From contig JAFXUX010000008.1 of assembly GCA_017524805.1 (NCBI GenBank), positions 1 through 64,000 on the forward strand: DNA of 64,000 nt. Direction: 5' to 3'. The translations under genes were made by a program, and so were the position numbers. This DNA is from Candidatus Methanomethylophilaceae archaeon. Its GTDB lineage: Archaea; Thermoplasmatota; Thermoplasmata; Methanomassiliicoccales; Methanomethylophilaceae. Shown piece after piece: positions 1-64,000 of the stretch. The notes beneath the pieces were generated by a model. That model saw only the letters and a program-made list of their open reading frames with translations. It ran no database searches and was not told the origin of the DNA. Positions within the stretch are counted from its first letter, which is position 1; every line of letters starts with the position of its first letter.

Positions 1-75
1 GGTGGGCCTGCCCGGATTTGAACCGGAGTCAACAGCTCCCAAAGCTGCAAGTATACCAAGCTAACCCACAGGCCC
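1..75 (-). tRNA. tRNA-Pro (UGG)
   Basis: Read on the minus strand, the acceptor arm GGGCCTG pairs with CAGGCCC, followed by discriminator A and CC. The T arm is CCGGTTCAAATCCGG. The anticodon stem GCAGC/GCTGT encloses loop TTTGGGA, giving anticodon UGG (proline). The 5' end is at 75. The final A of a CCA tail, if encoded, would lie just outside the window. Confidence 0.93.
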
Positions 76-252
76 TTTGGCGCGTCATCTGCGCATCGGT
101 ATTAATTGGTTGCGTCAATATAGAACGTGCCATGAAGGTCTGCCCGTCCATTCAAGCCGATGATGATGTTTCAGAGCGATGGAAACGACGATCTGGCAGC
201 GATATCGCAAGGCCATAGGAACTTTTATAATGAGACCGGAAAGGCGATGGCC

Positions 253-1578
253 TCAGACTTCCCACGGAAGTTTGGGATCCAGGAGCTCGGTCATCATCAG
301 CGGGTCTGCGGCCGCCAAAGTCTGCACATGGCTCAGAACCTGCATCGTGTTCGGATCCAGATCCCTTCCAAGGCCCGACATGGCGGCTTCGTCGTACAGC
401 ATCTCCTTCGCCGTGAAATACATCCTCTCGGCTATGACCGTCCAAGTTCCGTTCTCTATGAACGGGCTCCCGTATTCGTTGTTCTTCCAGCGCTCGAGGA
501 AAGTGTTCGAATTGCTCACCCACACAGGCGGCCCATAGTGTTTGTGGGTCTTCGACAGCATGTCGCGCTCGATCTCGTACATCACCACCAGCTTGTCCCC
601 TTGGATGTCGTGCACCGCGCGGAGCACGTTGAACGAGAATTCGTTGAGCTTCTTCCCGAGTGCGTACTGAGTCTTCCAGAGCTGGGAATAGAGGCTGTCC
701 TCCAATATGCCTTCCGGCTTGTCGAATATGGCCGTAACCAGCCTGGAGCCGTGCTTCTCGGCGATCGCCGCCAGATCCTCTCTGGGAAGAGCATCTCTCT
801 TCTCCGGGAAGAAGAATCTCTCGCTCGGATCGGCGAGATACGCCTTGGCGGCGGTTATGAAGGTGCCCATGGTATCTTCATGGACCGCAGAAGCGACGTT
901 CCTGCGGGAATCCACCGGATCGTACACCACCAACGGGGCGACCATCGACGGCCCTTTGCCCTCTATGGCTATCGTGTAGTTGCTCTTCCATCTCTGGGAG
1001 CCTTCCAGAACGCCTCTGAACGATTTGTAATAGACTACGAGGACTTCGCAGAGGTATCCGGAGAATCCTCTGGCATCCTGTTCCGCCCCATAGGTGCCTA
1101 TGCCCTTCATGAATCTCTTCAGCAGGCGGACCTCGTTCTTCTGCTTCGAATCGAGGTGGGATAGGATGTATTTCGTATGGAACGGGGTGCGGTCCACCGC
1201 GCTCTTCAGCTTATCCGTGCTGTCGAGGCGGTAGCAAGGGACCAAATCCACGTCTATCCCTTCGAAATTCCCTCTGGTATACGGGTGGTCCGAGAACATT
1301 CTGGTTCCGTGGAGGATGTCCTCGCCGATCTTCAGCCCGATCCTTTCGAGCTCGTCGTGAGGGACGGTGCTGGGGAACATCATGAAGACGTCGAAATCGG
1401 GGTCCGAAAGGAACGTCCCTTTGGAGAAAGAGCCCGCCAAAGTGACTTCCACGTCGATGCCGTGCTCTGCCGCGTATCCCGTGACTTCGGCGATAAGGCG
1501 CCGCGATTTATCTTCGAGCTCGGCCACGTACTCCTCGGAGGGCACTATCCTTTCCAACACGCGCTCCTCAACGTCCAT
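253..1578 (-). CDS. cca: CCA-adding enzyme (archaeal class I tRNA nucleotidyltransferase)
   Basis: Adds or repairs the 3' CCA tail of tRNA using CTP and ATP. The 441-residue protein has the class I nucleotidyltransferase signature: GS at 49-50 followed by KGT, catalytic D61 and D63 in SDPDFDVF, and the third carboxylate in GIDVDLVPC (D109/D111). Length is normal for the archaeal family. The open frame extends upstream to 1671, but I chose the ATG at 1578 because a TATA box (CATTATATCG on the minus strand, 1601-1610) lies 27 nt before it, as expected for a leaderless transcript. The gene sits next to tRNA-Pro on the same strand with 177 bp between. Assignment is secure. Confidence 0.93.
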   Translation of the reverse strand: MDVEERVLERIVPSEEYVAELEDKSRRLIAEVTGYAAEHGIDVEVTLAGSFSKGTFLSDPDFDVFMMFPSTVPHDELERIGLKIGEDILHGTRMFSDHPYTRGNFEGIDVDLVPCYRLDSTDKLKSAVDRTPFHTKYILSHLDSKQKNEVRLLKRFMKGIGTYGAEQDARGFSGYLCEVLVVYYKSFRGVLEGSQRWKSNYTIAIEGKGPSMVAPLVVYDPVDSRRNVASAVHEDTMGTFITAAKAYLADPSERFFFPEKRDALPREDLAAIAEKHGSRLVTAIFDKPEGILEDSLYSQLWKTQYALGKKLNEFSFNVLRAVHDIQGDKLVVMYEIERDMLSKTHKHYGPPVWVSNSNTFLERWKNNEYGSPFIENGTWTVIAERMYFTAKEMLYDEAAMSGLGRDLDPNTMQVLSHVQTLAAADPLMMTELLDPKLPWEV

Positions 1579-1600
1579 GCGTGTCCCGTACTTTGAAACC

Positions 1601-1610
1601 CGATATAATG
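1601..1610 (-). promoter_or_regulatory. TATA box of cca
   Basis: CATTATATCG on the minus strand, centred 27 nt before the chosen ATG of cca. Spacing fits a leaderless archaeal promoter. The stretch from about 1611 to 1788 beyond it holds nothing else I can identify. Confidence 0.5.
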
Positions 1611-1788
1611 GTTGGTACCGATTATCCGAGGTTTGCGCGGTGAAGATACATTTCCGATGTGATGAACGCATTTCCGCTGGGAGGCGGTATGATTTCGATT
1701 ATGGGGCGGAAAGGGCATCATCTGGAGTCGCTGAACCCTCGCTGATTTTTTAGGTCGATGTTAAATAATGATGGTGATGTTATATTTT

Positions 1789-2441
1789 TTAGTTGATATT
1801 TTGTCTATAAAGAAAAGACATGACCTCGCCGATACTCCAGACATGATCTGTCAGACCAATTTCCATGGCAGGAGTTACAGCCTTGCGCTTTTCGTTCTTC
1901 TTCTTCGAAAGCGAAAGAGAGGCATGCGGAGTGCAAAGATTGTAGTTCGATTTCAACAGATCCAGGCAGTCCTGAACGGACTGCCTGTTCCTGCCGAAGG
2001 TAATGGGCCTCCTTCTCAAACGGGAGCAGAAGCATCTCAACGTAAGGTTCTGGCGCTCGATAGCCGAGGTGTTGAGGAACTCCTCCGGCACATGGCCGTA
2101 TGCAACATAACGATGGACGCTCCTCAACTTTCTGCCTTCGCGAGTCTTCTCCACGATGCCGTAGTTCAAGGCCGTGCTGGGCTCCCTGTGACACCCTCTC
2201 CTTCCTCTGCCCGTGTCCAGACCTCGTAGCTGTAGCGGTCGAAGAGTGCTTTCTGATACGGCTTGCAGCCATCTGTGACGAATATAGGCACGTGCCCCCA
2301 CGAAATCTTGTCGAGCTCCCCGTTGACAAAGCGGTTGCACACAGTCTTGCCCCTGCCGTCGGCCACGATTCCAAGCAGATACTTTTCACATGAGCAAAAC
2401 GAGGTCCGGATCCAATCCGTCCTCTTTGAAGTGGTCTCCAA
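1789..2441 (-). pseudogene. Decayed IS1-like transposase
   Basis: The minus strand carries two overlapping frames that together read like the catalytic half of an IS1-type DDE transposase. The upstream frame (2441 down to 2166) has LLGIVADGRGK and the aspartate block FVTDGCKPYQKAL. The next frame, open down to 1789, carries ALNYGIVEKTREGRK and the glutamate block LNTSAIERQNLTLR. The reading shifts near 2170-2190, so the gene is frameshifted. The usual N-terminal zinc ribbon/HTH part is not recognisable upstream, so it is also 5'-truncated. I see no clear terminal inverted repeats. Family assignment rests on motifs only; the element is surely inactive as it stands. Confidence 0.7.
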
Positions 2442-2539
2442 CGGAAATCAGGTTTTTTTCCAGGATAGGATTTCGTCATAGATTTTGCGCCGGAACATTG
2501 TTTCTAACTTGCATTATGGATATTTACTTGTTGTTCATG

Positions 2540-2594
2540 GTTGCATCTTTAGCACGATTCAGAATGATGTGTTTCACATATCTGGCACGATTCG
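2540..2594. repeat. 55-bp direct repeat, copy 1
   Basis: This copy runs from GTTGCATC to GGCACGATTCG. It contains the 9-mer GCACGATTC twice (2552 and 2585, 33 bp apart) around an inverted repeat ATGTG-TTT-CACAT. A second, diverged copy lies at 2636-2690. It sits between the transposase remnant and the end of the acetolactate synthase gene. Confidence 0.75.
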
Positions 2595-2635
2595 AGGGTA
2601 TTATATTTAAAGGAAACTGCATCGGCCCGAAATAT

Positions 2636-2690
2636 GTTGCATCTACCGCACGATTCGAAACGTTGTGTTTCACAGATCTGGCACGATTCG
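2636..2690. repeat. 55-bp direct repeat, copy 2
   Basis: Same layout as the copy at 2540-2594: GTTGCATC, GCACGATTC (2648), the inverted repeat TGTG-TTT-CACA, GCACGATTC (2681). The spacer between copies is 41 bp and includes an AT-rich TATTATATTTAAAGG that resembles a promoter. It ends 3 bp before the acetolactate synthase stop codon. Confidence 0.75.
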
Positions 2691-2693
2691 CCC

Positions 2694-4358
2694 TCAGTAT
2701 GCGCAACGGCCTTTGGCCAGCGGGGCGTTCGGATCCGCGGGAAGCATCGGAAGGACGTCCTCTTCCTTGTCAACCCTGACTTCCACGAGGCACGTCCTGC
2801 AGCAGTCCCTGGCTTCTTTGAGTGCGTCGGCTATCTCGCCAGGTTTCTCCACCAGGATTCCTTTGGCTCCGAACGATTCGGCCAGCTTCACGAAGTCGGG
2901 GTTCCCGTTGAGCGTTGTGCTGGAGTATCTCCTGTCCCAGAAGAGCTTCTGCCACTGTCTGACCATTCCGAGCACGCCGTTGTTCATGATCACCACAGTG
3001 ACCGGAAGATCTTCGGATATGGATGTGGCCATCTCCTGCATGACCATCTGGAACCCTCCGTCCCCAGTTATCGCGATGACATCAGAATCAGGTTTGGCGG
3101 CTTTCGCGCCGATGGCCGCGGGGAGCCCGTAGCCCATGGTCCCGAAAGTGCCGGAAGAAAGCAGCCTGCGGGGATGCTCGAAGCTCAGGTGATGCATCGC
3201 CCACATCTGGTTCTGGCCAACGTCGGTGGTGACTATGGTATTGTTTTTGATGATTTTGTTGATTTCATGCATCAGCTTCTGGGGCGCTATGGGCATGCTG
3301 TTCAGATCCGTGTTGCAGCGGCACCTCTTCCTGAAGCCTTCCGCTTCCGCCGCCCACTTCTCTTTGGGGACGTATCCTCTCAGGGCCGAGGTCAGCATAG
3401 GGACGATCTTCTTGCAGTCTCCGAGCAGGTCTATGCGGTTCTGATGCCCGTGCTTCCCGAATTCTGTGGGATCGGCGTCTATGTGGATCACTCTCCCTTT
3501 CGGGTCTTGGATCTTGCTGCGGGGACTGTAAGTCCTGTCCGAGAATCTGCTTCCTATCGAGATCACAAGGTCCGCGCCGTTCATCGCGCTTTTGGCGGAC
3601 ATCCTTCCGTGCATTCCCAGCGGGCCCATGCACAGCTCATATGACGACGGAACCACTCCCATGCCCATGAGGGTGGTGTCTACCGGCGCTCTCAGGAGGC
3701 GGGCGAATTCCATGACCTCATCCTGGGAGTTGACTGCACCTCCGCCAACGAGGATCACCGGCCTCTCGGCTTCCGATATCCATCTGGCGGCTTCCTGAAG
3801 ATAGGAAAGGTCTTCCGTCTCCGGTTTGATGCCGTAGGTCTCGCCGAGATAGGATTCGTCCATGTCGGAGTTCATCTGGTCCACCGGAAGGTCTATGTGG
3901 ACGGGCCCGGGGCGCCCTGCGCGGCATATGTCCCACGCTTCCTTGATCGCATGGGGAAGTCTGTTAACATCAAGCACGCGGAAATTGTGCTTGGTGATGG
4001 GCATCAGAAGGCTGTAGGCGTCGACTTCCTGGAATGCGCCCAATCCCAGCATGTTGGTCCCGACCTGCCCGGTCAAAGCGATCATGGGGATGGAATCGGC
4101 GTATGCCGTCGCGACGCCGGTCACAAGGTTGGTCACTCCCGGTCCGCTGGTGGCAAGGCAGACCCCGGGAATGCCGCTGGCTCTGGCGTATCCGTCGGCC
4201 ATATGGGCGGCGCATTGCTCGTGGCGGACCAGCACATGCCTGATGGAAGAGTCGTAAAGAGCATCGTAAATCGGTATGACGCTTCCTCCGGGATACCCGA
4301 AGATGGTGTCCACCTGCTTGTCTTCCAGCAATTTAACGAGCGCTTTCGTCCCTTTCAT
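2694..4358 (-). CDS. ilvB: Acetolactate synthase large subunit (second copy of tandem pair)
   Basis: Condenses two pyruvates to acetolactate (or pyruvate with 2-oxobutyrate) for valine, leucine and isoleucine synthesis; needs TPP, Mg and FAD. The 554-residue protein has the N-terminal TPP domain (FGYPGGSVIPIYDAL, activating E47 in RHEQCAAHMADGYARA), the central domain and the C-terminal TPP motif GDG...NN at about 432-460. It begins 5 bp after the stop of a second, equally long homologue, so the two form one operon. No small regulatory subunit (ilvN) is present in the window. Other TPP decarboxylases are less likely because of the full-length IlvB match. Its 3' end abuts the 55-bp repeats. 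Confidence 0.9.
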   Translation of the reverse strand: MKGTKALVKLLEDKQVDTIFGYPGGSVIPIYDALYDSSIRHVLVRHEQCAAHMADGYARASGIPGVCLATSGPGVTNLVTGVATAYADSIPMIALTGQVGTNMLGLGAFQEVDAYSLLMPITKHNFRVLDVNRLPHAIKEAWDICRAGRPGPVHIDLPVDQMNSDMDESYLGETYGIKPETEDLSYLQEAARWISEAERPVILVGGGAVNSQDEVMEFARLLRAPVDTTLMGMGVVPSSYELCMGPLGMHGRMSAKSAMNGADLVISIGSRFSDRTYSPRSKIQDPKGRVIHIDADPTEFGKHGHQNRIDLLGDCKKIVPMLTSALRGYVPKEKWAAEAEGFRKRCRCNTDLNSMPIAPQKLMHEINKIIKNNTIVTTDVGQNQMWAMHHLSFEHPRRLLSSGTFGTMGYGLPAAIGAKAAKPDSDVIAITGDGGFQMVMQEMATSISEDLPVTVVIMNNGVLGMVRQWQKLFWDRRYSSTTLNGNPDFVKLAESFGAKGILVEKPGEIADALKEARDCCRTCLVEVRVDKEEDVLPMLPADPNAPLAKGRCAY

Positions 4359-4363
4359 GTGAT

Positions 4364-6028
4364 TCAGAATCTGCAGTAACCTTTTACTATAGGAATGTCT
4401 GGGTTTGCGGGCAACATCGGGAGCATGTCCATCTCCGGATCGACCATAATTTCGATCACGGTTGTGCGGTCCGATCCCTTCGCATCGAGGAGGGCGTCCG
4501 CTATCTCGCCGGGCTTCTCCACGCGGATCCCTCTGGCGCCGAACCCTTTGGCTACTGTGACGAAATCGGGGTCCGCTTTCAGGTCGACCCCGGAATACCT
4601 TCCGTTCCAGTAGTGCTTCTGCATCTGCCTGACCATGCCCAGCTTGCCGTTGTTCAGCAGGACCACAGTCACCGGGAAATCCTCGGCGACCGACGTAGAC
4701 AGCTCCTGTATGACCATCTGGAGGCCTCCGTCTCCGGTCACGGCGACGACATCCTTCTCAGGCAGCGCGGCTTTCGCCCCTATCGCGGACGGCAGGCCGA
4801 ATCCCATTGTTCCGAAGGTTCCCGAAGTTATGAATTGGCGCGGATGCTCGATGCCCAGATAGTGCATCGCCCACATCTGGTTCTGGCCTACGTCTGTCGT
4901 CACTATAGTGTCGTCGTCCAAGACGGCGTTGATTTCGCGCATGACTTTCTGCGGGGCTATCGGCACGCTTTGGATGTCAGTGTCGCATTCGCATCTGCGC
5001 TTGTATGACAGGGCCTTCTCTTTCCACGCGGCTATGCTGGGGACGTCGGATCCCAGCGCGGTCAGCAAGCGGGACACCGCTCTTTTCGCGTCCGCGCGGA
5101 GATTTACGCAGTCATGCCCGTGCTTCCCGAACTCGGTAGGGTCGATGTCTATGTGGATCACTCTGGCGCATTTGTCCGTCATGCGGTCATGGGCGCTGTA
5201 AGTTCTGTCGGAGAATCTGCTTCCTATTGATATGACAAGATCAGCCTCCTCGGTCAGAGCGATGGCCGACATCCTCCCATGCAGGCCCAGAGGCCCTACA
5301 TACATCTCATAGGAGCATGGCACAGCGCCGACGCCCATCAGCGTGGATTCCACCGGGGCACCCAGAACCATGGCAAGCTTCATGACCTCCTCAGAAGCGC
5401 CCATGGCGCCGCCGCCGACTAGGATAATGGGCTTTTTGGATTCCCTTATCCATCTCACAGCCTGGTTTATCCCTGAAAGGTCGTCTACAAGGGGTTTCAC
5501 GCCGTAACGCCTGTCCAAAGTGGATTCGTCGATCTCCGAGTTCATCTGGTCCACCGGAAGGTCGATGTGAACCGGGCCCCGGCGGCCCATCCTGCAGATG
5601 TCCCACGCTTCGGAGATGGCATGGGGGAGCCTGTCGACGTCGAGCACCCTGTAGCTGTGCTTCGTTATGGGCATCAGAAGGCTGTAGGCGTCGACTTCCT
5701 GGAACGCCCCAAGGCCGAGAGAGCCTGCCGCCACCTGGCCGGTAAGGGCTATCATAGGCACGGAATCGGCGAAGGCGGTGGCTATCCCGGTGACCAGATT
5801 CGTGGTTCCAGGCCCGCTTGTTGCGAGGCATACCCCAGGCATGTCCTTAGCTCTGGCGTATCCGTCGGCCATATGCGCGGCGCATTGCTCATGGCGCACC
5901 AGCACATGCCTTATGGAAGAATCGAGAAGTTCGTCGTAAATCGGGATCACGCTGCCTCCGGGATATCCGAAGATCGTGTCCACCCCCCTATTCTCCAGCA
6001 TGTCAAGAAGCGCTTCCGTGCCTTTCAT
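4364..6028 (-). CDS. ilvB: Acetolactate synthase large subunit (first copy of tandem pair)
   Basis: Paralogue of the downstream gene, with the same domain order and the same key residues (E47 in RHEQCAAHMADGYARA, GDGGLQMVIQE and the NN pair). The sequences are closely similar throughout, so this is a tandem duplication rather than two distantly acquired enzymes. An ATG exists at 6046, but the TATA box (CAATTATATCG on the minus strand, about 6050-6060) is too close to it. The ATG at 6028 lies the usual 27 nt downstream and matches the start of the paralogue (MKGTEALL versus MKGTKALV), so I use it. Why two copies are kept is unknown. Confidence 0.9.
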   Translation of the reverse strand: MKGTEALLDMLENRGVDTIFGYPGGSVIPIYDELLDSSIRHVLVRHEQCAAHMADGYARAKDMPGVCLATSGPGTTNLVTGIATAFADSVPMIALTGQVAAGSLGLGAFQEVDAYSLLMPITKHSYRVLDVDRLPHAISEAWDICRMGRRGPVHIDLPVDQMNSEIDESTLDRRYGVKPLVDDLSGINQAVRWIRESKKPIILVGGGAMGASEEVMKLAMVLGAPVESTLMGVGAVPCSYEMYVGPLGLHGRMSAIALTEEADLVISIGSRFSDRTYSAHDRMTDKCARVIHIDIDPTEFGKHGHDCVNLRADAKRAVSRLLTALGSDVPSIAAWKEKALSYKRRCECDTDIQSVPIAPQKVMREINAVLDDDTIVTTDVGQNQMWAMHYLGIEHPRQFITSGTFGTMGFGLPSAIGAKAALPEKDVVAVTGDGGLQMVIQELSTSVAEDFPVTVVLLNNGKLGMVRQMQKHYWNGRYSGVDLKADPDFVTVAKGFGARGIRVEKPGEIADALLDAKGSDRTTVIEIMVDPEMDMLPMLPANPDIPIVKGYCRF

Positions 6029-6162
6029 CGCTACGAAATCGCTCATTTACGATATAATTGATGCTGGCAGTCGCGCGGGGATTCATCATGCGAATCGACC
6101 GAGAGTCCAGAGCCATCGATGCATTCGCAGTCTCTCGACTGTCTCAATGAATCAAAGAAAGT

Positions 6163-6286
6163 GGCAGACAGCGTGCTTGAGTTCCCGTACGCTTGCGCAA
6201 TACAGTACAGACAGGTACGCGGGCGGACTTTACTGCCGGGTTCGGGATGGGACCGGGTGTTTCCCCGCCGCTATGGCCGTCTTGCC
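6163..6286 (-). rRNA. rrf: 5S ribosomal RNA
   Basis: The minus strand reads GGCAAGACGGCCATAGCGGC at its 5' end and contains the typical 5S loop segment around CCCATCCCGAACCCGG. The 5' strand GGCA(A)GAC pairs with 3' GTCTGCC to close helix I, giving a length of 124 nt. A TATA-like CGTTAAATATTGC lies about 28 nt upstream (6309-6321). No 16S or 23S gene is nearby, consistent with the scattered rRNA genes of Thermoplasmata. Confidence 0.88.
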
Positions 6287-6460
6287 GAACATGAGCATAG
6301 CTAAGCAATATTTAACGATTCCCATTGAATTTCGGTTCGCATCAATCGGTTTCATTGGTTGCAAGTCAGAAACAATATCTTGTCAATCGATTGTGGCACC
6401 CGTATTATAACAACATTTTCGCAGATAACTTCGTGTCTAAACAATCTGGCTGGCACGAAC

Positions 6461-6471
6461 ATTTTTAAGTA
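6461..6471 (+). promoter_or_regulatory. TATA box of octapeptide-repeat gene
   Basis: ATTTTTAAGTA, about 33 nt before the ATG at 6500. The rest of the 6322-6499 stretch shows no other feature. Confidence 0.45.
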
Positions 6472-6499
6472 AGGTACGATAAGGACTGCTCGATATTCA

Positions 6500-7873
6500 A
6501 TGGCAGATTCCGGCTATGACAGAGATTCCAGCGATGGAAAGAAAAACGGTAGATTCGATGGGTATCACAGGGAGAGGTCATCGGCCGGGAGGCAGGGTAA
6601 ACCCGATTACAGGAGGAAAGACGGTTACAGGAAGCCGAGGTATTCCGATTCTGATAGGCCGCATAATGGTTACGGTGACAGATCGGATCGTCCTAAGCGG
6701 GAGTTTGGAGACAGGCCAAGACGCGACTATGGAGACAGACCCAGGCGCGATTACGGTGACCGTCCCAAGAGAGACTACGGCGACAGGCCAAGAAGAGAAT
6801 TCGGGGACAGACCCAAGCGTGAGTACGGAGACAGACCCAAGGGCGAATTCGGGGACAGACCCAAGCGTGACTATGGTGACCGTCCGAGGAGGGATTACGG
6901 TGACCGCCCCAAGCGTGACTATGGTGACCGTCCGAGGAGGGATTACGGTGACCGCCCCAAGCGTGACTATGGAGACAGACCCAGGCGCGATTACGGAGAC
7001 CGTCCAAGAAGAGATTACGGCGACAGACCTCGCAGGGATTATGGGGACCGTCCCAGAAGGGATTACGGCGACCGCCCCAGACGTGATTATAATGAAAGGC
7101 CCATAGATTCAGAAGAATCGAAGGGGATGGCTGCTCCTGAAGAATTCGGTGAGAAGACTTTCAATCAGGAGTTTTCCGAGGGAGAGCGCTCAGAAGTCTT
7201 GCAAGCCATAGGCCATTCATCTGATGAGGAAGGCGTTTCTGATATTGCAGAAGGATATTCTGGGAATTTCGAAGAAAAAACTGCGGAGGAAGAAACCGAT
7301 GAAGGTCTCCGCGAGAGGCACGGAGGCGTCTCTAAGCAGAAGATGGAGCGCAACGCCGCCTACAAGACCGGGAGCAAACCCAGCCAACGCGATTACCGCA
7401 AGAAGTGGAAGGAACCTCCGATGCCCGTCGAGTGGGTCTCCAAGAAAGATATCTACGAGGGCACCTACGTCGATCCGGGTTATGAGAATGCTGGGACCGC
7501 CGTCATCAACAGGGAAGCCAGGGAAGCCCGCAGAAAAGCCAACGAAGAGAGGTACGGACGCGGAAGAAGGGATTTCGGCGGCCGCGGAGGATATGGCGGC
7601 AGACCCAGGCGCGACTTCGGTGACCGTCTGAGGAGGGACTACGGCGACCGCCCCAGAAGGGATTATGGCGACAGGCCCAAACGCGATTATGGAGAAGAGG
7701 GCGAGGGCAGCTCCGAAGGGGAGAGGCCCCGCAGGGACTTCGGTGACCGCCCCAGGCGTGATTATGGGAATCGCCCGCGCAGGGACTTCGGAGACCGTCC
7801 GAAGCGCGATTTCGATAGGAAACCTCGTGATTCCGAGTCCAGCGGTTCCTCATCCGGGGACGCAGAAAACTGA
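6500..7873 (+). CDS. Basic octapeptide-repeat protein (GDRPRRDY repeats), function unknown
   Basis: I do not recognise a family. The 457-residue protein is low in complexity and predicted to be disordered. Residues about 67-201 are roughly 17 copies of an octapeptide, consensus G-D-R-P-(R/K)-R-D-Y, with F for Y and E for D variants. Residues about 365-450 hold a second, looser block plus an RGG-like RGGYGGRPRRD stretch. Between them is an acidic then mixed segment that includes PPMPVEWVSKKDIYEGTYVDPGYENAG, the only part that looks foldable. Arg/Tyr/Gly-rich repeats of this kind usually bind RNA; that role is inference. A TATA box lies upstream and a strong terminator follows, so it is transcribed alone. 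No signal peptide or membrane segment is visible. Confidence 0.75.
   Translation: MADSGYDRDSSDGKKNGRFDGYHRERSSAGRQGKPDYRRKDGYRKPRYSDSDRPHNGYGDRSDRPKREFGDRPRRDYGDRPRRDYGDRPKRDYGDRPRREFGDRPKREYGDRPKGEFGDRPKRDYGDRPRRDYGDRPKRDYGDRPRRDYGDRPKRDYGDRPRRDYGDRPRRDYGDRPRRDYGDRPRRDYGDRPRRDYNERPIDSEESKGMAAPEEFGEKTFNQEFSEGERSEVLQAIGHSSDEEGVSDIAEGYSGNFEEKTAEEETDEGLRERHGGVSKQKMERNAAYKTGSKPSQRDYRKKWKEPPMPVEWVSKKDIYEGTYVDPGYENAGTAVINREAREARRKANEERYGRGRRDFGGRGGYGGRPRRDFGDRLRRDYGDRPRRDYGDRPKRDYGEEGEGSSEGERPRRDFGDRPRRDYGNRPRRDFGDRPKRDFDRKPRDSESSGSSSGDAEN
6698..7102 (+). repeat. Tandem 24-bp coding repeat, about 17 units
   Basis: The DNA repeats in units of 24 bp encoding the octapeptide. Two 48-bp blocks (6863-6910 and 6911-6958) are identical, showing recent expansion by slippage or unequal exchange. 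Other units differ mainly at third codon positions, so selection keeps the peptide. Confidence 0.85.
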
Positions 7874-7885
7874 TTTCCAAACCCA

Positions 7886-7920
7886 TCCGGGAGGGTTCTA
7901 TCCCGGACTTTTTTTTTCTT
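7886..7920 (+). terminator. Hairpin and T-run terminator
   Basis: Inverted repeat TCCGGGA / TCCCGGA (7886-7907) followed by a run of nine T. It lies 13 bp after the stop of the octapeptide-repeat gene. Confidence 0.75.
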
Positions 7921-8043
7921 TATCGAGTCAATTCTTGTGATTTGAAATGATTCTGGCGGTTTTTCTTCGGCGTAATTTCAATGAAAGCGTCCAGTGTTAT
8001 TTTATTGGTAACAATTATTAATCAATGCTTATTACCCTCAGAT

Positions 8044-8820
8044 ATGAGAAGGATTGCCATCTATGGGAAGGGCGGAATCGGAAAATCGACCACCACTTCC
8101 AACGTCACCGCCGCCCTTTGCGAGCGCGGGCTGAAAGTCATGCAGATAGGTTGCGATCCGAAATCCGATTCGACCGGTTTATTGCTGGGCGGGAAAAGGC
8201 CGCTCACCGTTCTCAACGCCGTCCGCGGCGGGGGATCGCCGACATTGGACGACATAGTCTTCGAAGGATATGGGGGATCCCTTTGCGTAGAGTGCGGAGG
8301 CCCCAAGCCAGGCACCGGATGCGCTGGCAGAGGGATAATAGCTGCTTTTGAGACTTTGGAGAGGCTGGGGGCCGTAGAGCATTACCGCCCCGATGTCGTG
8401 CTGTACGATGTTCTCGGGGACGTGGTGTGCGGCGGATTCGCCATGCCGATAAGGAACGGCTATGCCAGGGACATATTCGTCGTCACTTCGGGGGAGATGA
8501 TGTCTCTGTATGCCGCCGGCAACATAGCGGAAGCGGTGAGAGGATTCTCCGACAGCGGCTATGCCCGTTTCGGCGGTCTCATACAGAATTCCAGGGCTAT
8601 CCTCGGCGAGGATGAGAAAGTCCGCCAGATGGCGGAGGAGCTGGGCACGGAAGTCATCGCCATCCTGCCCAGATCCGGGACGGTCCAGGAATGCGAGGCG
8701 ATGAACATGACTGTTATGCAGGGCGCACCGGATTCGGCCCAGGCGGAAGCGTATCGCAGCCTGGCATCGGAATTGATGCGCAGATCGGAGGAGGCCGCAG
8801 GCGGTCTCAGAGGGATGTGA
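8044..8820 (+). CDS. cfbC: Ni-sirohydrochlorin a,c-diamide reductive cyclase, NifH-like subunit
   Basis: ATP-dependent electron donor that, with CfbD, reduces and cyclises Ni-sirohydrochlorin a,c-diamide to 15,17(3)-seco-F430-17(3)-acid in F430 synthesis. The 258-residue protein has the NifH-type P loop GKGGIGKST (8-16) and the two cysteines that bind the bridging 4Fe-4S cluster of the dimer, C93 in GCAGRG and C129 in VVCGG. The open frame runs upstream to 7981, but the ATG at 8044 begins the family's MRRIAIYGKGG. An AT-rich TTATTAATC about 25-30 nt upstream could be the TATA box. It leads the five-gene F430 operon, which rules out nitrogenase or chlorophyllide roles. Confidence 0.93.
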   Translation: MRRIAIYGKGGIGKSTTTSNVTAALCERGLKVMQIGCDPKSDSTGLLLGGKRPLTVLNAVRGGGSPTLDDIVFEGYGGSLCVECGGPKPGTGCAGRGIIAAFETLERLGAVEHYRPDVVLYDVLGDVVCGGFAMPIRNGYARDIFVVTSGEMMSLYAAGNIAEAVRGFSDSGYARFGGLIQNSRAILGEDEKVRQMAEELGTEVIAILPRSGTVQECEAMNMTVMQGAPDSAQAEAYRSLASELMRRSEEAAGGLRGM

Positions 8821-8825
8821 ATATC

Positions 8826-9605
8826 ATGGCGAAGAAAGCATTGCTGATAGTTGGGCACGGATCGAGATACCCCTACAACAAAGACATAATGGAGCTGCAG
8901 AAGCGGCGCCTGGAAGAGATGGGATTCGAGAACGTTTATATTGGATTCAACGAGACCTCCCACCCATTCATAGGGGAGACGATGGAGAAGATGGCCGCGG
9001 ACGGCGTGGACGAAGTCATGGCTATCCCCTTCTTCATAGCGTCCGGATTGCACATGGTCAGGGACATCCCGCCGAAGCTCGGATTGAAAGACGGGTGCAA
9101 GCAAGGCGAGGCAGAGTTCTCCGGGCGCAAAATGAAAGTCAGCTTCGGAGAGCCATTCGGCAAAGACGCTATGCTCGCGACGATTCTGGCTGAGAAAATA
9201 AAGGAGACGAAGAAAGGGTCGGACACTGCGATCATAGTGGTCGGCCACGGATCCAGGCTTCCCCACAACAAGGAGATCATAACCCTGAACGCTTCCCGCC
9301 TCAAGGATATGGGATTCTCCAACGTGTTCCCCGCGTTCAACGAGTTCGACGAGCCCGACCTCAAGGAAGTCTTCGACTCCTGCGCCGACGGAAGGTTCGA
9401 CGAGATAATCGTCCTCCCGCTTTTCATCTCGCTCGGAGACCACCTCAAGAACGATATCCCTCCCAAGATCAGGCAGACGGACGGCTGTCCGGACAGCGTG
9501 ATCGAATGCGCCGGAAGGAAGGTCAGGGCGGTTTATGTCACGCCGGTCGGCGAGGACCCGCGTCTGACCGATATATTCGCGGCCAAGGCCAGAGAGATGC
9601 TCTGA
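8826..9605 (+). CDS. cfbA: Sirohydrochlorin nickel chelatase, two-domain form
   Basis: Inserts Ni2+ into sirohydrochlorin, the first step specific to F430. Methanogen CfbA is usually a protein of about 130 residues acting as a homodimer. Here the 259 residues hold two CbiX-like domains in tandem. Domain 1 carries VGHGSR (H11) and SGLHMVRD (H76). Domain 2 carries VGHGSR (H141) and LGDHLKND (H206). Both keep the metal-binding histidine pair. The domains share a similar layout (NKDIMELQKRRL / NKEIITLNASRL), so this is an internal duplication and fusion. It starts 5 bp after cfbC and is followed by cfbE 3 bp later. The F430 operon context favours nickel over cobalt. Confidence 0.9.
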   Translation: MAKKALLIVGHGSRYPYNKDIMELQKRRLEEMGFENVYIGFNETSHPFIGETMEKMAADGVDEVMAIPFFIASGLHMVRDIPPKLGLKDGCKQGEAEFSGRKMKVSFGEPFGKDAMLATILAEKIKETKKGSDTAIIVVGHGSRLPHNKEIITLNASRLKDMGFSNVFPAFNEFDEPDLKEVFDSCADGRFDEIIVLPLFISLGDHLKNDIPPKIRQTDGCPDSVIECAGRKVRAVYVTPVGEDPRLTDIFAAKAREML

Positions 9606-9608
9606 GGC

Positions 9609-10835
9609 ATGGGCATGGAAGCTCTCGTGTTGGATATGACCCATGGCGGGTTCGTCATCGCCGAGCGCCTGATGGATCGCGGATGGGGAGTGACCTGCGT
9701 GGACGTCTACAAGGTGTCCTCTCCCGAATGCGATGCGCGCATGGCAGCCAGAGGATTGGTTGCGCTGGACGAGGCTCCCGAGAGGCATTTCGACGCCGTA
9801 ATCATGCCCGCCCATTGCCCCGATTCGTTCATAGGCAAGGCATCGTTCGACAGGAAACTCACCTTCAGCGATGCGGTGAAGGAACTCATCCCGGACGGGC
9901 TTCCGTTCAGGATAGAGGTCACCGGCGTGAAAGGGAAGACCAGCGCGTGCTATCTTCTCGCCCACATCCTGGACTCCTGCGGGAAGAAGGTCTTCTTGCA
10001 CAGCTCAAGAGGGCAGGGCCCGTATTCCGGGGGATCCCACAAGGTCGAGGCTCTCAGAAGCATCGCACCCCCATTCATACTGGAGCTTCCAACGGAAGGC
10101 TATGACGTCATCATATCGGAGGTCTCCCTAGGAGGCAGCGGCCGCGCGGACATCGCCGTCATAACCAATCTGGTGGACGATTACGGCATAGCCAAGGACA
10201 CCAGGAAAGCTTCCGATGCCAAGGTCCAGATATTCTCCTCCGGAACTAATTTCGTGAAGGAAGACGAGCTGGATTTCTGGAGGGCCAGAGCGTCTGGATT
10301 TGATTTCAAAACCTTCGGTGAGAACTGCCGCGCCATCGATGCGCCGAAGCTCGGTTCTCCGCTGCGCATAAAGTATTCTTATCAGGGGGCGCAATGGGAA
10401 GCGTCGCTCTCGCCCGATTATATTTCCACGCAATATCTTCCGGCCATCGATACTGTTCTCAGGATATCAGAGAGCATGGGAATCCAGGCCGACAAAGTGA
10501 AAGGGGCGCTGGAGTCCTTCCGCGGAGTTCCGGGCAGAGGCGAGGTATACTTCCAAGATGGCCGGTGGCTCGTGAAGGAGAGAAACCCGGGGATATCGCA
10601 CATCTCCATCGGGATGACCATGGAGTGCCTGAAGGCGATGGGCGCTTTGGACGGATGCTTCGTTGTAGTCGACCCGGTCAGCAGGAAGGTCTGCGACAAG
10701 ATGAAGGCCCCGCTCATACGCGAGGTTCTGGATGGGTACGGCGTGGAGTACGTCATAACCGACGGTAAGGGGGAAGAGGTCGACGTTTCCGGCCACAAAA
10801 CGGTCGTGACATTCATCAAGGAGGCATGGCAATGA
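9609..10835 (+). CDS. cfbE: Coenzyme F430 synthetase (Mur-ligase-like)
   Basis: ATP-dependent ligase that closes the last, carbocyclic ring of F430 by activating the propionate side chain of seco-F430. The 408-residue protein has a Mur ligase central domain with the P loop TGVKGKTS (105-112), the ITNLVDDYGIAKD segment and a C-terminal ligase domain with FRGVPGRGEV. An N-terminal Rossmann-like part (LVLDMTHGGFVIAERL) matches the family. A second ATG at 9615 is an alternative start. Its stop overlaps the start of cfbD. Identification rests on motifs and on operon position. Confidence 0.9.
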   Translation: MGMEALVLDMTHGGFVIAERLMDRGWGVTCVDVYKVSSPECDARMAARGLVALDEAPERHFDAVIMPAHCPDSFIGKASFDRKLTFSDAVKELIPDGLPFRIEVTGVKGKTSACYLLAHILDSCGKKVFLHSSRGQGPYSGGSHKVEALRSIAPPFILELPTEGYDVIISEVSLGGSGRADIAVITNLVDDYGIAKDTRKASDAKVQIFSSGTNFVKEDELDFWRARASGFDFKTFGENCRAIDAPKLGSPLRIKYSYQGAQWEASLSPDYISTQYLPAIDTVLRISESMGIQADKVKGALESFRGVPGRGEVYFQDGRWLVKERNPGISHISIGMTMECLKAMGALDGCFVVVDPVSRKVCDKMKAPLIREVLDGYGVEYVITDGKGEEVDVSGHKTVVTFIKEAWQ

Positions 10836-11896
10836 AGATAATCCACCCCCGCCCGAACCCTATCGTCGCGGCGATGTATACGCTCAGAGATCTGAATGTC
10901 GATGTCATCGTGGTCCATGGGCCAGCAGGCTGCTGCTTCATGGCATCCAGAATGCTGGAGGAAGCCGGAGTCAGAGTAGTGACCAGCGGCCTCATGGAGG
11001 ATGACCTGATCTTCGGAGGCTCCGATTCTTTGGTGGAGACGCTGAAGATGTCCTGGGAGAAATTCCGTCCGAACACGGTGGCTGTGATCGGCACATGCTC
11101 CAGCATGATCATCGGCGAGGACATGGACGCTTCCATCAGGAAGGCCGCGCTCCCTTGCAACGTGTTCTCCGTAGACAGCCACGGCTGCTCCGGCGACAAC
11201 ACGACCGGCGCGGTGAAAGCTCTGGAGTGCGCTTGCAGGGCTGGATTGCTCTCGGAAGGCGAGCGCGACAGGCAGATATATCTCATGAATGCGGCCACTT
11301 CGATGGAGAAGAGAGTCGGCATGGCCGGGAGGGAGTATCTGTCTCCGACCAGAGGCCCGACGAAGCTCGCAGCAGCCAAACGCATAGCCGACGCTCTGGG
11401 AAGCGGGAAAAAGGTGGCATGCGCCATGCTGGCCAAGAAGGAGCTGGCGTTCCGTTTCGCAGATATGTTCATAGCTCTGACCGAAGCCAAGGAGAAATTA
11501 GGCGGGGAACTGTTCCTCGTCGGGAATCTCGACGGGAATCTGGGGCTCCCGAGGATCAGAGGATATGCCGAGGCGATACGCTCCGAGCTGGATTCCAAAG
11601 GGGTCAGGTACGAGTCGGTCGGCGGCATGGACGAATACGCGCTCATCGGGAGGAGGATCAAAGAGAGGGTTGACGAGTTCTCCCCGGACCTTCTCATAAT
11701 AATCGGGATACCGCACGCGTACCCGGAGCTTCTCCCGGGGAACCTGCTGATCACGGACCAGCCGAGGCAGCTCGCCAATTACCTCTCCATGGGTCTGGAT
11801 GCCGTCGGCGAGGTCTCATCGCATTCCATGGTCATGGGCGCCAAGAAGATCATCCCGTTGGAGACGGGAGAGACGCTGAGGGAGCTCCTCAGATGA
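10832..11896 (+). CDS. cfbD: Ni-sirohydrochlorin a,c-diamide reductive cyclase, NifD-like subunit
   Basis: Catalytic partner of CfbC; holds an Fe-S cluster and the tetrapyrrole substrate. The 354-residue protein starts IIHPRPNPIVAAMYTLRDL and has conserved cysteines in HGPAGCC (C34/C35), GTCSS (C89) and SHGCSG (C119), as expected for the NifD-like fold. Two ATGs are available, 10826 and 10832. GGAGG at 10820-10824 is 7 nt before the second, which I chose; it also gives the ATGA overlap with cfbE. It overlaps cfbB by 4 bp. Together the five genes suffice to convert sirohydrochlorin to F430. Confidence 0.92.
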   Translation: MKIIHPRPNPIVAAMYTLRDLNVDVIVVHGPAGCCFMASRMLEEAGVRVVTSGLMEDDLIFGGSDSLVETLKMSWEKFRPNTVAVIGTCSSMIIGEDMDASIRKAALPCNVFSVDSHGCSGDNTTGAVKALECACRAGLLSEGERDRQIYLMNAATSMEKRVGMAGREYLSPTRGPTKLAAAKRIADALGSGKKVACAMLAKKELAFRFADMFIALTEAKEKLGGELFLVGNLDGNLGLPRIRGYAEAIRSELDSKGVRYESVGGMDEYALIGRRIKERVDEFSPDLLIIIGIPHAYPELLPGNLLITDQPRQLANYLSMGLDAVGEVSSHSMVMGAKKIIPLETGETLRELLR

Positions 11897-13224
11897 AAGG
11901 CGTCGTGATCGCCGGGGCCGGAAGCGGAGCCGGGAAGACTTCGATAGCCACCGGCATAATGTCGTCCCTGTCGAAGCGGATGCGGGTCCAGCCGTACAAG
12001 GTCGGGCCGGATTTCATCGATCCGATGTACCACACGGTGGCGTCCGGAAGGCCGTCCAGGAACTTGGACACGTATATGGTTCCGGGCGACGGGATCCGCG
12101 GGATCGTCGGCAGCTCGTCGAAGGGCGCGGATATCTGCTTGGTGGAAGGCGTCCGCGGCCTTTACGAGGGGCTTTCCGGCGTCTCAGACAGGTGCTCCAC
12201 GGCGGAGGCTGCGAAGATCCTAGGTTTCCCGGTGGTCCTTGTGATCGATGCGCGCTCTTTGACCAGATCGGCTGCGGCCATGATCAACGGGTTCAAAGCT
12301 TTCGATCCCGGCGTCGACATCTGCGGCGTCATTCTGAACAACATCTCAGGGGAGCAGCACGAGGGGAAGCTCAGGGAGGCGGTGGAGAAGTATTGTCCCG
12401 GCGTCGAGATCGTCGGGATGGTCAGGAAGCATCCTGAATGCGGCCTTAAGAACAGGCATCTGGGCCTGAAAACCGTGGACAGGACGTCCGAGGAGGAAGT
12501 CAGAGGCTTGGAGGCCTTGGCTGACGACATCGACATGGACGCTCTGCTGGGCATATGCGAATCCTGCGACGCGCAATTCCCGGAAGGCTCCCCATACGCC
12601 AGCCATAACGCCTGCGCCAAAGTCGCGGTGCCGATGGATGATGCATATTGCTTCTATTACAGAGAAAATCTGGAATGCCTCGAGGCGGCCGGTTTCAAGG
12701 TGAAATATTTCAGCCCGCTGGCCGGGAACCCTCTTCCGGACGCGGATATGTACTATCTCGGCGGGGGATATCCAGAGCTTTATGCCGATCGGATATCCGA
12801 GAACCGGGATTTCCTCGAAGGTCTGAGGAGCGCTTCTGAAAATAAGACTATAGTCTTAGGGGAATGCGGCGGCCTTATGACTATGTGTAAGACTATAGTG
12901 ACAAAAGACGGAATCAGCCACGGAATGGCCGGCATATTCGATGCGGACGCCGTCATGTGCGGCAGGCACGGCCCGAAATATGTGGAAGCCGACTCCACCG
13001 ATGCCAACCCTATATTCAAGGGTTCAGTGAGAGGCCACGAATTCCATTACTCCGAGCTGAAGCTTCATTCCATCCCGGAATATGGTTTCCGCATGTTCAG
13101 GGGCATCGGGATCTCCGGCGGGATGGACGGCATCTGCGTGAGAAACTCTCTCGGAGAATACATGCACCAGAACGCGCTTTCGGCGGAGGATTGGTGCAAG
13201 ACTATAGTGGAAAAGATTGAATGA
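11893..13224 (+). CDS. cfbB: Ni-sirohydrochlorin a,c-diamide synthase (CobB/CbiA family)
   Basis: Amidates the a and c acetate side chains of Ni-sirohydrochlorin using glutamine and ATP. The 443-residue protein has an N-terminal dethiobiotin-synthetase-like ATPase with P loop GSGAGKTS (10-17) and a C-terminal class I glutamine amidotransferase with nucleophile C325 in GECGGLMT. It starts inside the cfbD stop (ATGA). Cobyrinate a,c-diamide synthase has the same architecture, but the neighbours cfbC, A, E and D point to the nickel substrate. The 11-mer AAGACTATAGT occurs three times in its 3' third, once inside a perfect 16-bp palindrome (see findings). Confidence 0.9.
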   Translation: MKGVVIAGAGSGAGKTSIATGIMSSLSKRMRVQPYKVGPDFIDPMYHTVASGRPSRNLDTYMVPGDGIRGIVGSSSKGADICLVEGVRGLYEGLSGVSDRCSTAEAAKILGFPVVLVIDARSLTRSAAAMINGFKAFDPGVDICGVILNNISGEQHEGKLREAVEKYCPGVEIVGMVRKHPECGLKNRHLGLKTVDRTSEEEVRGLEALADDIDMDALLGICESCDAQFPEGSPYASHNACAKVAVPMDDAYCFYYRENLECLEAAGFKVKYFSPLAGNPLPDADMYYLGGGYPELYADRISENRDFLEGLRSASENKTIVLGECGGLMTMCKTIVTKDGISHGMAGIFDADAVMCGRHGPKYVEADSTDANPIFKGSVRGHEFHYSELKLHSIPEYGFRMFRGIGISGGMDGICVRNSLGEYMHQNALSAEDWCKTIVEKIE

Positions 13225-13242
13225 GGGGGATTCCCCTCGGTT

Positions 13243-13473
13243 TCAGCGGAATTCCGTCGCGTCGCTGTCGAGGACTTCGTTCCAGAGCCTGATGGTCTCC
13301 TGGGCGTCTTCCTCGTCCATGATCTGGATGGCGAATCCTGCGTGCACGACTGCCCAGTCGCCGATTCCGGCTTCGACCATGGAAAGGTTGGCTTTCCTGA
13401 TCGTCCCTCCGAAATCGACGTCCCCCATGTTCCCCTCGATCTTCACGATTTTTCCGGGTATTGCTAAGCACAT
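13243..13473 (-). CDS. hypC: Hydrogenase assembly chaperone HypC/HupF
   Basis: Small chaperone that, with HypD, carries the Fe(CN)2CO unit to the large subunit of NiFe hydrogenases. The 76 residues start MCLAIPGKI, with the essential cysteine at position 2, and contain the DFGGTIRKANLSMV and GDWAVVHAGFAI segments typical of the family. It begins 4 bp after the stop of the NAC gene and ends 18 bp from cfbB on the other strand. No other hyp genes are in the window. Confidence 0.92.
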   Translation of the reverse strand: MCLAIPGKIVKIEGNMGDVDFGGTIRKANLSMVEAGIGDWAVVHAGFAIQIMDEEDAQETIRLWNEVLDSDATEFR

Positions 13474-13477
13474 GGGA

Positions 13478-13837
13478 TCACTCCGAGATTATCTTCAGAA
13501 TCGCTTCCGCGGGCTGCCCGTCGGTCGCTTTCAGAGCTTCGAGCGCTTTGGATCTGTCGCATCCGGTCTGGGACATGATGAGGCTGATGTCTTCCTCGCT
13601 GAATATCGGCTCGGGCTCTCCGTTTTCCCCGATGTTCATGACCGTTTCTGGGCCGCTGATCTGGTAGCTTTTGTTCCCAGGCATCTCTATGCATACCACT
13701 TCGGGGTTTTTGAGCACGATCTCTTTGGTCCTGGTTCTGATGATGACTTCGGTGACGTCTTCGACGGTCGACTGGGTGATCCCCATCTTTTTCATCGCCT
13801 GTTTCATCTGGCGGTCGTTCATCCTCATTCCTGGCAT
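13478..13837 (-). CDS. nac: Nascent polypeptide-associated complex protein
   Basis: Ribosome-associated chaperone that binds emerging chains. The 119-residue protein has the NAC domain (about 25-75, with VIIRTRTKEIVLKNPEV) and a C-terminal UBA domain (about 80-119, ISLIMSQTGCDRSKALEALKA), the normal archaeal layout. The minus-strand ATG at 13837 lies about 30 nt after an AT-rich TTAATTTAAAATC (about 13862-13874). It is the first gene of a two-gene unit with hypC, an odd pairing that may only reflect genome compaction. Confidence 0.92.
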   Translation of the reverse strand: MPGMRMNDRQMKQAMKKMGITQSTVEDVTEVIIRTRTKEIVLKNPEVVCIEMPGNKSYQISGPETVMNIGENGEPEPIFSEEDISLIMSQTGCDRSKALEALKATDGQPAEAILKIISE

Positions 13838-13901
13838 ATGGGCACGCCTACTGTTTCGTATGATTTTAAATTAACTATGAAGAAATGGTTTTGGCGCCGC
13901 A

Positions 13902-15080
13902 TCAGGACAGCGCCTTGGAAACGGCTTCCTTCAAGGATTCCAGGACTTTTTCCGCAGATTCCGGATCCGGAGCTCCGCCTTGGGAGAACTCGGGCTTTCC
14001 GCCCCCGCGTCCGCCGAACTCTTTGAGGACGTCGCCGATGATTTTCTTGCAATCCACGGCTTCGCTGCCGGAAGCGAGCATCACCGACAGGGTCTCGCCG
14101 ACGGAGACTATCGCGGCGATTCCGCCTTCCGACCTTATCGATTCGGCTTTCTCCGACATGGCGGTGCGATCGCCTCCGGGCACGCACGCGGTGAATACCT
14201 TGCACCCGGCTATCTCTTCGATGGGCGAAGAATCCAGGATGGCTTTGGAAGCGGACTTCAGCAGTTTCCTGTCCAATTCCAGCTCGCGCTTCATGTTGGC
14301 GACCGCTTTGGGGGAGTCTTCGGCCTTGCATCCGATTTCGTCCGTGATCTCCATCGCATCGATCGATAGGCCAAGGGCCGCATCTTTGGCCGCATCCCCT
14401 ATTTTGAAGTGTATCGCGACGCCTTCCTTTCCGGCGGAGACTTTCCTGTCCACCGTGATGAACTCCAGCTCGGACGTCTCCATCACATGGATTCCGCTGC
14501 ACGCGGAGAGGTCTATGTCTCCTATGGCGACGACGGTGATCTCCTCGTCCTCAGGGATTCTGTCCAGCTTTATCCTGACCTTCTCGAGGTCTGGGTCATC
14601 CCTGTCCATGACGCTCTTGGTTACCGGGAGATTGTCCCTTATCGCTTGGTTGGCGAATTCCAGGGCGGCTCTTATCTGCCCGAAAGTGAGGTCCCTGTCG
14701 ACGATCACGTATTTGCTCTCGGGAGAGATGTAAATCTTGGTGATGGTGAGGTCGGGGCATTGCCTCTTCAGCGAGCAGAACAGGAGGTGCTCGCCGGTGT
14801 GGCCGCGCATAAGGTCGTAGCGGCGATCCCAGTCGACTTCGCACCAAACTATGTCGCCTTTGCTGAGGTCATTTCCGGGGACGATGTGCACGACATCCTT
14901 GCCTTTCATGCGGACCTCTGTGACTTTACGGTCGCGGATGCTTCCGGTGTCGCACACCTGCCCGCCGCCGCCCGGATAGAACGCAGTCGTGTCCAGGATC
15001 ACTTCGTCGCCTTCAACGGATACCACTTCTGCCTCAAAATTGAAGAGATAGCCGTCGCGCCTGAATATTTCGTCGGTCAT
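13902..15080 (-). CDS. alaX: AlaX-type Ala-tRNA(Ala) editing protein with DHHA1 domain
   Basis: Probably hydrolyses mischarged Ser- or Gly-tRNA(Ala) in trans. The 392-residue protein lacks the AlaRS catalytic core but has the editing domain with zinc-site motifs HTGEH (H94, H98) and CSGIH (C194, H198), a helical stretch, and a C-terminal DHHA1-like domain ending with a glycine-rich GGRGGGKPEFSQGG. That matches the long AlaX class. The frame is open to 15125, but the ATG at 15080 is about 35 nt after the minus-strand TATA-like ATTTATTAACC (15110-15120). It is divergent from the Lrp gene. Confidence 0.88.
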   Translation of the reverse strand: MTDEIFRRDGYLFNFEAEVVSVEGDEVILDTTAFYPGGGGQVCDTGSIRDRKVTEVRMKGKDVVHIVPGNDLSKGDIVWCEVDWDRRYDLMRGHTGEHLLFCSLKRQCPDLTITKIYISPESKYVIVDRDLTFGQIRAALEFANQAIRDNLPVTKSVMDRDDPDLEKVRIKLDRIPEDEEITVVAIGDIDLSACSGIHVMETSELEFITVDRKVSAGKEGVAIHFKIGDAAKDAALGLSIDAMEITDEIGCKAEDSPKAVANMKRELELDRKLLKSASKAILDSSPIEEIAGCKVFTACVPGGDRTAMSEKAESIRSEGGIAAIVSVGETLSVMLASGSEAVDCKKIIGDVLKEFGGRGGGKPEFSQGGAPDPESAEKVLESLKEAVSKALS

Positions 15081-15150
15081 GTTATCGCTGGCACGTCCAA
15101 TGTCTGACGGGTTAATAAATATCATTTAAGTACATTCAAGATTGCATATC

Positions 15151-15630
15151 ATGGTTGCGGACGGATTCGACGAGTTGGACAGGCGCATAATCGAGCTTCT
15201 CAGTACCTCCAGCCAAGGCTCGTTCAGGCAGATCGCCAAGACGCTGGATGTCCACCCCTCCACTCTTATCCAGAGGGTAAAAAATCTCGAGACCAAAGGT
15301 GTAATCCGCGGATATCGCGCCAACATAGATTTCATGAAGGTCGGGTACGAGTACATGGGAATCGTGAATGTGAGCGCTTCCGACGTGATCGCCGCCCAGG
15401 AGGAGATTGCCGCCATCCCTCAGGTGGTGGCTGTGTTCGATGTCACCGGGGAAAGCGATTGCATGGCATGGATCGCATGCGTTGACAGGGAGGAATTCTC
15501 CGCCGTGGTCAAGAGGATAAATTCCATCGGAGGCGTGACCCGCACCAACACTTCCGTGATAATGGACATCAAAAAGGATCCCTTCTCCTTCGTCCCAACC
15601 GTGAAACGAAATCGAAGGGTTTTTGCCTGA
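15151..15630 (+). CDS. Lrp/AsnC family transcription regulator
   Basis: The 159-residue protein has an N-terminal winged helix-turn-helix (about 8-55, RQIAKTLDVHPSTLIQRVKNLETKGVI) and a C-terminal RAM ligand-binding domain (about 70-145, VVAVFDVTGESDCMAWIACVDREEF). These regulators sense amino acids and form octamers. A TTG at 15142 is in frame, but the ATG at 15151 is about 25 nt after a TATA box (ATTTAAGT, about 15124-15131), so a leaderless start there is likely. Target genes are unknown; the divergent alaX shares the 70-bp promoter region. Confidence 0.9.
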   Translation: MVADGFDELDRRIIELLSTSSQGSFRQIAKTLDVHPSTLIQRVKNLETKGVIRGYRANIDFMKVGYEYMGIVNVSASDVIAAQEEIAAIPQVVAVFDVTGESDCMAWIACVDREEFSAVVKRINSIGGVTRTNTSVIMDIKKDPFSFVPTVKRNRRVFA

Positions 15631-15648
15631 TTCCTCAGGCGCTGGATC

Positions 15649-15930
15649 TCAGAACCTTCTAGGGGGCATGGGCTGGAAGCCGTATCCTCCGCCGCACGGT
15701 CCTCCCATCGGGGGCCTGCACGGGGGCTTGGGCTCTTCCCACGGGTTCTTGCAGCTTGGCTGTCCCCACCCCATGGGTTTCCAGCGGGGCATGTCCATGG
15801 GAGGCATCGGGACTTCCGGCCTCCTCCAGCGCATTCCCATCGGAGGTCCTCTGGGCCCTCTTCCGTGGCCGGGTCCGCCGCGCATCCTCATGAGCCTGCG
15901 GAAGTCCTCCTCGCTCATGGATGCGCGCAT
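15649..15930 (-). CDS. Pro/Gly/Met/Arg-rich segment in frame with the upstream MarR gene
   Basis: From the first ATG at 15930 this frame encodes 93 residues. It begins with a charged helix (SEEDFRRLMRMR) and then becomes rich in Gly, Pro, Met, Arg and Trp, with three Cys and one His (CKNPW, PPCRPP, GGPCGGG). It is exactly in frame with the MarR gene upstream and separated from its last codon only by an amber TAG (15958-15960) and nine sense codons that continue a plausible helix (EDGREFIER). No good ribosome binding site precedes 15930. I think it is the C-terminal part of the regulator reached by amber readthrough or pyrrolysine insertion; a separate small gene is the alternative. Confidence 0.55.
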   Translation of the reverse strand: MRASMSEEDFRRLMRMRGGPGHGRGPRGPPMGMRWRRPEVPMPPMDMPRWKPMGWGQPSCKNPWEEPKPPCRPPMGGPCGGGYGFQPMPPRRF

Positions 15931-15957
15931 GCGCTCGATGAATTCTCTGCCGTCTTC

Positions 15958-15960
15958 CTA
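15958..15960 (-). other. In-frame amber codon (candidate pyrrolysine or readthrough site)
   Basis: The codon after GCA GAC GAT GGA is TAG on the minus strand, followed by 102 open codons before TGA at 15649. Nearly all other genes in this window end in TGA, so TAG is a rare codon here. Confidence 0.5.
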
Positions 15961-16392
15961 TCCATCGTCTGCGCTCTTCTCTTCGAGGCTCGCGATCACT
16001 TTGCCGAGGATGGCGTTCAGGCTCCCAAGCTCTTCCTCGTCGAGGCAATCGAAGATGTCCTCGGCGTTGAAGGGATCCTGGTTCAGCTGCTGGCCTTTTT
16101 CGGTCAGGCGGACGATCATCACCCTCTTGTCTTCTTCTGAGGGCACGCGCTCGACGTATCCGTCCCTCTCCAGGCGGAGCAGGAGCTCGTTAAGAGACTG
16201 CTGCCTGATCTCCATCAGGAATGCGAGGTCCCTGGTGCTTATCTCGGATTTGATCTTGAGGATGGCCATCACACGTCCCTGTCCCCTGGTCTTGTCCATT
16301 ATCGGATCCAGGTCGCGGGGGAACATGCTCCTCCTCATCAGTCTGTTCAGGTGCATCACTTTCTCGCAGGCAGACTTGTGCATATCACTCAT
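15958..16392 (-). CDS. MarR-family transcription regulator (ends at amber codon)
   Basis: The 144-residue part before the amber codon is a MarR-type winged helix protein. It has helix 1-2 (EKVMHLNRLMRR), the HTH (ISTRDLAFLMEIRQQSLNELLLRLERDGYV), the wing with EEDKRVMIVRLTEKG, and the C-terminal dimerisation helix (LGSLNAILGKVIASLEEK). MarR proteins repress their own and neighbouring genes and respond to small molecules or metals. The ATG at 16392 is chosen because the promoter and two inverted repeats lie just upstream; the longer frame to 16596 would cover the promoter. The frame continues past the amber codon (see the next-door entry). Confidence 0.82.
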   Translation of the reverse strand: MSDMHKSACEKVMHLNRLMRRSMFPRDLDPIMDKTRGQGRVMAILKIKSEISTRDLAFLMEIRQQSLNELLLRLERDGYVERVPSEEDKRVMIVRLTEKGQQLNQDPFNAEDIFDCLDEEELGSLNAILGKVIASLEEKSADDG

Positions 16393-16415
16393 TTCTTTTC
16401 GCCTCAGATGGTATA

Positions 16416-16455
16416 ACAGGCTACCTGTATTTAAATTTATACATGGTGCCTGTAT
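16416..16455 (-). promoter_or_regulatory. Promoter and probable autoregulatory operators of the MarR gene
   Basis: On the minus strand the TATA-like TATAAATTTAAA (16430-16441) lies about 44 nt before the ATG. An inverted repeat ACAGG-CTA-CCTGT (16416-16428) falls between TATA box and expected start of transcription. A second one, ATACA...TGTAT (16439-16455), overlaps the upstream edge. This layout fits repression by a MarR dimer at each site. Confidence 0.55.
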
Positions 16456-16515
16456 GAAATTTTTCTGTTGAAAAAATGGATTATTGCGGTTAGGGTGGGG
16501 TATATAATGGTTAGT

Positions 16516-16541
16516 TGTGCATGCACACGTCATTTTAATAA
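16516..16541 (+). promoter_or_regulatory. Palindrome plus TATA box, copy 1
   Basis: TGTGCATGCACA (16516-16527) is a perfect 12-bp palindrome followed by CGTCAT and the TATA-like TTTTAATAA. The same palindrome with the same spacing stands before larE (19456-19482). Confidence 0.5.
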
Positions 16542-16582
16542 TCTTAAAACAAACAATAACCCGTATGATGGAGGAATTCATC

Positions 16583-16753
16583 ATGCAAAACAACAATGCA
16601 AAAGATGTAGCAGAGACAAAAAGAATTCATGGCGTCGAACAAAGGGTAAGGGAGGGTGCCAAACATCTGCGTCCGTTCACGTCGGAAGATATCGATGTCG
16701 AGGAAGATCGTTGCGGGGGCGAAGAATCGTTCGAATCGGCGGCGGCTGATTGA
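16583..16753 (+). CDS. Small acidic protein, unknown
   Basis: The 56-residue protein starts MQNNNAKDVAETKRIHG and is acidic and glutamate-rich towards the end (EDIDVEEDRCGGEESFES). I do not recognise it. Support for a real gene: a GGAGG 8 nt before the ATG, an AT-rich promoter about 45 nt upstream preceded by the TGTGCATGCACA palindrome, and TGA as stop. No membrane segment is visible. It precedes the zinc-ribbon membrane protein but is probably transcribed separately. Confidence 0.5.
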   Translation: MQNNNAKDVAETKRIHGVEQRVREGAKHLRPFTSEDIDVEEDRCGGEESFESAAAD

Positions 16754-16822
16754 TGGAAGCATCAATTCTTTGTTGACCGGACCATCATCACATAGTTATA
16801 TCCTTAAGATTTAAGGGAAAGC

Positions 16823-17365
16823 ATGCCTGAAGACAGCAAATTCTGTGCTGGATGCGGCCATACCCTGGAGGCTGGAATGCAGTTCTGCCCCCAGTGCGGA
16901 AGAGTGGTCGCAGGCAGCGAGGCAGACGAAGAATTCAAGAAGAGGTCCTCGGAAATCGAGCAGATGCTCAAGGAAAGCAGGATGAACTGGTTGGTTTTCG
17001 CCCTGGCGGTTTACGCCATTCCGGCGACGATCTTCTTTTTCATTGCGCTCATAGATTCTGGCGCCCTTGCGAACACCATATGGTCCAATGATGACTTCCA
17101 GAATTGGATAATTAGCCACGGATACACCGACCTGACCGTCGAGAAAGTGAAGAATTATCTCCTCATATTCTCGGGCCTCGGTTTCGCCAGCGGGCTTCTT
17201 GCCCTTCTGTCCATGTTCTGCGTGATCAAGCGCAAGATGTGGAAGATCGCCGTTTTCGCCTGTTTGGCTGCCGCGGTCCTCTGCTTCTGGTCCCTGTTCG
17301 GTGTGTTCGCCGGAATCTTGGTCACCTGGTTCGTCTACTCCGTCAAGGACTCGTTCCAGAGCTGA
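16823..17365 (+). CDS. Zinc-ribbon membrane protein, unknown
   Basis: The 180-residue protein begins with a double-CxxC zinc ribbon (CAGCGHTLEAGMQFCPQCG, residues 8-26), followed by a charged helix (EEFKKRSSEIEQMLKESR) and three hydrophobic segments at about 55-80, 113-135 and 145-172. N-terminal zinc ribbons on small membrane proteins are common in Methanomassiliicoccales, but their function is not known. A TATA box (GTTATAT, about 16795-16801) lies about 25 nt upstream and a hairpin terminator follows 6 bp after the stop, so it is a single-gene unit. Confidence 0.8.
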   Translation: MPEDSKFCAGCGHTLEAGMQFCPQCGRVVAGSEADEEFKKRSSEIEQMLKESRMNWLVFALAVYAIPATIFFFIALIDSGALANTIWSNDDFQNWIISHGYTDLTVEKVKNYLLIFSGLGFASGLLALLSMFCVIKRKMWKIAVFACLAAAVLCFWSLFGVFAGILVTWFVYSVKDSFQS

Positions 17366-17371
17366 AACCAT

Positions 17372-17403
17372 CGGACGGCTCGTCCGTCCCTTTTACTTTT
17401 TCT
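17372..17403 (+). terminator. Hairpin and T-rich terminator
   Basis: Perfect inverted repeat CGGACG-GCT-CGTCCG (17372-17386) followed by TCCCTTTTACTTTTT. Confidence 0.7.
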
Positions 17404-17444
17404 GAAGGCAGCGTTTTGTATGGCTGGTGATCCACCAATACTAA

Positions 17445-17483
17445 GGGAACGACGGAAGCAAAAAACCCGGCAAAACCGTTCCC
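17445..17483 (+). other. Inverted repeat in the region before aspS
   Basis: GGGAACG (17445-17451) pairs with CGTTCCC (17477-17483) across a 25-nt A-rich loop. The surrounding 17404-17535 is not coding and is GC-richer than a typical promoter region here, so a small structured RNA is possible. I cannot assign it to a known class. The TATA box of aspS (ACTTTATATTGC, about 17540-17551) follows. Confidence 0.3.
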
Positions 17484-17588
17484 GCTCGGGGGAGACCGCT
17501 CTTCCGCAGGATTTCTTCTGATGATTCTCTCTAAATAATTACTTTATATTGCTTCAGAATAGCGAGTGGCATTGGCAGAGGCTCTTTC

Positions 17589-19406
17589 ATGAGAAGAACA
17601 AACACATGCGGAGACCTGAGGGCATCGGACCTCGGGAAGAAGGTATGCCTGCAAGGGTGGGTAAGGTTTTCCAGGGACCACGGCGGGGTCGCGTTCATAG
17701 ATCTCGCAGACAGATACGGGATCACCCAGGTCGTTTTCGATCCTGAAGACCTTCCCGCCGGATGCGACAAGAGCCAGATCGAGAAGGTGATGTCTACTTT
17801 CACTCGCGAATGCGTCGTGTCTATCGACGGGATAGTCAGGAAGAGGGTCGAAGGCACCGATGACGCCAGGAATCCCACCGGGGAGATCGAAGTTCTGATC
17901 ACGGGCGCCGAGCTTCTGAACACTTCCGTCATGCCCCCGTTCGAGCTTGGGGACCAGAAGGAAGGGGTTCTGCCCAATGAGGACGTCCGTTTGAAATACA
18001 GGTATCTGGACCTCAGAAGGACCGAGATGATCCAGGCGATGGAGTTCAGGAGCAAGCTCGTCCATCTGGCCAGGCAGTTCCTGGAGCAGAACGGCTTCCT
18101 TGAGATCGAGACTCCCATCCTCGGCAGGTCCACCCCCGAAGGGGCAAGGGACTACATCGTGCCTTCCAGGGTGCACCCCGGGACTTTCTACGCTCTCCCC
18201 CAGTCTCCCCAGCAGTTCAAGCAGATGCTGATGGTCGCAAGCATGGACCGCTACTATCAGGTGGCCAGATGCTTCCGCGACGAGGATTCGAGGAAGGACA
18301 GGCAGCCGGAATTCACCCAGCTGGATCTGGAGATGTCGTTCGTCGACATGGAGGACATCCAGAATCTGATGGAAGGCCTCGTCTCCTACGTTTGGAAAGG
18401 CCTCTACGGGAAGGAGCTCCAGACCCCGTTCCCCCACATAGGCTATCGCGACGCGATGGAAAGGTTCGGATCCGACAAGCCCGACATGAGGTACGGGCTC
18501 GAGTTCGTGAAGCTTACCGAGGTCGTGAAGGACGCCCCCTACAAGATTTTCCAGAACATTCTCTCCGAAGGCGGCATCGTGGCCGGTATCAACCTCAAAG
18601 CCGACGTAGCCGGAGAGAAGGTCGGAAGGAACGATGTCGACCGTTACATACACTACGCCAAGAAAGTCGACCTCGGCGGGCTCACCTGGATGAGGTGCGT
18701 CGGCGGCAAGCTGGAGAGCAACATCGTGAAATACTTCACGCCCGAGATCCTCGACAACATAAAGGCGACCATGGGCGCGGAGGAAGGCGATCTGCTGTTC
18801 ATTATTGCAGGGCCTTGGAAATCCACCTACGAAGGCGGAGGGTTCCTCAGGAAGAAGATCGCAGAGGACCTCGGCCTGGTGCCGAAGGATGTCTTCCAGT
18901 TCTTCTGGATGGACCGGTGCCCCATGTACGAGGTCGACCCGGTCTCAGGGAAATGCGACGCATTCCACCACCCATTCGTGCTCCCGCAGGGCGATCCCAT
19001 GGATTCCAACGTCGGAGGGGCATGCTTCGACCTGTGCCTGAACGGGAACGAGCTGGGATCCGGTTCGCTGCGTATCCATAACGTCGAGATGCAAAAGCAG
19101 GTGTTCCACAAGCTCGGCCTCGACGACGAGAGGATAGAGAGGAACTTCGGATACTTCGTGGAGATGCTCAGCTACGGGGCGCCCCCTCACGGAGGCATCG
19201 CCATCGGAATCGACAGGCTTTGCGCCATATTGCTCGACAAAGATTCGATCAGAGACGTCATCGCGTTCCCGAAGAACAAGAGGGCAGTATCTCTTCTAGA
19301 CGGTTCCCCGTCCAAAGTCGACGACGACAAGCTCGAGGAGCTCCAGATCATATCCCTCGCCGGAGATCTTGATATCGGCGACATAGAGGACGCCGACATC
19401 GAATGA
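17589..19406 (+). CDS. aspS: Aspartyl-tRNA synthetase, bacterial type
   Basis: Charges tRNA(Asp) with aspartate. At 605 residues it is of the bacterial type: OB-fold anticodon domain (about 1-110), class II core with motif 2 (RCFRDEDSRKDRQPEFTQLD), an inserted GAD domain (about 290-420), and motif 3 GIAIGIDRLCAILL near the end. Archaeal AspRS is normally about 430-440 residues without the insertion, so the gene was probably acquired from bacteria. With gatCAB 3.4 kb away, it may also charge tRNA(Asn) with Asp for later amidation; that is inference. Start ATG is about 40 nt after the TATA box. Confidence 0.92.
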   Translation: MRRTNTCGDLRASDLGKKVCLQGWVRFSRDHGGVAFIDLADRYGITQVVFDPEDLPAGCDKSQIEKVMSTFTRECVVSIDGIVRKRVEGTDDARNPTGEIEVLITGAELLNTSVMPPFELGDQKEGVLPNEDVRLKYRYLDLRRTEMIQAMEFRSKLVHLARQFLEQNGFLEIETPILGRSTPEGARDYIVPSRVHPGTFYALPQSPQQFKQMLMVASMDRYYQVARCFRDEDSRKDRQPEFTQLDLEMSFVDMEDIQNLMEGLVSYVWKGLYGKELQTPFPHIGYRDAMERFGSDKPDMRYGLEFVKLTEVVKDAPYKIFQNILSEGGIVAGINLKADVAGEKVGRNDVDRYIHYAKKVDLGGLTWMRCVGGKLESNIVKYFTPEILDNIKATMGAEEGDLLFIIAGPWKSTYEGGGFLRKKIAEDLGLVPKDVFQFFWMDRCPMYEVDPVSGKCDAFHHPFVLPQGDPMDSNVGGACFDLCLNGNELGSGSLRIHNVEMQKQVFHKLGLDDERIERNFGYFVEMLSYGAPPHGGIAIGIDRLCAILLDKDSIRDVIAFPKNKRAVSLLDGSPSKVDDDKLEELQIISLAGDLDIGDIEDADIE

Positions 19407-19413
19407 AACTGTT

Positions 19414-19439
19414 GGGGGTGGCGCTTCGGCGTTCTCCCC
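19414..19439 (+). terminator. Possible terminator hairpin after aspS
   Basis: GGGGGTGGCGC and GCGTTCTCCCC form a hairpin with a TTCG loop (with G-T pairs and one mismatch), 8 bp after the aspS stop. It is followed by an AT-rich stretch. Confidence 0.45.
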
Positions 19440-19455
19440 TATATTTACAAGTTTT

Positions 19456-19482
19456 GTGTGCATGCACACGCCATCTTTATAT
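19456..19482 (+). promoter_or_regulatory. Palindrome plus TATA box of larE operon, copy 2
   Basis: GTGTGCATGCACAC (19456-19469) is a perfect 14-bp palindrome. CGCCATC and the TATA box TTTATAT follow, about 27 nt before the larE ATG. The core TGTGCATGCACA, the following CG and the spacing to the TATA box match the site at 16516. A regulator or a special BRE could bind here. Confidence 0.55.
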
Positions 19483-19505
19483 CGTTCCAATTTTGTAATT
19501 CGGAT

Positions 19506-20318
19506 ATGAGCCGGCCGACGATGCAAATTGGCGATGAATTTTGCGGAGCCCCAATGCCGGGACCGTGCGTTCCGAATGGGCTGTCGCAGTTCTTCAGAGA
19601 CCATCCGAAGGTTTTGCTGGCTTTTTCTGGGGGCGCAGACTCGTCATATCTGCTTTACGCGGCCAAGGAATGCGGCGCCGACGTGGTGGCATACACGCTG
19701 AGAGGGCCTTTTCAAGCGCGTTCCGAGACCGCGGCGGCCATCGAGTTTGCCGGATCTATGGGCGTGGAGCACCATGTCATCGACGCAGATCCGCTGTCGG
19801 ATCCCGGAATCGCATCGAACGGCCCGGATAGATGCTACCTATGCAAAAAATCGATGTTCAACACTCTCCTGAGTATATCGGATGGGCAAGGGAGGGAACT
19901 GATCGACGCGACCAACCTTTCTGATGACCCTCGCACAAGGCCTGGGATGAGGGCTTTGGAGGAATTCGGCGTGCTGTCGCCCCTCAGGCTGTCTGGAATA
20001 AACAAATCCCAAGTGAGGGAGCTTTCCAGGCGCGCGGGGCTTCCGACGGCTGATGTGCCCTCCAATTCCTGCTTGGCTACGAGGATCATGGGCGGCATCG
20101 CCATAACTTCGGAAGCGCTCGGAAGGGTAGAGGAATCGGAGCAATCCCTCAGCTCGATGGGGTTCTCTGGGCATCGCGTCAGGGATCGCGGGGACCGTTG
20201 CGTATTGGAAGTCAGAGAGCGCGATTCGGAACTTCTGCGTTCCATGAAGGTCGAAGTCGAATCAGTTTTGCGCAGACATTATACGGCTATAGACTATGGC
20301 AGGAGAGAGACGGAATGA
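19506..20318 (+). CDS. larE: Pyridinium-3,5-biscarboxylic acid mononucleotide sulfurtransferase
   Basis: PP-loop enzyme that activates the substrate carboxylates with ATP and inserts sulfur to make the dithio form of the nickel-pincer nucleotide precursor. The 270-residue protein has the SGGADS PP-loop (41-46) and three cysteines at the sites of the iron-sulfur LarE subtype: C110 and C113 in RCYLCKK and C189 in SNSCLATR. LarE enzymes with only one Cys sacrifice it; the three-Cys pattern suggests a cluster that carries the sulfur. This reading is from family knowledge. Leaderless start at 19506. It overlaps larB by 4 bp. Confidence 0.9.
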   Translation: MSRPTMQIGDEFCGAPMPGPCVPNGLSQFFRDHPKVLLAFSGGADSSYLLYAAKECGADVVAYTLRGPFQARSETAAAIEFAGSMGVEHHVIDADPLSDPGIASNGPDRCYLCKKSMFNTLLSISDGQGRELIDATNLSDDPRTRPGMRALEEFGVLSPLRLSGINKSQVRELSRRAGLPTADVPSNSCLATRIMGGIAITSEALGRVEESEQSLSSMGFSGHRVRDRGDRCVLEVRERDSELLRSMKVEVESVLRRHYTAIDYGRRETE

Positions 20319-21067
20319 ATACGTTGCAGATCCTTCAGGATGTCAGGGACGGGAATCTATGCCCGGAGGATGCGGAGGTCTTGCTCAAAGCTAAGCCTTT
20401 CGTGGATCTCGGATATGCCAAGCCGGATACCCACCGCCGCATAAGGCAGGGGGCCACCGAAGTCATCTATGGCGCAGGGAAGACCCCAGAGCAGACGCTT
20501 GGCATAACGGATGCGCTGATGGAAGCCGGGGCGGGATGCGTCCTGATAACCAGAACCCCCCGCGAGACAGCTGAACTGCTGTCGGAGAGGTATACGGAAT
20601 CTGAAAGCCATTCGGACTGCGGAATCTTCGTTGTGGGCAAGAAGCCTCAGCCGTCCCCCAACAGCATGGTCTGCGTCGTATCCGCCGGCACCAGCGACAT
20701 GAAGGTGGCCGAGGAGGCGGCATGCACTGCGGAAGCCGAAGGCAGCCGGGTCGAGAGGATATATGATGCGGGGGTCTCGGGGATCCACAGGCTGCTGCAT
20801 CACGAGGACAAACTGTTCAGGGCCAGGGCAGTCGTTGCCGTCGCCGGGATGGAGGGAGCTCTCCCGTCCGTCGTCGGAGGCTTGGTTGATGTGCCCGTGA
20901 TAGCTGTGCCGACATCGGTCGGATACGGCGTCTCTTTCGGCGGCGTGACCGCTCTGCTTTCGATGATGAATTCCTGCTCAAGCAGCGTCAGCGTCGTCAA
21001 CATCGACAACGGCTTTGGCGCCGGTTATATAGCCAGCATGATAGACAGAAGGAGCGCGCCGCTGTGA
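20315..21067 (+). CDS. larB: Pyridinium-3,5-biscarboxylic acid mononucleotide synthase
   Basis: Carboxylates and hydrolyses nicotinic acid adenine dinucleotide to give the mononucleotide precursor of the NPN cofactor. The 250-residue protein has a C-terminal half resembling PurE (VVSAGTSDMKVAEEAA, YDAGVSGIHRLL, VVAVAGMEGALPSVVGGL, then PTSVGYG), as in LarB. The start ATG lies within the larE stop (ATGA), and the stop overlaps the GTG start of larC, so translation of the three genes is probably coupled. Confidence 0.92.
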   Translation: MNTLQILQDVRDGNLCPEDAEVLLKAKPFVDLGYAKPDTHRRIRQGATEVIYGAGKTPEQTLGITDALMEAGAGCVLITRTPRETAELLSERYTESESHSDCGIFVVGKKPQPSPNSMVCVVSAGTSDMKVAEEAACTAEAEGSRVERIYDAGVSGIHRLLHHEDKLFRARAVVAVAGMEGALPSVVGGLVDVPVIAVPTSVGYGVSFGGVTALLSMMNSCSSSVSVVNIDNGFGAGYIASMIDRRSAPL

Positions 21068-22251
21068 GGACGCTGTACTTGGAATGCAGGGCCGGAGCAT
21101 CCGGCGACATGGTGTCCGGGGCTTTGTGCGGGCTTCTGGATGATCCGAAGGAATACGAGAGGATGATCGCGGAGGCGGGGATACCTGGGGTGTCAGCCCA
21201 AGTGTGCAAGGCCGAGGCATCCTCGATATCAGGATTGAAGGTCCGCATAACCGTCAACGGCGAGGAAGAGCATCAGGGGGACCATCACAGCCATCATCAC
21301 CATCATGGGGACATAAAGGATCTGATATCAAACCTGAGCGTCTCCGACAGGGTCAAGGAAGATTCTTTGGCGATATATGGGGCCATAGCTTCGGCGGAGG
21401 CCGAGGCCCATGGGAAGCCGGTGAACGAGGTCCATTTCCACGAGGTTGGCGCATTGGACGCGGTGGCTGATGTGGTCGGCACCTGCATGCTCATAGAAAG
21501 GCTGGGTGTTGAAAAGATAATCGCTTCGCCTCTCAGGACCGGTTTCGGCACCGTGGAATGCGCCCACGGGACTCTTCCGGTGCCCGCTCCGGCCGCAGCT
21601 TTGCTTCTCAGGGGCGTTCCGGTTTTTGCCGGCGACATCGAAGGGGAATTCACCACACCCACAGGAGCCGCTCTGGTTTCCCATTTCGCTTCGGAGTACG
21701 GTCCGATGCCCATGATGACCTACGAAAAAGTCGGAATCGGATTCGGAAGCGCCCAGGACACCCGCATACCGGATATGCTCCGCGCATTCATCGGCGACAT
21801 GAGGAAGGAGCCTTTCACGATCACCCAGATAGAATGCAACCTCGACGACATGTCCCCGGAGGATATAGGGGAGGCAGTCCGCGGTTTGATGGAAGATGGG
21901 GCGCTGGACGTCAGCGTAGCGCCGATAATGATGAAAAAAGGCCGTCCCGGACATCTGATGATCGTATTGTGCCGGGATAAGGACAGGGAAAGGATCTCGG
22001 ACCGCATCATGGTCCGCACTTCGACCATCGGCGTCCGCATGTTCCAGTGCGAGAGGCAGGAGCTCGTTTCGAGATTCGAGACCGTACCGACCAAATATGG
22101 CGACATAAGAGCCAAAATCTCCGAGGGGCGCGGGATATCGAAATGGAAGCCGGAGCACGCGGACGTTCTGGAGGCATCCGAGAGATGCGGGGTCTCCCCA
22201 TCGGAGGTTCGCCGCGAAGTCGCGAGAGCGTTCAAGGGTTCCGATCTCTGA
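21064..22251 (+). CDS. larC: Nickel insertion enzyme for the NPN cofactor
   Basis: Uses CTP to insert nickel into the dithio precursor, completing nickel-pincer nucleotide, the cofactor of lactate racemase and related isomerases. The 395-residue protein starts RTLYLECRAGASGDM and carries a histidine-rich loop with HHSHHHHH (about 75-82) that may bind nickel. It is full length and not split by the frameshift seen in some lactobacilli. It uses a GTG start inside the larB stop. No LarA racemase is in the window, so the enzyme that uses the cofactor must lie elsewhere. A nitroreductase frame runs antisense under its 3' three quarters. Confidence 0.92.
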   Translation: MRTLYLECRAGASGDMVSGALCGLLDDPKEYERMIAEAGIPGVSAQVCKAEASSISGLKVRITVNGEEEHQGDHHSHHHHHGDIKDLISNLSVSDRVKEDSLAIYGAIASAEAEAHGKPVNEVHFHEVGALDAVADVVGTCMLIERLGVEKIIASPLRTGFGTVECAHGTLPVPAPAAALLLRGVPVFAGDIEGEFTTPTGAALVSHFASEYGPMPMMTYEKVGIGFGSAQDTRIPDMLRAFIGDMRKEPFTITQIECNLDDMSPEDIGEAVRGLMEDGALDVSVAPIMMKKGRPGHLMIVLCRDKDRERISDRIMVRTSTIGVRMFQCERQELVSRFETVPTKYGDIRAKISEGRGISKWKPEHADVLEASERCGVSPSEVRREVARAFKGSDL

Positions 22252-22767
22252 GCATCGCAGGAATCCGGTGAATTCCTCGGTCTTTTTCCTTTGGCTGTGG
22301 AGAGGTCCCGGTTCGCAATCCTCCGCTGGATAGCCCACATCCAGGATATGGAAAAGGGTGAGGTCGTCCGGAATCCCGAACGCCTCGCAAATAGGTTTGG
22401 GATCGAAATATCCGACCCAACATGTGCCTAAGCCCAGATCTGTTGCCTGAAGCATCATGTGGTCGGTGACGATCGCGGTGTCCGTCTCGGCTATGTCCCT
22501 GCCGGTGAATCTGCTTATCCAGGACTCGCCTTTCTTCGCGAACACCAGCATAACGAGCGGGGCCCCGAATATCATGGGGCAGAGCTCGCCTATTTTTTGG
22601 AGGGCTTCCGGGGACCTGAGGACGAAGATCCGCTGGCATTGCTTGTTCTTCCCAGTAGGCGCCAATCTTGCCGCTTCCAGGATCTTATCGATTTTCCGGT
22701 CTTCCACAGGCTTTCCGCTGTATTTCCTGACCGAATATCTTGCGCGGATCGCGTCCTCGAATTCCAT
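21328..22767 (-). CDS. Nitroreductase family flavoprotein; frame lacks a normal stop
   Basis: The first 175 or so residues from the ATG at 22767 are a nitroreductase: EFEDAIRARYSVRKYSGKPV, LEAARLAPTGKNKQCQRI, ATDLGLGTCWVGYFD and GYPAEDCEPGP. They bind FMN and reduce small substrates with NAD(P)H. The family ends soon after HSQRKKTEEF (about 22265), but here the frame stays open for another 900 bp, antisense to larC, until 21328. The tail has no recognisable domain, so the true product may be shorter by frameshift, or the stop has been lost. The ATG is 5 bp... upstream of nothing coding but 4 bp before the gatB stop, suggesting an operon with gatCAB. Confidence 0.6.
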   Translation of the reverse strand: MEFEDAIRARYSVRKYSGKPVEDRKIDKILEAARLAPTGKNKQCQRIFVLRSPEALQKIGELCPMIFGAPLVMLVFAKKGESWISRFTGRDIAETDTAIVTDHMMLQATDLGLGTCWVGYFDPKPICEAFGIPDDLTLFHILDVGYPAEDCEPGPLHSQRKKTEEFTGFLRCSEIGTLERSRDFAANLRWGDPASLGCLQNVRVLRLPFRYPAPLGDFGSYVAIFGRYGLESRNELLPLALEHADADGRSADHDAVRDPFPVLIPAQYDHQMSGTAFFHHYRRYADVQRPIFHQTADCLPYILRGHVVEVAFYLGDRERLLPHVADECAEHIRYAGVLGASESDSDFFVGHHGHRTVLRSEMGNQSGSCGCGEFPFDVAGKNRNAPEKQSCGRSGHRKSPVGAFHGAETGPERRSDYLFNTQPFYEHAGADHISHRVQCANLVEMDLVHRLPMGLGLRRSYGPIYRQRIFLDPVGDAQV

Positions 22768-22771
22768 CCCC

Positions 22772-24109
22772 TCACATCCTGGATTCGATGGCTTTCCTGA
22801 CCGCTTCGACAACCTCTGCGGAAGAGTGCTTCCCCCCGCTCCGCTTCATCACGAACCCGATAGCCTTGTTGGCGGCTTTCTCGTTCTTGGCGTAGTCCGA
22901 CACGATTCCGGGGTTCTCATCCAGATATTCCGAAATCAGCGCTTCAAGCCCCTCGGACGCTTCCTCAGCCGCCTCAGCGGATTCTCCTGTCATGGCGCAT
23001 TTCAGCTGTATGGCGCATTCGGTGTCGGTCATCTCTCCGGCGGCGAATTTCCCGATTATCGGCATCAGATCGTCCGGGTTCCCGCCCCTGGATTCCATCG
23101 CTTTCCAGTTGGAGCTCACGGGTCCGGCCACCCATTTGATTGCGTTTTGGGTCCCGTACTTCTTGGCCACGGTCTCGAACGTCTCCGCCAGGCCGACCGA
23201 GGTGGATACCAGCTGTTTGGCCATCTTTTTGTCGATGCCATATTCGTCGGACATCCTGAGCGCCATTTTCTGGGGGCTCTCCTTTATCTTGATGGAGTCG
23301 GCCATCTCTTTCAGGTGGTATATCCCCAGATCCGGCTCGTCGATGTACCCATAATCGGATTCGAACTCCTTCTTCCTGACGGAGATAGTCACTCCGCGTT
23401 CCTCGTCGAACCTTCTGGTCTCCCTGTCGATCTTCCCGCCTGCCTTTAGGATCTTGGTCTGCCTGATCATTTCGAATGTCAGCGCCCTTTCCACGTTCTT
23501 GAGCCCGGTGACGTTCTTGACCTCGCATCTCTCTTTGCCCACGGATATGTTGCAGTCGCAGCGGATGCTTCTCTCGCCGTCTCCAGGGAGGTCGATGATG
23601 CATCTGATGTCTTCGATGAGCTGCCCAAGGAATTCCCTGGCCTCAGCGGGGGTGGAGATGTCAGGTTCGGTGACGATCTCGGCCAGAGGTATGCCGGATC
23701 TGTTGTAGTCGATCAGCGATGACAGGTCTCCGACCCTCTTCGTCTTTCCAGGGTCTTCTTCGACATGGATCCTGGTTATTCTGATGGGCTTTTTACCTCC
23801 CAGATAGTAGACTCCGCCCTCTCCCACAGGGTTGTCGTACTGGGTGATCTGCACGCTTTTCGACATGTCCGGGTAGAAGTAGGTCTTCCTGGAGAACCAG
23901 GTGGTGTCCGCGATTTTGCATCCGAGCATCTTGGCCAGCATAATCCCGTATTCCAGGACTTTCTTGTTCAGTACCGGTCTGGATCCCGGCATTCCGAGGC
24001 ATGTGGGGCACACGTGCGTGTTGGGCGCCGGAGCGTCGGTGGTAGGGCAGGAGCAGAACATCTTGGATTTGGTCGGGAGCTGAACGTGTATCTCCAATCC
24101 GATCTTCAT
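22772..24109 (-). CDS. gatB: Asp-tRNA(Asn)/Glu-tRNA(Gln) amidotransferase subunit B
   Basis: Binds mischarged tRNA and activates its Asp or Glu with ATP before amidation. The 445-residue protein starts MKIGLEIHVQLPTKSKMFC and has the zinc-site cysteines in CSCP and CPTCLGMPG, then the tail domain (about 300-400) and the YqeY-like helical domain at the end. The frame is open 42 bp further upstream, but the ATG at 24109 matches the family start and overlaps the gatA stop. In archaea GatCAB normally serves Asn-tRNA, GatDE Gln-tRNA. Confidence 0.94.
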   Translation of the reverse strand: MKIGLEIHVQLPTKSKMFCSCPTTDAPAPNTHVCPTCLGMPGSRPVLNKKVLEYGIMLAKMLGCKIADTTWFSRKTYFYPDMSKSVQITQYDNPVGEGGVYYLGGKKPIRITRIHVEEDPGKTKRVGDLSSLIDYNRSGIPLAEIVTEPDISTPAEAREFLGQLIEDIRCIIDLPGDGERSIRCDCNISVGKERCEVKNVTGLKNVERALTFEMIRQTKILKAGGKIDRETRRFDEERGVTISVRKKEFESDYGYIDEPDLGIYHLKEMADSIKIKESPQKMALRMSDEYGIDKKMAKQLVSTSVGLAETFETVAKKYGTQNAIKWVAGPVSSNWKAMESRGGNPDDLMPIIGKFAAGEMTDTECAIQLKCAMTGESAEAAEEASEGLEALISEYLDENPGIVSDYAKNEKAANKAIGFVMKRSGGKHSSAEVVEAVRKAIESRM

Positions 24110-25434
24110 GCGCCCACCTCCGGCTTCCTCATCTCGAATCCCTTCTCCCATTCTTCCGCGGCATAGAACAGAACCTCTTCATCCCAATGGTCGGCGACGA
24201 ACTGCATCCCTATGGGCATGCCGTTGCCGTCGTATCCGCACGGGACCGACATATGCGGGGTGCCGGCGATGTTGGCCGGAACGGTGAGGTAATCGGCTTT
24301 GTAAGAGTCCAGCGCCGACATGTTTGAGATCTCGTCGAATCTCGGCGCGGAGAAGGGCATCGTGGGGGCGAGGACGGCATCATGCGTCTCGAACACGCGC
24401 TTGTAATCTTTGATGACAATCTGCCTGACCTTCAGGGCTTTGGCGTAGTATCTGTCCCTGAATCCCGCCATTCTGGTGTAAGTTCCCAGGAGAATCCTGC
24501 GCTTCGCTTCGTCTCCGAAGTATTTGGAGCGGAACGAGCTGAAATAGTCGTCGAATTTGAGGGAGTGGTCGCCTTCCTGCTGGCCATACCTCATTCCGAC
24601 GTATCTGGCGAGGTTTGTGGAGGCCTCGGAGGTCGCGAGGACGTAATATGCGGGCATGGCGTATTTCAGGGAAGGCATGTCCACGTTCTCCACGTCTACG
24701 CCCATTCCTTTGAGCTTTTCGACAGCTTCGAAGAAAGCTTTCTCGACATCTTTGGACAGGCCTTCCACCCCTTCCTTGGGGATGGCCACCGATTTCAGCT
24801 TTTTCCCGGTGTCTTTGAGCTCAGGCTGTGCACATGACGTCGGGTCTTTGGGGTCTTTACCGGCGATAACATGGGTGTATTTCCTCAGATCTTTGGCATC
24901 CGCGGATATCACGCCGATCTTGTCCAGGGAGTTCCCGTAGTCTATGAGGCCGTATCTGGAGACGCGCCCATACGTCGGGGCTATCCCATAGACGCCGCAG
25001 AACGACGCTGGGCAGCATATGGAACCGCCGGTGGACACACCCAGGGATACATGCCCTTCGAAGACCGCGGCCGCGCAAGCCGATCCTCCGGAGGAGCCTC
25101 CGCAAGCTCTCTCCAAATCGTAAGGGTTCCTGGGGATCTCGAGGCCCGAGTTGGTGGAGAACGTCCCGAACCCGAACTCGTCCATGTTGCATTTTCCGAT
25201 GAGCTTCCCGCCGGCGGCCCTCATCTTCGCTATCGATTCGGCGTCGAAGGCCGGCCTGTATCCGATCAGTATCTTGGATCCGGAGCAGGTCTCCATGTCG
25301 ATGGAAGTCAGATTGTCTTTGGCAGAGAACAGGAATTCGGCGTCTCCCGGGTCGGAATCCTCGGTCATCGCGTGGAACATGCGATATCTGTCGTTGATCT
25401 CCTTCAGTTTGGGGAGGATGTTTTCGACGGTCAT
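24106..25434 (-). CDS. gatA: Asp-tRNA(Asn)/Glu-tRNA(Gln) amidotransferase subunit A
   Basis: Amidase that releases ammonia from glutamine for transfer by GatB. The 442-residue protein has the amidase signature: catalytic Lys in SAKDN (K39), the GGSSGGSACAAAV segment and the nucleophile serine in STGGSIC (S138). Start overlaps the gatC stop by 4 bp, and its stop overlaps the gatB start by 4 bp, so the three subunits are co-translated. Confidence 0.94.
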   Translation of the reverse strand: MTVENILPKLKEINDRYRMFHAMTEDSDPGDAEFLFSAKDNLTSIDMETCSGSKILIGYRPAFDAESIAKMRAAGGKLIGKCNMDEFGFGTFSTNSGLEIPRNPYDLERACGGSSGGSACAAAVFEGHVSLGVSTGGSICCPASFCGVYGIAPTYGRVSRYGLIDYGNSLDKIGVISADAKDLRKYTHVIAGKDPKDPTSCAQPELKDTGKKLKSVAIPKEGVEGLSKDVEKAFFEAVEKLKGMGVDVENVDMPSLKYAMPAYYVLATSEASTNLARYVGMRYGQQEGDHSLKFDDYFSSFRSKYFGDEAKRRILLGTYTRMAGFRDRYYAKALKVRQIVIKDYKRVFETHDAVLAPTMPFSAPRFDEISNMSALDSYKADYLTVPANIAGTPHMSVPCGYDGNGMPIGMQFVADHWDEEVLFYAAEEWEKGFEMRKPEVGA

Positions 25435-25703
25435 GACAGCCTCGGCCCCCTGACGTATCTTTCATAGGTGTCCATGCCTTTGAGCAGGACGTCCGGATCG
25501 ATCTCTATGCGGGGCTCGTCCTCCCTCAGGACGTCGGCGATCTCGATGGGATTCACTCCCGATTCCTCGCATTCGGGAGCCTCGTCCAGCAGCTCGAAAT
25601 ACGAGAGGATATCGTTCAGATCCTTGCTGTATTTCTCCAACTCGGCTTCCGTGAGCTTGATGTGCGCCGCGCGAGCGACTCTTTCCACGGTTTCTCTGTC
25701 CAT
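25431..25703 (-). CDS. gatC: Asp-tRNA(Asn)/Glu-tRNA(Gln) amidotransferase subunit C
   Basis: Small subunit that wraps around GatA and stabilises the GatCAB complex. The 90 residues contain the family pattern VERVARAAHIKLTEAELEKYSKDL with ILSYFELLDEA. The ATG at 25703 follows the DUF2284 gene. If that gene is read through its two amber codons it ends at TGA 25706-25708, only 2 nt before this ATG, so the genes look like one operon. Confidence 0.92.
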   Translation of the reverse strand: MDRETVERVARAAHIKLTEAELEKYSKDLNDILSYFELLDEAPECEESGVNPIEIADVLREDEPRIEIDPDVLLKGMDTYERYVRGPRLS

Positions 25704-25720
25704 TGTCAGACCTATGGGGC

Positions 25721-26284
25721 CTAACGCGCGTTCAATAATAAATTGTATCGCGGACTGCCGATGAAAACCACGCCGTATAATGTGACGGCATCCTTCTCGA
25801 AAGCGAATCCTTCGCCGTTGGCTTTCGCGAACTCGGCCATGTCTATGCCAAGGGCAGACACGGAAGGAATGAGCATCTCGGGGAATCTGCACGGCTCCGG
25901 GTAAGAGCATACCCCGCAATAGCGGCATCCGCCGTCGGAAAAGCCTTCGCTGACATATCCCTCCCTTCTGAGCGCCAGCACTACGTTTCTGACGTGCGTC
26001 TGCAGGTCTTCGCCCAGCTTCTCCAAAGCCATCACGTCCCTGAAGTCTACTTCGAATCTCTTCTTGAAAACCCCGGCCATGTCGTATTTGCCGCGCAGAT
26101 CGCGGATGTTGCCGGAATATCCGGGAGGGCAGCCCCAGGTCCTGCCGTAGCTGCCGCATTTGTTCTCTGCGCAGAGACTTCTGCATTTGAGCAGGGATTC
26201 CTCGCTGTACTCCGGCAGTTTCCAATCCATCAGATCGAATCCTTCCGGAAGGGTGTCCGCCGCGACGTTCCTCCAAGGCTTCAT
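25721..26284 (-). CDS. DUF2284 cysteine-rich metal-binding protein (ends in TAG)
   Basis: The 187-residue protein has many cysteines in the DUF2284 pattern: LLKCRSLCAENKCGSYGRTWGCPPG (residues about 32-56) and GCRYCGVCSYPEPCRFP (about 118-134). These probably bind an iron-sulfur cluster or other metal. Function is not established. It is divergent from the TPR gene across a 77-bp region with a TATA box for each. Unusually it ends in TAG, followed by Ala-Pro, a second TAG, Val and TGA, directly before gatC. TAG termination is rare in this window. Confidence 0.85.
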   Translation of the reverse strand: MKPWRNVAADTLPEGFDLMDWKLPEYSEESLLKCRSLCAENKCGSYGRTWGCPPGYSGNIRDLRGKYDMAGVFKKRFEVDFRDVMALEKLGEDLQTHVRNVVLALRREGYVSEGFSDGGCRYCGVCSYPEPCRFPEMLIPSVSALGIDMAEFAKANGEGFAFEKDAVTLYGVVFIGSPRYNLLLNAR

Positions 26285-26302
26285 ACTGAAACATCTTTCG
26301 GT

Positions 26303-26336
26303 GCACTTTATAAGGTTTGTCGGAGTGTTTTATAAC
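26303..26336. promoter_or_regulatory. Divergent promoters of DUF2284 and TPR genes
   Basis: CTTTATAAGG (minus-strand CCTTATAAAG, about 26304-26314) lies about 25 nt before the DUF2284 ATG at 26284. GTTTTATAACC (about 26326-26336) lies about 30 nt before the plus-strand ATG at 26362. Confidence 0.5.
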
Positions 26337-26361
26337 CGTGCCAGGAGTATGGGGGAATCAT

Positions 26362-26874
26362 ATGGCAGAGGCAACGCCCGAGAAGAAAATCGCTTCGGCG
26401 ATGAAAGCGATGGACGAGGGGGATTTCAAAAAAGCGTACGCGGCATTCAAGAAGCTGACCGCGGAGTTCCCTGAGGAAGCCGAGGTCTGGTACTGCAAAG
26501 CCGAATGCGGGAATTTCGCTTCCGGAATGGCTGGCGCCAAGATTTCCCAGGAAGACATAACCGAGGCATACAACAAGGCCATCGAGCTGGATCCCGAACG
26601 CGTGGATTATTATCAGTCGTACGGGCAGTTCTGCATCTCGGTCGGCAAGTATGACGAGGCCGAGAAAGCCTATTGCGAGGCGGCCGAGATAGACGAGTCC
26701 ATGTCTTCGTCCTTGTTCAGCGAGTTCGCCATCGAGTATTACAACGCTGTGATGGCTTCGTACGGTGAGATCATGGACGACCCGAAGGCTCGCGCTCCGT
26801 ACGGCAAGAAGGCTCTCACCTACCTGCTGAAAGCTCTGGACATGTCGGTCGACGAGGCTAAGTCGCTTCTCTGA
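26362..26874 (+). CDS. TPR-repeat protein
   Basis: The 170-residue protein has about three tetratricopeptide-like helix pairs: ASAMKAMDEGDFKKAYAAFKKL, ITEAYNKAIELDPERVDYY and YDEAEKAYCEAAEID. Such repeats mediate protein-protein contacts. It is acidic, with no signal peptide. The ATG at 26362 is chosen over an in-frame GTG/TTG-type start at 26317 because the TATA box lies between them. A specific partner cannot be named. Confidence 0.8.
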   Translation: MAEATPEKKIASAMKAMDEGDFKKAYAAFKKLTAEFPEEAEVWYCKAECGNFASGMAGAKISQEDITEAYNKAIELDPERVDYYQSYGQFCISVGKYDEAEKAYCEAAEIDESMSSSLFSEFAIEYYNAVMASYGEIMDDPKARAPYGKKALTYLLKALDMSVDEAKSLL

Positions 26875-26992
26875 CCGAGGATCGGGAGGCTTTCGGGCCG
26901 GGGCGCTCTGTCTCGGTCGGAAGCCTTTCCTGCCGTTCAGGCGGCTCCCATCATCTATATCTTCTTACCATTCTTTCCTTCGAGAGGAGGTC

Positions 26993-28252
26993 ATTCCGAC
27001 GGGCGGCGCAGCGAAAGCCAATGTCATCGCGTTTCTGGTCGCGGCCATTTTCACCGGTGCTCTTGCGGGGGCTTTCGCATGGGCGGTTCTGTTTTCGATG
27101 GACATCGGCCTCAAAGCCTTGTGGGAAAGGGTGCCGATCTATCTCGGGGAATGCTATCCGATAGTGGTCTGCGCCATCGGCGGTTTGGTGATAGGTCTTC
27201 TGGCCAAGCGCATCGGGCCATACCCGGAGGATCTTTCGGAGGTCATGGCCAAAGTCAGGCGCGACCGCCGCTATGAGTACAGGGATCTGGGAAAGATATC
27301 CGTCGGAGCGATTCTTCCGCTGGTTTTCGGCGGATCGGTGGGGCCGGAGGCGGGTCTGAGCGGCGTGATCGCTGCGCTATGCACCTGGGTCGGAGACCGC
27401 CTGAAGCGCATCGGCAAGGAATTGGGCGAGATGAGCGTTCTGGGGATGTACGCGACCCTCTCTGCGATATTCTCGGCTCCGCTTCTGGGAGTGTACCTGT
27501 CGGCCGAAAAGGGAGATGCCGCTCCGGAATCGAACGGGATCTCCAAAGCGATGAAGATAATGGCCTGCATCGCGGCCGTGATCGGCGCAGTCGGAGCGTT
27601 CTATCTGCTGTCGAAATACATCGGCGGAGGGCTTTCGCTGCCATATTACAGCCATATGGAGCACGGGCTCGACGAGCTGATGTGGCTCATCCCGATCGCG
27701 CTCGTGGCGGCTTTCGCCGGCTGGATCTTCTTGGTTCTCAGCGCCTCGATCAAGTTTGCTGTGGGGAAATATCTCAAAGGGAAGGAGCTTCCGATGTGCG
27801 CGGCGGCCGGTCTCATATTGGGGATATCCGGGGTGCTTCTCCCGTTCACAATGTTTGCCGGAGAGACGCAGGCGGCCGAGCTGAACGAGGTTTGGGTCGG
27901 GATGTCTGCGGGGCTGCTTCTTGCCACGGGATTCGTGAAGGTAGCGGTCTCGGCTATGTGCGTTAACATGGGCTGGCGCGGAGGGCATCTGTTCCCGCTG
28001 ATATTCTCCGCGATAGCGATAGGATACGGGCTTGCCTCGGTCATTGGCATCGATCCGGCGTTCTGCCTGTGCGTGTGCTCGGCGGCTCTGATGGGGGCGG
28101 CTCTCCGGAAGCCTGTGATGGCGATTCTGCTGCTGTTCCTGTGTTTCCCATTGCAGGGCGCAATAATCATGGCGATCCCGGCGGTCATCGGGGCATATCT
28201 GCCTCTGCCCGAGTTCGTCAGGAAGAATCTGTCCGAACGGAACCAATCCTGA
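26993..28252 (+). CDS. CLC-family chloride channel or Cl-/H+ exchanger
   Basis: Integral membrane protein of about 419 residues with ten or more hydrophobic segments. The anion-filter motif GGSVGPEAGLSG (about 104-115) is a variant of the CLC G(K/R)EGP region. The first in-frame ATG is 27098, but 35 codons before it encode a clear transmembrane helix (VIAFLVAAIFTGALAGAFAWAV, broken here for length: starts VIAFLV, ends AWAV). No ATG or GTG is in frame there. A GAGGAGG at 26983-26989 precedes an ATT at 26993, which may be the start codon, with a TATA box (CTATATC) at about 26955. The function is secure to family level; the start is not. Confidence 0.75.
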   Translation: MPTGGAAKANVIAFLVAAIFTGALAGAFAWAVLFSMDIGLKALWERVPIYLGECYPIVVCAIGGLVIGLLAKRIGPYPEDLSEVMAKVRRDRRYEYRDLGKISVGAILPLVFGGSVGPEAGLSGVIAALCTWVGDRLKRIGKELGEMSVLGMYATLSAIFSAPLLGVYLSAEKGDAAPESNGISKAMKIMACIAAVIGAVGAFYLLSKYIGGGLSLPYYSHMEHGLDELMWLIPIALVAAFAGWIFLVLSASIKFAVGKYLKGKELPMCAAAGLILGISGVLLPFTMFAGETQAAELNEVWVGMSAGLLLATGFVKVAVSAMCVNMGWRGGHLFPLIFSAIAIGYGLASVIGIDPAFCLCVCSAALMGAALRKPVMAILLLFLCFPLQGAIIMAIPAVIGAYLPLPEFVRKNLSERNQS

Positions 28253-28304
28253 ATGGATTAGGCGAATGGACTGAGGGCTGAATCAAAGCAAGAAAAACCG
28301 AAAA

Positions 28305-28382
28305 TGGTAGCGAGGGGTCGATTTGAACGACCGATCTCCGGGTTATGAGCCCGACGGGATATCCTGGCTACCCTACCTCGCT
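28305..28382 (-). tRNA. Initiator tRNA-Met (CAU)
   Basis: On the minus strand AGCGAGG pairs with CCTCGCT, followed by discriminator A and an encoded CCA. The anticodon stem TCGGG/CCCGG with loop CTCATAA gives CAU. Three consecutive G-C pairs beside the loop are the mark of initiator tRNA. Confidence 0.9.
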
Positions 28383-28469
28383 ATGAGGTCCCAAATTAAG
28401 TAATCCTATATAACACTAATCCCCGGAAACATTGCATCCACGTTCCCGGGGAAGCTGTTGCGATCGGTT

Positions 28470-28802
28470 TCAGAAGAATTTCTTGAGGAACATGAGGTCA
28501 TCCAGTTTCCCTTTGACCTTGATTTTCTTCAGGACGTACGCCTTCATCGGCCTGAGAGTTCCGTTCATGAGCGCGCGGAGATTCTCGACGGTGGTCTCCA
28601 AAGTGAGGTCGGACTTTTCCAGGAGTTCCGGTTTGAATTCCGAGATATGGGCGTTCTCGATTTTCATGGAGTATTTCTCTTCGCCGAGATTGATGTTGAG
28701 AGTCTTTTTGATGGGCATCAACTCTTTCTTCAATTCCGGGTCGCTTTCGACTTTTCTGTGGAATTTGTCGATGAGAGCTTGCAATTCCTGTTCCATTGTC
28801 AT
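28470..28802 (-). CDS. SCP2 sterol-carrier-like protein
   Basis: The 110-residue protein resembles the SCP2 fold family: an N-terminal helix, the strand pair TLNINLGEEKYSMKIENAHI, then SDLTLETTVENLRALMNGTLRPMKAYVLKKIKVKGK, where the helix and the K-V-K-G-K strand are typical. It likely binds a hydrophobic ligand such as a lipid or acyl chain. It starts 8 bp after the rnhB stop with GGTGA in between, so it is cotranscribed with rnhB. Confidence 0.75.
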   Translation of the reverse strand: MTMEQELQALIDKFHRKVESDPELKKELMPIKKTLNINLGEEKYSMKIENAHISEFKPELLEKSDLTLETTVENLRALMNGTLRPMKAYVLKKIKVKGKLDDLMFLKKFF

Positions 28803-28809
28803 TTTCTGT

Positions 28810-29457
28810 TCACCAATCGCTTAACTTTGTGTTGTATCTTTTGGACAGCATGGCCCTTACGGGCTCCCAGGAGCAGCGCACCTCTTTCGGCGCCTTTCCG
28901 TTCTCTTTTATCCATCTCTCAATGAATTCCATGGTGTCGCGGTCGCTCGGATATCCGCTTCCAATATCTTGGCCGAATTCCTTGCGTATGTCTTCCATCA
29001 TCCTGTCGCGGGTCACTTTCGCGATTATGGATGCTGCAGATACGATGGGGTATGTATCATCCGCTTTATGTTTTGCCGTAACTTCTTTCATCCCGCCGAG
29101 GGCCGCGCTGAAGCGAGCGGAAAATCCTTCCTCGTTTATGTCTGGGCAGTCGGCGATGATGGCGTCGGTCGGATGCTTGGAGACGGCTTCGCAGAACATC
29201 CTGAGCTCGATCTCGTTCAGGCTGATCGTCTCGCGCAGGCGGTCTATGTCGGCGGCGGAAGCTATGGAGACGGACCATCCGGGGACCGCATCGATTATCT
29301 TCCCATACATTTCCTCGCGCTTTTTCGGGGTGAGCTTCTTGGAATCTTTCACTCCTATGTCCAGCAGGGCATCGTCGGATTCAGCGAATACCGCTCCGAC
29401 AACCAAAGGCCCCATCACAGAGCCCCTTCCCGCCTCGTCCACGCCGCAACGCATCAT
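28810..29457 (-). CDS. rnhB: Ribonuclease HII
   Basis: Cleaves RNA in RNA-DNA hybrids, including single ribonucleotides. The 215-residue protein has the active-site motif CGVDEAGRGSVMGPLVVG (D7, E8), VKDSKKL, and YPIVSAASIIAKVTRD with DIGSGYPSD. The open frame runs far upstream, but that part is antisense to mptA and is not coding. Two adjacent ATGs (29457, 29454) begin the family sequence, and a TATA-like GATAATCTATATC lies about 25-30 nt upstream on the minus strand. Confidence 0.93.
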   Translation of the reverse strand: MMRCGVDEAGRGSVMGPLVVGAVFAESDDALLDIGVKDSKKLTPKKREEMYGKIIDAVPGWSVSIASAADIDRLRETISLNEIELRMFCEAVSKHPTDAIIADCPDINEEGFSARFSAALGGMKEVTAKHKADDTYPIVSAASIIAKVTRDRMMEDIRKEFGQDIGSGYPSDRDTMEFIERWIKENGKAPKEVRCSWEPVRAMLSKRYNTKLSDW

Positions 29458-29568
29458 GTTGCCGTCGCCACGCTGAAGATATAGATTATCTTTTTCTATG
29501 GGCAGTTTTCCTACAAATAATGTAGTTGGACAACGCTTAATTAGACAGGCGACGTATGGCTCCCCATT

Positions 29569-30453
29569 ATGGCATTGAAATGCGATCTCCAATACGGCAG
29601 AGGGGAAGCCGGATTCAAACTTACGCGCGTGGGTGTGAAAGGCGTGCGCAAACCCGTCATCGTCAAAAGGGATGGTGTCGGCAGGGCGCTGAACAACGCC
29701 CTCAACTGTTCCATAGACATCACCGTCGATCTTCCTGCCAGCCAGAAAGGCTCGCACATGTCCAGGAACGTCGAGGTGCTCAACGAAGTCGTGGAGGACA
29801 GCATAAAGAATCCGATCTCCGGATTGGAGGACATGGCAGCAGACATCTGCAAGCGCCTTCTGGTCCATCATGAGTATGCCCAGACCGCGGATGTATCCAT
29901 CTATGCCGAGTATTTCCGCAGCAATGTCACCCCCCTTGGGAAGCCCACTTTCGAATCCTACGGCCTGATGGCTGGTGGGCACATCGAGAGGGACGGCGTT
30001 CTGCTGAAGAAGATCGGGGTGGAAGTCATAGGTATGACCGCATGCCCCTGCGGACAGCAGACCGTGACCGAGATGCTGGACTACAATGGCGACATGCCGG
30101 TCATGACGCACAACCAGAGGAATGTCTGCTCGGTCGTCATGGAGCTGCCTGATAACGTCTCGGTGGAGGCCGACGATCTCATAGACATCATTGAAGATTC
30201 GTTTTCCTCTCCCACTTTCGAGCTTCTGAAGAGGCCGGATGAAGGCCAGGTCATAATCAACGCTCACAGGAAGACTAGGTTCGTGGAGGACGTGGTCAGG
30301 TGCGTGCTTGAGCGCATAGTGGCTAAATATCCGGACCTTCCGGATGACGTCTTCGTCGATGTGACCAGCGAATCTGAGGAATCCATCCACAAGCACAACG
30401 CATTCGCCGAGAGGGAAGCGACTCTGGGCGAGCTCCGCATGGAGAATCAGTGA
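29569..30453 (+). CDS. mptA: GTP cyclohydrolase MptA
   Basis: Fe(II)-dependent GTP cyclohydrolase that makes 7,8-dihydroneopterin 2',3'-cyclic phosphate, the first step to tetrahydromethanopterin. The 294-residue protein has the type IB pattern with HIERDG, the metal-site cysteine in MTACPCGQQ, and SRNVEVLNEVVED. It starts leaderless about 28 nt after CTTAATTAG (29536-29545), divergent from rnhB. The gene belongs to the C1 carrier pathway of methanogens. Methanomassiliicoccales lack most of the H4MPT methyl branch, so the product may serve other pterins here; that point is inference. Confidence 0.9.
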   Translation: MALKCDLQYGRGEAGFKLTRVGVKGVRKPVIVKRDGVGRALNNALNCSIDITVDLPASQKGSHMSRNVEVLNEVVEDSIKNPISGLEDMAADICKRLLVHHEYAQTADVSIYAEYFRSNVTPLGKPTFESYGLMAGGHIERDGVLLKKIGVEVIGMTACPCGQQTVTEMLDYNGDMPVMTHNQRNVCSVVMELPDNVSVEADDLIDIIEDSFSSPTFELLKRPDEGQVIINAHRKTRFVEDVVRCVLERIVAKYPDLPDDVFVDVTSESEESIHKHNAFAEREATLGELRMENQ

Positions 30454-30462
30454 ACAAACCTC

Positions 30463-30522
30463 GGGCCCCGATCGGGGCTCGATTGTTTTCTCGCGTGACG
30501 CTTTCGCGGTCGAATTTTTTTT
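30463..30522. terminator. Palindromic terminator between convergent genes
   Basis: Perfect palindrome GCCCCGATCGGGGC (30465-30478) followed by ATTGTTTTCTCG and, further on, a run of nine T (about 30512-30520). It separates mptA from the minus-strand TPD gene, whose last codons follow immediately. Confidence 0.55.
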
Positions 30523-31281
30523 TCATTCGAATTTTTCGAGGACTATGTCCATAACGGACATGTCGTTTACGTATACGCCCTCGGGGCATTCGAGGTCGTC
30601 CAGGCATCCTACCCAGTAGACCACCAGACCCGGGCCGAAGAGCTGGGTGTACGGCACTAGCTGCTTCCTCGAATTGAATCTGAATTCCGTGTTGTCGCCG
30701 AAGGAAGCTTTGCTCTCGACCCAGCAGATTTTGTGCCCTTCATAGATCACCGGTTCGTCCAAGAGGCAATCCGGCGTCTTAGTTGCGTCGATCCCGCGGA
30801 GATCGTTTTCAGTGCGATACCCTATGCCTTGGCCGTCCAGCCACTCATGCAGGAGGTTCTCGCCCCACAGGCCCCTCTCTTTCTGGCGGATGTTGGCCTG
30901 GGGGGAATAGACGATGTCGTTCTCGACCGCTTCGCGCACTTCCCTGGCGGTTTCCTCGCTCTCCAAGAGATCGGGGTCGTTCACGTAGCTCCAGAACTCC
31001 TTTTTGGACGCCCCATCCTCCAGGAAGATGAACATCGCCGTGAGAATCGGCGGGAAGCGGTATTTCGCGGACAGCTCCATTATGGATCTTCCCTTGGTCC
31101 ACTCCTTCAGCATGCGCTTGGAGTTCTGCTTCACCCTGTAGAAGTTCTTCTTGACTTCCCTGCTGGTTTTCTGGGTGAAGAGGGAGTCCAGCATCCTCTC
31201 GTCATATTGGTCGGAAAGCCTTCTGACGTCTTCGACGGTCCTCAGATCGTTGTACAGCTCTTTGTACTCGTCGTAGTTCAT
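30523..31281 (-). CDS. TPD-motif protein (CDIN1/C15orf41-like predicted nuclease)
   Basis: The 252-residue protein resembles the archaeal relatives of human CDIN1. Helical N-terminal regions (REVKKNFYRVKQNSKRMLKEW, then RSIMELSAKYRFPPILTAMF) look like HTH domains. The C-terminal half has KTPDCLLDEP with the TPD motif at 169-171 and WVESKASFGD (E189, K191), which together form a PD-(D/E)xK nuclease-like site. Activity has not been shown to my knowledge, so the nuclease role is inference. It starts 7 bp after the flavoprotein gene, in one operon. Confidence 0.65.
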   Translation of the reverse strand: MNYDEYKELYNDLRTVEDVRRLSDQYDERMLDSLFTQKTSREVKKNFYRVKQNSKRMLKEWTKGRSIMELSAKYRFPPILTAMFIFLEDGASKKEFWSYVNDPDLLESEETAREVREAVENDIVYSPQANIRQKERGLWGENLLHEWLDGQGIGYRTENDLRGIDATKTPDCLLDEPVIYEGHKICWVESKASFGDNTEFRFNSRKQLVPYTQLFGPGLVVYWVGCLDDLECPEGVYVNDMSVMDIVLEKFE

Positions 31282-31288
31282 TCTATCA

Positions 31289-32638
31289 TCACTGCAATTT
31301 TTTGCATAGGTCCTCCACGGCGTCGAATATTGGGTCTCTGACCATGGATGTCGGGGGGCAATACGCTGTCTCCGCTCTGACGAGGAAATCCTCGGCAGTC
31401 ATCCCGCAGATTATCGCGGAAGTTAGCCATTCTATGCGGCCGGTGGCCTCTTCGCCGGCGATTATCTGCGCGCCGACGATCTTGTGGGTGTTCCTGTCGC
31501 CGAGCACCTTGACGATGAGCTTTTTGCCGCCGGGATAGTATCTCGCGCGGGTGAGCCCCTCGGATTTCCCTTCCGCCACCTGTATCCCATACCAGGACGC
31601 GAGGCTTTTGGACATTCCGGTGCCTGCGATCTGCCACTCGCCGATGACGCTGACCCATGGGCTGGCCACCGGTCCGAACTGGGCCTGCGGGCCTTTGGCA
31701 GCATTGATCCCGGCGACGCGGCCCTGCTTGACTGCGGTTGAGCCGAGCTGGCTTGCCGTAACTCCGGGATATATCGCGGACTGGCATTGCACCAGGTCTC
31801 CGGCAAGGTATATATCGGGGACGAGGCGGCCTCTCTTGTAGGGCTGGAGCGTCGGGGAAACCACGACGGAGCTGAGCTGGCCGATGTCGAATCCCAGCGC
31901 TTTGGGGATGTCCAGATTGGCGCGGATCCCTGTCGCAAATACCATGATGTCGCAGGGGTAGGATGTCCCGGCGGCGGTGACCGCGGACACTCTGCCGTTC
32001 CCGTCCACGGACTGGACAGGCGCTTTCATGACGAATTTTATCCCCATGTCCTCGAGGTGCTTCTGGATGTGGCAGGCCATGTCGCCGTCCGCTATGCGGG
32101 GGATGACCTGATCCATCATTTCGATGACCGTCACGTCTTTGCCCATGGATTTCAGGGACACGGCCAGCTCAAGGCCGATGACTCCGGCGCCGCCTATGAC
32201 GACTTTGGAGGCCCCTTCGAGGGCTTTCTGCATGCGTCTGCCGTCTCTCACGGTCCTGACGACGAAAACGTTCTCCAGATCCGCGCCGGGAATCGGAGGC
32301 ACGAAAACCTTTCCTCCGGTGGCTATGACGAGCGAATCGTATTGGTACGTCTTCCCGCCGGCGGACACGGTTTTGGCGGCGTCGTCGACGGATTCGACTT
32401 TCGTCTCTGTGACGACGTTTATCCCGCGTTTTTCCTTATAGAACCCGGGGGTGTGCATCACAATCTCGTCCCATCCGCTCTTACCTTCGATGCCCCACGG
32501 TATCGCGCAGGGCGAGTATGCTATGTCAGAATCCTCAGTCAGCACTGTGATATCGGCCGTCGGGTCCATTTCCCTCGCGGTCGATGCCGCGGTCATTCCG
32601 GCGGCTCCCGAGCCGATTACTACGATCTTCTTTGCCAT
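31289..32638 (-). CDS. CoA-disulfide reductase/NADH oxidase-like flavoprotein
   Basis: The 449-residue protein has FAD- and NAD-binding Rossmann motifs (VIGSGAAGMTAA at 7-18 and VVIGGAGVIGLELA in the middle), the redox cysteine C44 in YSPCAIPW, and the C-terminal dimerisation domain (EWLTSAIICGMTAEDF). A single cysteine at this position is typical of CoA-disulfide reductases, NADH oxidases and polysulfide reductases; sequence alone does not separate them. A TATA-like TTATAAGAATG lies about 35 nt upstream. In a strict anaerobe it likely handles thiol/disulfide or oxidative stress. Confidence 0.82.
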   Translation of the reverse strand: MAKKIVVIGSGAAGMTAASTAREMDPTADITVLTEDSDIAYSPCAIPWGIEGKSGWDEIVMHTPGFYKEKRGINVVTETKVESVDDAAKTVSAGGKTYQYDSLVIATGGKVFVPPIPGADLENVFVVRTVRDGRRMQKALEGASKVVIGGAGVIGLELAVSLKSMGKDVTVIEMMDQVIPRIADGDMACHIQKHLEDMGIKFVMKAPVQSVDGNGRVSAVTAAGTSYPCDIMVFATGIRANLDIPKALGFDIGQLSSVVVSPTLQPYKRGRLVPDIYLAGDLVQCQSAIYPGVTASQLGSTAVKQGRVAGINAAKGPQAQFGPVASPWVSVIGEWQIAGTGMSKSLASWYGIQVAEGKSEGLTRARYYPGGKKLIVKVLGDRNTHKIVGAQIIAGEEATGRIEWLTSAIICGMTAEDFLVRAETAYCPPTSMVRDPIFDAVEDLCKKLQ

Positions 32639-32793
32639 TTGGCTTACCTATAAGGTCAACGGGGACATTCTTATAATTATATTGTTGGAAATGATGAAGC
32701 GATAAGCCTATCGGGATTTAGGCTCCGTTTTTCTCTTTCCGCGACAAAACGTTATATCCGCCCGTTCGGATGACCTCCCAGGTGTTTCATCGG

Positions 32794-33789
32794 ATGAAGG
32801 AGAGGAGATCCCCGTCGGAGCTCGAAGCTCTGTGGAAGGAGGATGACATGGCCGGCGGAGAGAAGGTCCGCGCCATGGTCATGATCATGCGCACCAGCGG
32901 ATGCTGCTGGGTAAAGAGCGGCGGATGCACCATGTGCGGGTACAGGGAAGCTTCCCTTCGCGATGTTTCCGAGGAAGATCTGAGGAAGCAATTGGCTCAG
33001 GCCCTTTCCAAGTACAAAGGGGAGCCTTTCGTCAAGATCTACACTTCCGGCAGCTTTCTGGACGATAATGAGGTGCCTCCCGCGGTCAGGGCCGAGATTT
33101 ACTCTGCATTCTCCGGTTGCAAGCGCCTGCTGTTCGAGAGCCGCCCCGAATTCATCACGGAGGATTCCGTCGGAGAAATTCCGGGGAACGTCACCGTGGC
33201 TTTGGGGCTGGAGAGCTCCGATCCAGAAGTTCTGGCTACCGCCGTCCACAAAGGGTTCACCCCGGACGACATACGCAGGGCCGGGCTCCTGCTGAAAAGC
33301 CGCGGGATAGGCGTGAGGACTTATCTCCTTCTGAAAACCCCGTTCATGACCGAATCCATGGCTATCAGGGATTCTGTGGCTTCCGCCAGGTTCGCCGACG
33401 AATTCTCCGACGAGATCTCCGTCAACCCTCTCAACGTCCAGCACGGGACATATGTGGAGAGGCTGTGGAAGAGGGGCGAATTCAGGCCGCCTTGGATCTG
33501 GTCCCTGATCGAGGTTTTCAAGCAGCTTTCCGGCAGCGTACACGCCAGGCTGATGTCATCCCCATCGGGCGGAGGTTCCCAGAGAGGAGTCCACAATTGC
33601 GGCTCATGCGACAAAGCGGCGCTCGATGCCGTAGAAAAGTTCAGTTTCACCCAGGATCCCGCCGATTTGGAGGTATCCTGCCAGTGCAAGTGCAGATGGG
33701 AAGCTTACATGAGATCCGAGGATCTGCTCGGATCGCCGGCGGACCTCGACAGAGGCTTCGAAAACGAACTTACCCTTAGGATTGCGTGA
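32794..33789 (+). CDS. raSEA: Archaeosine synthase subunit RaSEA (radical SAM)
   Basis: With ArcS, converts lysine-modified preQ0 in tRNA to archaeosine at position 15. The 331-residue protein has the unusual cysteine pattern of this family, GCCWVKSGGCTMCGYREA, and a cysteine-rich tail (HNCGSCDK, SCQCKCRWEAY). An ATG at 32770 is in frame, but a TATA box (GTTATATCC, 32751-32759) places transcription start after it. The ATG at 32794 has AGGTG 9 nt upstream and is preferred. The neighbouring small gene follows 5 bp later. Confidence 0.85.
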   Translation: MKERRSPSELEALWKEDDMAGGEKVRAMVMIMRTSGCCWVKSGGCTMCGYREASLRDVSEEDLRKQLAQALSKYKGEPFVKIYTSGSFLDDNEVPPAVRAEIYSAFSGCKRLLFESRPEFITEDSVGEIPGNVTVALGLESSDPEVLATAVHKGFTPDDIRRAGLLLKSRGIGVRTYLLLKTPFMTESMAIRDSVASARFADEFSDEISVNPLNVQHGTYVERLWKRGEFRPPWIWSLIEVFKQLSGSVHARLMSSPSGGGSQRGVHNCGSCDKAALDAVEKFSFTQDPADLEVSCQCKCRWEAYMRSEDLLGSPADLDRGFENELTLRIA

Positions 33790-33794
33790 TTGTC

Positions 33795-34130
33795 ATGGCA
33801 GATTTCGATATCAAGAAAGGATGGCTCAAGAACATAGAAGGGGACGGCCTGAGGAATCTCATGCAGGAAGTCTTCGGCAATGTCTCGGAGGAAGACGGGA
33901 AGTTCGTCTCTTCTTACGGGATAATGGAGAGGATCGAGGCCAAAATAGTCTCCAAAACGGTGTTGGACATCACGACTTCCAACAAAGACATCGATCCCAC
34001 CCAAATCCCGGATGCAGAAGTCCTCGACAGCAAGAGGAAACTCAACGAGTTCGCCGAGAAGGCCACGGGATTCGATGCCAAAGCCCGCATGAAAAGGGCC
34101 CAGAAGAAAGCCAAAGAAGGCAAACTCTGA
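33795..34130 (+). CDS. Small Thermoplasmata-type protein (DUF5611-like)
   Basis: The 111-residue protein starts ADFDIKKGWLKNIEGDGL and ends with a strongly basic helix (ARMKRAQKKAKEGKL). It resembles a conserved family of unknown function in Thermoplasmata that I recall as DUF5611; this name is from memory. A GTG at 33786 is an alternative start. It is translated from the same transcript as raSEA, with a 5-bp gap. Confidence 0.6.
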   Translation: MADFDIKKGWLKNIEGDGLRNLMQEVFGNVSEEDGKFVSSYGIMERIEAKIVSKTVLDITTSNKDIDPTQIPDAEVLDSKRKLNEFAEKATGFDAKARMKRAQKKAKEGKL

Positions 34131-34225
34131 TCATTTTCCGGGCGGAGGGTCCCATCCCCCCGTCCGAACCAAACCTCTCTTTTCGCCTCGGAGCCATCAA
34201 ACCGTTATCCCGTTGGACTGCCAGG

Positions 34226-34429
34226 TTTAAATATAATATATTGATACCATCGTTCGGATTGGACATAATAGTGTCCGACCAGACGCATCGGGCAATGCAT
34301 CGCAACCCACATCCCGCCGCCATCCCACGGGAATTCTGGCGGCATCATAGGCGCCACGGTCGGAGCATTAAGACGTTCGTCTGATAAATCGCGAGGTTAG
34401 CGAAGACACCCTCGCAGGTATGTGAGAAT
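34226..34429 (+). promoter_or_regulatory. Promoter and long leader of the ribosomal operon
   Basis: GTTTAAATATAATATATTG (34225-34243) is a strong TATA region. Transcription would start near 34262, leaving a leader of about 165 nt, which is unusual here because most genes are leaderless. The leader begins with inverted repeat GGACA-TAATAG-TGTCC (34261-34276) and later has CCGCC...GGCGG arms (about 34313-34343). It could hold an autoregulatory binding site for a ribosomal protein. No ORF fits in it. Confidence 0.45.
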
Positions 34430-35428
34430 ATGCCACAAAGAAGACGTCCTAAGAGAGGATCTAGGGCATACGGCCCTAGGAAGAGAGCACAGTCGCAGAC
34501 CCCAAGGCTCGACTCGTGGCCCGAAATCTCGGGGACCCCCAAAATCCAGGGTTTCGCAGGATACAAAGCAGGAATGACCCACGCTCTCATAGTGGACAGC
34601 CGCGCTAAGAGCACCACTTCCGGAAGGGAGGTTCAGGTGCCCGTCACCGTCGTGGAAGTCCCCCCTATGAAGATCGCCGCGGTCAGGTTCTATGAGAACA
34701 GCATCCTCGGTCTGAAGACTGCCGGAGAGGTCTGGGCAAAGGACCTCGACCCGCTCCTGGGAAGGCGCCTCAGCGTGCCTAAGAACCACGACGAAGCATC
34801 CTTCGCCAGATATGACGGGCTTGACATCGAAGACGTCCGCGTCATCGCCTACACCCAGCCCAAGATGGTTTCCGGTGTGCCCAAAAAGGTGCCCGACCTC
34901 ATGGAGCTCAGGATCGGCGGCGGAACCATCGATGACAGGGTCGCATACGCGAAAGGCATCCTCGGGACCGAAGTCGGATTCGACAACTTCGTCAACGAGG
35001 GAACCCTGATCGACGTTATCGCGGTCACCAAGGGAAAAGGATTCCAGGGAGTCACCAAACGCTGGGGAGTCAAGCTTCTGTCCCACAGGAACAGCAAGCA
35101 CCGCCGCGGAATCGGAAACCTCGGTCCTAAGAGACCCGGATACGTAAGATCCACTGTGCCTGGATCCGGTCAGATGGGATACCACCAGAGGACCGAGTTC
35201 AACAAGAAAGTAATCAAAGTCGGAGAAGACGGAGCCGATGTCACCCCCAAGGGAGGTTTCATCAACTACGGGGAAGTCAGGAACGCCTACGTCCTCGTCC
35301 ACGGATCCGTCCCTGGGCCCACCAAGAGGCTCATCAGGTTCAGAGACGCCACCAGGGCCCCCAAGAAGGCCAACATGGATGCCGTCGACGTCACCTACAT
35401 CTCCATCGAGTCTAAGCAGGGGGCATGA
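34430..35428 (+). CDS. rpl3: Ribosomal protein L3 (uL3)
   Basis: Large-subunit protein that nucleates assembly near the peptidyl transferase centre. The 332 residues include the archaeal N-terminal basic tail (RRRPKRGSRAYGPRKRA), GFAGYKAGMTHAL, VTKGKGFQGVTKRWG and PGSGQMGYHQRTEFNKK. First gene of the S10-like operon; overlaps the next gene's first possible ATG. Confidence 0.97.
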   Translation: MPQRRRPKRGSRAYGPRKRAQSQTPRLDSWPEISGTPKIQGFAGYKAGMTHALIVDSRAKSTTSGREVQVPVTVVEVPPMKIAAVRFYENSILGLKTAGEVWAKDLDPLLGRRLSVPKNHDEASFARYDGLDIEDVRVIAYTQPKMVSGVPKKVPDLMELRIGGGTIDDRVAYAKGILGTEVGFDNFVNEGTLIDVIAVTKGKGFQGVTKRWGVKLLSHRNSKHRRGIGNLGPKRPGYVRSTVPGSGQMGYHQRTEFNKKVIKVGEDGADVTPKGGFINYGEVRNAYVLVHGSVPGPTKRLIRFRDATRAPKKANMDAVDVTYISIESKQGA

Positions 35429-35430
35429 GA

Positions 35431-36207
35431 ATGGCAACTACTAACGTGTATTCGACGAGCGGATCGGTAGCAGGAACCGTCGAAGTCCCCGCGGTCTTCG
35501 GCACCCCCTACAGGCCCGACATAATCAAGAAGGCAGTCCTCGCTGCCGCAGCCAACAAGAGGCAGCCCTACGGTCCCGCAGCCGGATCCGGAATGAGGCA
35601 CTCCGTCAGCACCTGGGGAAAGGGCCGCGGTGTCGCGCGCGTCCAGAGGGTCCACGACGGAAGGAAAGCCACCGAGTCCCCCAACAACGTCTCCGGAAGG
35701 AGGGCGCACCCCCCCATGCCCGAGAGGGACTGGTCCCAGAAAGTCAACAAGAAAGAGCTCGGGATCGCGCGCAGGTCTGCCGTCGCCGCTACCGGATGCG
35801 CGGATTGCGTCAGGGCCCGCGGACACAAGTTCGACGACGCCGTGACCTTCCCGATAGTTATCGATGACGCCCTCAGCGACATCAAGACCACTTCCGAAGT
35901 CGTCGATCTCTTCGATAAGATCGGCATCGGCTACGACCTTGACCGCGCCAAGAACGGCCGCAAGATCCGCGCCGGCAGAGGAACCATGAGGAACAGGAAA
36001 TACCGCACCCCCGTGTCTGTCCTCGTCGTCGTCAAGGACGATGAGAGGGCTTCGCCCATATTCAAGAGCGCGGCCAACATCCCCGGTGTCACCATCGAGG
36101 AAGTCAAGACCCTCAACACCAGCATCCTCGCCCCCGGCGGAGCGGCTGGAAGGCTCACGGTATACACCAAATCCGCTTTCGATGTTCTTGGAGGCTGGAC
36201 AGAATGA
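35431..36207 (+). CDS. rpl4: Ribosomal protein L4 (uL4)
   Basis: Large-subunit protein whose loop lines the exit tunnel. About 258 residues with the conserved RQPYGPAAGSGMRHSVSTWGKGRGVARV loop (archaeal type; quoted here only from RQPYG to VARV) and a C-terminal APGGAAGRLTVYTKSAF. ATGs at 35425 and 35431 both fit. AGGGGG at 35418-35423 favours the second by spacing. Overlaps L23 by 4 bp. Confidence 0.97.
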   Translation: MATTNVYSTSGSVAGTVEVPAVFGTPYRPDIIKKAVLAAAANKRQPYGPAAGSGMRHSVSTWGKGRGVARVQRVHDGRKATESPNNVSGRRAHPPMPERDWSQKVNKKELGIARRSAVAATGCADCVRARGHKFDDAVTFPIVIDDALSDIKTTSEVVDLFDKIGIGYDLDRAKNGRKIRAGRGTMRNRKYRTPVSVLVVVKDDERASPIFKSAANIPGVTIEEVKTLNTSILAPGGAAGRLTVYTKSAFDVLGGWTE

Positions 36208-36461
36208 AGCAGAGCGACATACTCATCCGCCCTTACTACACAGAGAAGGCGATGAACCACAAGGATGCCAACAAGATCGAATTCATCGTCCACAGGAACG
36301 CCGAGAAGCCCGCCATCAAGGCCGCAGTAGAAGCCCGCTTCGAAGTCAAGGTCGAGAAGGTCTGGGTCAGAATCCAGAAGGACGGAAAGCACGCCATAAT
36401 CAAGCTCGCGGACGGCTACTCTGCTGAGGAAGTCGGCTCGAGAGTCGGAGTCATGTACTGA
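36204..36461 (+). CDS. rpl23: Ribosomal protein L23 (uL23)
   Basis: Forms the docking site at the tunnel exit for SRP and chaperones such as NAC. The 85 residues contain ILIRPYYTEKAMN and RFEVKVEKVWV, as in archaeal L23. Starts in the L4 stop (ATGA). Confidence 0.97.
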   Translation: MKQSDILIRPYYTEKAMNHKDANKIEFIVHRNAEKPAIKAAVEARFEVKVEKVWVRIQKDGKHAIIKLADGYSAEEVGSRVGVMY

Positions 36462-36473
36462 AGGTGAGTGAAA

Positions 36474-37169
36474 ATGGGAAAAAGATTGATCCCGCAGAGA
36501 AGGGGCCGCGGAACCTCGCTGTACCGCTCGCCCAGCCACAGGCATGTCGCCGACGTGAGGCTTCCCGCCGTCTCGGAGGGAACCGCAGTCATCAAGGACC
36601 TCATCCAGGCTCCCGGAAGGACTTGCCCTCTGGCAGTCATAGACATCAACGGAAGGACCGACTACCAGCTCGCCGTCGAAGGCACGAAGGTCGGACAGAC
36701 CATCGTCATCGGCGGAACCCAAGTGGTGGCCGGAAACATCACCGTGCTCGCCAAGATCCCTGAGGGAACCCTCGTCAACAACATCGAGGGCAGGCCCGGG
36801 GACGGAGGCAAATACGCGAAGACCGCAGGCTCATCCGGAACCGTCGTCTCCAGGGGAGACAAAGTCATGGTTCTGATGCCTTCGGGAATAATCAAGGAGT
36901 TCAGCCCCAACTGCCGCGCCGTCATCGGCGTCGTAGCAGGAGGAGGAAGGGGAGACAAGCCCATGGCAAAGGCCGGGAAGAACGTTCTGACCCTCAGGTC
37001 CAGATCCACCGCCCCGTTCAAGACCAAGGGAGTCGCGATGAACCCTGTGGACCACCCCCACGGCGGAGGAAGCCACGCCCACGTCGGAGGGCCGAACTGC
37101 CAGAAGAGAACCGCATCGACCGGACAGAAGGTAGGATTCCTGCCTCCTAAGAAGAAAGTTAAGAAGTGA
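36474..37169 (+). CDS. rpl2: Ribosomal protein L2 (uL2)
   Basis: Core large-subunit protein near the peptidyl transferase centre. The 231 residues contain LIPQRRGRGTSLYRSPSHRH, the VVAGGGRGDKP stretch and the conserved C-terminal MNPVDHPHGGGSH with the functionally essential histidine. AAGGTGA 6 nt before the ATG at 36474 decides the start over the GTG at 36468. Confidence 0.97.
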   Translation: MGKRLIPQRRGRGTSLYRSPSHRHVADVRLPAVSEGTAVIKDLIQAPGRTCPLAVIDINGRTDYQLAVEGTKVGQTIVIGGTQVVAGNITVLAKIPEGTLVNNIEGRPGDGGKYAKTAGSSGTVVSRGDKVMVLMPSGIIKEFSPNCRAVIGVVAGGGRGDKPMAKAGKNVLTLRSRSTAPFKTKGVAMNPVDHPHGGGSHAHVGGPNCQKRTASTGQKVGFLPPKKKVKK

Positions 37170-37174
37170 TTGCA

Positions 37175-37642
37175 ATGGGAAAGAAGATTATTGCAGGATC
37201 GGCAAAAGCCTCGAGGAGGAAGTCCAGGAAGAAGGCATCGGCAATCCAGGCGAGGAGGAAGAAAGAGTTCCTCTATCGCGGGATGAACATGGAGGCTCTT
37301 CTCGCTCTGCCTTTCGACGAGCTCCTCGGAATCCTCCCCGCAAGGTCCAGGAGAACCTACCTCCGCGGCCTGAACTACGAGCAGCAGCTGCTGTTCGACA
37401 AGCTCACCGCGGCTGAGCCCGGATCCGTCGTCAGGACCCACCGCAGGGATCTGCCGATCATTCCTCAGTTCGTTGGCAAGACCGTCAGCATCTACAACGG
37501 AAAGGAATTCAAAGAAGTAGAGATCAAACCCGAGATGATAGGGTGCTTCATCGGCGAGTTCGCCGTGACCAGGAAAGCCCCGCAGCACTCCGGACCCGGA
37601 GTCGGTGCTACCAGGTCTTCGAAGTTCATGCCGCTCAAGTGA
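37175..37642 (+). CDS. rps19: Ribosomal protein S19 (uS19)
   Basis: Small-subunit head protein. The 155 residues have an archaeal N-terminal basic extension (ASRRKSRKKASAIQARRKK), then the S19 core with FVGKTVSIYNGKEF and the RKAPQHSGPGVGATRSSKF tail. ATG at 37175 preferred over an in-frame GTG at 37166. Confidence 0.96.
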   Translation: MGKKIIAGSAKASRRKSRKKASAIQARRKKEFLYRGMNMEALLALPFDELLGILPARSRRTYLRGLNYEQQLLFDKLTAAEPGSVVRTHRRDLPIIPQFVGKTVSIYNGKEFKEVEIKPEMIGCFIGEFAVTRKAPQHSGPGVGATRSSKFMPLK

Positions 37643-37651
37643 GGTGAAGAC

Positions 37652-38110
37652 ATGGTTTCAGGATACACAGCAATAGCAGATCCCGATGTCTCCGCCAAAG
37701 CCCTTGGCAAGGAGATGCCCATCTCCCCCAAGTTCGCGCGCGAAGTAGCGGGAATGATCCGCGGAATGAAGCTGGAGACCGCCAGGAAAGCTCTGGAGGA
37801 CGTCATCGACAAGAAGAGGCCCGTCCCCCTCAAGAGATACAACAAGCGCGTCTCCCACAAAGCAGGCGTCGGACCCGGAAGATACCCGGTGAAAGTCGCC
37901 ACGTACATGCTCAGGGTCCTCAACAGCGCCGCTTCCAACGCGGAGTTCAAGGGCCTTGACGTGTCGAATCTGGCGATCTCCACGATCACCGTCTCCAGAG
38001 GGGCTACCATCCCCGGGCACATGCCCAGGGCCCATGGGCGCGCCACCCCCTGGAACCAGGAGACCGTGAACCTTGAGATCATACTCCAGGAAATCCAGGA
38101 GGCCGAATGA
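37652..38110 (+). CDS. rpl22: Ribosomal protein L22 (uL22)
   Basis: Lines the exit tunnel together with L4. The 152 residues show the archaeal pattern RGMKLETARKALEDVI, the loop KRYNKRVSHKAGVGPGRYP and the C-terminal RAHGRATPWNQ. GAGGTGA 7 nt upstream is the ribosome binding site. Confidence 0.96.
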   Translation: MVSGYTAIADPDVSAKALGKEMPISPKFAREVAGMIRGMKLETARKALEDVIDKKRPVPLKRYNKRVSHKAGVGPGRYPVKVATYMLRVLNSAASNAEFKGLDVSNLAISTITVSRGATIPGHMPRAHGRATPWNQETVNLEIILQEIQEAE

Positions 38111-38111
38111 A

Positions 38112-38837
38112 ATGGCATCAGAGAGAAAATTCGTCGCCGAGAACGTACGCAGGGTCCTGCTGAAGGAGTACCTCATGAAAGAGGTCAGCCGCGCGGGATT
38201 CGGGGGGCTCGAAGTGCTGAGGACCCCCATGGGAACCCGCGTCATCCTCACCACTGAGAGGCCTGGCCTCGTCATAGGAAGGCGCGGACAGACCATCAAG
38301 AACCTGACCTCCGTCATCGAGGACCGCTTCGGATTCGAGAATCCCCAGATCGAAGTCCAGGAAGTCAAGGACGCCAGTCTCAACGCCCAGATCATGGCAG
38401 AGAAGCTTGCCTTCTCCCTCGAGAGGGGATGGCACTTCCGCAGAGCCGGCCACTCCACCGTCCGCAGGATCATGGAGGCCGGAGCCCGCGGATGCCACAT
38501 CATCCTCGCCGGAAAGCTCACCGGCCAGAGGCACAGAACCGAGAAATTCAAGGAAGGCTACATCAAGTTCTGCGGAGAGCCCAAAGCCCAGTTCATCCAC
38601 CACGGATACGCCGTCGCCAAGCTCAAAATGGGTGTCATCGGCGTCACCGTGGAGATCATGGACAAGGACACGGTCCTTCCCGCAGACATCACAGTGGTCA
38701 ACAAGACTACCGCCGCTTCGATGTTCCCCGACCTGTTCGCGGCCCCCGCGGAGGTTCCCGCCCCCGCAATGGACGTCGCAGAGACCGAGGAGGCACAGCG
38801 ATGGCATCGATCAAAACCGCAGACATCAGGAATATGA
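38112..38837 (+). CDS. rps3: Ribosomal protein S3 (uS3)
   Basis: Small-subunit protein at the mRNA entry site. The 241 residues hold an N-terminal KH domain with GLVIGRRGQTIKNL and the S3 C-terminal domain with GARGCHIILAGKLTGQR. The last 12 codons overlap the start of L29 by 37 bp, more than the usual 4 bp. The tail is Ala/Pro-rich. Confidence 0.96.
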   Translation: MASERKFVAENVRRVLLKEYLMKEVSRAGFGGLEVLRTPMGTRVILTTERPGLVIGRRGQTIKNLTSVIEDRFGFENPQIEVQEVKDASLNAQIMAEKLAFSLERGWHFRRAGHSTVRRIMEAGARGCHIILAGKLTGQRHRTEKFKEGYIKFCGEPKAQFIHHGYAVAKLKMGVIGVTVEIMDKDTVLPADITVVNKTTAASMFPDLFAAPAEVPAPAMDVAETEEAQRWHRSKPQTSGI

Positions 38838-39004
38838 GCGCCGAGGAGCGCAACCAGAAACTCAAAGAGCTCCGCGACGAACTCATGCACGAGAGAGGCA
38901 CCACCGCATCCGGAGGAGCCCCTTCGAGCCCCGGCGCAATCCGCGCCCTCAGGCTCAACATCGCGCGCATCCTGACCGTCCAGAAGGAGGAGGACGAAAT
39001 CTGA
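38801..39004 (+). CDS. rpl29: Ribosomal protein L29 (uL29)
   Basis: Small helical protein near the tunnel exit. The 67 residues have DIRNMSAEERNQKLKELRDEL and the helix IRALRLNIARILTVQKEEDE. It starts inside the S3 coding region, with GAGG about 11 nt upstream of the ATG at 38801. Confidence 0.95.
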   Translation: MASIKTADIRNMSAEERNQKLKELRDELMHERGTTASGGAPSSPGAIRALRLNIARILTVQKEEDEI

Positions 39005-39303
39005 TGACTGAGATCTGCCCGGTATGTGGATTGCCCAAAGAGCTGTGCATGTGCGAGGAGATCGCGCGTGAGCAGCAGACCGTAAGGATTTCGATAGACA
39101 GCCGCAGATACGGCAAAACCGTGACCGTCATCGACGGGATCGACGAGAACGACATCGACATCGTCGATCTCGCCAAGCAGCTGAAGAACAGATGCGCCGC
39201 CGGCGGAACATGCAAAGACGGCCGCATCGAGCTCCAGGGGGACCACAAACGCAAAGTGAAGTCCGTCCTGGAGGAAATGGGATTCCGCACAGAGGTAAGA
39301 TGA
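39004..39303 (+). CDS. Translation initiation factor aIF1 (SUI1)
   Basis: Promotes start codon selection on the small subunit. The 99 residues begin with a short CxxC...CxC element (CPVCGLPKELCMC), then the SUI1 domain with TVTVIDGIDENDIDIVDLAK, CAAGGTCKDGRIELQGDHK and KSVLEEMGF. It is embedded between L29 and rnp1 with a 1-bp overlap, the common archaeal position. Confidence 0.95.
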   Translation: MTEICPVCGLPKELCMCEEIAREQQTVRISIDSRRYGKTVTVIDGIDENDIDIVDLAKQLKNRCAAGGTCKDGRIELQGDHKRKVKSVLEEMGFRTEVR

Positions 39304-39554
39304 ACGAATCCTACTTCATGAGAACTGAGCTCATAGGTCTGGACGTGGAAGTGCTGTCTGCGCCATTCTCGGGAATATCCGGGAGGGTGGTCGACGAAAC
39401 CAAACGCACGTTAACCATCGAATCGGACGGAACTGAGAGAATGGTACCCAAGCCAGGCAACGAGTTCAGGTTCGCATATGAAGGCAGAACCATCGACATC
39501 ATCGGATCAGAGATAATGCACCGGCCAGAGGACAGAATCAAAAAGGTTAGGTGA
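39300..39554 (+). CDS. rnp1: Ribonuclease P protein component 1 (Rpp29/Pop4)
   Basis: Protein subunit of RNase P, which matures tRNA 5' ends. The 84 residues have the Sm-like barrel pattern [29 protein letters not shown], given here from ELIGL to KRTL, and [15 protein letters not shown]. Its position between aIF1 and S17 is the standard archaeal one. Starts inside the aIF1 stop (ATGA). Confidence 0.93.
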
Positions 39555-39559
39555 ATAAA

Positions 39560-39892
39560 ATGGCAGCAGAAGTTAGAGACATCGGATTCGACGTCGCCCC
39601 TCCCTCCATGGAGTGCAATGACCCCAACTGTCCGTTCCACGGCAGCCTTTCGGTCAGGGGACAGACGATCGACGGGATAGTCGCCACCGTCAAAATGAAC
39701 AGGACGGTCGTAGTGGAGCGCAACTATCTCAGATATGTGAAGAAGTACGAGAGATACGAGAAAAGGAGCAGCAGGTACTCCGCCCATGCCCCCGAATGCC
39801 TCGCCCTCAAAGCAGGCGACAGGGTCACCATCGCGGAATGCCGCCCGCTCTCCAAGACCGTGTCCTTCGTGGTCATCGAGAAGAGGGAGTGA
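39560..39892 (+). CDS. rps17: Ribosomal protein S17 (uS17)
   Basis: Binds 16S rRNA helices 7 and 11. The 110 residues show [18 protein letters not shown], typical of archaeal S17, and KNMNRT-type core [24 protein letters not shown] lies 5 nt before the ATG at 39560; an in-frame GTG at 39551 is less likely. Confidence 0.96.
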
Positions 39893-39897
39893 TTCGG

Positions 39898-40296
39898 ATG
39901 AAGGGAATTGCTGGAAACCAGACAAGAGGACTTCAGAACGGATCCCGCCTCGACGTCATAGACAACACCGGAGCGAAGGTCATCGAGATCATCACCGTCC
40001 CCAAGTACCATGGGGTCGCCAGGAGAGTCCCCTCCGCAGGAGTGGGAGACCTCGTCATCGCATCCGTCAAGAAAGGAACCCCCCAGATGAGGAGGCAGAT
40101 CGTATTCGCGGTCATCGTCCGCCAGAGGCGCCCCATGAGGAGGCCCGACGGAACCATAGTGTTCTTCGAGGACAACGCCGCGGTCATCACCACCGAGACC
40201 GGGGAGACCAAAGGGACAGACATCAAAGGCCCCGTCGCAAGGGAAGCCGCCGACAGGTGGCCCCGCATATCCGCGACCGCGAGCACGATCATCTGA
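39898..40296 (+). CDS. rpl14: Ribosomal protein L14 (uL14)
   Basis: Large-subunit interface protein, also the binding site of aIF6. The 132 residues contain LDVIDNTGAKVIEIITVPKY, GVGDLVIASVKKGTP and DGTIVFFEDNAAV. Six bp separate it from S17. Confidence 0.97.
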   Translation: MKGIAGNQTRGLQNGSRLDVIDNTGAKVIEIITVPKYHGVARRVPSAGVGDLVIASVKKGTPQMRRQIVFAVIVRQRRPMRRPDGTIVFFEDNAAVITTETGETKGTDIKGPVAREAADRWPRISATASTII

Positions 40297-40305
40297 GGTG
40301 TCACC

Positions 40306-40680
40306 ATGGTCAGCAGCAAAGCAAGGAAGCAGAGGAAGAACCAGGCGAACGCCCCTCTGCACGTTAAGAGGAAGATGCTTTCCGCGCACCTCAGCGACAG
40401 CCTCCGCAGCAAATACGGAGTCCGCTCCGCCAGGGTCTGCAAAGGCGATACCGTGATCATCGTCCGCGGAAACGAAGACATCAGGAACATCGAAGGCAAG
40501 GTCGTCGAGGTCAACACCAAGACCGGCCGCGTCGCTATCGAAGGAATCACCATCAAACAGGCGGACGGAACCGAAACCGAACGCTACATCCACGCGTCCA
40601 ACCTCACCATCGTCAAACTGAACGATTCGGACCCGTGGAGGGTGGAGGCTCTTTCCAGAGGAAAGGAGGCTAAACAATGA
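40306..40680 (+). CDS. rpl24: Ribosomal protein L24 (uL24)
   Basis: Assembly initiator of the large subunit. The 124 residues have the KOW motif CKGDTVIIVRGNEDIRNIEGKV and the archaeal N-terminal KARKQRKNQANAPLH. Overlaps S4e by 4 bp. Confidence 0.96.
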   Translation: MVSSKARKQRKNQANAPLHVKRKMLSAHLSDSLRSKYGVRSARVCKGDTVIIVRGNEDIRNIEGKVVEVNTKTGRVAIEGITIKQADGTETERYIHASNLTIVKLNDSDPWRVEALSRGKEAKQ

Positions 40681-41384
40681 GCGATCACATGAAGAGGCTG
40701 GCGGCGCCCAGGACCTGGCCCCTCAAGAGGAAAGTCAGCGTCTGGGTTGCCAAGCAGTCCGCGGGAGCCCACTCCATCGAGGACTCCATGCCCGCAGTGA
40801 CCGTCCTCAGGGACATGTGCAAAGTCTGCGACACCGCCAAGGAAGCCAAGAAGATCATCGGGAACCGCGACCTCATCGTCAACGGCAGACCCGTGAAGAA
40901 CCCCAAGGCTCCGGTCGGATTCATGGACGTCATCCGCATCCCCAAGATGGACCTCGTCTACCGCATGCTCCTCACCGACAAAGGCAAGCTCACCCTCGTC
41001 CCCATCGGAGAGGATGAAGCCGGGTGGGAGATCTGCAAGATCGAGAACAAGACCATTGTGAAGGGCGGGAAAGTCCAGCTTAACCTGAGCGGCGGAAGGA
41101 ACATCCTCGTCGCCGAGAACGCGTACAAGTGCGGAGACTCCCTCAAGGTCGCTTTCGACGGCCAGAAGATCCTCGAGCACTACCCCTTCGCGTCGGGAAG
41201 CACCGTCCTCATCAAGGAAGGTTCCCACAGCGGTAACGTCAAGACCGTCAAGGAAGTCAAAGTTCTCCGCGGATCCGGGGCCAACACCGTCGTATTCAGC
41301 GATGGCACCGAGACCGTCGTAGGGAACTGCATCGTGATCGGCGGATCCGCTCCCGCCATCAAACTCCCGGAGGCATCCGCATGA
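40677..41384 (+). CDS. rps4e: Ribosomal protein S4e (eS4)
   Basis: Archaeal/eukaryotic small-subunit protein. The 235 residues contain HMKRLAAPRTWPLKRK, an S4-like RNA-binding part (IIGNRDLIVNGRPVKNPKAP) and a C-terminal KOW-like strand (LIKEGSHSGNVKTVKEV). Starts in the L24 stop and ends in the L5 start (ATGA on both sides). Confidence 0.96.
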   Translation: MSDHMKRLAAPRTWPLKRKVSVWVAKQSAGAHSIEDSMPAVTVLRDMCKVCDTAKEAKKIIGNRDLIVNGRPVKNPKAPVGFMDVIRIPKMDLVYRMLLTDKGKLTLVPIGEDEAGWEICKIENKTIVKGGKVQLNLSGGRNILVAENAYKCGDSLKVAFDGQKILEHYPFASGSTVLIKEGSHSGNVKTVKEVKVLRGSGANTVVFSDGTETVVGNCIVIGGSAPAIKLPEASA

Positions 41385-41890
41385 ATGCCATGAGGGAGCT
41401 CCGCGTCGACAAAGTCGTCGTCAACATAGGGGTCGGAGAGGCCGGAGAGAGGCTCGTGAAGGCTGAGAAAGTCCTCGAGATGGTCACCGGGCACAAGCCT
41501 GTGGAGACCATCTCCAAGACCGTCAACAGGGATCTCGGCATACGCGTCGGGATGCCCCTGGGATGCAAGGTCACCCTCAGGGGAGAGGACGCCGAGGACT
41601 TCGTGAAAAGGGCTCTCGTCATCCGCGAGATGCGCGTCCACGACTATTCCTTCGACCAGGAGGGCAACATGTCCTTCGGAATCTCCGATTACACGGATTT
41701 CGACGGCATGAAATACGACCCTGAGGTCGGAATCTTCGGAATGGACATAAGCGTCGTCCTGAGGAGAGCCGGGAACAGGATCACTCAGAGGTCTCTCCTG
41801 AGAAGGAGGATCCCCAAGAGCCACCGCGTCGACCGCGATGAAGCGATCCAGTTCATGAAAGACAAGTTCGAGGTTCAGGTGATTCAGTGA
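41381..41890 (+). CDS. rpl5: Ribosomal protein L5 (uL5)
   Basis: Binds 5S rRNA in the central protuberance. The 169 residues have [34 protein letters not shown] and a C-terminal [18 protein letters not shown]. Starts in the S4e stop. Confidence 0.96.
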
Positions 41891-42045
41891 AGCCCAACAT
41901 GAAGCCTAAGAAGCAGTTCGGAAGGTCTGTCGGCTGCACCCGCTGCGGACGCAAGAGAGGGGTCATCAGGCGCTACGGCATCCGCATGTGCCGCCAGTGC
42001 TTCAGAGACATGGCTCCCGAACTCGGATTCAAGAAGTATTCCTGA
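41887..42045 (+). CDS. rps14: Ribosomal protein S14 (uS14, zinc type)
   Basis: Small zinc-binding protein of the small-subunit head. It shows [22 protein letters not shown], i.e. two CxxC pairs 14 residues apart, followed by [14 protein letters not shown]. Two starts fit: GTG 41887, overlapping the L5 stop with AGGTGA just upstream (52 residues), or ATG 41899 (48 residues). I list the GTG because it has the ribosome binding site; the shorter form matches the usual family length. Confidence 0.92.
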
Positions 42046-42055
42046 GGTGAGATAA

Positions 42056-42445
42056 ATGCAGTGCGACCCACTCAACGACGCAATGTGCGTCATCAAAAAC
42101 GCAGCCCTCAACGGAAAGAGCGAGTGCGTCATCCAGCCATCCTCCAAACTGATCGGCCGTGTGCTGAAAGTTATGCAGGACCACGGATACATCACCCAGT
42201 TCGAGTACGTCGAGGACGGAAAAGCAGGCAAATTCCGCGTGATGCTCGACGGGGCCATCAACAACTGCGGCGTCATCAAGCCCAGGTACTCGGTCTCGGT
42301 CACGGATGTCGAGAGGTTCGAGGCGAGGTTCCTTCCCGCCCAGGACTTCGGGCTTCTGATCCTGACCACCACCGCGGGAGTGATCACCCAGAGCCGCGCC
42401 AAAGAGCTCGGAATCGGCGGGAAACTTCTCGCCTATGTATATTGA
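42056..42445 (+). CDS. rps8: Ribosomal protein S8 (uS8)
   Basis: Central small-subunit protein. The 129 residues contain DPLNDAMCVIKNAALNGK and the archaeal C-terminal ILTTTAGVITQSRAKELGIGGKLLAYVY, from ILTTT to AYVY. GAGGTGAG 5-6 nt before the ATG is the ribosome binding site. Confidence 0.96.
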   Translation: MQCDPLNDAMCVIKNAALNGKSECVIQPSSKLIGRVLKVMQDHGYITQFEYVEDGKAGKFRVMLDGAINNCGVIKPRYSVSVTDVERFEARFLPAQDFGLLILTTTAGVITQSRAKELGIGGKLLAYVY

Positions 42446-42456
42446 AGGAATGAAGA

Positions 42457-43008
42457 ATGACAATAGCAGGGAAAATCGAAAGCACCATCGCTATCCCCGG
42501 TGGGGTGTCCGTCCAGATGGACGGAGGCATCATGAAGGTCAAAGGACCTAGGGGTGAACTTAGCAGAAACTTCGCGCACCCTGGAATAGATATTGCCGTT
42601 GACGCGGAAGGGGTCACAGTCAGCTGTGAATACCCCAGAACCAAAGACAAGGCAATGGTCGGAACCTATGTTGCGCACGTGAGGAACATGATCAAGGGCG
42701 TGACCGTAGGCTTCACCTACCATCTGAAAGTGGTCTACAACCACTTCCCGATGAAGATCGCAGTCAAAGGCGACCGCGTCGAAGTCACCAACTACATGGG
42801 AGGCAAAGCTCCCCGCTACGCAAACATCGTGGCCGGATGCACGGTCAAGATCAACGGAACCGACATAACTGTCGAGGGCAACGACATCGAGGCGTGCGGA
42901 CAGACCTCCGCGAACCTCGAGAGGGCCACTTCCAGGCTCGGTTTCGACAAGAGAACGTTCCAGGACGGAATATATATCGTCCAGAAATCGCACAAGGTGA
43001 AAGAATGA
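42457..43008 (+). CDS. rpl6: Ribosomal protein L6 (uL6)
   Basis: Large-subunit protein by the sarcin-ricin loop. The 183 residues contain IAIPGGVSVQMDGGIMKVKG, KGVTVGFTYHLKVVYNHFPM and the C-terminal FQDGIYIVQKSHK. Overlaps L32e by 4 bp. Confidence 0.96.
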   Translation: MTIAGKIESTIAIPGGVSVQMDGGIMKVKGPRGELSRNFAHPGIDIAVDAEGVTVSCEYPRTKDKAMVGTYVAHVRNMIKGVTVGFTYHLKVVYNHFPMKIAVKGDRVEVTNYMGGKAPRYANIVAGCTVKINGTDITVEGNDIEACGQTSANLERATSRLGFDKRTFQDGIYIVQKSHKVKE

Positions 43009-43658
43009 CCGTCAAAGCACTGACCGAGCTCAGCGGCATGACCTCCGAGAACATCAAGGAGCTTGAGTCCATCGGAATCAAGTCCGTTCAGGACCTCAAA
43101 GACGCCGTCAACGACGACGACAAGGTCAAGGAGATCATCAAGACGCTCTCCGGAGTCGGGCCCAAAGCCGTCTCCGGATGGAAAGCGCAGCTCGAAGGCG
43201 CAGAAGCAGCTGAGAAGCCCGCCGAGGTCGTCGAAGCCAAAGAGCGCCCGTACGTGGTGAAAGCCAAGCCCGAGCTCAGCGATGAGACCGTCGAAGCGCT
43301 CGCCAAGAGGGCGGCAATCTCCGGAAGGAGGCCCGCTTTCAAGAGGCAGGAGTGGTTCAGATACTCCAAGCTCGGCGAGAAATGGAGAAAGCCCAAGGGA
43401 ATACACTCCAAGATGAAGAGGCAGCTCAAGAGGCGCCCCCCGATGGTCGACATCGGATACCGCGGCCCCGCCTCCGTCAGAGGGCTCCACCCCTCCGGAT
43501 TCGAGGAGGTCATCATCTACAACGTGGACGGGCTCGAGGGAATCGACCCCAAGAAGCAGGCGGTCCGCATCGGCGGAACCGTCGGGACCAAGAAGAGGAT
43601 CGCAATCGAGGACAGGGCCGACGAGCTTGGCATCAGGGTCCTCAACAGGATGGTGTGA
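43005..43658 (+). CDS. rpl32e: Ribosomal protein L32e (eL32) with N-terminal HhH extension
   Basis: At 217 residues it is longer than the typical 130. The extra N-terminal part (about 1-65: GMTSENIKELESIGIKSVQDL and TLSGVGPKAVSGWKAQLEG) is a helix-hairpin-helix domain like those of DNA repair and RNA polymerase accessory proteins. The C-terminal half is the L32e core (RRPAFKRQEWFRYSKLGEKW, GYRGPASVRGLHPSGFEE). Such extensions are known in several euryarchaea; here it may give extra rRNA contacts. Confidence 0.94.
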   Translation: MTVKALTELSGMTSENIKELESIGIKSVQDLKDAVNDDDKVKEIIKTLSGVGPKAVSGWKAQLEGAEAAEKPAEVVEAKERPYVVKAKPELSDETVEALAKRAAISGRRPAFKRQEWFRYSKLGEKWRKPKGIHSKMKRQLKRRPPMVDIGYRGPASVRGLHPSGFEEVIIYNVDGLEGIDPKKQAVRIGGTVGTKKRIAIEDRADELGIRVLNRMV

Positions 43659-43660
43659 GC

Positions 43661-44119
43661 ATGTCAGACCTGAAGAACCAGAGAAGGATGGCAGCCGCAG
43701 TCCTGAAATGCGGCCAGAACAGGGTCTGGATGAACCCCGACAAGCTTGACGAGGTTGAGAAGTGCATCACCCGCGCGGACATCCGCACGGCAGCCGCTTC
43801 CGGGCTCATCAAAGCCAAGCCCAAGAAGGGAACTTCCAAAGCCAGGACCAGATACGCCAAGGCGCAGAAGGCCAGCGGAAAGAGGAAGGGACCCGGATCC
43901 AGGAAGGGAACCGCCAACGCCCGCGTCCGCGACAAGGAGCGCTGGATGGCCACGATCAGGCCCATACGCAAGGAGCTCAAGCAGCTCAGGGCGGACGGAA
44001 AGATCACTCCCTCCGTGTACAGGCTTTACTACAGGAGAGCCAAGGGAGGCCTCTACAAGTCCCGCGCCCACCTTAAGCAGCACATGACCGCCGCCGGACA
44101 CCTTAAGGAGGAGATCTGA
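43661..44119 (+). CDS. rpl19e: Ribosomal protein L19e (eL19)
   Basis: Archaeal/eukaryotic large-subunit protein that bridges subunits. The 152 residues have LKNQRRMAAAVLKCGQNRVW, the basic KASGKRKGPGSRKGTANAR and YYRRAKGGLYKSRAHLKQHM. The stop shares one base with the L18 start (TGATG). Confidence 0.96.
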   Translation: MSDLKNQRRMAAAVLKCGQNRVWMNPDKLDEVEKCITRADIRTAAASGLIKAKPKKGTSKARTRYAKAQKASGKRKGPGSRKGTANARVRDKERWMATIRPIRKELKQLRADGKITPSVYRLYYRRAKGGLYKSRAHLKQHMTAAGHLKEEI

Positions 44120-44619
44120 TGGCAACCGGACCAAGATACAAAGTCGCGTTCCGCAGAAGAAGAGAGAACCGCACCGACTATTACCAGCGCCGCAGGCTCC
44201 TCGCAGCCAAAGAGTGCAGGGCGATCGTCAGGAGGTCCAACAAGAACATCACCATCCAGTTCGCCGAGTTCGGCATGGAGGGTGACAGCATAATCGCGGC
44301 GGCGTCCACCAGAGAGCTCAAGGCGTACGGATGGGAGTATTCCTGCTCCTCGATCCCTGCGGCCTACCTCGTGGGATACCTCGCCGGAAAGAAAGCCGCC
44401 AAGGCGGATATCGAGTATGCGGTCCTCGACATCGGGATGCAGAAAGTCCAGCACGGAGGCGTCCTGTTCGCCACCGTCGCCGGCATGACCGATGCCGGGC
44501 TGGAAGTCCCCCACGGAGAGGACGTCCTTCCCGAAGAGGACAGGCTCCTTGGAAAGCACATTGACGAAGGCATCGAAGCCGCGATCGAGAGCGTGAAACA
44601 GAAGATGGAGGCTGATTGA
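44119..44619 (+). CDS. rpl18: Ribosomal protein L18 (uL18)
   Basis: Binds 5S rRNA with L5. The 166 residues contain RTDYYQRRRLLAAKECRAIV and CSSIPAAYLVGYLAGKKA. Length is normal for archaea. Confidence 0.96.
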   Translation: MATGPRYKVAFRRRRENRTDYYQRRRLLAAKECRAIVRRSNKNITIQFAEFGMEGDSIIAAASTRELKAYGWEYSCSSIPAAYLVGYLAGKKAAKADIEYAVLDIGMQKVQHGGVLFATVAGMTDAGLEVPHGEDVLPEEDRLLGKHIDEGIEAAIESVKQKMEAD

Positions 44620-44620
44620 A

Positions 44621-45301
44621 ATGGCAGACTGGGTACCTAAGACCAGGCTCGGACAGATGGTCCTCAACGGTGAGATAACCACCATGAGCGACGCTCTGGC
44701 CACCAAACTGCCCCTCCGCGAGCCCGAGATAGTGGACATCCTCCTCCCCGACCTGAAAGACCAGGTCATCGACCTCAACATGGTCCAGAGGATGACCGAC
44801 TCCGGAAGGAGGGTCAGGTTCGCAGCCACCTGCATCGTCGGAAACGGCGATGGGTTCATAGGCATCGGAAGGGCGAAAGGAAAGGAAGTCGGACCTTCCA
44901 TCAAGAAGGCTATCGACAACGCGAAACTCAACATGATCGAGATCAAGAGAGGATGCGGATCCTGGCAGTGCGGCTGCGGGCAGGCTCACTCCCTGCCTTT
45001 CGAAGTCATCGGATCCACCGGTTCCGTCACTGTGACGCTCAAGCCCGCTCCCCGCGGTGTGTCCCTTGCAGTGGGAGACGTCGCCAAGAGCCTTCTGACC
45101 CTTGCCGGCGTCCGCGATTCATGGGGATTCGCCAGAGGGAACACCAAGACCAAGGTCAACTACGCGCAGGCCACTTTCGAGGCTCTGAAGATGACCGCTC
45201 GCATGAGAGTCACCGAAGAGCAGGAGAAGAGGCTCAACATCGTGTCCGGGCCCACCGGAATCACGTATGCGGAGACCGACGTCGACGCCGAGGAGGAGTG
45301 A
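44621..45301 (+). CDS. rps5: Ribosomal protein S5 (uS5)
   Basis: Small-subunit protein near the decoding centre. The 226 residues have the double-stranded RNA-binding part (RRVRFAATCIVGNGDGFIG, GRAKGKEVGPSIKKAI) and the C-terminal domain with VSLAVGDVAKSLLTLAGVRD. The archaeal CGSWQCGCGQAHSLPF insertion is present. Confidence 0.97.
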   Translation: MADWVPKTRLGQMVLNGEITTMSDALATKLPLREPEIVDILLPDLKDQVIDLNMVQRMTDSGRRVRFAATCIVGNGDGFIGIGRAKGKEVGPSIKKAIDNAKLNMIEIKRGCGSWQCGCGQAHSLPFEVIGSTGSVTVTLKPAPRGVSLAVGDVAKSLLTLAGVRDSWGFARGNTKTKVNYAQATFEALKMTARMRVTEEQEKRLNIVSGPTGITYAETDVDAEEE

Positions 45302-45303
45302 AG

Positions 45304-45768
45304 ATGGCATACGCAGTCATTCGCGTCCGCGGACAGCCCGATGTGAACTACAACATAGAGTTCACCATGGGCCTCCTCGGTCTCACCAGGGTCAACCACT
45401 GCGTCATCGTCCCTGAAGACGCATCGACCAAGGGCATGCTTCAAGTCGCCAAGGACTACATCACCTGGGGCGAGGTCACCAAAGAGACCGTCGCCAAGAT
45501 GATCGACTCCCGCGGGAAGATCGTCGGGGACTTCGGTATCACCGACGACTACCTCAAAGAGAACTCCGAATACGCGAGCATCTCGGAGTTCGCCGAGGCG
45601 TTGGCAGAGAACAAATGCAAGATGAGGGATGTCGAGGGCGTCAAGCCCGTATTCCGCCTCCACCCTCCCGTAAAGGGATACGAGGGCAACAAGCGCTCCT
45701 ACAAGAACGGAGGGGCCCTTGGATATAGGGGAACGGCGATCAACGACCTCATCGACAGGATGCTGTGA
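45304..45768 (+). CDS. rpl30: Ribosomal protein L30 (uL30)
   Basis: The 154-residue archaeal form (longer than bacterial L30) has AVIRVRGQPDVNYNIEFTMG, the core LGLTRVNHCVIVPE, and a C-terminal FRLHPPVKGYEGNKRSYKNG. It begins 2 bp after S5. Confidence 0.95.
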   Translation: MAYAVIRVRGQPDVNYNIEFTMGLLGLTRVNHCVIVPEDASTKGMLQVAKDYITWGEVTKETVAKMIDSRGKIVGDFGITDDYLKENSEYASISEFAEALAENKCKMRDVEGVKPVFRLHPPVKGYEGNKRSYKNGGALGYRGTAINDLIDRML

Positions 45769-45777
45769 GGGATACAG

Positions 45778-46200
45778 ATGCCTAGCAGAACCAAGAAATT
45801 CAGGGGATACAGGACCCACGGCCGCGGAAAGAAATCCGGGCGCGGGGCCGGTATCATCGGAGGGCACGGCCAGGCCGGGCTCAGCAAAACCGGCAAGATC
45901 GGTATGCTGAAATACGACAGGGACCACTTCGGCCGCCACGGCTTCAAGAGGCCCCAGTGCATGGTCGAGGCAAACCGCACGATCAACGTCGGAGAGCTAT
46001 GCGAGCAGGTTGACAAGCTTGTTTCCATGGGATTCGCTACCAAAGAGGGGGACGCCTACAGCGTCAACCTCACGGAAGCGGGCATCGACAAGCTCCTTGG
46101 CTCCGGATCCATCTGCGTCAAGGTCAACGTGACCGTCGCAGAGGCTTCGGAGAAAGCCCGCTCCAAGATCGTTGAGGCGGGCGGCTCCGTCGTCGAGTGA
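45778..46200 (+). CDS. rpl15: Ribosomal protein L15 (uL15)
   Basis: Late-assembly large-subunit protein. The 140 residues start with the basic glycine-rich segment RGYRTHGRGKKSGRGAG-like (FRGYRTHGRGKKSGRGAGII) and end with KVNVTVAEASEKARSKIVEA. SecY follows 22 bp later, the classical order. Confidence 0.95.
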   Translation: MPSRTKKFRGYRTHGRGKKSGRGAGIIGGHGQAGLSKTGKIGMLKYDRDHFGRHGFKRPQCMVEANRTINVGELCEQVDKLVSMGFATKEGDAYSVNLTEAGIDKLLGSGSICVKVNVTVAEASEKARSKIVEAGGSVVE

Positions 46201-46222
46201 GAATATCGAGAGGTAGATTGGG

Positions 46223-47758
46223 ATGGAAGAGACAAAAAGCCTGTTGTTCAAGGTTAAGCCGATTGCCGACAGGCTCCCCTCTGTCAAGAGGCCTGAAGGG
46301 CACGTGCACTTCAGGACCAAAATGATGTGGGTAATCGTCATATTGGTTCTATATTTCATAATGACCAATGTGTATCTCTACGGCTTGGACCAGTCCGAAT
46401 CCTTGGACTTGTTCGCACAGTACAGAACCATCATGGCAGGAGCTTCCGGATCGCTACTGCAACTCGGTATCGGGCCGATAGTCACAGCTTCAATCATTAT
46501 GCAGCTGTTCGTCGGCGCTAAAATCATCAAGCTCGACCTTTCAAAGCGCGAAGACAAGGCATGCTACCAGTCGGTCATGAAACTGCTGGTCATCGTCATG
46601 ATCATCTTCGAGGCCATTCCCCAGGTATTCGGGTACCTCGTGCCCTCCGCTGGTCTCACCGACTCCATCGGAACCTGGGGAGCCAGGCTCCTGCTGATCT
46701 TCCAGCTGTTCGTGGGTTCCTACATCCTCTTCATGATGGATGAGGTGGTATCGAAATGGGGTATAGGCAGCGGTATATCGCTGTTCATCGCCGCCGGAGT
46801 GGCTCAGGCTCTGTTCACAGGGACGCTGAACTGGAACCCGGTGGATATGAACGCGGCGATGTCCGTGTCCAACCCGCCGGCCGGTACCATTCCCAGGGCG
46901 CTGTACTACGTCTTCACGCTGTCGCCTGAAGAGATGGCATCCGGAGGATACGAATCTATATTCCTCGGATCGCCGAACCCTCTGATCGCGCTGATTGGGA
47001 CCATAATCATCTTCGTGGTCGTGTCATACCTCGAGTCCACCCGCGTCGAGCTGCCGCTGTCCAACGGCGCTGCGAGGGGAGCCCGCGGCCGCTACCCGAT
47101 CAAGCTGATGTACGCGAGCAACATCCCTGTCATCCTGATGTCCGCGCTGCTGGCCATCGTGAGCATGATGGCTCTGCTGTTCTACAGCAACGATGCCCTC
47201 AGCCAGATCCCGTTCATCGGACACAACTCCTCGCTGGGTTACTTCCAGGAAGGTTCGACCTACGCAGCCGGAGGAGCCGCATGGTATCTCTCCGCGCCGC
47301 AGGGAATCACCGATTGGCTGATGCCCATCCTGGATCCGTCGGGATACGGAAACGGCCATGGCGCCGTGCAGAACCTTGCGCACGTGATCATCTACTTCAC
47401 CGTCATGGTGATGGGATCGATCCTGTTCGCCAAGTTCTGGGTCGAGACCACCAACCTCGGTCCCGAGTCCGTCGCCAACCAGATCCAGAAGAATGGTATG
47501 CAGATCCCCGGATTCCGCCGCGACCCCCGCATATTGAAGCGCGTGCTGGAGAGGTATATCCCCACCATCACCGTCATGTCGGGAGCTCTCGTCGGAGCCC
47601 TCGCGGCTTTCGCCGATATGATCGGAACCACCGGAAACGCGAGCGGAACCGGAGTTCTGCTGACCGTCGGTATCCTGATCCATCTGTACGAGGCTATCGG
47701 CCGCGAGCAGATGATGGAAATGAATCCTGTGATGAGAGGATTCTTCGGCGGAGAGTGA
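46223..47758 (+). CDS. secY: Preprotein translocase subunit SecY
   Basis: Channel-forming subunit of the Sec translocon in the cytoplasmic membrane. The 511-residue protein has ten hydrophobic segments, including the plug-region GASGSLLQLGIGPIVTASII and the cytosolic loop with YLESTRVELPLSNGAARGARGRYPIKLMYASNIPV, quoted here only from YLEST and ending in NIPV. It is followed by the DUF106/EMC3-like gene 4 bp later, a common partner in archaea. Confidence 0.96.
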   Translation: MEETKSLLFKVKPIADRLPSVKRPEGHVHFRTKMMWVIVILVLYFIMTNVYLYGLDQSESLDLFAQYRTIMAGASGSLLQLGIGPIVTASIIMQLFVGAKIIKLDLSKREDKACYQSVMKLLVIVMIIFEAIPQVFGYLVPSAGLTDSIGTWGARLLLIFQLFVGSYILFMMDEVVSKWGIGSGISLFIAAGVAQALFTGTLNWNPVDMNAAMSVSNPPAGTIPRALYYVFTLSPEEMASGGYESIFLGSPNPLIALIGTIIIFVVVSYLESTRVELPLSNGAARGARGRYPIKLMYASNIPVILMSALLAIVSMMALLFYSNDALSQIPFIGHNSSLGYFQEGSTYAAGGAAWYLSAPQGITDWLMPILDPSGYGNGHGAVQNLAHVIIYFTVMVMGSILFAKFWVETTNLGPESVANQIQKNGMQIPGFRRDPRILKRVLERYIPTITVMSGALVGALAAFADMIGTTGNASGTGVLLTVGILIHLYEAIGREQMMEMNPVMRGFFGGE

Positions 47759-47762
47759 TCGT

Positions 47763-48476
47763 ATGCCAAACCCCGGAAGCCCAGAAAGCATGCAGAAATC
47801 CCAGCAGGCGATGCCGGGAATGTCCTCGTGGACGATGATCGGCATGTTCGCCACGCTGATCATAATGTTCGCTGTCACGAGCTTCAGGGAAGACATCGGG
47901 AGAGCCCTGGACGTGGTGTTCAGATACATCGCGATCCCGGACAGCCCCGTGCTGACCCTGTTCCTGGCAGGAATAATCATGATCACGGTCAGCACGGTGA
48001 TCAGAAGCCTGATGACCGATTTCATCGGAATGGCGAGGAACCAGCAGATGCAGAGCGACTTCAACGAGGAGTTCCGCCAGGCAAGGATGGAGAACAATCT
48101 CTTCAAGATGAAGAAGCTTCAGGAGCAGCAGCCCCAGATCATGGCGATGTCCATGCAGGCAAGCACGGCGCAGATGAAGACCATGCCCATAACCATGCTC
48201 TTCGTCATCCCCGTGTACGCCTGGGTCTACTACTTCCTGAAGACCACCCCTGACGCGGCCTATTTCCCCGGCTGGGACGGGGTCTGGGTCAATCTGCCCT
48301 GGGGAATCCAGGATGTTACGGATCTCCTGATGGGATTCTTCCCGATCTGGATCGTCCTTTACACCCTGATCAGCCTCCCCATAGGGCAGGTCGAGAACAG
48401 GCTCATAAGGCTCGTCCTCCTCAGAAGGCGTCTCAGAAAGCTCGACCTCACGGCTAAGAGGGCTGAGATCGAATGA
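47763..48476 (+). CDS. EMC3/TMCO1-like membrane insertase (DUF106)
   Basis: Archaeal member of the Oxa1/YidC/Get1/EMC3 superfamily, thought to insert membrane proteins beside SecY. The 237-residue protein has three or four hydrophobic segments (about 20-40, 55-80, 140-160, 185-210), a coiled-coil cytosolic loop (FNEEFRQARMENNLFKMKKLQEQQ) and a methionine-rich MAMSMQASTAQMKTMPITML. This matches the methionine-rich substrate loop of the family. The position between secY and cmk is conserved. Confidence 0.9.
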   Translation: MPNPGSPESMQKSQQAMPGMSSWTMIGMFATLIIMFAVTSFREDIGRALDVVFRYIAIPDSPVLTLFLAGIIMITVSTVIRSLMTDFIGMARNQQMQSDFNEEFRQARMENNLFKMKKLQEQQPQIMAMSMQASTAQMKTMPITMLFVIPVYAWVYYFLKTTPDAAYFPGWDGVWVNLPWGIQDVTDLLMGFFPIWIVLYTLISLPIGQVENRLIRLVLLRRRLRKLDLTAKRAEIE

Positions 48477-49036
48477 GAATAACCATAAGCGGTCCGCCCG
48501 GATCGGGAAAGACGACCGCATGCCGCCTGCTCTCGGAAGCGCTCGGCCTGGAGATGACAGTCTTCGGGAAGATCTTCCGCGAGCTCGCGGCCGAAAAAGG
48601 CTTAACTTTGGGGGAGCTCGGCGCGATCGCCGAGAAGGACCCCTCCATCGACCATATGATCGACGAGAGGATCCTGGAGATCGCGCGGGCCAACCCCGAC
48701 ATGATTTTGGAGTCCAGACTTTCCGCGTATATGCTCAGCAGACATGGCATACCCGCATTCAAAATCTATCTGGACGCGGCTCCGGAGGTCCGCTTCGCCA
48801 GGATAGGAGTCCGCGACGGCGAGACTTTGGACGAGGCCATCGCGAACACGGTGGAGCGCGCGGCTTCCGAGGCCAAGAGATACATGATGTACTACGGCAT
48901 CGACGTCACGGATCTGAGCGTCTACGATCTGATCGTCGACACCGGGGATAAGACTCCGGAAGAGGTCGTCCAGACCATCCTGGATTTCATGGGTGTTTCC
49001 GATGCTGCTGAAGGATCCGGATGCGATCCCAGATAA
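48473..49036 (+). CDS. cmk: Cytidylate kinase
   Basis: Phosphorylates CMP and dCMP. The 187-residue protein has the P loop GPPGSGKTT (7-15), FGKIFRELAAEKG and an ARIGVRDG lid. It ends in TAA, the only TAA among the clear genes here. Starts in the DUF106 stop and overlaps Cbf5 by 35 bp. Confidence 0.94.
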   Translation: MRITISGPPGSGKTTACRLLSEALGLEMTVFGKIFRELAAEKGLTLGELGAIAEKDPSIDHMIDERILEIARANPDMILESRLSAYMLSRHGIPAFKIYLDAAPEVRFARIGVRDGETLDEAIANTVERAASEAKRYMMYYGIDVTDLSVYDLIVDTGDKTPEEVVQTILDFMGVSDAAEGSGCDPR

Positions 49037-50000
49037 GTGGGGCAAGAGGCCTTCCGACCGCTCGGTCGGCGAGCTTCTCCGCGGCGGAGTCATAATTTTA
49101 GACAAACCTCCGGGTCCCACTTCGCATCAGGCCACCGCCTGGGCGCGGGATGCTCTGAAAGCAGATAAGATAGGCCACGGGGGCACTCTGGATCCGTATG
49201 TGAGCGGAGTGCTGCCTCTGACCGTGGGGAAAGCCGTCCGCCTGACCGATGTCGTGCTTTCCTCAGACAAGGAATACATCTGTCTCATGCGCCTGCACGC
49301 CGACCGCCCGGAAAAGCGGATAAGGGAAGTGGTTTCCCGCTTCCAAGGGAAGATCTATCAGCTCCCGCCGGTGAGGTCCGCCATCAAGAGGCAGCTGAGG
49401 ATCAGGACCATCCGGGAGCTGGAGATACTCGACCTCAGGGGGCGCGACGTTCTGCTGAGGATCTCCTGCGACGCCGGGACATACGCGCGTACCCTCTGCG
49501 CCGACATCGGCGACGTCCTCGGATGCGGGGCGAACATGGTCGAGCTCAGGCGCACGCGCTCCGGGAAGATGACCGAAGAGAGGGCAGCTTCCCTTCAGGA
49601 TCTGAGGGACGCTTACGTTTTCTGGCAGCAATACGGCTACGGGGAATGGCTCAGGAGCCTCATACTGCCGATGGAGGCTCTGGTGGAGCCTCTGCCCAAG
49701 GTCGTGGTCAAGGCAACCGCCGTCGATGCCATATGCCACGGGGCCGACCTCAACGTCTGCGGGGTGCATATGCTCGACGAGGGCATAAGGAAGAACGCCT
49801 TGGTCGCCATGATGACCGCCCGCGGGGAGCTCATAGCCCTCGGGAAGATGGCGATGTCATCCGAGAAAGTGATGGCGGCGTCCAGCGGGAAAGCCGTGGA
49901 CACGGAAAGGGTGTTCATGGAACCGGGCCATTATCCCAGGATGTGGAAGTATTCCACCGATCTGGAAGGCCTGCCCGGAGAGCCGGAATTCCCCGAGTGA
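49002..50000 (+). CDS. cbf5: tRNA/rRNA pseudouridine synthase Cbf5
   Basis: Catalytic subunit of H/ACA guide RNPs, also able to modify tRNA U55. The 332-residue protein has the TruB-type motif GHGGTLDPYVSGVLPL with catalytic D64, LDKPPGPTSHQ, and a C-terminal PUA domain (about 240-315, VKATAVDAICHGADLNVCGV). An in-frame GTG at 48993 is an alternative start. Last gene of the ribosomal operon. Confidence 0.94.
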   Translation: MLLKDPDAIPDKWGKRPSDRSVGELLRGGVIILDKPPGPTSHQATAWARDALKADKIGHGGTLDPYVSGVLPLTVGKAVRLTDVVLSSDKEYICLMRLHADRPEKRIREVVSRFQGKIYQLPPVRSAIKRQLRIRTIRELEILDLRGRDVLLRISCDAGTYARTLCADIGDVLGCGANMVELRRTRSGKMTEERAASLQDLRDAYVFWQQYGYGEWLRSLILPMEALVEPLPKVVVKATAVDAICHGADLNVCGVHMLDEGIRKNALVAMMTARGELIALGKMAMSSEKVMAASSGKAVDTERVFMEPGHYPRMWKYSTDLEGLPGEPEFPE

Positions 50001-50038
50001 GCGTTAAAAGTACATACCTCCCCGCCTATGCACCGGGC

Positions 50039-50377
50039 ATGGGCTTATTCAGCAAGAGGACGCAGGTCATGGGCCCCGAGACTATATTGGTCGGGGAATT
50101 CGACCCCACAGTCGACGGATGCTACCGCAACGTCGAGATAAGGACGCTGCAGGTGAAGCCGAAGCATTCCCTTTACGTCAAGGTAACGTCGGACAACCCG
50201 GTGGACGTGGTCGTCGCCAACGAGGACCAATCCGCGGCCGGCGTCAAAAACGGGATAACAGAAGTGACAATGGGGCCGTTCAGCACCCAGAAGTTCTCTA
50301 CGATGGGGCTTTTCCTCGGAGTTTACCGCGGCGACAAGGCCAATGTCACCGTGGAAGCGTGGATGGAGAAGGCCTGA
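50039..50377 (+). CDS. Small conserved-looking protein, unknown
   Basis: The 112-residue protein starts GLFSKRTQVMGPETILVGEF and is predicted to be mostly beta strands (IRTLQVKPKHSLYVKVTSDN, FLGVYRGDKANVTVEAWME), which suggests a beta sandwich. No signal peptide, membrane segment or known motif is visible. A TATA-like GTTAAAAG (50003-50010) lies about 32 nt before the ATG, so it has its own leaderless promoter right after the ribosomal operon. Confidence 0.65.
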   Translation: MGLFSKRTQVMGPETILVGEFDPTVDGCYRNVEIRTLQVKPKHSLYVKVTSDNPVDVVVANEDQSAAGVKNGITEVTMGPFSTQKFSTMGLFLGVYRGDKANVTVEAWMEKA

Positions 50378-50387
50378 GCCCTCCCCA

Positions 50388-50834
50388 TCACCACAGATTG
50401 GATTTGTCGGTGTTCTCGTTCATCCTTCCGGGGCTGCTGAGACCCTGGATGATCGGCAGGAACACGGCTCCGGATGACATCCCAGGCGTTTTGTTGAGGC
50501 CGATGATCTCCGGCTCGTGGTAATTCGTTATTATCACCTGGTATCTCTGGATAACATTGTCGACCGAGATGCAGGGGAATTCGGAGTTCTTCAGGATATC
50601 CAGAGCAACGTCGGCGAGGGATTGTATCTGTTCGGGCGTGACGTCATCGGAGAGCCTGATGAAGAACGTGTGCTCTTCGGTCTCTCCGTTCATCATGTAT
50701 TCGACTTTGGATTCGCTGACGATCTTCTTGAACAGATCCTCTTTCTCTCCGCTTCCCGCGAAGGCGACCATGCGTCTTTTCCAGGTCTCCGGGATGTCGA
50801 TGTATATCGCATCCTCGCCCAGTATTTTCCACAT
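50388..50834 (-). CDS. Hypothetical protein, unknown
   Basis: The 148-residue protein begins WKILGEDAIYIDIPETWKRR and has an alpha/beta pattern (HTFFIRLSDDVTPEQIQSLADVALDIL). I do not recognise a family. A TATA-like CATATTAAC (about 50857-50865) is about 27 nt before the ATG on the minus strand. It converges with the preceding plus-strand gene with a 10-bp gap. Confidence 0.65.
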   Translation of the reverse strand: MWKILGEDAIYIDIPETWKRRMVAFAGSGEKEDLFKKIVSESKVEYMMNGETEEHTFFIRLSDDVTPEQIQSLADVALDILKNSEFPCISVDNVIQRYQVIITNYHEPEIIGLNKTPGMSSGAVFLPIIQGLSSPGRMNENTDKSNLW

Positions 50835-50883
50835 GGTGGCTGTATCGGGCGCTTTCTGTTAATATGTTCCCATCGGAACAGTA

Positions 50884-50911
50884 GGGAAATGCGGCTCTTT
50901 CGCATTTTCCT
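50884..50911. other. Stem-loop between divergent genes
   Basis: GGGAAATGCG and CGCATTTTCC are complementary over about nine pairs with a 7-nt loop GCTCTTT. It lies upstream of both the minus-strand hypothetical gene and trpS, outside either transcript if the TATA boxes are right. Its role is unknown. Confidence 0.4.
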
Positions 50912-51009
50912 TTCGCCATTCGGACGATGCTGTCAATCAAAATGCATCGTAATCTTCCGCCCGCATACTGGAACTAATATTATACATGATGGGACTACGG
51001 ACGGAGCAT

Positions 51010-52134
51010 ATGGCAGAGGAATTCAAGGTCACGCCTTGGGAAGTCACGGGAGACATAGACTATGACAGGCTCCAGCAGCAGTTCGGAACCACGCCCATCG
51101 ATGATGCTCTGAAGGAGAGGCTGTCAAGATACGGTGGCCTCCATCCGATGGTCAAGCGCGGGATCTTCTATTCCCACAGGGACATGGTGCCTCTCCTGGA
51201 CCATTACGACAAGGGCAATCGGTTCGTGCTCTACACAGGGAGAGGGCCGTCCGGCAACACCCATCTGGGCCATCTGATGCCATGGATCTTCAATAAATGG
51301 GTGCAGGACACGTTCGGAGTCGAAATGCTGTTCCAGATGACCGACGACGAGAAGTTCCTGTTCAAAGACAAGCTGGATCTGGATGATACTTCTTCGATGG
51401 CCTATCAGAACGCTTTGGATTTCGTCGCGCTCGGATTCGACCCGAAGAAGACGAGGATAATCCTGAACACCAAGAACATCGACGTCCTGTACCCGATCGC
51501 GCTGAGGATCTCCAAGAGAGTCACTTTCAGCACGGCCAAGGCGGTGTTCGGATTCGACGATTCCACCCACATCGGTCAGATTTTCTACACGACTCTCCAA
51601 TCGGCGCCTGCATTCCTTCCGTCCGAGGAGGCCGGCAAGCAGGTTCCAGTTCTGATCCCATGCGGCATCGACCAGGACCCGCATTTCAGGGTCACCCGTG
51701 ACGTGGCTCCCGGGATGGGATATCCGAAACCCTCGCTCATCTACTGCAAGATGTTCCCCGCTCTGTCCGGCGCTGATAAGATGTCGTCTTCCGACGAGAA
51801 CGCCACGATCTATACCACCGATTCGCCCAAAGCCGTCAAGAAGAAGGTCGGCAGGGCGTTCACCGGAGGATGCGTCTCTGTGGAGGAGCAGAAGGCCAAC
51901 GGAGGCAACCCCGAGGTCTGCGCCGTATTCAAGTACAATTACTATCTTTTCGAAGGGGACGACGGCAAGATAAACGAGCTCGCCGAGAAGTGCCGCGGCG
52001 GCGCCATCCTCTGCGGCGAATGCAAGATGCTTCTGACGGAGAAGATCAACGTGTTCCTCGAGATCCATCAGGACAAGAGGGAGAAGGCGAAGGACCTGGT
52101 CGGCGACATGACATACAACGGTTTCAAATGGTGA
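51010..52134 (+). CDS. trpS: Tryptophanyl-tRNA synthetase
   Basis: Charges tRNA(Trp). The 374-residue class I enzyme has the HIGH-like motif PSGNTHLGHLMPW, the KMSKS-like ADKMSSSDENA and the archaeal/eukaryotic length. The ATG at 51010 is 28-30 nt after a TATA box (CTAATATTATACAT, about 50973-50986); the upstream ATG at 50986 lies inside the promoter. pheS follows 5 bp later. Confidence 0.93.
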   Translation: MAEEFKVTPWEVTGDIDYDRLQQQFGTTPIDDALKERLSRYGGLHPMVKRGIFYSHRDMVPLLDHYDKGNRFVLYTGRGPSGNTHLGHLMPWIFNKWVQDTFGVEMLFQMTDDEKFLFKDKLDLDDTSSMAYQNALDFVALGFDPKKTRIILNTKNIDVLYPIALRISKRVTFSTAKAVFGFDDSTHIGQIFYTTLQSAPAFLPSEEAGKQVPVLIPCGIDQDPHFRVTRDVAPGMGYPKPSLIYCKMFPALSGADKMSSSDENATIYTTDSPKAVKKKVGRAFTGGCVSVEEQKANGGNPEVCAVFKYNYYLFEGDDGKINELAEKCRGGAILCGECKMLLTEKINVFLEIHQDKREKAKDLVGDMTYNGFKW

Positions 52135-52139
52135 TTTCG

Positions 52140-53651
52140 ATGGAACTATCCGAGATTCTGGAAGGGCTCAGCTACAATGAGAAGAAACTTCTCCTCGTCC
52201 TCGACGGGAAGGGGGGCAGCGCTAAGATCGCCGACATGGTGTCCGAAGGGGATTTCTCCCTGGAGGTGGAGGCCATGGGCGCCGCATCTTGGCTGGAATC
52301 CAAAGGTCTCGCCACGCTTTCCGAGAGGTCGGAGAAGTTCTTCGCCCTTGCCGGCGATGTTCCGGAGCTGCCGGAGAGGGTAGCGCTGAAGGCAATTGAT
52401 GCCGCCGGCGGAAGCATGCCTATGGAAGCCCTTGCCGATGCCATGCCCGGAGGGGCAGACAGGATAGCAGTGGGATGGCTCAAGAGGAAAGGTCTCGCCG
52501 ACATATCGAAAGACGGAGATTCCAAGGTTCTGGCGATCACCTCCAAAGGGCGCGAAGCGCTTTCAGGGAAGATGCCGGACGAAGCCCTCATCGAAAGGCT
52601 GGCATCCGGACCGATCCCGGAGGCGGAAGCGGACAAAGCCCTGATCAAAGACCTCAAAGGCCGCCAGGGCATGGTCGTCGACAAGGTGATCACGGAGAGG
52701 ACCGTGAAGCTCACGGAAACCGGCGTCAAAGCAGCCCGCTCCGGCCTCGAGCTCAAGCCCCAGATAACCGATGTCACCGACCGCATGATCCAAAGCGGAG
52801 AGTGGAAGGACGCGGAGATAAGGAAATATGACGTCCAGACTTTCGTCCCCGCGGCGGTCCCCGCCAAGAAGCATCCTCTCACCAGGCTGGGCAACCAGGT
52901 CAGGAGGCTTTTCACCGACATGGGATTCGAGGAGATGTCCTCCGAATACGTCCAGCCAGCTTTCTGGAACTTGGACATGCTCTTCACTCCTCAGGACCAT
53001 CCCGCCAGGGATCTCCAGGACACGTTCTATCTTGAGCATCCTGCAAAAATCCGCATCGAAGATGAAAGACTGGTCGAGACCGTCAGGAACATCCACGAGA
53101 ACGGAGGGAATCTCGGGTCGACCGGTTGGGGAGGCGTCTGGTCCAGGGACAAGGCTGAGGCCGCGCTGCTCAGGACCCACAGCACCGTGAGCAGCATCAG
53201 ATACATCGCGGAGCACCCGGACGCGCCCCGCAAAGCCTTCTCGATATCCAGGATCTTCAGGAAGGAGTCCATAGATGCGACGCACCTTCCCGAATTCACC
53301 CAGATAGAGGGAATAATCATCGATGAGCATGCGGATTTCGACATGCTGATAACGATCATCAGGGAATTCTACGCCAAGATGGGATTCGATCAGATCAGGA
53401 TACGCCCGGCATATTTCCCGTACACCGAGCCTTCACTGGAGTTGGAGGTTTTCTTCAACGGAAAGTGGATGGAATTGGGCGGCGCAGGGATATTCAGGCC
53501 GGAGGTTACCGAGCCGCTTGGAGTGAAATGCCCGGTTCTGGCTTGGGGATTCGGGTTCGAGAGGTTGGCGATGCTGAAATGGAACATCAAAGACATCAGG
53601 GATCTGTACATCTCCGATCTGGATGCCCTCAAGGCCAACACGATATTCTGA
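52140..53651 (+). CDS. pheS: Phenylalanyl-tRNA synthetase alpha subunit
   Basis: Catalytic subunit of the heterotetrameric PheRS. The 503-residue protein has the archaeal-type N-terminal winged-helix domains (about 1-180) and the class II core: QPAFWNLDMLFTPQDHPARD, RIFRKESIDATHLPEFTQIEG and GFGFERLAMLKWNIKDIRDL. pheT is not adjacent. The stop is overlapped by 23 bp by the minus-strand HTH gene. Confidence 0.94.
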   Translation: MELSEILEGLSYNEKKLLLVLDGKGGSAKIADMVSEGDFSLEVEAMGAASWLESKGLATLSERSEKFFALAGDVPELPERVALKAIDAAGGSMPMEALADAMPGGADRIAVGWLKRKGLADISKDGDSKVLAITSKGREALSGKMPDEALIERLASGPIPEAEADKALIKDLKGRQGMVVDKVITERTVKLTETGVKAARSGLELKPQITDVTDRMIQSGEWKDAEIRKYDVQTFVPAAVPAKKHPLTRLGNQVRRLFTDMGFEEMSSEYVQPAFWNLDMLFTPQDHPARDLQDTFYLEHPAKIRIEDERLVETVRNIHENGGNLGSTGWGGVWSRDKAEAALLRTHSTVSSIRYIAEHPDAPRKAFSISRIFRKESIDATHLPEFTQIEGIIIDEHADFDMLITIIREFYAKMGFDQIRIRPAYFPYTEPSLELEVFFNGKWMELGGAGIFRPEVTEPLGVKCPVLAWGFGFERLAMLKWNIKDIRDLYISDLDALKANTIF

Positions 53652-54801
53652 ATCGGACGTCAGGTTTCGAGGCCTCCGCGGACATCTCCAGGGCGCCGGC
53701 TCTTTCCGGTCTCCCCAGAGCTCTGTTCGCTATGGCTTCCTCTTCGGACGCCTCCCCAAGCCTGAAGAGGCACCCAGTATCCATCATACGGCGTCTGGCG
53801 ATCCTCAGATAAACCAAAGCTTCGGCGTGCCTCCCGACTGAGTTCATGCATTTCCCCAGCGTAAGCGGCGTGTCGCAATCGGTGGAATAGCAGTTCAGCG
53901 CCTTGGCGAGCGCTTCTTCCTTTTTTCCCTCGGCCAAAAGCGTCTCGGCCCTCATGGCTTCGGATCTGTCGCTCGTGTCCGCCGTCTTCAGGGCTTCCCA
54001 TGCCAAGGCCGCATCATCAAGACGGACGGCGAGGAGCGCGGCATACAGGGACAGCTCGCAATCCCCTGTGGATCTTATCAGTATGAGCATGGAATCCAGG
54101 ATATCCCCGCTTTTGGAATCGGCGATCTCGAATCTGTGCTCATATGCCAGCCTGAGAGCTTCTCTGTTCCTCCCTGACAAGGTCAGATGGCGGAGCCTCT
54201 CCGGAAGGTCTTCCCAGTCTCCGCTGTACAGGTCCGCCGCCGCGCTGTGCCACTGCTCCATCTCGCCTTCCTTCGCCGTTCCGAGGAATCTTTCCTTGGA
54301 TTCGGGGTTGATGGAAAGGCATCCTTTGCTGTCGAAGGGGAATCCCGCCCCATCCACGCCGGTTTCCTGGCGGCTAAGTTTCCTTCTGAGAACGCACAGC
54401 ATCCCCATTGTTCTCCTGTCCTCAGGAGTCATTATACACATGGATTCGGCGCTCATGCGGTCTATCGATTGGCGGAGGACCAACTCCGACCTCGGGATCC
54501 CGGACGCTTCGAGCTCATCCAGCAGTTTGTCCAGGATTTTCTGCCCGCTTTCCGTCAGGAGATATATTTTCCGTTTCACTCTGCTTCTCGATCCCTTCAC
54601 TCTGGCGAGCCCTTCCTTGACTTCCCCCATCTTTTTCATGCGTATCAGCACGGTGCAAGCGTGGGAACGGGTGATTCCGAGTGCGGCGGCAGTTCCATCC
54701 TGGGTGATATCTTCGGGGGCGCCGTATTCCATCCCTATGTCCAAGTATCCGAATTTGGACAGGTGCAGCAGCATCTTTTGGTGGATCGTGAAATCGTACA
54801 T
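53629..54801 (-). CDS. Winged-helix regulator with TPR-like C-terminal region
   Basis: The 390-residue protein begins with a MarR-like winged helix (about 1-85: TIHQKMLLHLSKFGYLD, ALGITRSHACTVLIRMKKMGEV, KRKIYLLTESGQKIL). The rest (about 170-380) is helical and reads like degenerate TPR units (GRNREALRLAYEHRFEIADS, AEGKKEEALAKALNCY, GRHAEALVYLRIARRR). Archaeal genomes carry many such HTH-TPR proteins, whose ligands are unknown. A TATA box (GGTTATACGCG on the minus strand, about 54822-54832) supports the ATG at 54801 rather than 54822. Confidence 0.75.
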   Translation of the reverse strand: MYDFTIHQKMLLHLSKFGYLDIGMEYGAPEDITQDGTAAALGITRSHACTVLIRMKKMGEVKEGLARVKGSRSRVKRKIYLLTESGQKILDKLLDELEASGIPRSELVLRQSIDRMSAESMCIMTPEDRRTMGMLCVLRRKLSRQETGVDGAGFPFDSKGCLSINPESKERFLGTAKEGEMEQWHSAAADLYSGDWEDLPERLRHLTLSGRNREALRLAYEHRFEIADSKSGDILDSMLILIRSTGDCELSLYAALLAVRLDDAALAWEALKTADTSDRSEAMRAETLLAEGKKEEALAKALNCYSTDCDTPLTLGKCMNSVGRHAEALVYLRIARRRMMDTGCLFRLGEASEEEAIANRALGRPERAGALEMSAEASKPDVRFRISCWP

Positions 54802-54882
54802 GGGCCTAATCCGTGCGGGCACGCGTATAACCTATTCCCGCTCTCCATAAGATTGTTAAAACCGGCCGGCAATCAGGCTGCG

Positions 54883-55776
54883 ATGTCGCGCCTCCTGATA
54901 TGTTCCGAAGTCGATCTCCCGTCCGTAAACATGAGGTCCTGCCTAATAAAAAAGGGAGGCTGGGAGGATCTGGGTTCGGAAGGAGGCATCTCCTACATGA
55001 TGAAGGGGAATGCCGCGATGATGTCCATCTCTGACATGCACATCCGCCATGAGCTGCCGGAGGAGGAAGCGGAGAAGTTCGGGATATCCGTGGACGACAT
55101 TGTGGTGATGTCCAAGCACTCCGCGAAAAGCGGGACTCCGGCTCTGACGGCACATCCCATCGGCAATTACCATGAGAATGAGTTCGGAGGCCGTGCCGAG
55201 ACCCTTGCCCCAGCATCGCCGGCTTTGATGACCGACGCTCTGAGACGCATCTGCGCGTACAACAAGGAGGAAGGGACGCAGACCTGCTTCGAAGTCACCC
55301 ACCACGGACCTTTCTCAAAGAAGCCGATATTTTACATAGAGATAGGCAGCGACGCATCAAATTGGGGCAACATGGCCGCCGCCTCGACGCTCGCCGACGT
55401 GATATCCGATCTGGATTCAGACAATGGCGCGCTCAGATTGGTGGGCGTCGGAGGGGGCCATTATGCTCCGCGCTTCACCGAGGTCGCCTTGAAATACAGA
55501 GTATCGTTCGGCCACATGGTCCCGAATTACCAGCTGGAGGGCAGGGACGACGAGGACATAGCCAGGATGCTGAGGGACGCCTGCGAAGCCACAGGAACGA
55601 AAACGGTGTATATGCACAGGAAATCGATGAAGAAGCCGGAGGAAAAACGCATCTCCGGCATCATCGCATCGGCGGGGTTGGAGCAGGTCCAGTCCGCCGA
55701 TTTGGATCCTCTCAGTGGGAATCCACGAAGGTCCCGGCGATATCTTTGCCTAGGATGGCGTTCCTCAATTCGTTGA
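54883..55776 (+). CDS. dtdA: D-aminoacyl-tRNA deacylase (DtdA/GEK1 type)
   Basis: Removes D-amino acids from mischarged tRNA; the archaeal and plant type. The 297-residue protein has FEVTHHGPFSKKPIFYIEIGS, given from FEVTHHGP to EIGS, GVGGGHYAPRFTEVAL and HRKSMKKPEEKR as in the family. It starts leaderless about 28 nt after a TATA-like GATTGTTAAAACC. The last 22 codons overlap the end of the convergent pyrH, so the C-terminal tail is encoded antisense to it and may be a recent extension. Confidence 0.88.
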   Translation: MSRLLICSEVDLPSVNMRSCLIKKGGWEDLGSEGGISYMMKGNAAMMSISDMHIRHELPEEEAEKFGISVDDIVVMSKHSAKSGTPALTAHPIGNYHENEFGGRAETLAPASPALMTDALRRICAYNKEEGTQTCFEVTHHGPFSKKPIFYIEIGSDASNWGNMAAASTLADVISDLDSDNGALRLVGVGGGHYAPRFTEVALKYRVSFGHMVPNYQLEGRDDEDIARMLRDACEATGTKTVYMHRKSMKKPEEKRISGIIASAGLEQVQSADLDPLSGNPRRSRRYLCLGWRSSIR

Positions 55777-56395
55777 GGTCGCGGCCGTCGACTATCAGAA
55801 TATCTATCCTGTTCTCTTTGGCAATCTTCACGCCCAGCGGATCGAAGACGCTGGATTTGGACGCGCCGTGCTCCTTGTAGACTATGTCGCTCAGCTCGTC
55901 GATGGTCATCCGGGATATTTTCTTCGCGTCAGGGTTCTTCCGCGGGTCGTCGGTGTAAACGCCGTCCACCGAAGTGGCGTTGATCAGCCTGGACGCTCCG
56001 AGGGCTTTCGCCACCATGGCGGTGACTGCATCGGTGGTATGTCCGGGGGTGGTCCCTCCCATCACGGATATTCTCTTGCCGTCTTTAGCCAGCTCCTCAG
56101 GATTCCTGCAGACGTCGTCTGGCATATCCCCCAAGGCCAAGGCCAGCAGCTGAGCGTTCATCCTTGTGGCGGCGATCCCAAGGATGTCCTGCGCGTATGT
56201 GTCGCCGCCCAGCTCCTTTGCTATCCCAGCATAATATCTGGCGGTCTTCCCTCCGCCGCAGATGACCGCGAGCCTGGAGTCCGCGGACGCCTCCTTCAGC
56301 ATCGCCGCTAACCGCGAAATATATCCGGAATCATTTTCGCCCGGCACCAGTATGGAGCCTCCAATTGATACTACGACGCTGTCCGTTCGGATCAC
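55712..56395 (-). CDS. pyrH: UMP kinase (archaeal type)
   Basis: Phosphorylates UMP; amino acid kinase fold. The 227-residue protein has SIGGSILVPGEND, VICGGGKTARYYAG, the ATSVDGVYTDDPRKNPDAKK segment and IVDGRDLNELRNAI. It uses a GTG start at 56395, about 33 nt after a TTTAACAAC promoter element. Its 3' end overlaps dtdA by 65 bp in convergent orientation. Confidence 0.92.
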   Translation of the reverse strand: MIRTDSVVVSIGGSILVPGENDSGYISRLAAMLKEASADSRLAVICGGGKTARYYAGIAKELGGDTYAQDILGIAATRMNAQLLALALGDMPDDVCRNPEELAKDGKRISVMGGTTPGHTTDAVTAMVAKALGASRLINATSVDGVYTDDPRKNPDAKKISRMTIDELSDIVYKEHGASKSSVFDPLGVKIAKENRIDILIVDGRDLNELRNAILGKDIAGTFVDSH

Positions 56396-56520
56396 CTGTT
56401 TTCTTGGCTGGATTGACCTGGAGTTGTTAAAGTGTGCGGTCCGACAGGCGCCAAAACATATACCAATGACATCGCCGATTCGGTGTCGAGGCGGTTTTTC
56501 CGCAAGATAGGGGGTTTCAG

Positions 56521-56853
56521 ATGGAAAGGAAGGACCTCATAACGCTGGCCGCTGTCGCCGTGATAATCGTCGCCGTGATAGCTTTGGGAGTTGTGCTCTT
56601 GGGGCACGGAGGATCGGAAGAGAACAATTCCAAAACGATAACCTACCATGGCAATGGTGGCTTGTACGATGGGAACGACGTATTCTATTCGGGAACCATA
56701 ACCGCCGAGCCCAACAGATTCGTGCGCCAAGGATACTCCTTCGCAGGCTGGAACACCAAATCCGACGGCACCGGAGATTATTACCCGGAAGGCAAAATGG
56801 TCGAGCTGGGGATGAGCCTGTACGCGCAATGGACTTTGAACTCGTCGTCCTGA
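56521..56853 (+). CDS. Membrane-anchored protein with InlB B-type repeat
   Basis: The 110-residue protein has an N-terminal transmembrane anchor or uncleaved signal (about 6-28, LITLAAVAVIIVAVIALGVV) and one extracellular Listeria-Bacteroides (InlB B) repeat: KTITYHGNGG, GYSFAGWNTKSDGTGDYYPEG and LYAQW. This repeat is common in surface proteins of gut bacteria and gut Methanomassiliicoccales, and was probably exchanged between them. AGGGGG lies about 10 nt before the ATG. It has only one repeat where adhesins have many. Confidence 0.85.
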   Translation: MERKDLITLAAVAVIIVAVIALGVVLLGHGGSEENNSKTITYHGNGGLYDGNDVFYSGTITAEPNRFVRQGYSFAGWNTKSDGTGDYYPEGKMVELGMSLYAQWTLNSSS

Positions 56854-56891
56854 CCTGCGCAAAACCTCTTCTCTTTTCATCATCGCTTTTT

Positions 56892-56920
56892 GCCCGGGTT
56901 TCCGGGCGATTTCTCCTACT
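56892..56920 (+). terminator. Possible terminator hairpin
   Basis: GCCCGG-GTTT-CCGGGC (56892-56907) followed by GATTTCTCC. It lies between the InlB-type gene and prf1 and only weakly resembles a terminator because the T-run is short. Confidence 0.35.
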
Positions 56921-56979
56921 GGCAACGTATAAATAAGGGATTAAAATCTGAATCATCTCGTCCACTTGAGGTGAGAAGA

Positions 56980-58212
56980 ATGGGAGAAACGAATTCCGAA
57001 GACAAAGCGAAATACGATTTCAAGAAAGACATGGAAGAGATCAGGAAGTACCGCGGAAGAGGGACTGAGCTGGTCTCCTGCTACGTGCCGGAAGGGAAGC
57101 AGATCTCCGAGGTCATGGCATACCTGAGGAACGAGCAGTCGCAGGCGTCCAACATCAAGTCCAAGACTACGATGAAGAACGTCACGAGCGCCATCGATTC
57201 CATAGCGGCTCGACTCAAAACTTTCAAGGCGCCCCCGGCGAACGGCATAGTCATCTTCTGCGGCGAGGTCCCCAGAGCGGGAGACCAGACGAAGATGGTC
57301 CAATATGTCATCTACCCTCCGGAGCCTATAACGGCGTTCCTGTACAGGTGCGATTCCCAATTCTTCACAGATCCGCTCGAAACGATGCTTCTCGACAAGA
57401 AGTGCTACGGGCTGATCACCATCGACAGATCCGAAGCCACGCTCGGGATACTGTCAGGAAGCAGGATCCAAGTGCTCAAGCATTTCGATTCTCTCGTACC
57501 CAGCAAGCACCACCAGGGAGGTCAGTCATCGGTCCGTTTCGAGAGGCTGATCGAAATCGCCGCGCACGAATTCTTCGTCAAAGTCGCCGACAACTGCACC
57601 GAGGTCTTCCTCAACAGGCCCGAACTGCTTGGCATCCTCGTCGGAGGCCCCGGCGCAACCAAGGAGTTCTTCGTCAAGGAGGAGTTCCTCCACCACGAGC
57701 TGAGAAAGAAAGTGGTTTCCCCGCTCGTCGATACCGGATACACGGACGAATCGGGGCTCAGAGAGCTTGTGGAGAACGCGAAAGACATCATAATCGACAT
57801 GCAGCTCACCAAGGAGAAGATGTACATGCAGAGGCTTTTCTCCGAGATCAGGAAAGCCGACGGCGGTCTTTCATGCTACGGCGAGAACGAGGTCAGAGCG
57901 GCCACAGATATGGGCGCGGTCGATATCCTTCTGCTTTCCGAGGCGCTCAAGAAGAGGCGCATCACTGTTCAGTGCCCTTCAGGCCACACCCATGAGCTGA
58001 CTGTCGACAATTCCGATGATAAGGTCCAGTGCCCCGAGTGCGGCATGAACGCGACGATAACCAAGGACGAGGACCTCATCGACGATTTCTTCCTCAGGGC
58101 GGATGCATTCAACACCCGCGTCCAGATCATTTCCCCAGATTCCGAAGAGGGGGACATGCTAATCAAAGCGTTCGGCGGAGTCGCGGCGCTTCTCAGATAC
58201 AAGGTGATGTGA
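56980..58212 (+). CDS. prf1: Peptide chain release factor aRF1
   Basis: Recognises stop codons and triggers peptide release. The 410-residue protein has the codon-reading NIKS motif (58-61), the catalytic GGQ (180-182) in HHQGGQSSVRFERL and a C-terminal zinc-like CPSGH...CPECG element (about 359-384). GAGGTGAG 5 nt upstream sets the ATG at 56980, with a TATA box (GTATAAATAAGG) at 56929-56940. In an organism that reads TAG as pyrrolysine this factor competes at amber codons, so its codon-reading domain is worth comparing. argS follows directly. Confidence 0.95.
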   Translation: MGETNSEDKAKYDFKKDMEEIRKYRGRGTELVSCYVPEGKQISEVMAYLRNEQSQASNIKSKTTMKNVTSAIDSIAARLKTFKAPPANGIVIFCGEVPRAGDQTKMVQYVIYPPEPITAFLYRCDSQFFTDPLETMLLDKKCYGLITIDRSEATLGILSGSRIQVLKHFDSLVPSKHHQGGQSSVRFERLIEIAAHEFFVKVADNCTEVFLNRPELLGILVGGPGATKEFFVKEEFLHHELRKKVVSPLVDTGYTDESGLRELVENAKDIIIDMQLTKEKMYMQRLFSEIRKADGGLSCYGENEVRAATDMGAVDILLLSEALKKRRITVQCPSGHTHELTVDNSDDKVQCPECGMNATITKDEDLIDDFFLRADAFNTRVQIISPDSEEGDMLIKAFGGVAALLRYKVM

Positions 58213-58221
58213 TTGACAGCG

Positions 58222-59973
58222 ATGGACGATTTCGAATCGGAAGTGGCGGCGGCCGTATCCGCTGCGTTGAAGGAGATGGGCGCGGAAGACATCAAGTTCG
58301 CGGTGGAAGCGTCTTCCATAGAGGGCTCCGACGTCTCCGTGCCGTGCTTCCCCATGGCAAAGCAGATGCGGAAAGCCCCTCAGGCGATATCCGAGGAGCT
58401 CTCCTCCAAAATCAACCCGTCGGGTCTCATAAAGTCTGTTTCGGCGGCCGGCGGCTTCCTGAATTTCTGCGTCGATCCCGCCGAACTCGTGAAGGATACA
58501 CTCGGCGAGATATGTTCCAAAGGCCGCGATTACGGTTCTATGCCCAAGTCTGGCCTCAGAGTCAATGTGGAGCATACCTCAACCAACCCTACAGGGCCAA
58601 TCCACGTCGGTCGCGCCCGCAATCCCATCATAGGGGATACTCTGGCCAGATGCCTCAAGAAATGCGGGCACGACGTGATGACCGAATACTATGTCAACGA
58701 CGTGGGAAAGCAGGTGGTCGTCCTGACCTGGGGCGTCAACAACGCTACCAAAGAGGAAGTCGCCGCCGAAGTCGAGGAGCACGCCAGAACGATCGGCCAG
58801 AATGAGCGCCCCAGGGACAAGACAGACCACAACCTCGTCGCCAACTATCGCGTCGCCAACAAGAAGATGGAATCGGATCCTGCCGTCAAGGAGCAGATCA
58901 CTTCGATGCTCAGGGGATTCGAGGCCGGCGACAGCGAAGTCATAAGCACCGTCCGCCACACGGCGGAGATAATGCTGGACGGCCTCAGGGAGACCCTTTC
59001 CAACATCAACGTCGCCCTCGACAGATACACCTGGGAATCCGGATACATAGCCGACGGTTCCGCTAGGGATGTCGTCGAGAAGCTCAAAGCCTCCGAATAC
59101 GCGGGCACCACCGACGACGGCGCCTGCTATGTGGACCTCAAGGATTTCGGGGTCCAGGGGAAGAACACCAAATTCACATTCACCAGATCGGATGGGACCA
59201 CCCTGTACACCACCAGCGATCTCGCATACCACCTGGACAAATTCACCAGGGCGGACCGTGTCATAGACGTTTTGGGCGAGGACCAGAAGCTGGGCTCTAA
59301 GCAGCTCTGCTCCGCGTTGGAGATTCTTGGCAGCGACAGGATGCCCGAGCCTCTGTTCTACGCTTTCGTTTCTCTTCCTGAAGGCAAGATGTCCACCAGG
59401 AAAGGGGTCGTCGTCTATCTGGACGATCTCATAGACGAGGCCGTCGAGCGCGCTTATGCCGAGATTTCCAAAAGGCGCTCCGACATGTCCGAGGAGAGGA
59501 TGAGGGAGATCGCCAGGGTGATCGGCGTCGGAGCCATAAGATACAACATCGTCCGCGTCCAGCCCGAGAAGCAGTTCGTCTTCAAGTGGGAGGACGCCCT
59601 CAACTTCGACGGGAATTCGGGCCCCTATATCCAATACGTCCACGCCAGAGCCTGCAGCATGCTCAGGAAGGCAGGCGATTTCGAGCGCGATGTCGATCCT
59701 TCAAAGCTTACCGACGAATATGAGCTGAAGCTGGTCAAAGCGCTGTCGAAGTACGGTTCGGTCATCAGGAAAGCAGGCGACGAGATGAAAGTCCATCTTA
59801 TGCCCGCTTATGGCCATGAGGTAGCGTCGGCTTTCAACCAGTTCTATGCCGCCGTGTCCGTTCTGGATGCCGGCCCCCGCAGGAACGCGAGGCTGACTCT
59901 GGTCGAGTGCGCCAAGACGGTCCTCGCCGATGTCCTCGATTGCCTCGGCATGGGGGCTCCAGAGGAGATGTGA
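58222..59973 (+). CDS. argS: Arginyl-tRNA synthetase
   Basis: Class I synthetase for tRNA(Arg). The 583-residue protein has the N-terminal additional domain (about 1-110), the HIGH-like NPTGPIHVGRARN, the MSTRKG motif (in EGKMSTRKGVVVYLDD) and a helical anticodon-binding domain. A TTG at 58213 has better spacing (5 nt) to AGGTGA than the ATG at 58222, so the start is uncertain by three codons. It lies 9 bp after prf1 and 2 bp before the GNAT gene, in one operon. Confidence 0.94.
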   Translation: MDDFESEVAAAVSAALKEMGAEDIKFAVEASSIEGSDVSVPCFPMAKQMRKAPQAISEELSSKINPSGLIKSVSAAGGFLNFCVDPAELVKDTLGEICSKGRDYGSMPKSGLRVNVEHTSTNPTGPIHVGRARNPIIGDTLARCLKKCGHDVMTEYYVNDVGKQVVVLTWGVNNATKEEVAAEVEEHARTIGQNERPRDKTDHNLVANYRVANKKMESDPAVKEQITSMLRGFEAGDSEVISTVRHTAEIMLDGLRETLSNINVALDRYTWESGYIADGSARDVVEKLKASEYAGTTDDGACYVDLKDFGVQGKNTKFTFTRSDGTTLYTTSDLAYHLDKFTRADRVIDVLGEDQKLGSKQLCSALEILGSDRMPEPLFYAFVSLPEGKMSTRKGVVVYLDDLIDEAVERAYAEISKRRSDMSEERMREIARVIGVGAIRYNIVRVQPEKQFVFKWEDALNFDGNSGPYIQYVHARACSMLRKAGDFERDVDPSKLTDEYELKLVKALSKYGSVIRKAGDEMKVHLMPAYGHEVASAFNQFYAAVSVLDAGPRRNARLTLVECAKTVLADVLDCLGMGAPEEM

Positions 59974-59975
59974 GC

Positions 59976-60473
59976 ATGGAGGTCCGTCCCCTCAGAATCA
60001 AAGACATCGATGCCGTCCGCGAGCTGGAATTGAAGTGCATACGCGAATACTTCGCAGAGACTCTGGAGAACAAGTGGGAGGATCTTCCCAAAGAGTGGAA
60101 GGACGGTCTCGGCGCAAGCAGCAGGAGGCATTTCAAGGCATATCTGGACAGCGGGCTGAGCTTCGTCGCCGAGGAGGACGGGGAGATCGTCGGATTCATC
60201 TTCGCGCAGATGCTCCACCACATCTGCGACGAGGACAATCTCCTGTGGATAGAGAACATGGGCGTGCACCCTTATTTCAGGCGCAATCTGATCGGATACA
60301 AGCTGCTCAGGGAATGCGTCAAGGCAGGCCGCGATCAGGGAGCGACGGTCGCGCACAGCATGATCCAGGAGAGCAATGCGCCATCCATCCTTCTTCACAA
60401 GAAAATCGGGTTCTTCATGGACTGGCGCGAAGTTGCGCTTTTGGATCTGAGAGATCCCAAACTGAAACTCTGA
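59976..60473 (+). CDS. GNAT-family N-acetyltransferase
   Basis: The 165-residue protein has the GNAT fold: VRPLRIKDIDAVRELE, the acetyl-CoA loop region MGVHPYFRRNLIGYKLLREC (the R-x-x-G/N loop reads RRNLIG) and the C-terminal NAPSILLHKKIGFFMDWRE. It resembles the ribosomal-protein or N-terminal acetyltransferase class, but the substrate cannot be told from sequence. Cotranscribed with argS. Confidence 0.85.
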   Translation: MEVRPLRIKDIDAVRELELKCIREYFAETLENKWEDLPKEWKDGLGASSRRHFKAYLDSGLSFVAEEDGEIVGFIFAQMLHHICDEDNLLWIENMGVHPYFRRNLIGYKLLRECVKAGRDQGATVAHSMIQESNAPSILLHKKIGFFMDWREVALLDLRDPKLKL

Positions 60474-60489
60474 TGCGTTCCTTTCCGGA

Positions 60490-60527
60490 ACAAAAAAACT
60501 GATGCTGGGGTTTGACCCCCAGCGGTT
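60490..60527. terminator. Bidirectional terminator
   Basis: GCTGGGG-TTTGA(C)-CCCCAGC hairpin (60504-60523) between convergent genes. On the minus strand it is followed by a run of seven T (60492-60498), on the plus strand by a TTTC-rich stretch. Confidence 0.7.
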
Positions 60528-61148
60528 TCATTCTTTCTTCTTCTTTTCCGAGAGGTATCTCTTCCTCTCGGTGGAAGGCGCAGGCTGCGAAGGCGCTTTC
60601 TTTGCCGCTTTCTTGGCGGCCTTTTCCGCTTCGAGCTGCTCAAAGGTCATGTCCATCTTCTTCTTGGGCTTCTCGCGCATCTTAATGAATATGATTATCG
60701 CGATGGCGATGACCGCAACGATGATCACGACGTAGGTCGTCCAGTTGGACAGGACATTTTTGGCCACATCCACGGTCGTGGTGTACTCGCTGGGGGTGAA
60801 ATCCACTCCGTTGGGGCCGACGCATTTCACGGTGAATCTGTGGGTCCCTTCGGTCTTGTAATCGCTGAGATTCACGTTCACTCTCGTGGTAGAAGCTTCG
60901 TCAAGCCCTTCGGCGATGGCGACGCCTTTCATCTCTTTGATTACCTTACCGTTCTCGGTCACGGTGACATCGATCGTGCACGCTTCCGCCGTGTTTCTGA
61001 CGTCGAAGTAAATCGATCCGCCGCTGAACGTATCGAAGCTTCCGGTCCCATTGCCGGTGATGCTGAGGTCGGCATCCGACGCGGGCGCGGAGACCAGAAT
61101 CAGCGCCAAAACGGCGATGGCGGCGATTGCTGCTTGGATCAGCCTCAT
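60528..61148 (-). CDS. Secreted/membrane protein with signal peptide and C-terminal anchor, unknown
   Basis: The 206-residue protein has a signal peptide (about 1-27, AAIAAIAVLALILVSAPASDA), an extracellular beta-rich domain (about 28-135, like Ig or CARDB-type domains: FDVRNTAEACTIDVTVTENG), a transmembrane helix (about 140-160, TYVVIIVAVIAIAIIIFI) and a basic cytosolic tail rich in Lys and Ala. It overlaps purP by 4 bp (ATGA), so it is translated from the same mRNA, but no link to purine synthesis is evident. Confidence 0.75.
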   Translation of the reverse strand: MRLIQAAIAAIAVLALILVSAPASDADLSITGNGTGSFDTFSGGSIYFDVRNTAEACTIDVTVTENGKVIKEMKGVAIAEGLDEASTTRVNVNLSDYKTEGTHRFTVKCVGPNGVDFTPSEYTTTVDVAKNVLSNWTTYVVIIVAVIAIAIIIFIKMREKPKKKMDMTFEQLEAEKAAKKAAKKAPSQPAPSTERKRYLSEKKKKE

Positions 61149-62302
61149 GTGATTATCTCCTCTACGCGTTCCTGCTCTATGGCGCGTCTGATCTCCATGG
61201 AGAGCCTCCTTCCGGATGACATCTCCTTCCTCCACAGGGTGTTCCCGTAAGGGTGGCCGACGGACATGTGGACGTTGGTTCCGCCCCCGATCCTGGGTGC
61301 TACGTCGTAGATGTGGAACTTCAGGTCTTTGTCCACGCAAGTCTGCAGGCAGAAAGGCCCGATGATCCCGGGGTCATAGAATTTCTTCGTCGCCGCGACG
61401 TACTTCTCGGCCAGTTCGAACGCTTTGTCCAGGAGGGATTCCCTCAGGGTAGCGGAGTTGTGGCCGCACACAGTGTATTCCGGGATGATGCCGTCGTTCT
61501 CCAGCTCGACCTGCTGCTTTCCGGGGAGCCTGCAATAGCCGTCCAGCGAGCTCTCGAATCTCCAATCGATACCCAGAAGCTCTACGTTGGCTCCTTTCTC
61601 TTCGAGCGGGGAGTAGAAGAAGTCGAGGTTGAAGACGGGGCCGATGATGTACTGTTCCATCCTCGCGTGCTCCAGGAAATTCTCCTCGATGACGCCTTGC
61701 TTGATGAGCTCGGTGGATTTCTCCACGAACTGGTCGTAATCCTTGGCGGTGAAGAATCCTCTCTCAAGCTTTTTCACTTTGTGGTGGACTTTGATTATGG
61801 TGAGGCCGTCTATGTCCTCGGGTTTCTCGACCTTTTTGGGGAAAGGCATGCCGGCCTGTTCGAGAAGCCAGTAGTAGTCTCTCTCGTCGCCTCTCTCCTC
61901 CGATCTGAGCAGGTTCCTGCTTCCGACCATCGGCATCTTGAAGTCATTCTCGACCGCATCGATGCCGCAGTAGGAGACGAAGGATCTGTTGGGCACGAAC
62001 AGGACGTTCTTGTCCATCAGGCTTTTCTGGACGTCGGGATTCAGGATGCTGCTGAATTTGTCCAGAATCACGGGTTCGTCGACGACGCCCCTCACTATGT
62101 TGCCTTGCGCGTCCCTCTGGGATCTGAAGTATTTCGAGAAGGTCGCATCCCTCCCGCGCTGGCATATCGCAACGGTCCTGAACCCTTCGGATATGGCTCC
62201 GTCGCAGGTGTCCAGCGCCGAATGGGATGCTACGACCCCAATCTTGGCATCTTTGAGATTGTATCTCTCAAGGTTGCCGAGAATTTCATCTCTGCTGATC
62301 AT
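61145..62302 (-). CDS. purP: Formate-dependent FAICAR synthetase PurP
   Basis: ATP-grasp ligase that formylates AICAR with formate in archaeal purine synthesis. The 385-residue protein has GVVASHSALDTCDGA, FVPNRSFVSYCGIDAVE, the ATP-grasp core (MPMVGSRNLLRSEERGDERD) and YDVAPRIGGGTNVHMSVGHPYG, cut to YDVAPRIGGGTN. Starts in the stop of the AAA ATPase (ATGA). Formate dependence fits a methanogen without folate-based formyl transfer. Confidence 0.92.
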   Translation of the reverse strand: MISRDEILGNLERYNLKDAKIGVVASHSALDTCDGAISEGFRTVAICQRGRDATFSKYFRSQRDAQGNIVRGVVDEPVILDKFSSILNPDVQKSLMDKNVLFVPNRSFVSYCGIDAVENDFKMPMVGSRNLLRSEERGDERDYYWLLEQAGMPFPKKVEKPEDIDGLTIIKVHHKVKKLERGFFTAKDYDQFVEKSTELIKQGVIEENFLEHARMEQYIIGPVFNLDFFYSPLEEKGANVELLGIDWRFESSLDGYCRLPGKQQVELENDGIIPEYTVCGHNSATLRESLLDKAFELAEKYVAATKKFYDPGIIGPFCLQTCVDKDLKFHIYDVAPRIGGGTNVHMSVGHPYGNTLWRKEMSSGRRLSMEIRRAIEQERVEEIIT

Positions 62303-63576
62303 TTATCATTCCTCTGTTGTGTGATTGCCCATTCGTTATATGATGTTCGCGTTCGGCTCTGGCGGTATTTGGAAGCCAGATCGGCCAGATTCGCCGGCTC
62401 AGACTTGGGTATCGCTCCGAAGACCCCTTTGAAATATCTGTTGCGGTTGTTGTGGTTCCTCTGGGTGCGCTCTATCTCGGTGATAGGTATGATCTTCCCG
62501 TTTTTCGCCATGAATACGCTGCGGGGGTTGGCGCTCTCCAGCATGATCGTGTCATGCGTGGATGCGATCAGCTGCCCTTCCATGCCGTTCAGGCCGATGC
62601 AGAATATGTTGTCGAGTATCACTTCGTGGAATCCGTACTCTATGTCGTCGACGAGCGCCACGCCGCCTCCGGCTCCTTTCAGGAGGGCGGGGAGTATGCG
62701 CACAGCTTCGCGGACCCCCAAGCATTCGTCCTCTATCGGCACTTCGATCTCGCCGTTCGCGTCTTTCCTGGTTACCATCATCATGTAAGCAGTGGTTTGG
62801 CCGTCATCCTCGGTTTCGTATCTGACTCCAGAAACATCTCCGAATGCTGACGATAGGAAAGCTTCCGCGGCTTCAGCGAAAGCGGATAGGCTATCGGTTT
62901 CCGATGAATCGATGACTCCTGCGTCCGGCATCCTGTCGATGACGGTTCCTCCCAGGCTTTCCAGTCCGGGGCGGCAGATAAGAATCCCGTCCAAGTAATC
63001 CAGAACATCCATTATCCCCGTTCCGAGCAGCTGATCAAGATATTCCGGGTTCAGGCCAGACATCTCGTTCCTGAGTATCGACAGGAATGTGTGCTTCCCC
63101 CAGTACTTGACGATGCCGTGGTCCATTATGCCTTTGGAGGGCCCGTTTTTGTATAGCTGTCTGCTGTAAATTGCGGTCGGATTCCCGTTTTCGGCCGATA
63201 TCTCAAAAATGTTTCCGGCGTTTTTGTTTATGGTATAATCCAGTTTCTCTCTGATCAGGTTTCCGTCGGGGTCGAATTCCATCAGGTATTCTCCGTCCTC
63301 GGAGCCGTTGGTGAACCGGAACTCCAAGGCCATAGGTCCTTCGGAGCCCTTTGCCCTCACAGAGGCCGCCAATTTGGACACGTCCGGGGAATCGCCGTCG
63401 ATGGTATGGGAAGACATTTTCAGGAAGGCTACGGCATCCATCAGATTCGATTTGCCGCTTCCGTTGGTCCCATATATCAAAGCTAGATTGTTGGCTTTCC
63501 CGATGTTGCCCTCTGTCAGGTCAAAGTCCATTTTTCTAAACGATTTGAAATTGGCTAAGGATATTCTTCTGAACAT
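62299..63576 (-). CDS. AAA-family ATPase of the ABC/SMC-like (AAA_15/21) type
   Basis: The 425-residue protein starts FRRISLANFKSFRKMDFDL, has the P loop YGTNGSGKSN (35-44), a late Walker B-like VALVDDIEYGFHEVIL and a histidine switch ASTHDTIML, as in RloC/OLD-like stand-alone ATPases. Such proteins are often parts of phage defence systems, usually with a nuclease or other effector. Here no partner is next to it; instead it is coupled to purP by a 4-bp overlap. The defence role is therefore only a possibility. It heads the operon with an AT-rich promoter region upstream. Confidence 0.8.
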   Translation of the reverse strand: MFRRISLANFKSFRKMDFDLTEGNIGKANNLALIYGTNGSGKSNLMDAVAFLKMSSHTIDGDSPDVSKLAASVRAKGSEGPMALEFRFTNGSEDGEYLMEFDPDGNLIREKLDYTINKNAGNIFEISAENGNPTAIYSRQLYKNGPSKGIMDHGIVKYWGKHTFLSILRNEMSGLNPEYLDQLLGTGIMDVLDYLDGILICRPGLESLGGTVIDRMPDAGVIDSSETDSLSAFAEAAEAFLSSAFGDVSGVRYETEDDGQTTAYMMMVTRKDANGEIEVPIEDECLGVREAVRILPALLKGAGGGVALVDDIEYGFHEVILDNIFCIGLNGMEGQLIASTHDTIMLESANPRSVFMAKNGKIIPITEIERTQRNHNNRNRYFKGVFGAIPKSEPANLADLASKYRQSRTRTSYNEWAITQQRNDK

Positions 63577-63721
63577 GGAATGAATATACGTAAATCAAAA
63601 GTTGATATAATTCTTATGATAACACAGTTAAAATCATGTTCAAAATTGGTATTAAGATTGCTAAAAAAATCAAAATGTTAGTGAAAAACCATCAGAGAAA
63701 ATACCGGGAAAAGAAGAGAGG
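63577..63721. other. AT-rich spacer upstream of the AAA ATPase
   Basis: About 145 bp of much lower GC content than the surroundings. It holds TTGATATAATTC (63601-63612) on the plus strand, whose complement GAATTATATCAA is a good minus-strand TATA box about 28 nt before the ATPase start. I see no other gene. Confidence 0.4.
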
Positions 63722-64000
63722 TAGCCTCGTGCAGATTCGAACTGCAGTCGCAGGATCCAGAGTCCCGCATGATTGACCACTACACTACGAGGCTGATTGA
63801 CACCCTGATTGGATTCTGGTTTTAAAATTTTTCGTTGATCGTAGTTCTCATCCAGGGTTCCGATGCGGTATTCCTCGTCCAAGAGGGATTTCACGCTTTT
63901 CAGGAGGGAGGCGACCTGCATCCCTTTTTGGGTGAGCATATATGTGGTGGCCGGATGCGGGGCTTCCACGCTGTATTTCTTCAGGAGCCCCAAGTCCGTC
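63670..64000 (-). CDS. Winged-helix protein, partial (5' end outside window)
   Basis: The minus-strand frame enters from the right edge and encodes TDLGLLKKYSVEAPHPATTY, then MLTQKGMQVASLLKSVKSLL, which looks like the recognition helix, wing and last helix of a winged-helix regulator. After LDENYDQRKI the frame does not stop but runs through tRNA-Gln (63722-63794) to TGA at 63670. The last 40 or so residues are therefore translated tRNA and spacer and are unlikely to be functional; the natural stop may have been lost, or the product really has this tail. Confidence 0.5.
   Translation of the reverse strand, partial: TDLGLLKKYSVEAPHPATTYMLTQKGMQVASLLKSVKSLLDEEYRIGTLDENYDQRKILKPESNQGVNQPRSVVVNHAGLWILRLQFESARGYLSSFPGIFSDGFSLTF
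63722..63794 (-). tRNA. tRNA-Gln (CUG)
   Basis: On the minus strand AGCCTCG pairs with CGAGGCT, with discriminator A and no full CCA encoded. The anticodon stem CGGGA/TCCTG with loop CTCTGGA gives CUG. A TATA-like AAAATTTTAAAACC lies about 28 nt upstream (63817-63830). Confidence 0.92.

What the first reader, a model, noticed from the sequence alone, without database searches (positions are those of the whole stretch)
15649..16392. MarR-type regulator interrupted by an in-frame amber codon with 102 open codons beyond it
Seen: the regulator's frame reaches TAG at 15958-15960 and then stays open for 102 codons to a TGA at 15649, in the same frame. The nine codons after TAG (EDGREFIER) continue naturally into SEEDFRRLMRMR, so coding appears to pass through the amber codon. 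The extension is rich in Gly, Pro, Met, Arg and Trp with three Cys and a His, and lacks its own ribosome binding site. Known: Methanomassiliicoccales encode pyrrolysine at TAG in methylamine methyltransferases and avoid TAG as stop. Inference: this may be a regulator with an inducible or conditional C-terminal domain that depends on Pyl-tRNA supply, a way to sense pyrrolysine or methylamine status. Such a regulated Pyl protein is not, to my knowledge, described.
Basis: partly seen in the sequence, partly recalled or inferred. Interest (0 to 1): 0.8.

Follow-up and report, generated by a model that had tools for sequence, protein, structure and literature searches.

The report
Tailed MarR regulator containing amber codon
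A gene-regulator protein of a gut methanogen has a UAG "stop" codon in the middle of its reading frame; relatives show that the part beyond it is a normal piece of the protein, so the codon is most likely read as pyrrolysine, as already known for dozens of genes in these archaea, and nothing shows that it works as a switch.

Summary
The minus-strand MarR-type gene reads from ATG 16392 to TAG 15960-15958, then stays open for 102 codons to TGA 15651-15649. The open frame alone is weak evidence (5-9% by chance). Homology is decisive. A sister rumen species (MAG Tb.RUG.172) has the same gene in the same place, 84% identical over its full length, with CAG (Gln) at the TAG. dN/dS beyond the codon is about 0.2 in this frame and above 1 in the two other sense-strand frames. 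Bacterial relatives, where TAG is only a stop, also read straight through this point into the same helix and a glycine-rich tail.

The genome has a complete pyl operon with tRNA-Pyl(CUA). TAG lies inside mtmB, mtbB, mttB, citrate synthase, FeoB and others. The gene is therefore most likely one 247-residue tailed MarR protein in which a Gln/Pyl codon exchange occurred at a variable loop.

The proposed Pyl-sensing switch is not supported: the TAG is not conserved, and the tail is an ordinary family feature. Genes of this kind are already described (16 extra in M. alvus, 46 in ISO4-H5). Five of 14 archaeal family copies carry TAG, a mild curiosity.

The parts
15652..16392 (-). MarR-type regulator, 247 codons with TAG read through (stop codon TGA 15651-15649)
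   Evidence: (PF01047 38.5 bits, cut-off 24.6)
15958..15960 (-). in-frame TAG, codon 145; CAG (Gln) in sister species G026
16093..16290 (-). winged helix-turn-helix (MarR domain, residues 35-100)
15877..15957 (-). two extra helices after the TAG (residues 146-172), conserved in archaeal paralogues and in bacterial homologues
   Evidence: dN/dS 0.09
15652..15876 (-). Gly/Pro/Met/Arg/Trp/Cys-rich low-confidence tail (residues 173-247), family-typical
   Evidence: dN/dS 0.24
16416..16428 (-). palindrome ACAGGTAGCCTGT just upstream of the gene, conserved in G026 and similar to the ACAGGTAACTG motif before the paralogues; likely auto-operator (inferred)
16441..16453 (-). ACAGGCACCATGT, second part of the putative operator on the other side of the TATA-like box (inferred)

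Best explanation
The gene encodes one 247-residue MarR-type transcriptional regulator of a subfamily that carries extra C-terminal helices and usually a Gly-rich tail. In this lineage the codon for residue 145, in a variable loop after the last dimerisation helix, differs from the sister's CAG by one transition to TAG. TAG is read mainly as pyrrolysine by the genome's tRNA-Pyl/PylS, so the tail is made as in the relatives. Shown: tail homology, purifying selection between the two species, the pyl operon, and TAG inside other conserved genes. Inferred: Pyl insertion at this codon, near-neutrality of the change, and autoregulation through the upstream palindromes. Members of the subfamily sit next to ABC, CDF, MATE and MFS exporters, so an efflux-type repressor is the likely role.
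For: Syntenic orthologue with CAG, 84% identity over the whole length. dN/dS 0.11 before and 0.22 after the TAG; in the ungapped part after it 0.20 in frame against 1.28 and 1.18 in the other two frames of the strand. Paralogues in six genomes (G001, G006, G011, G018, G026, G027) align through the codon, E150 invariant. Bacterial homologues run through it into the same helix motif (RxRMGDExFxxLMxMRG). tRNA-Pyl(CUA), PylS, PylB, PylC and PylD all above NCBIfam cut-offs. Internal TAG in mtbB and mttB, in full-length matches to citrate synthase NF010635 and FeoB TIGR00437, and within the M20 peptidase domain. 18 of 31 TAGs against 69 of 570 TGA/TAA stops are followed by coding sequence, p = 7e-9. 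Citrate synthase across the genus: 9 of 38 matches hold one internal TAG, none holds TGA or TAA. Neighbouring transporter-like genes in bacteria.
Against: No protein evidence. In the direct G026-versus-G000 comparison, interruptions by TGA (4) and TAA (2) were as many as by TAG (4), so a nonsense mutation at this single codon cannot be excluded by that test. TAG does end a few genes in this genome, e.g. a DUF2284 protein in the window. The genome is fragmentary and the base is not independently verified.
Confidence: 0.8

Rival explanations
1. Conditional tail: TAG makes two products, a 144-residue MarR when Pyl-tRNA is scarce and a 247-residue form when it is plentiful, so that the regulator senses methylamine or Pyl status.
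For: The TAG lies exactly at the end of the last canonical MarR helix (H119-145), so both products could fold. Group-B paralogues in G001 and G018 carry TAG at another domain/tail border. In total 5 of 14 archaeal copies hold TAG.
Against: The TAG is not conserved: CAG in the sister, Trp or other sense codons in most paralogues, and one TAG (G018 C2) lies inside the domain. The tail exists in bacteria without need of Pyl. TAG is present in unrelated genes of this genome. No TAG-specific RNA structure: the downstream hairpin is the same in the CAG species and not clearly stronger than shuffles.
Confidence: 0.06
2. Nonsense mutation: TAG terminates, the tail is lost in this strain and is decaying.
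For: One C-to-T step from CAG. Similar single-step TGA/TAA interruptions exist in the genome. A 144-residue product would be a complete MarR fold.
Against: Frame and coding signature intact over 102 codons with a whole-codon indel only. A functional pyl system and internal TAGs in conserved genes such as citrate synthase make termination at TAG unlikely in this cell.
Confidence: 0.08
3. Sequencing or assembly error or a minority variant at one base of a draft (probably metagenome-assembled) genome.
For: Single base difference from the sister species; reads are not available here.
Against: Internal TAGs recur in independent assemblies of the genus in the same family and in citrate synthase, where the codon is TAG at the same residue in both G000 and G026.
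Confidence: 0.04
4. Independent downstream gene starting at ATG 15930.
For: A 93-codon ORF starts there and the ATG is also present in G026.
Against: No ribosome binding site. In G026, the paralogues and the bacteria this segment is the continuous C-terminus of the regulator.
Confidence: 0.02

Closest known systems
Predicted Pyl-containing proteins outside methylamine methyltransferases in Methanomassiliicoccales (PMC4153887: 16 in M. alvus; PMC5011839: in-frame amber in 46 genes of ISO4-H5)
   Same: In-frame TAG in an ordinary conserved gene, sense codon in relatives, complete pyl operon, TAG rare as stop
   Different: Here a MarR regulator; homology and dN/dS across the codon are tested, not only BLAST continuity
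MarR family (PF01047), nearest solved structures by sequence 2fbi and 3nqo
   Same: Winged helix and dimerisation helices
   Different: Two extra helices and a long Gly/Pro/Met/Cys-rich tail after residue 145
Tailed MarR subfamily of gut bacteria (Diplocloster, Fretibacterium, Breznakiella, Clostridiales)
   Same: 38-55% identity, same extra helix motif and Gly/His/Pro-rich tail
   Different: Ordinary sense codon at position 145; no Pyl
MtmB/MtbB/MttB methylamine methyltransferases
   Same: Internal TAG read as Pyl in the same genome
   Different: There Pyl is catalytic and conserved; here the position is variable

Membership tests
MarR family regulator | MarR winged-helix domain above curated cut-off | tested here: met
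   PF01047 38.5 bits vs 24.6
Tailed MarR subfamily | Continuous frame into the extra helices and Gly-rich tail in most members | tested here: met
Pyl-encoding gene | Complete pylTSBCD in the genome | tested here: met
Pyl-encoding gene | In-frame TAG with conserved coding sequence downstream | tested here: met
Pyl-encoding gene | TAG used mainly as sense codon in the genome | tested here: met
   18 of 31 TAGs followed by coding frame vs 69 of 570 other stops; a few true TAG ends exist
Pyl-encoding gene | Pyl found in the protein | not testable with these tools
   Needs mass spectrometry
Pyl-dependent regulatory switch | TAG conserved at the same place among orthologues | tested here: not met
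   CAG in G026; other residues in all other relatives
Pyl-dependent regulatory switch | Truncated and full forms depend on methylamine or Pyl supply | not testable with these tools
   Needs experiment

The most novel reading that the evidence does not exclude
Tailed MarR regulators of Methanomethylophilaceae repeatedly place TAG at domain/tail borders, so that tail synthesis and thereby the regulator's output depends on pyrrolysine supply.
Probability: 0.06. Interest if true: 0.75.

Novelty: new member of a known kind. Interest (0 to 1): 0.3.

Why it matters
It adds a clean comparative case (CAG in one species, TAG in its sister, tail under purifying selection) that TAG behaves as a sense codon in gut Methanomassiliicoccales. 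Annotation with the standard code would cut such genes short, including citrate synthase. If the switch reading were true it would be the first Pyl-sensing regulator known to me, but the evidence is against it.

Tried and rejected
A first genome-contig scan with the single protein found nothing; a scan with the family alignment worked. In the test 'homology continues past the stop' by tblastn, TGA and TAA stops also gave hits because neighbouring DNA is conserved between the two close genomes, so I used coding score, full-domain matches and dN/dS instead. An RNA structure after the TAG was considered and rejected. Independent initiation at 15930 was considered and rejected. A recent paper on an archaeal code with all TAG codons as Pyl, which I remember but which is not held in the library, could not be read, and the report does not rest on it.

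Full report
Observation. The open frame alone would occur by chance in 5-9% of such stretches, so the case must rest on comparison.

Comparison across the codon. A search of 60 related genomes found one orthologue, in genome G026 of the same genus, 84% identical over residues 1-247. The matching named record is rumen MAG Tb.RUG.172, Methanomassiliicoccaceae archaeon (same 36529-base contig length). It lies in the same gene order (Lrp regulator and AlaX-like gene beyond the tail). Its codon 145 is CAG; the window has TAG, a single transition. The direction of change cannot be fixed from two sequences. Beyond the codon the two genes differ mostly at third positions: dN/dS is 0.09 for residues 146-172 and 0.24 for 173-247 (0.11 before the codon). 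In the ungapped 231 bases after the codon it is 0.20 in frame and above 1 in the other two sense-strand frames. The only indel is one whole codon.

The family. Twelve further archaeal copies (groups A and B, often in tandem) in six genomes of the genus align through residue 145; Glu150 is invariant. A scan of named genomes gave 60 relatives, mostly gut Clostridia, also Fretibacterium, Breznakiella, Bathycorpusculum and Methanobrevibacter. The closer bacterial ones run through the codon position with K, S, E, D or a gap, continue into the same helix motif, and end in Gly/His/Pro-rich tails. The AlphaFold2 model (mean pLDDT 63) puts residue 145 at the end of the last long helix, then two helices, then a low-confidence tail. 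The tail is thus an old family feature and the TAG sits in a variable loop. In relatives several adjacent genes look like CDF, ABC, MATE or MFS exporters by sequence inspection, which suggests an efflux repressor; in the window no transporter is adjacent. Palindromes ACAGGTAGCCTGT and ACAGGCACCATGT flank a TATA-like box before the gene, are kept in G026, and resemble ACAGGTAACTG..CAGTTACCTGT before the group-B paralogues. Autoregulation is inferred.

How TAG is read. Contig C25 of the genome has tRNA-Pyl(CUA) and pylS, pylB, pylC, pylD above NCBIfam cut-offs, beside mtmB, mtbB and mttB with internal TAG. In 0.68 Mb sampled, 601 gene calls ended TGA 497, TAA 73, TAG 31; 18 of the 31 TAGs but only 69 of 570 others were followed by coding sequence (Fisher p = 7e-9). 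Citrate synthase, FeoB and an M20 peptidase hold TAG inside their domains. In the genus, 9 of 38 citrate synthase matches contain TAG and none TGA or TAA; G000 and G026 share the TAG at the same residue. A few TAGs are true ends, e.g. the DUF2284 gene at 25721. This agrees with published counts: 1.6% TAG stops and 16 extra Pyl genes in M. alvus (PMC4153887), 46 in-frame amber genes in ISO4-H5 (PMC5011839).

Limits. When intact G026 genes are compared with G000 DNA, internal TAG (4), TGA (4) and TAA (2) are equally rare, so the pairwise test alone does not separate recoding from nonsense mutation at this codon. No protein data exist here.

Verdict. Best reading: a tailed MarR repressor whose residue 145 is encoded by TAG and probably read as pyrrolysine, one of a few dozen such genes expected in this genome. 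The proposed Pyl-sensing switch fails its main comparative test (no conservation of the TAG). The remaining curiosity is that 5 of 14 archaeal copies of the family carry TAG, at three different internal places and once near the end. At least two copies may share one event, and without background rates in those genomes this is only suggestive.

Noticed in passing
L074:7925-8470, L035:1480-2028, L073:8573-9142 (-), L011:1007-1546 (-): Group-B MarR paralogues in other genomes of the genus also hold in-frame TAG: two at the helix/tail border where relatives have Trp, one inside the domain, one three codons before the TGA end.
   Followed up: partly
L085:13316-14668 (-), genome contig C9: Citrate synthase gene with an internal TAG near codon 58, shared with G026; standard-code annotation would break it.
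   Followed up: yes
window 25706-26284 (-): DUF2284 gene ends TAG-Ala-Pro-TAG-Val-TGA: a tandem TAG/TAG/TGA end, apparently a real TAG terminator with backup stops.
   Followed up: partly
window 9603-9605 (+): TGA between the ORFs 8691-9605 and 9609-10835; in G026 the codon is CGA and the two are one 714-residue ORF (split or fused genes).
   Followed up: no
window 16517-16753 (+): Small ORF of up to 78 aa divergent from the MarR gene, similar one in G026, no family match; possible target of the regulator.
   Followed up: no
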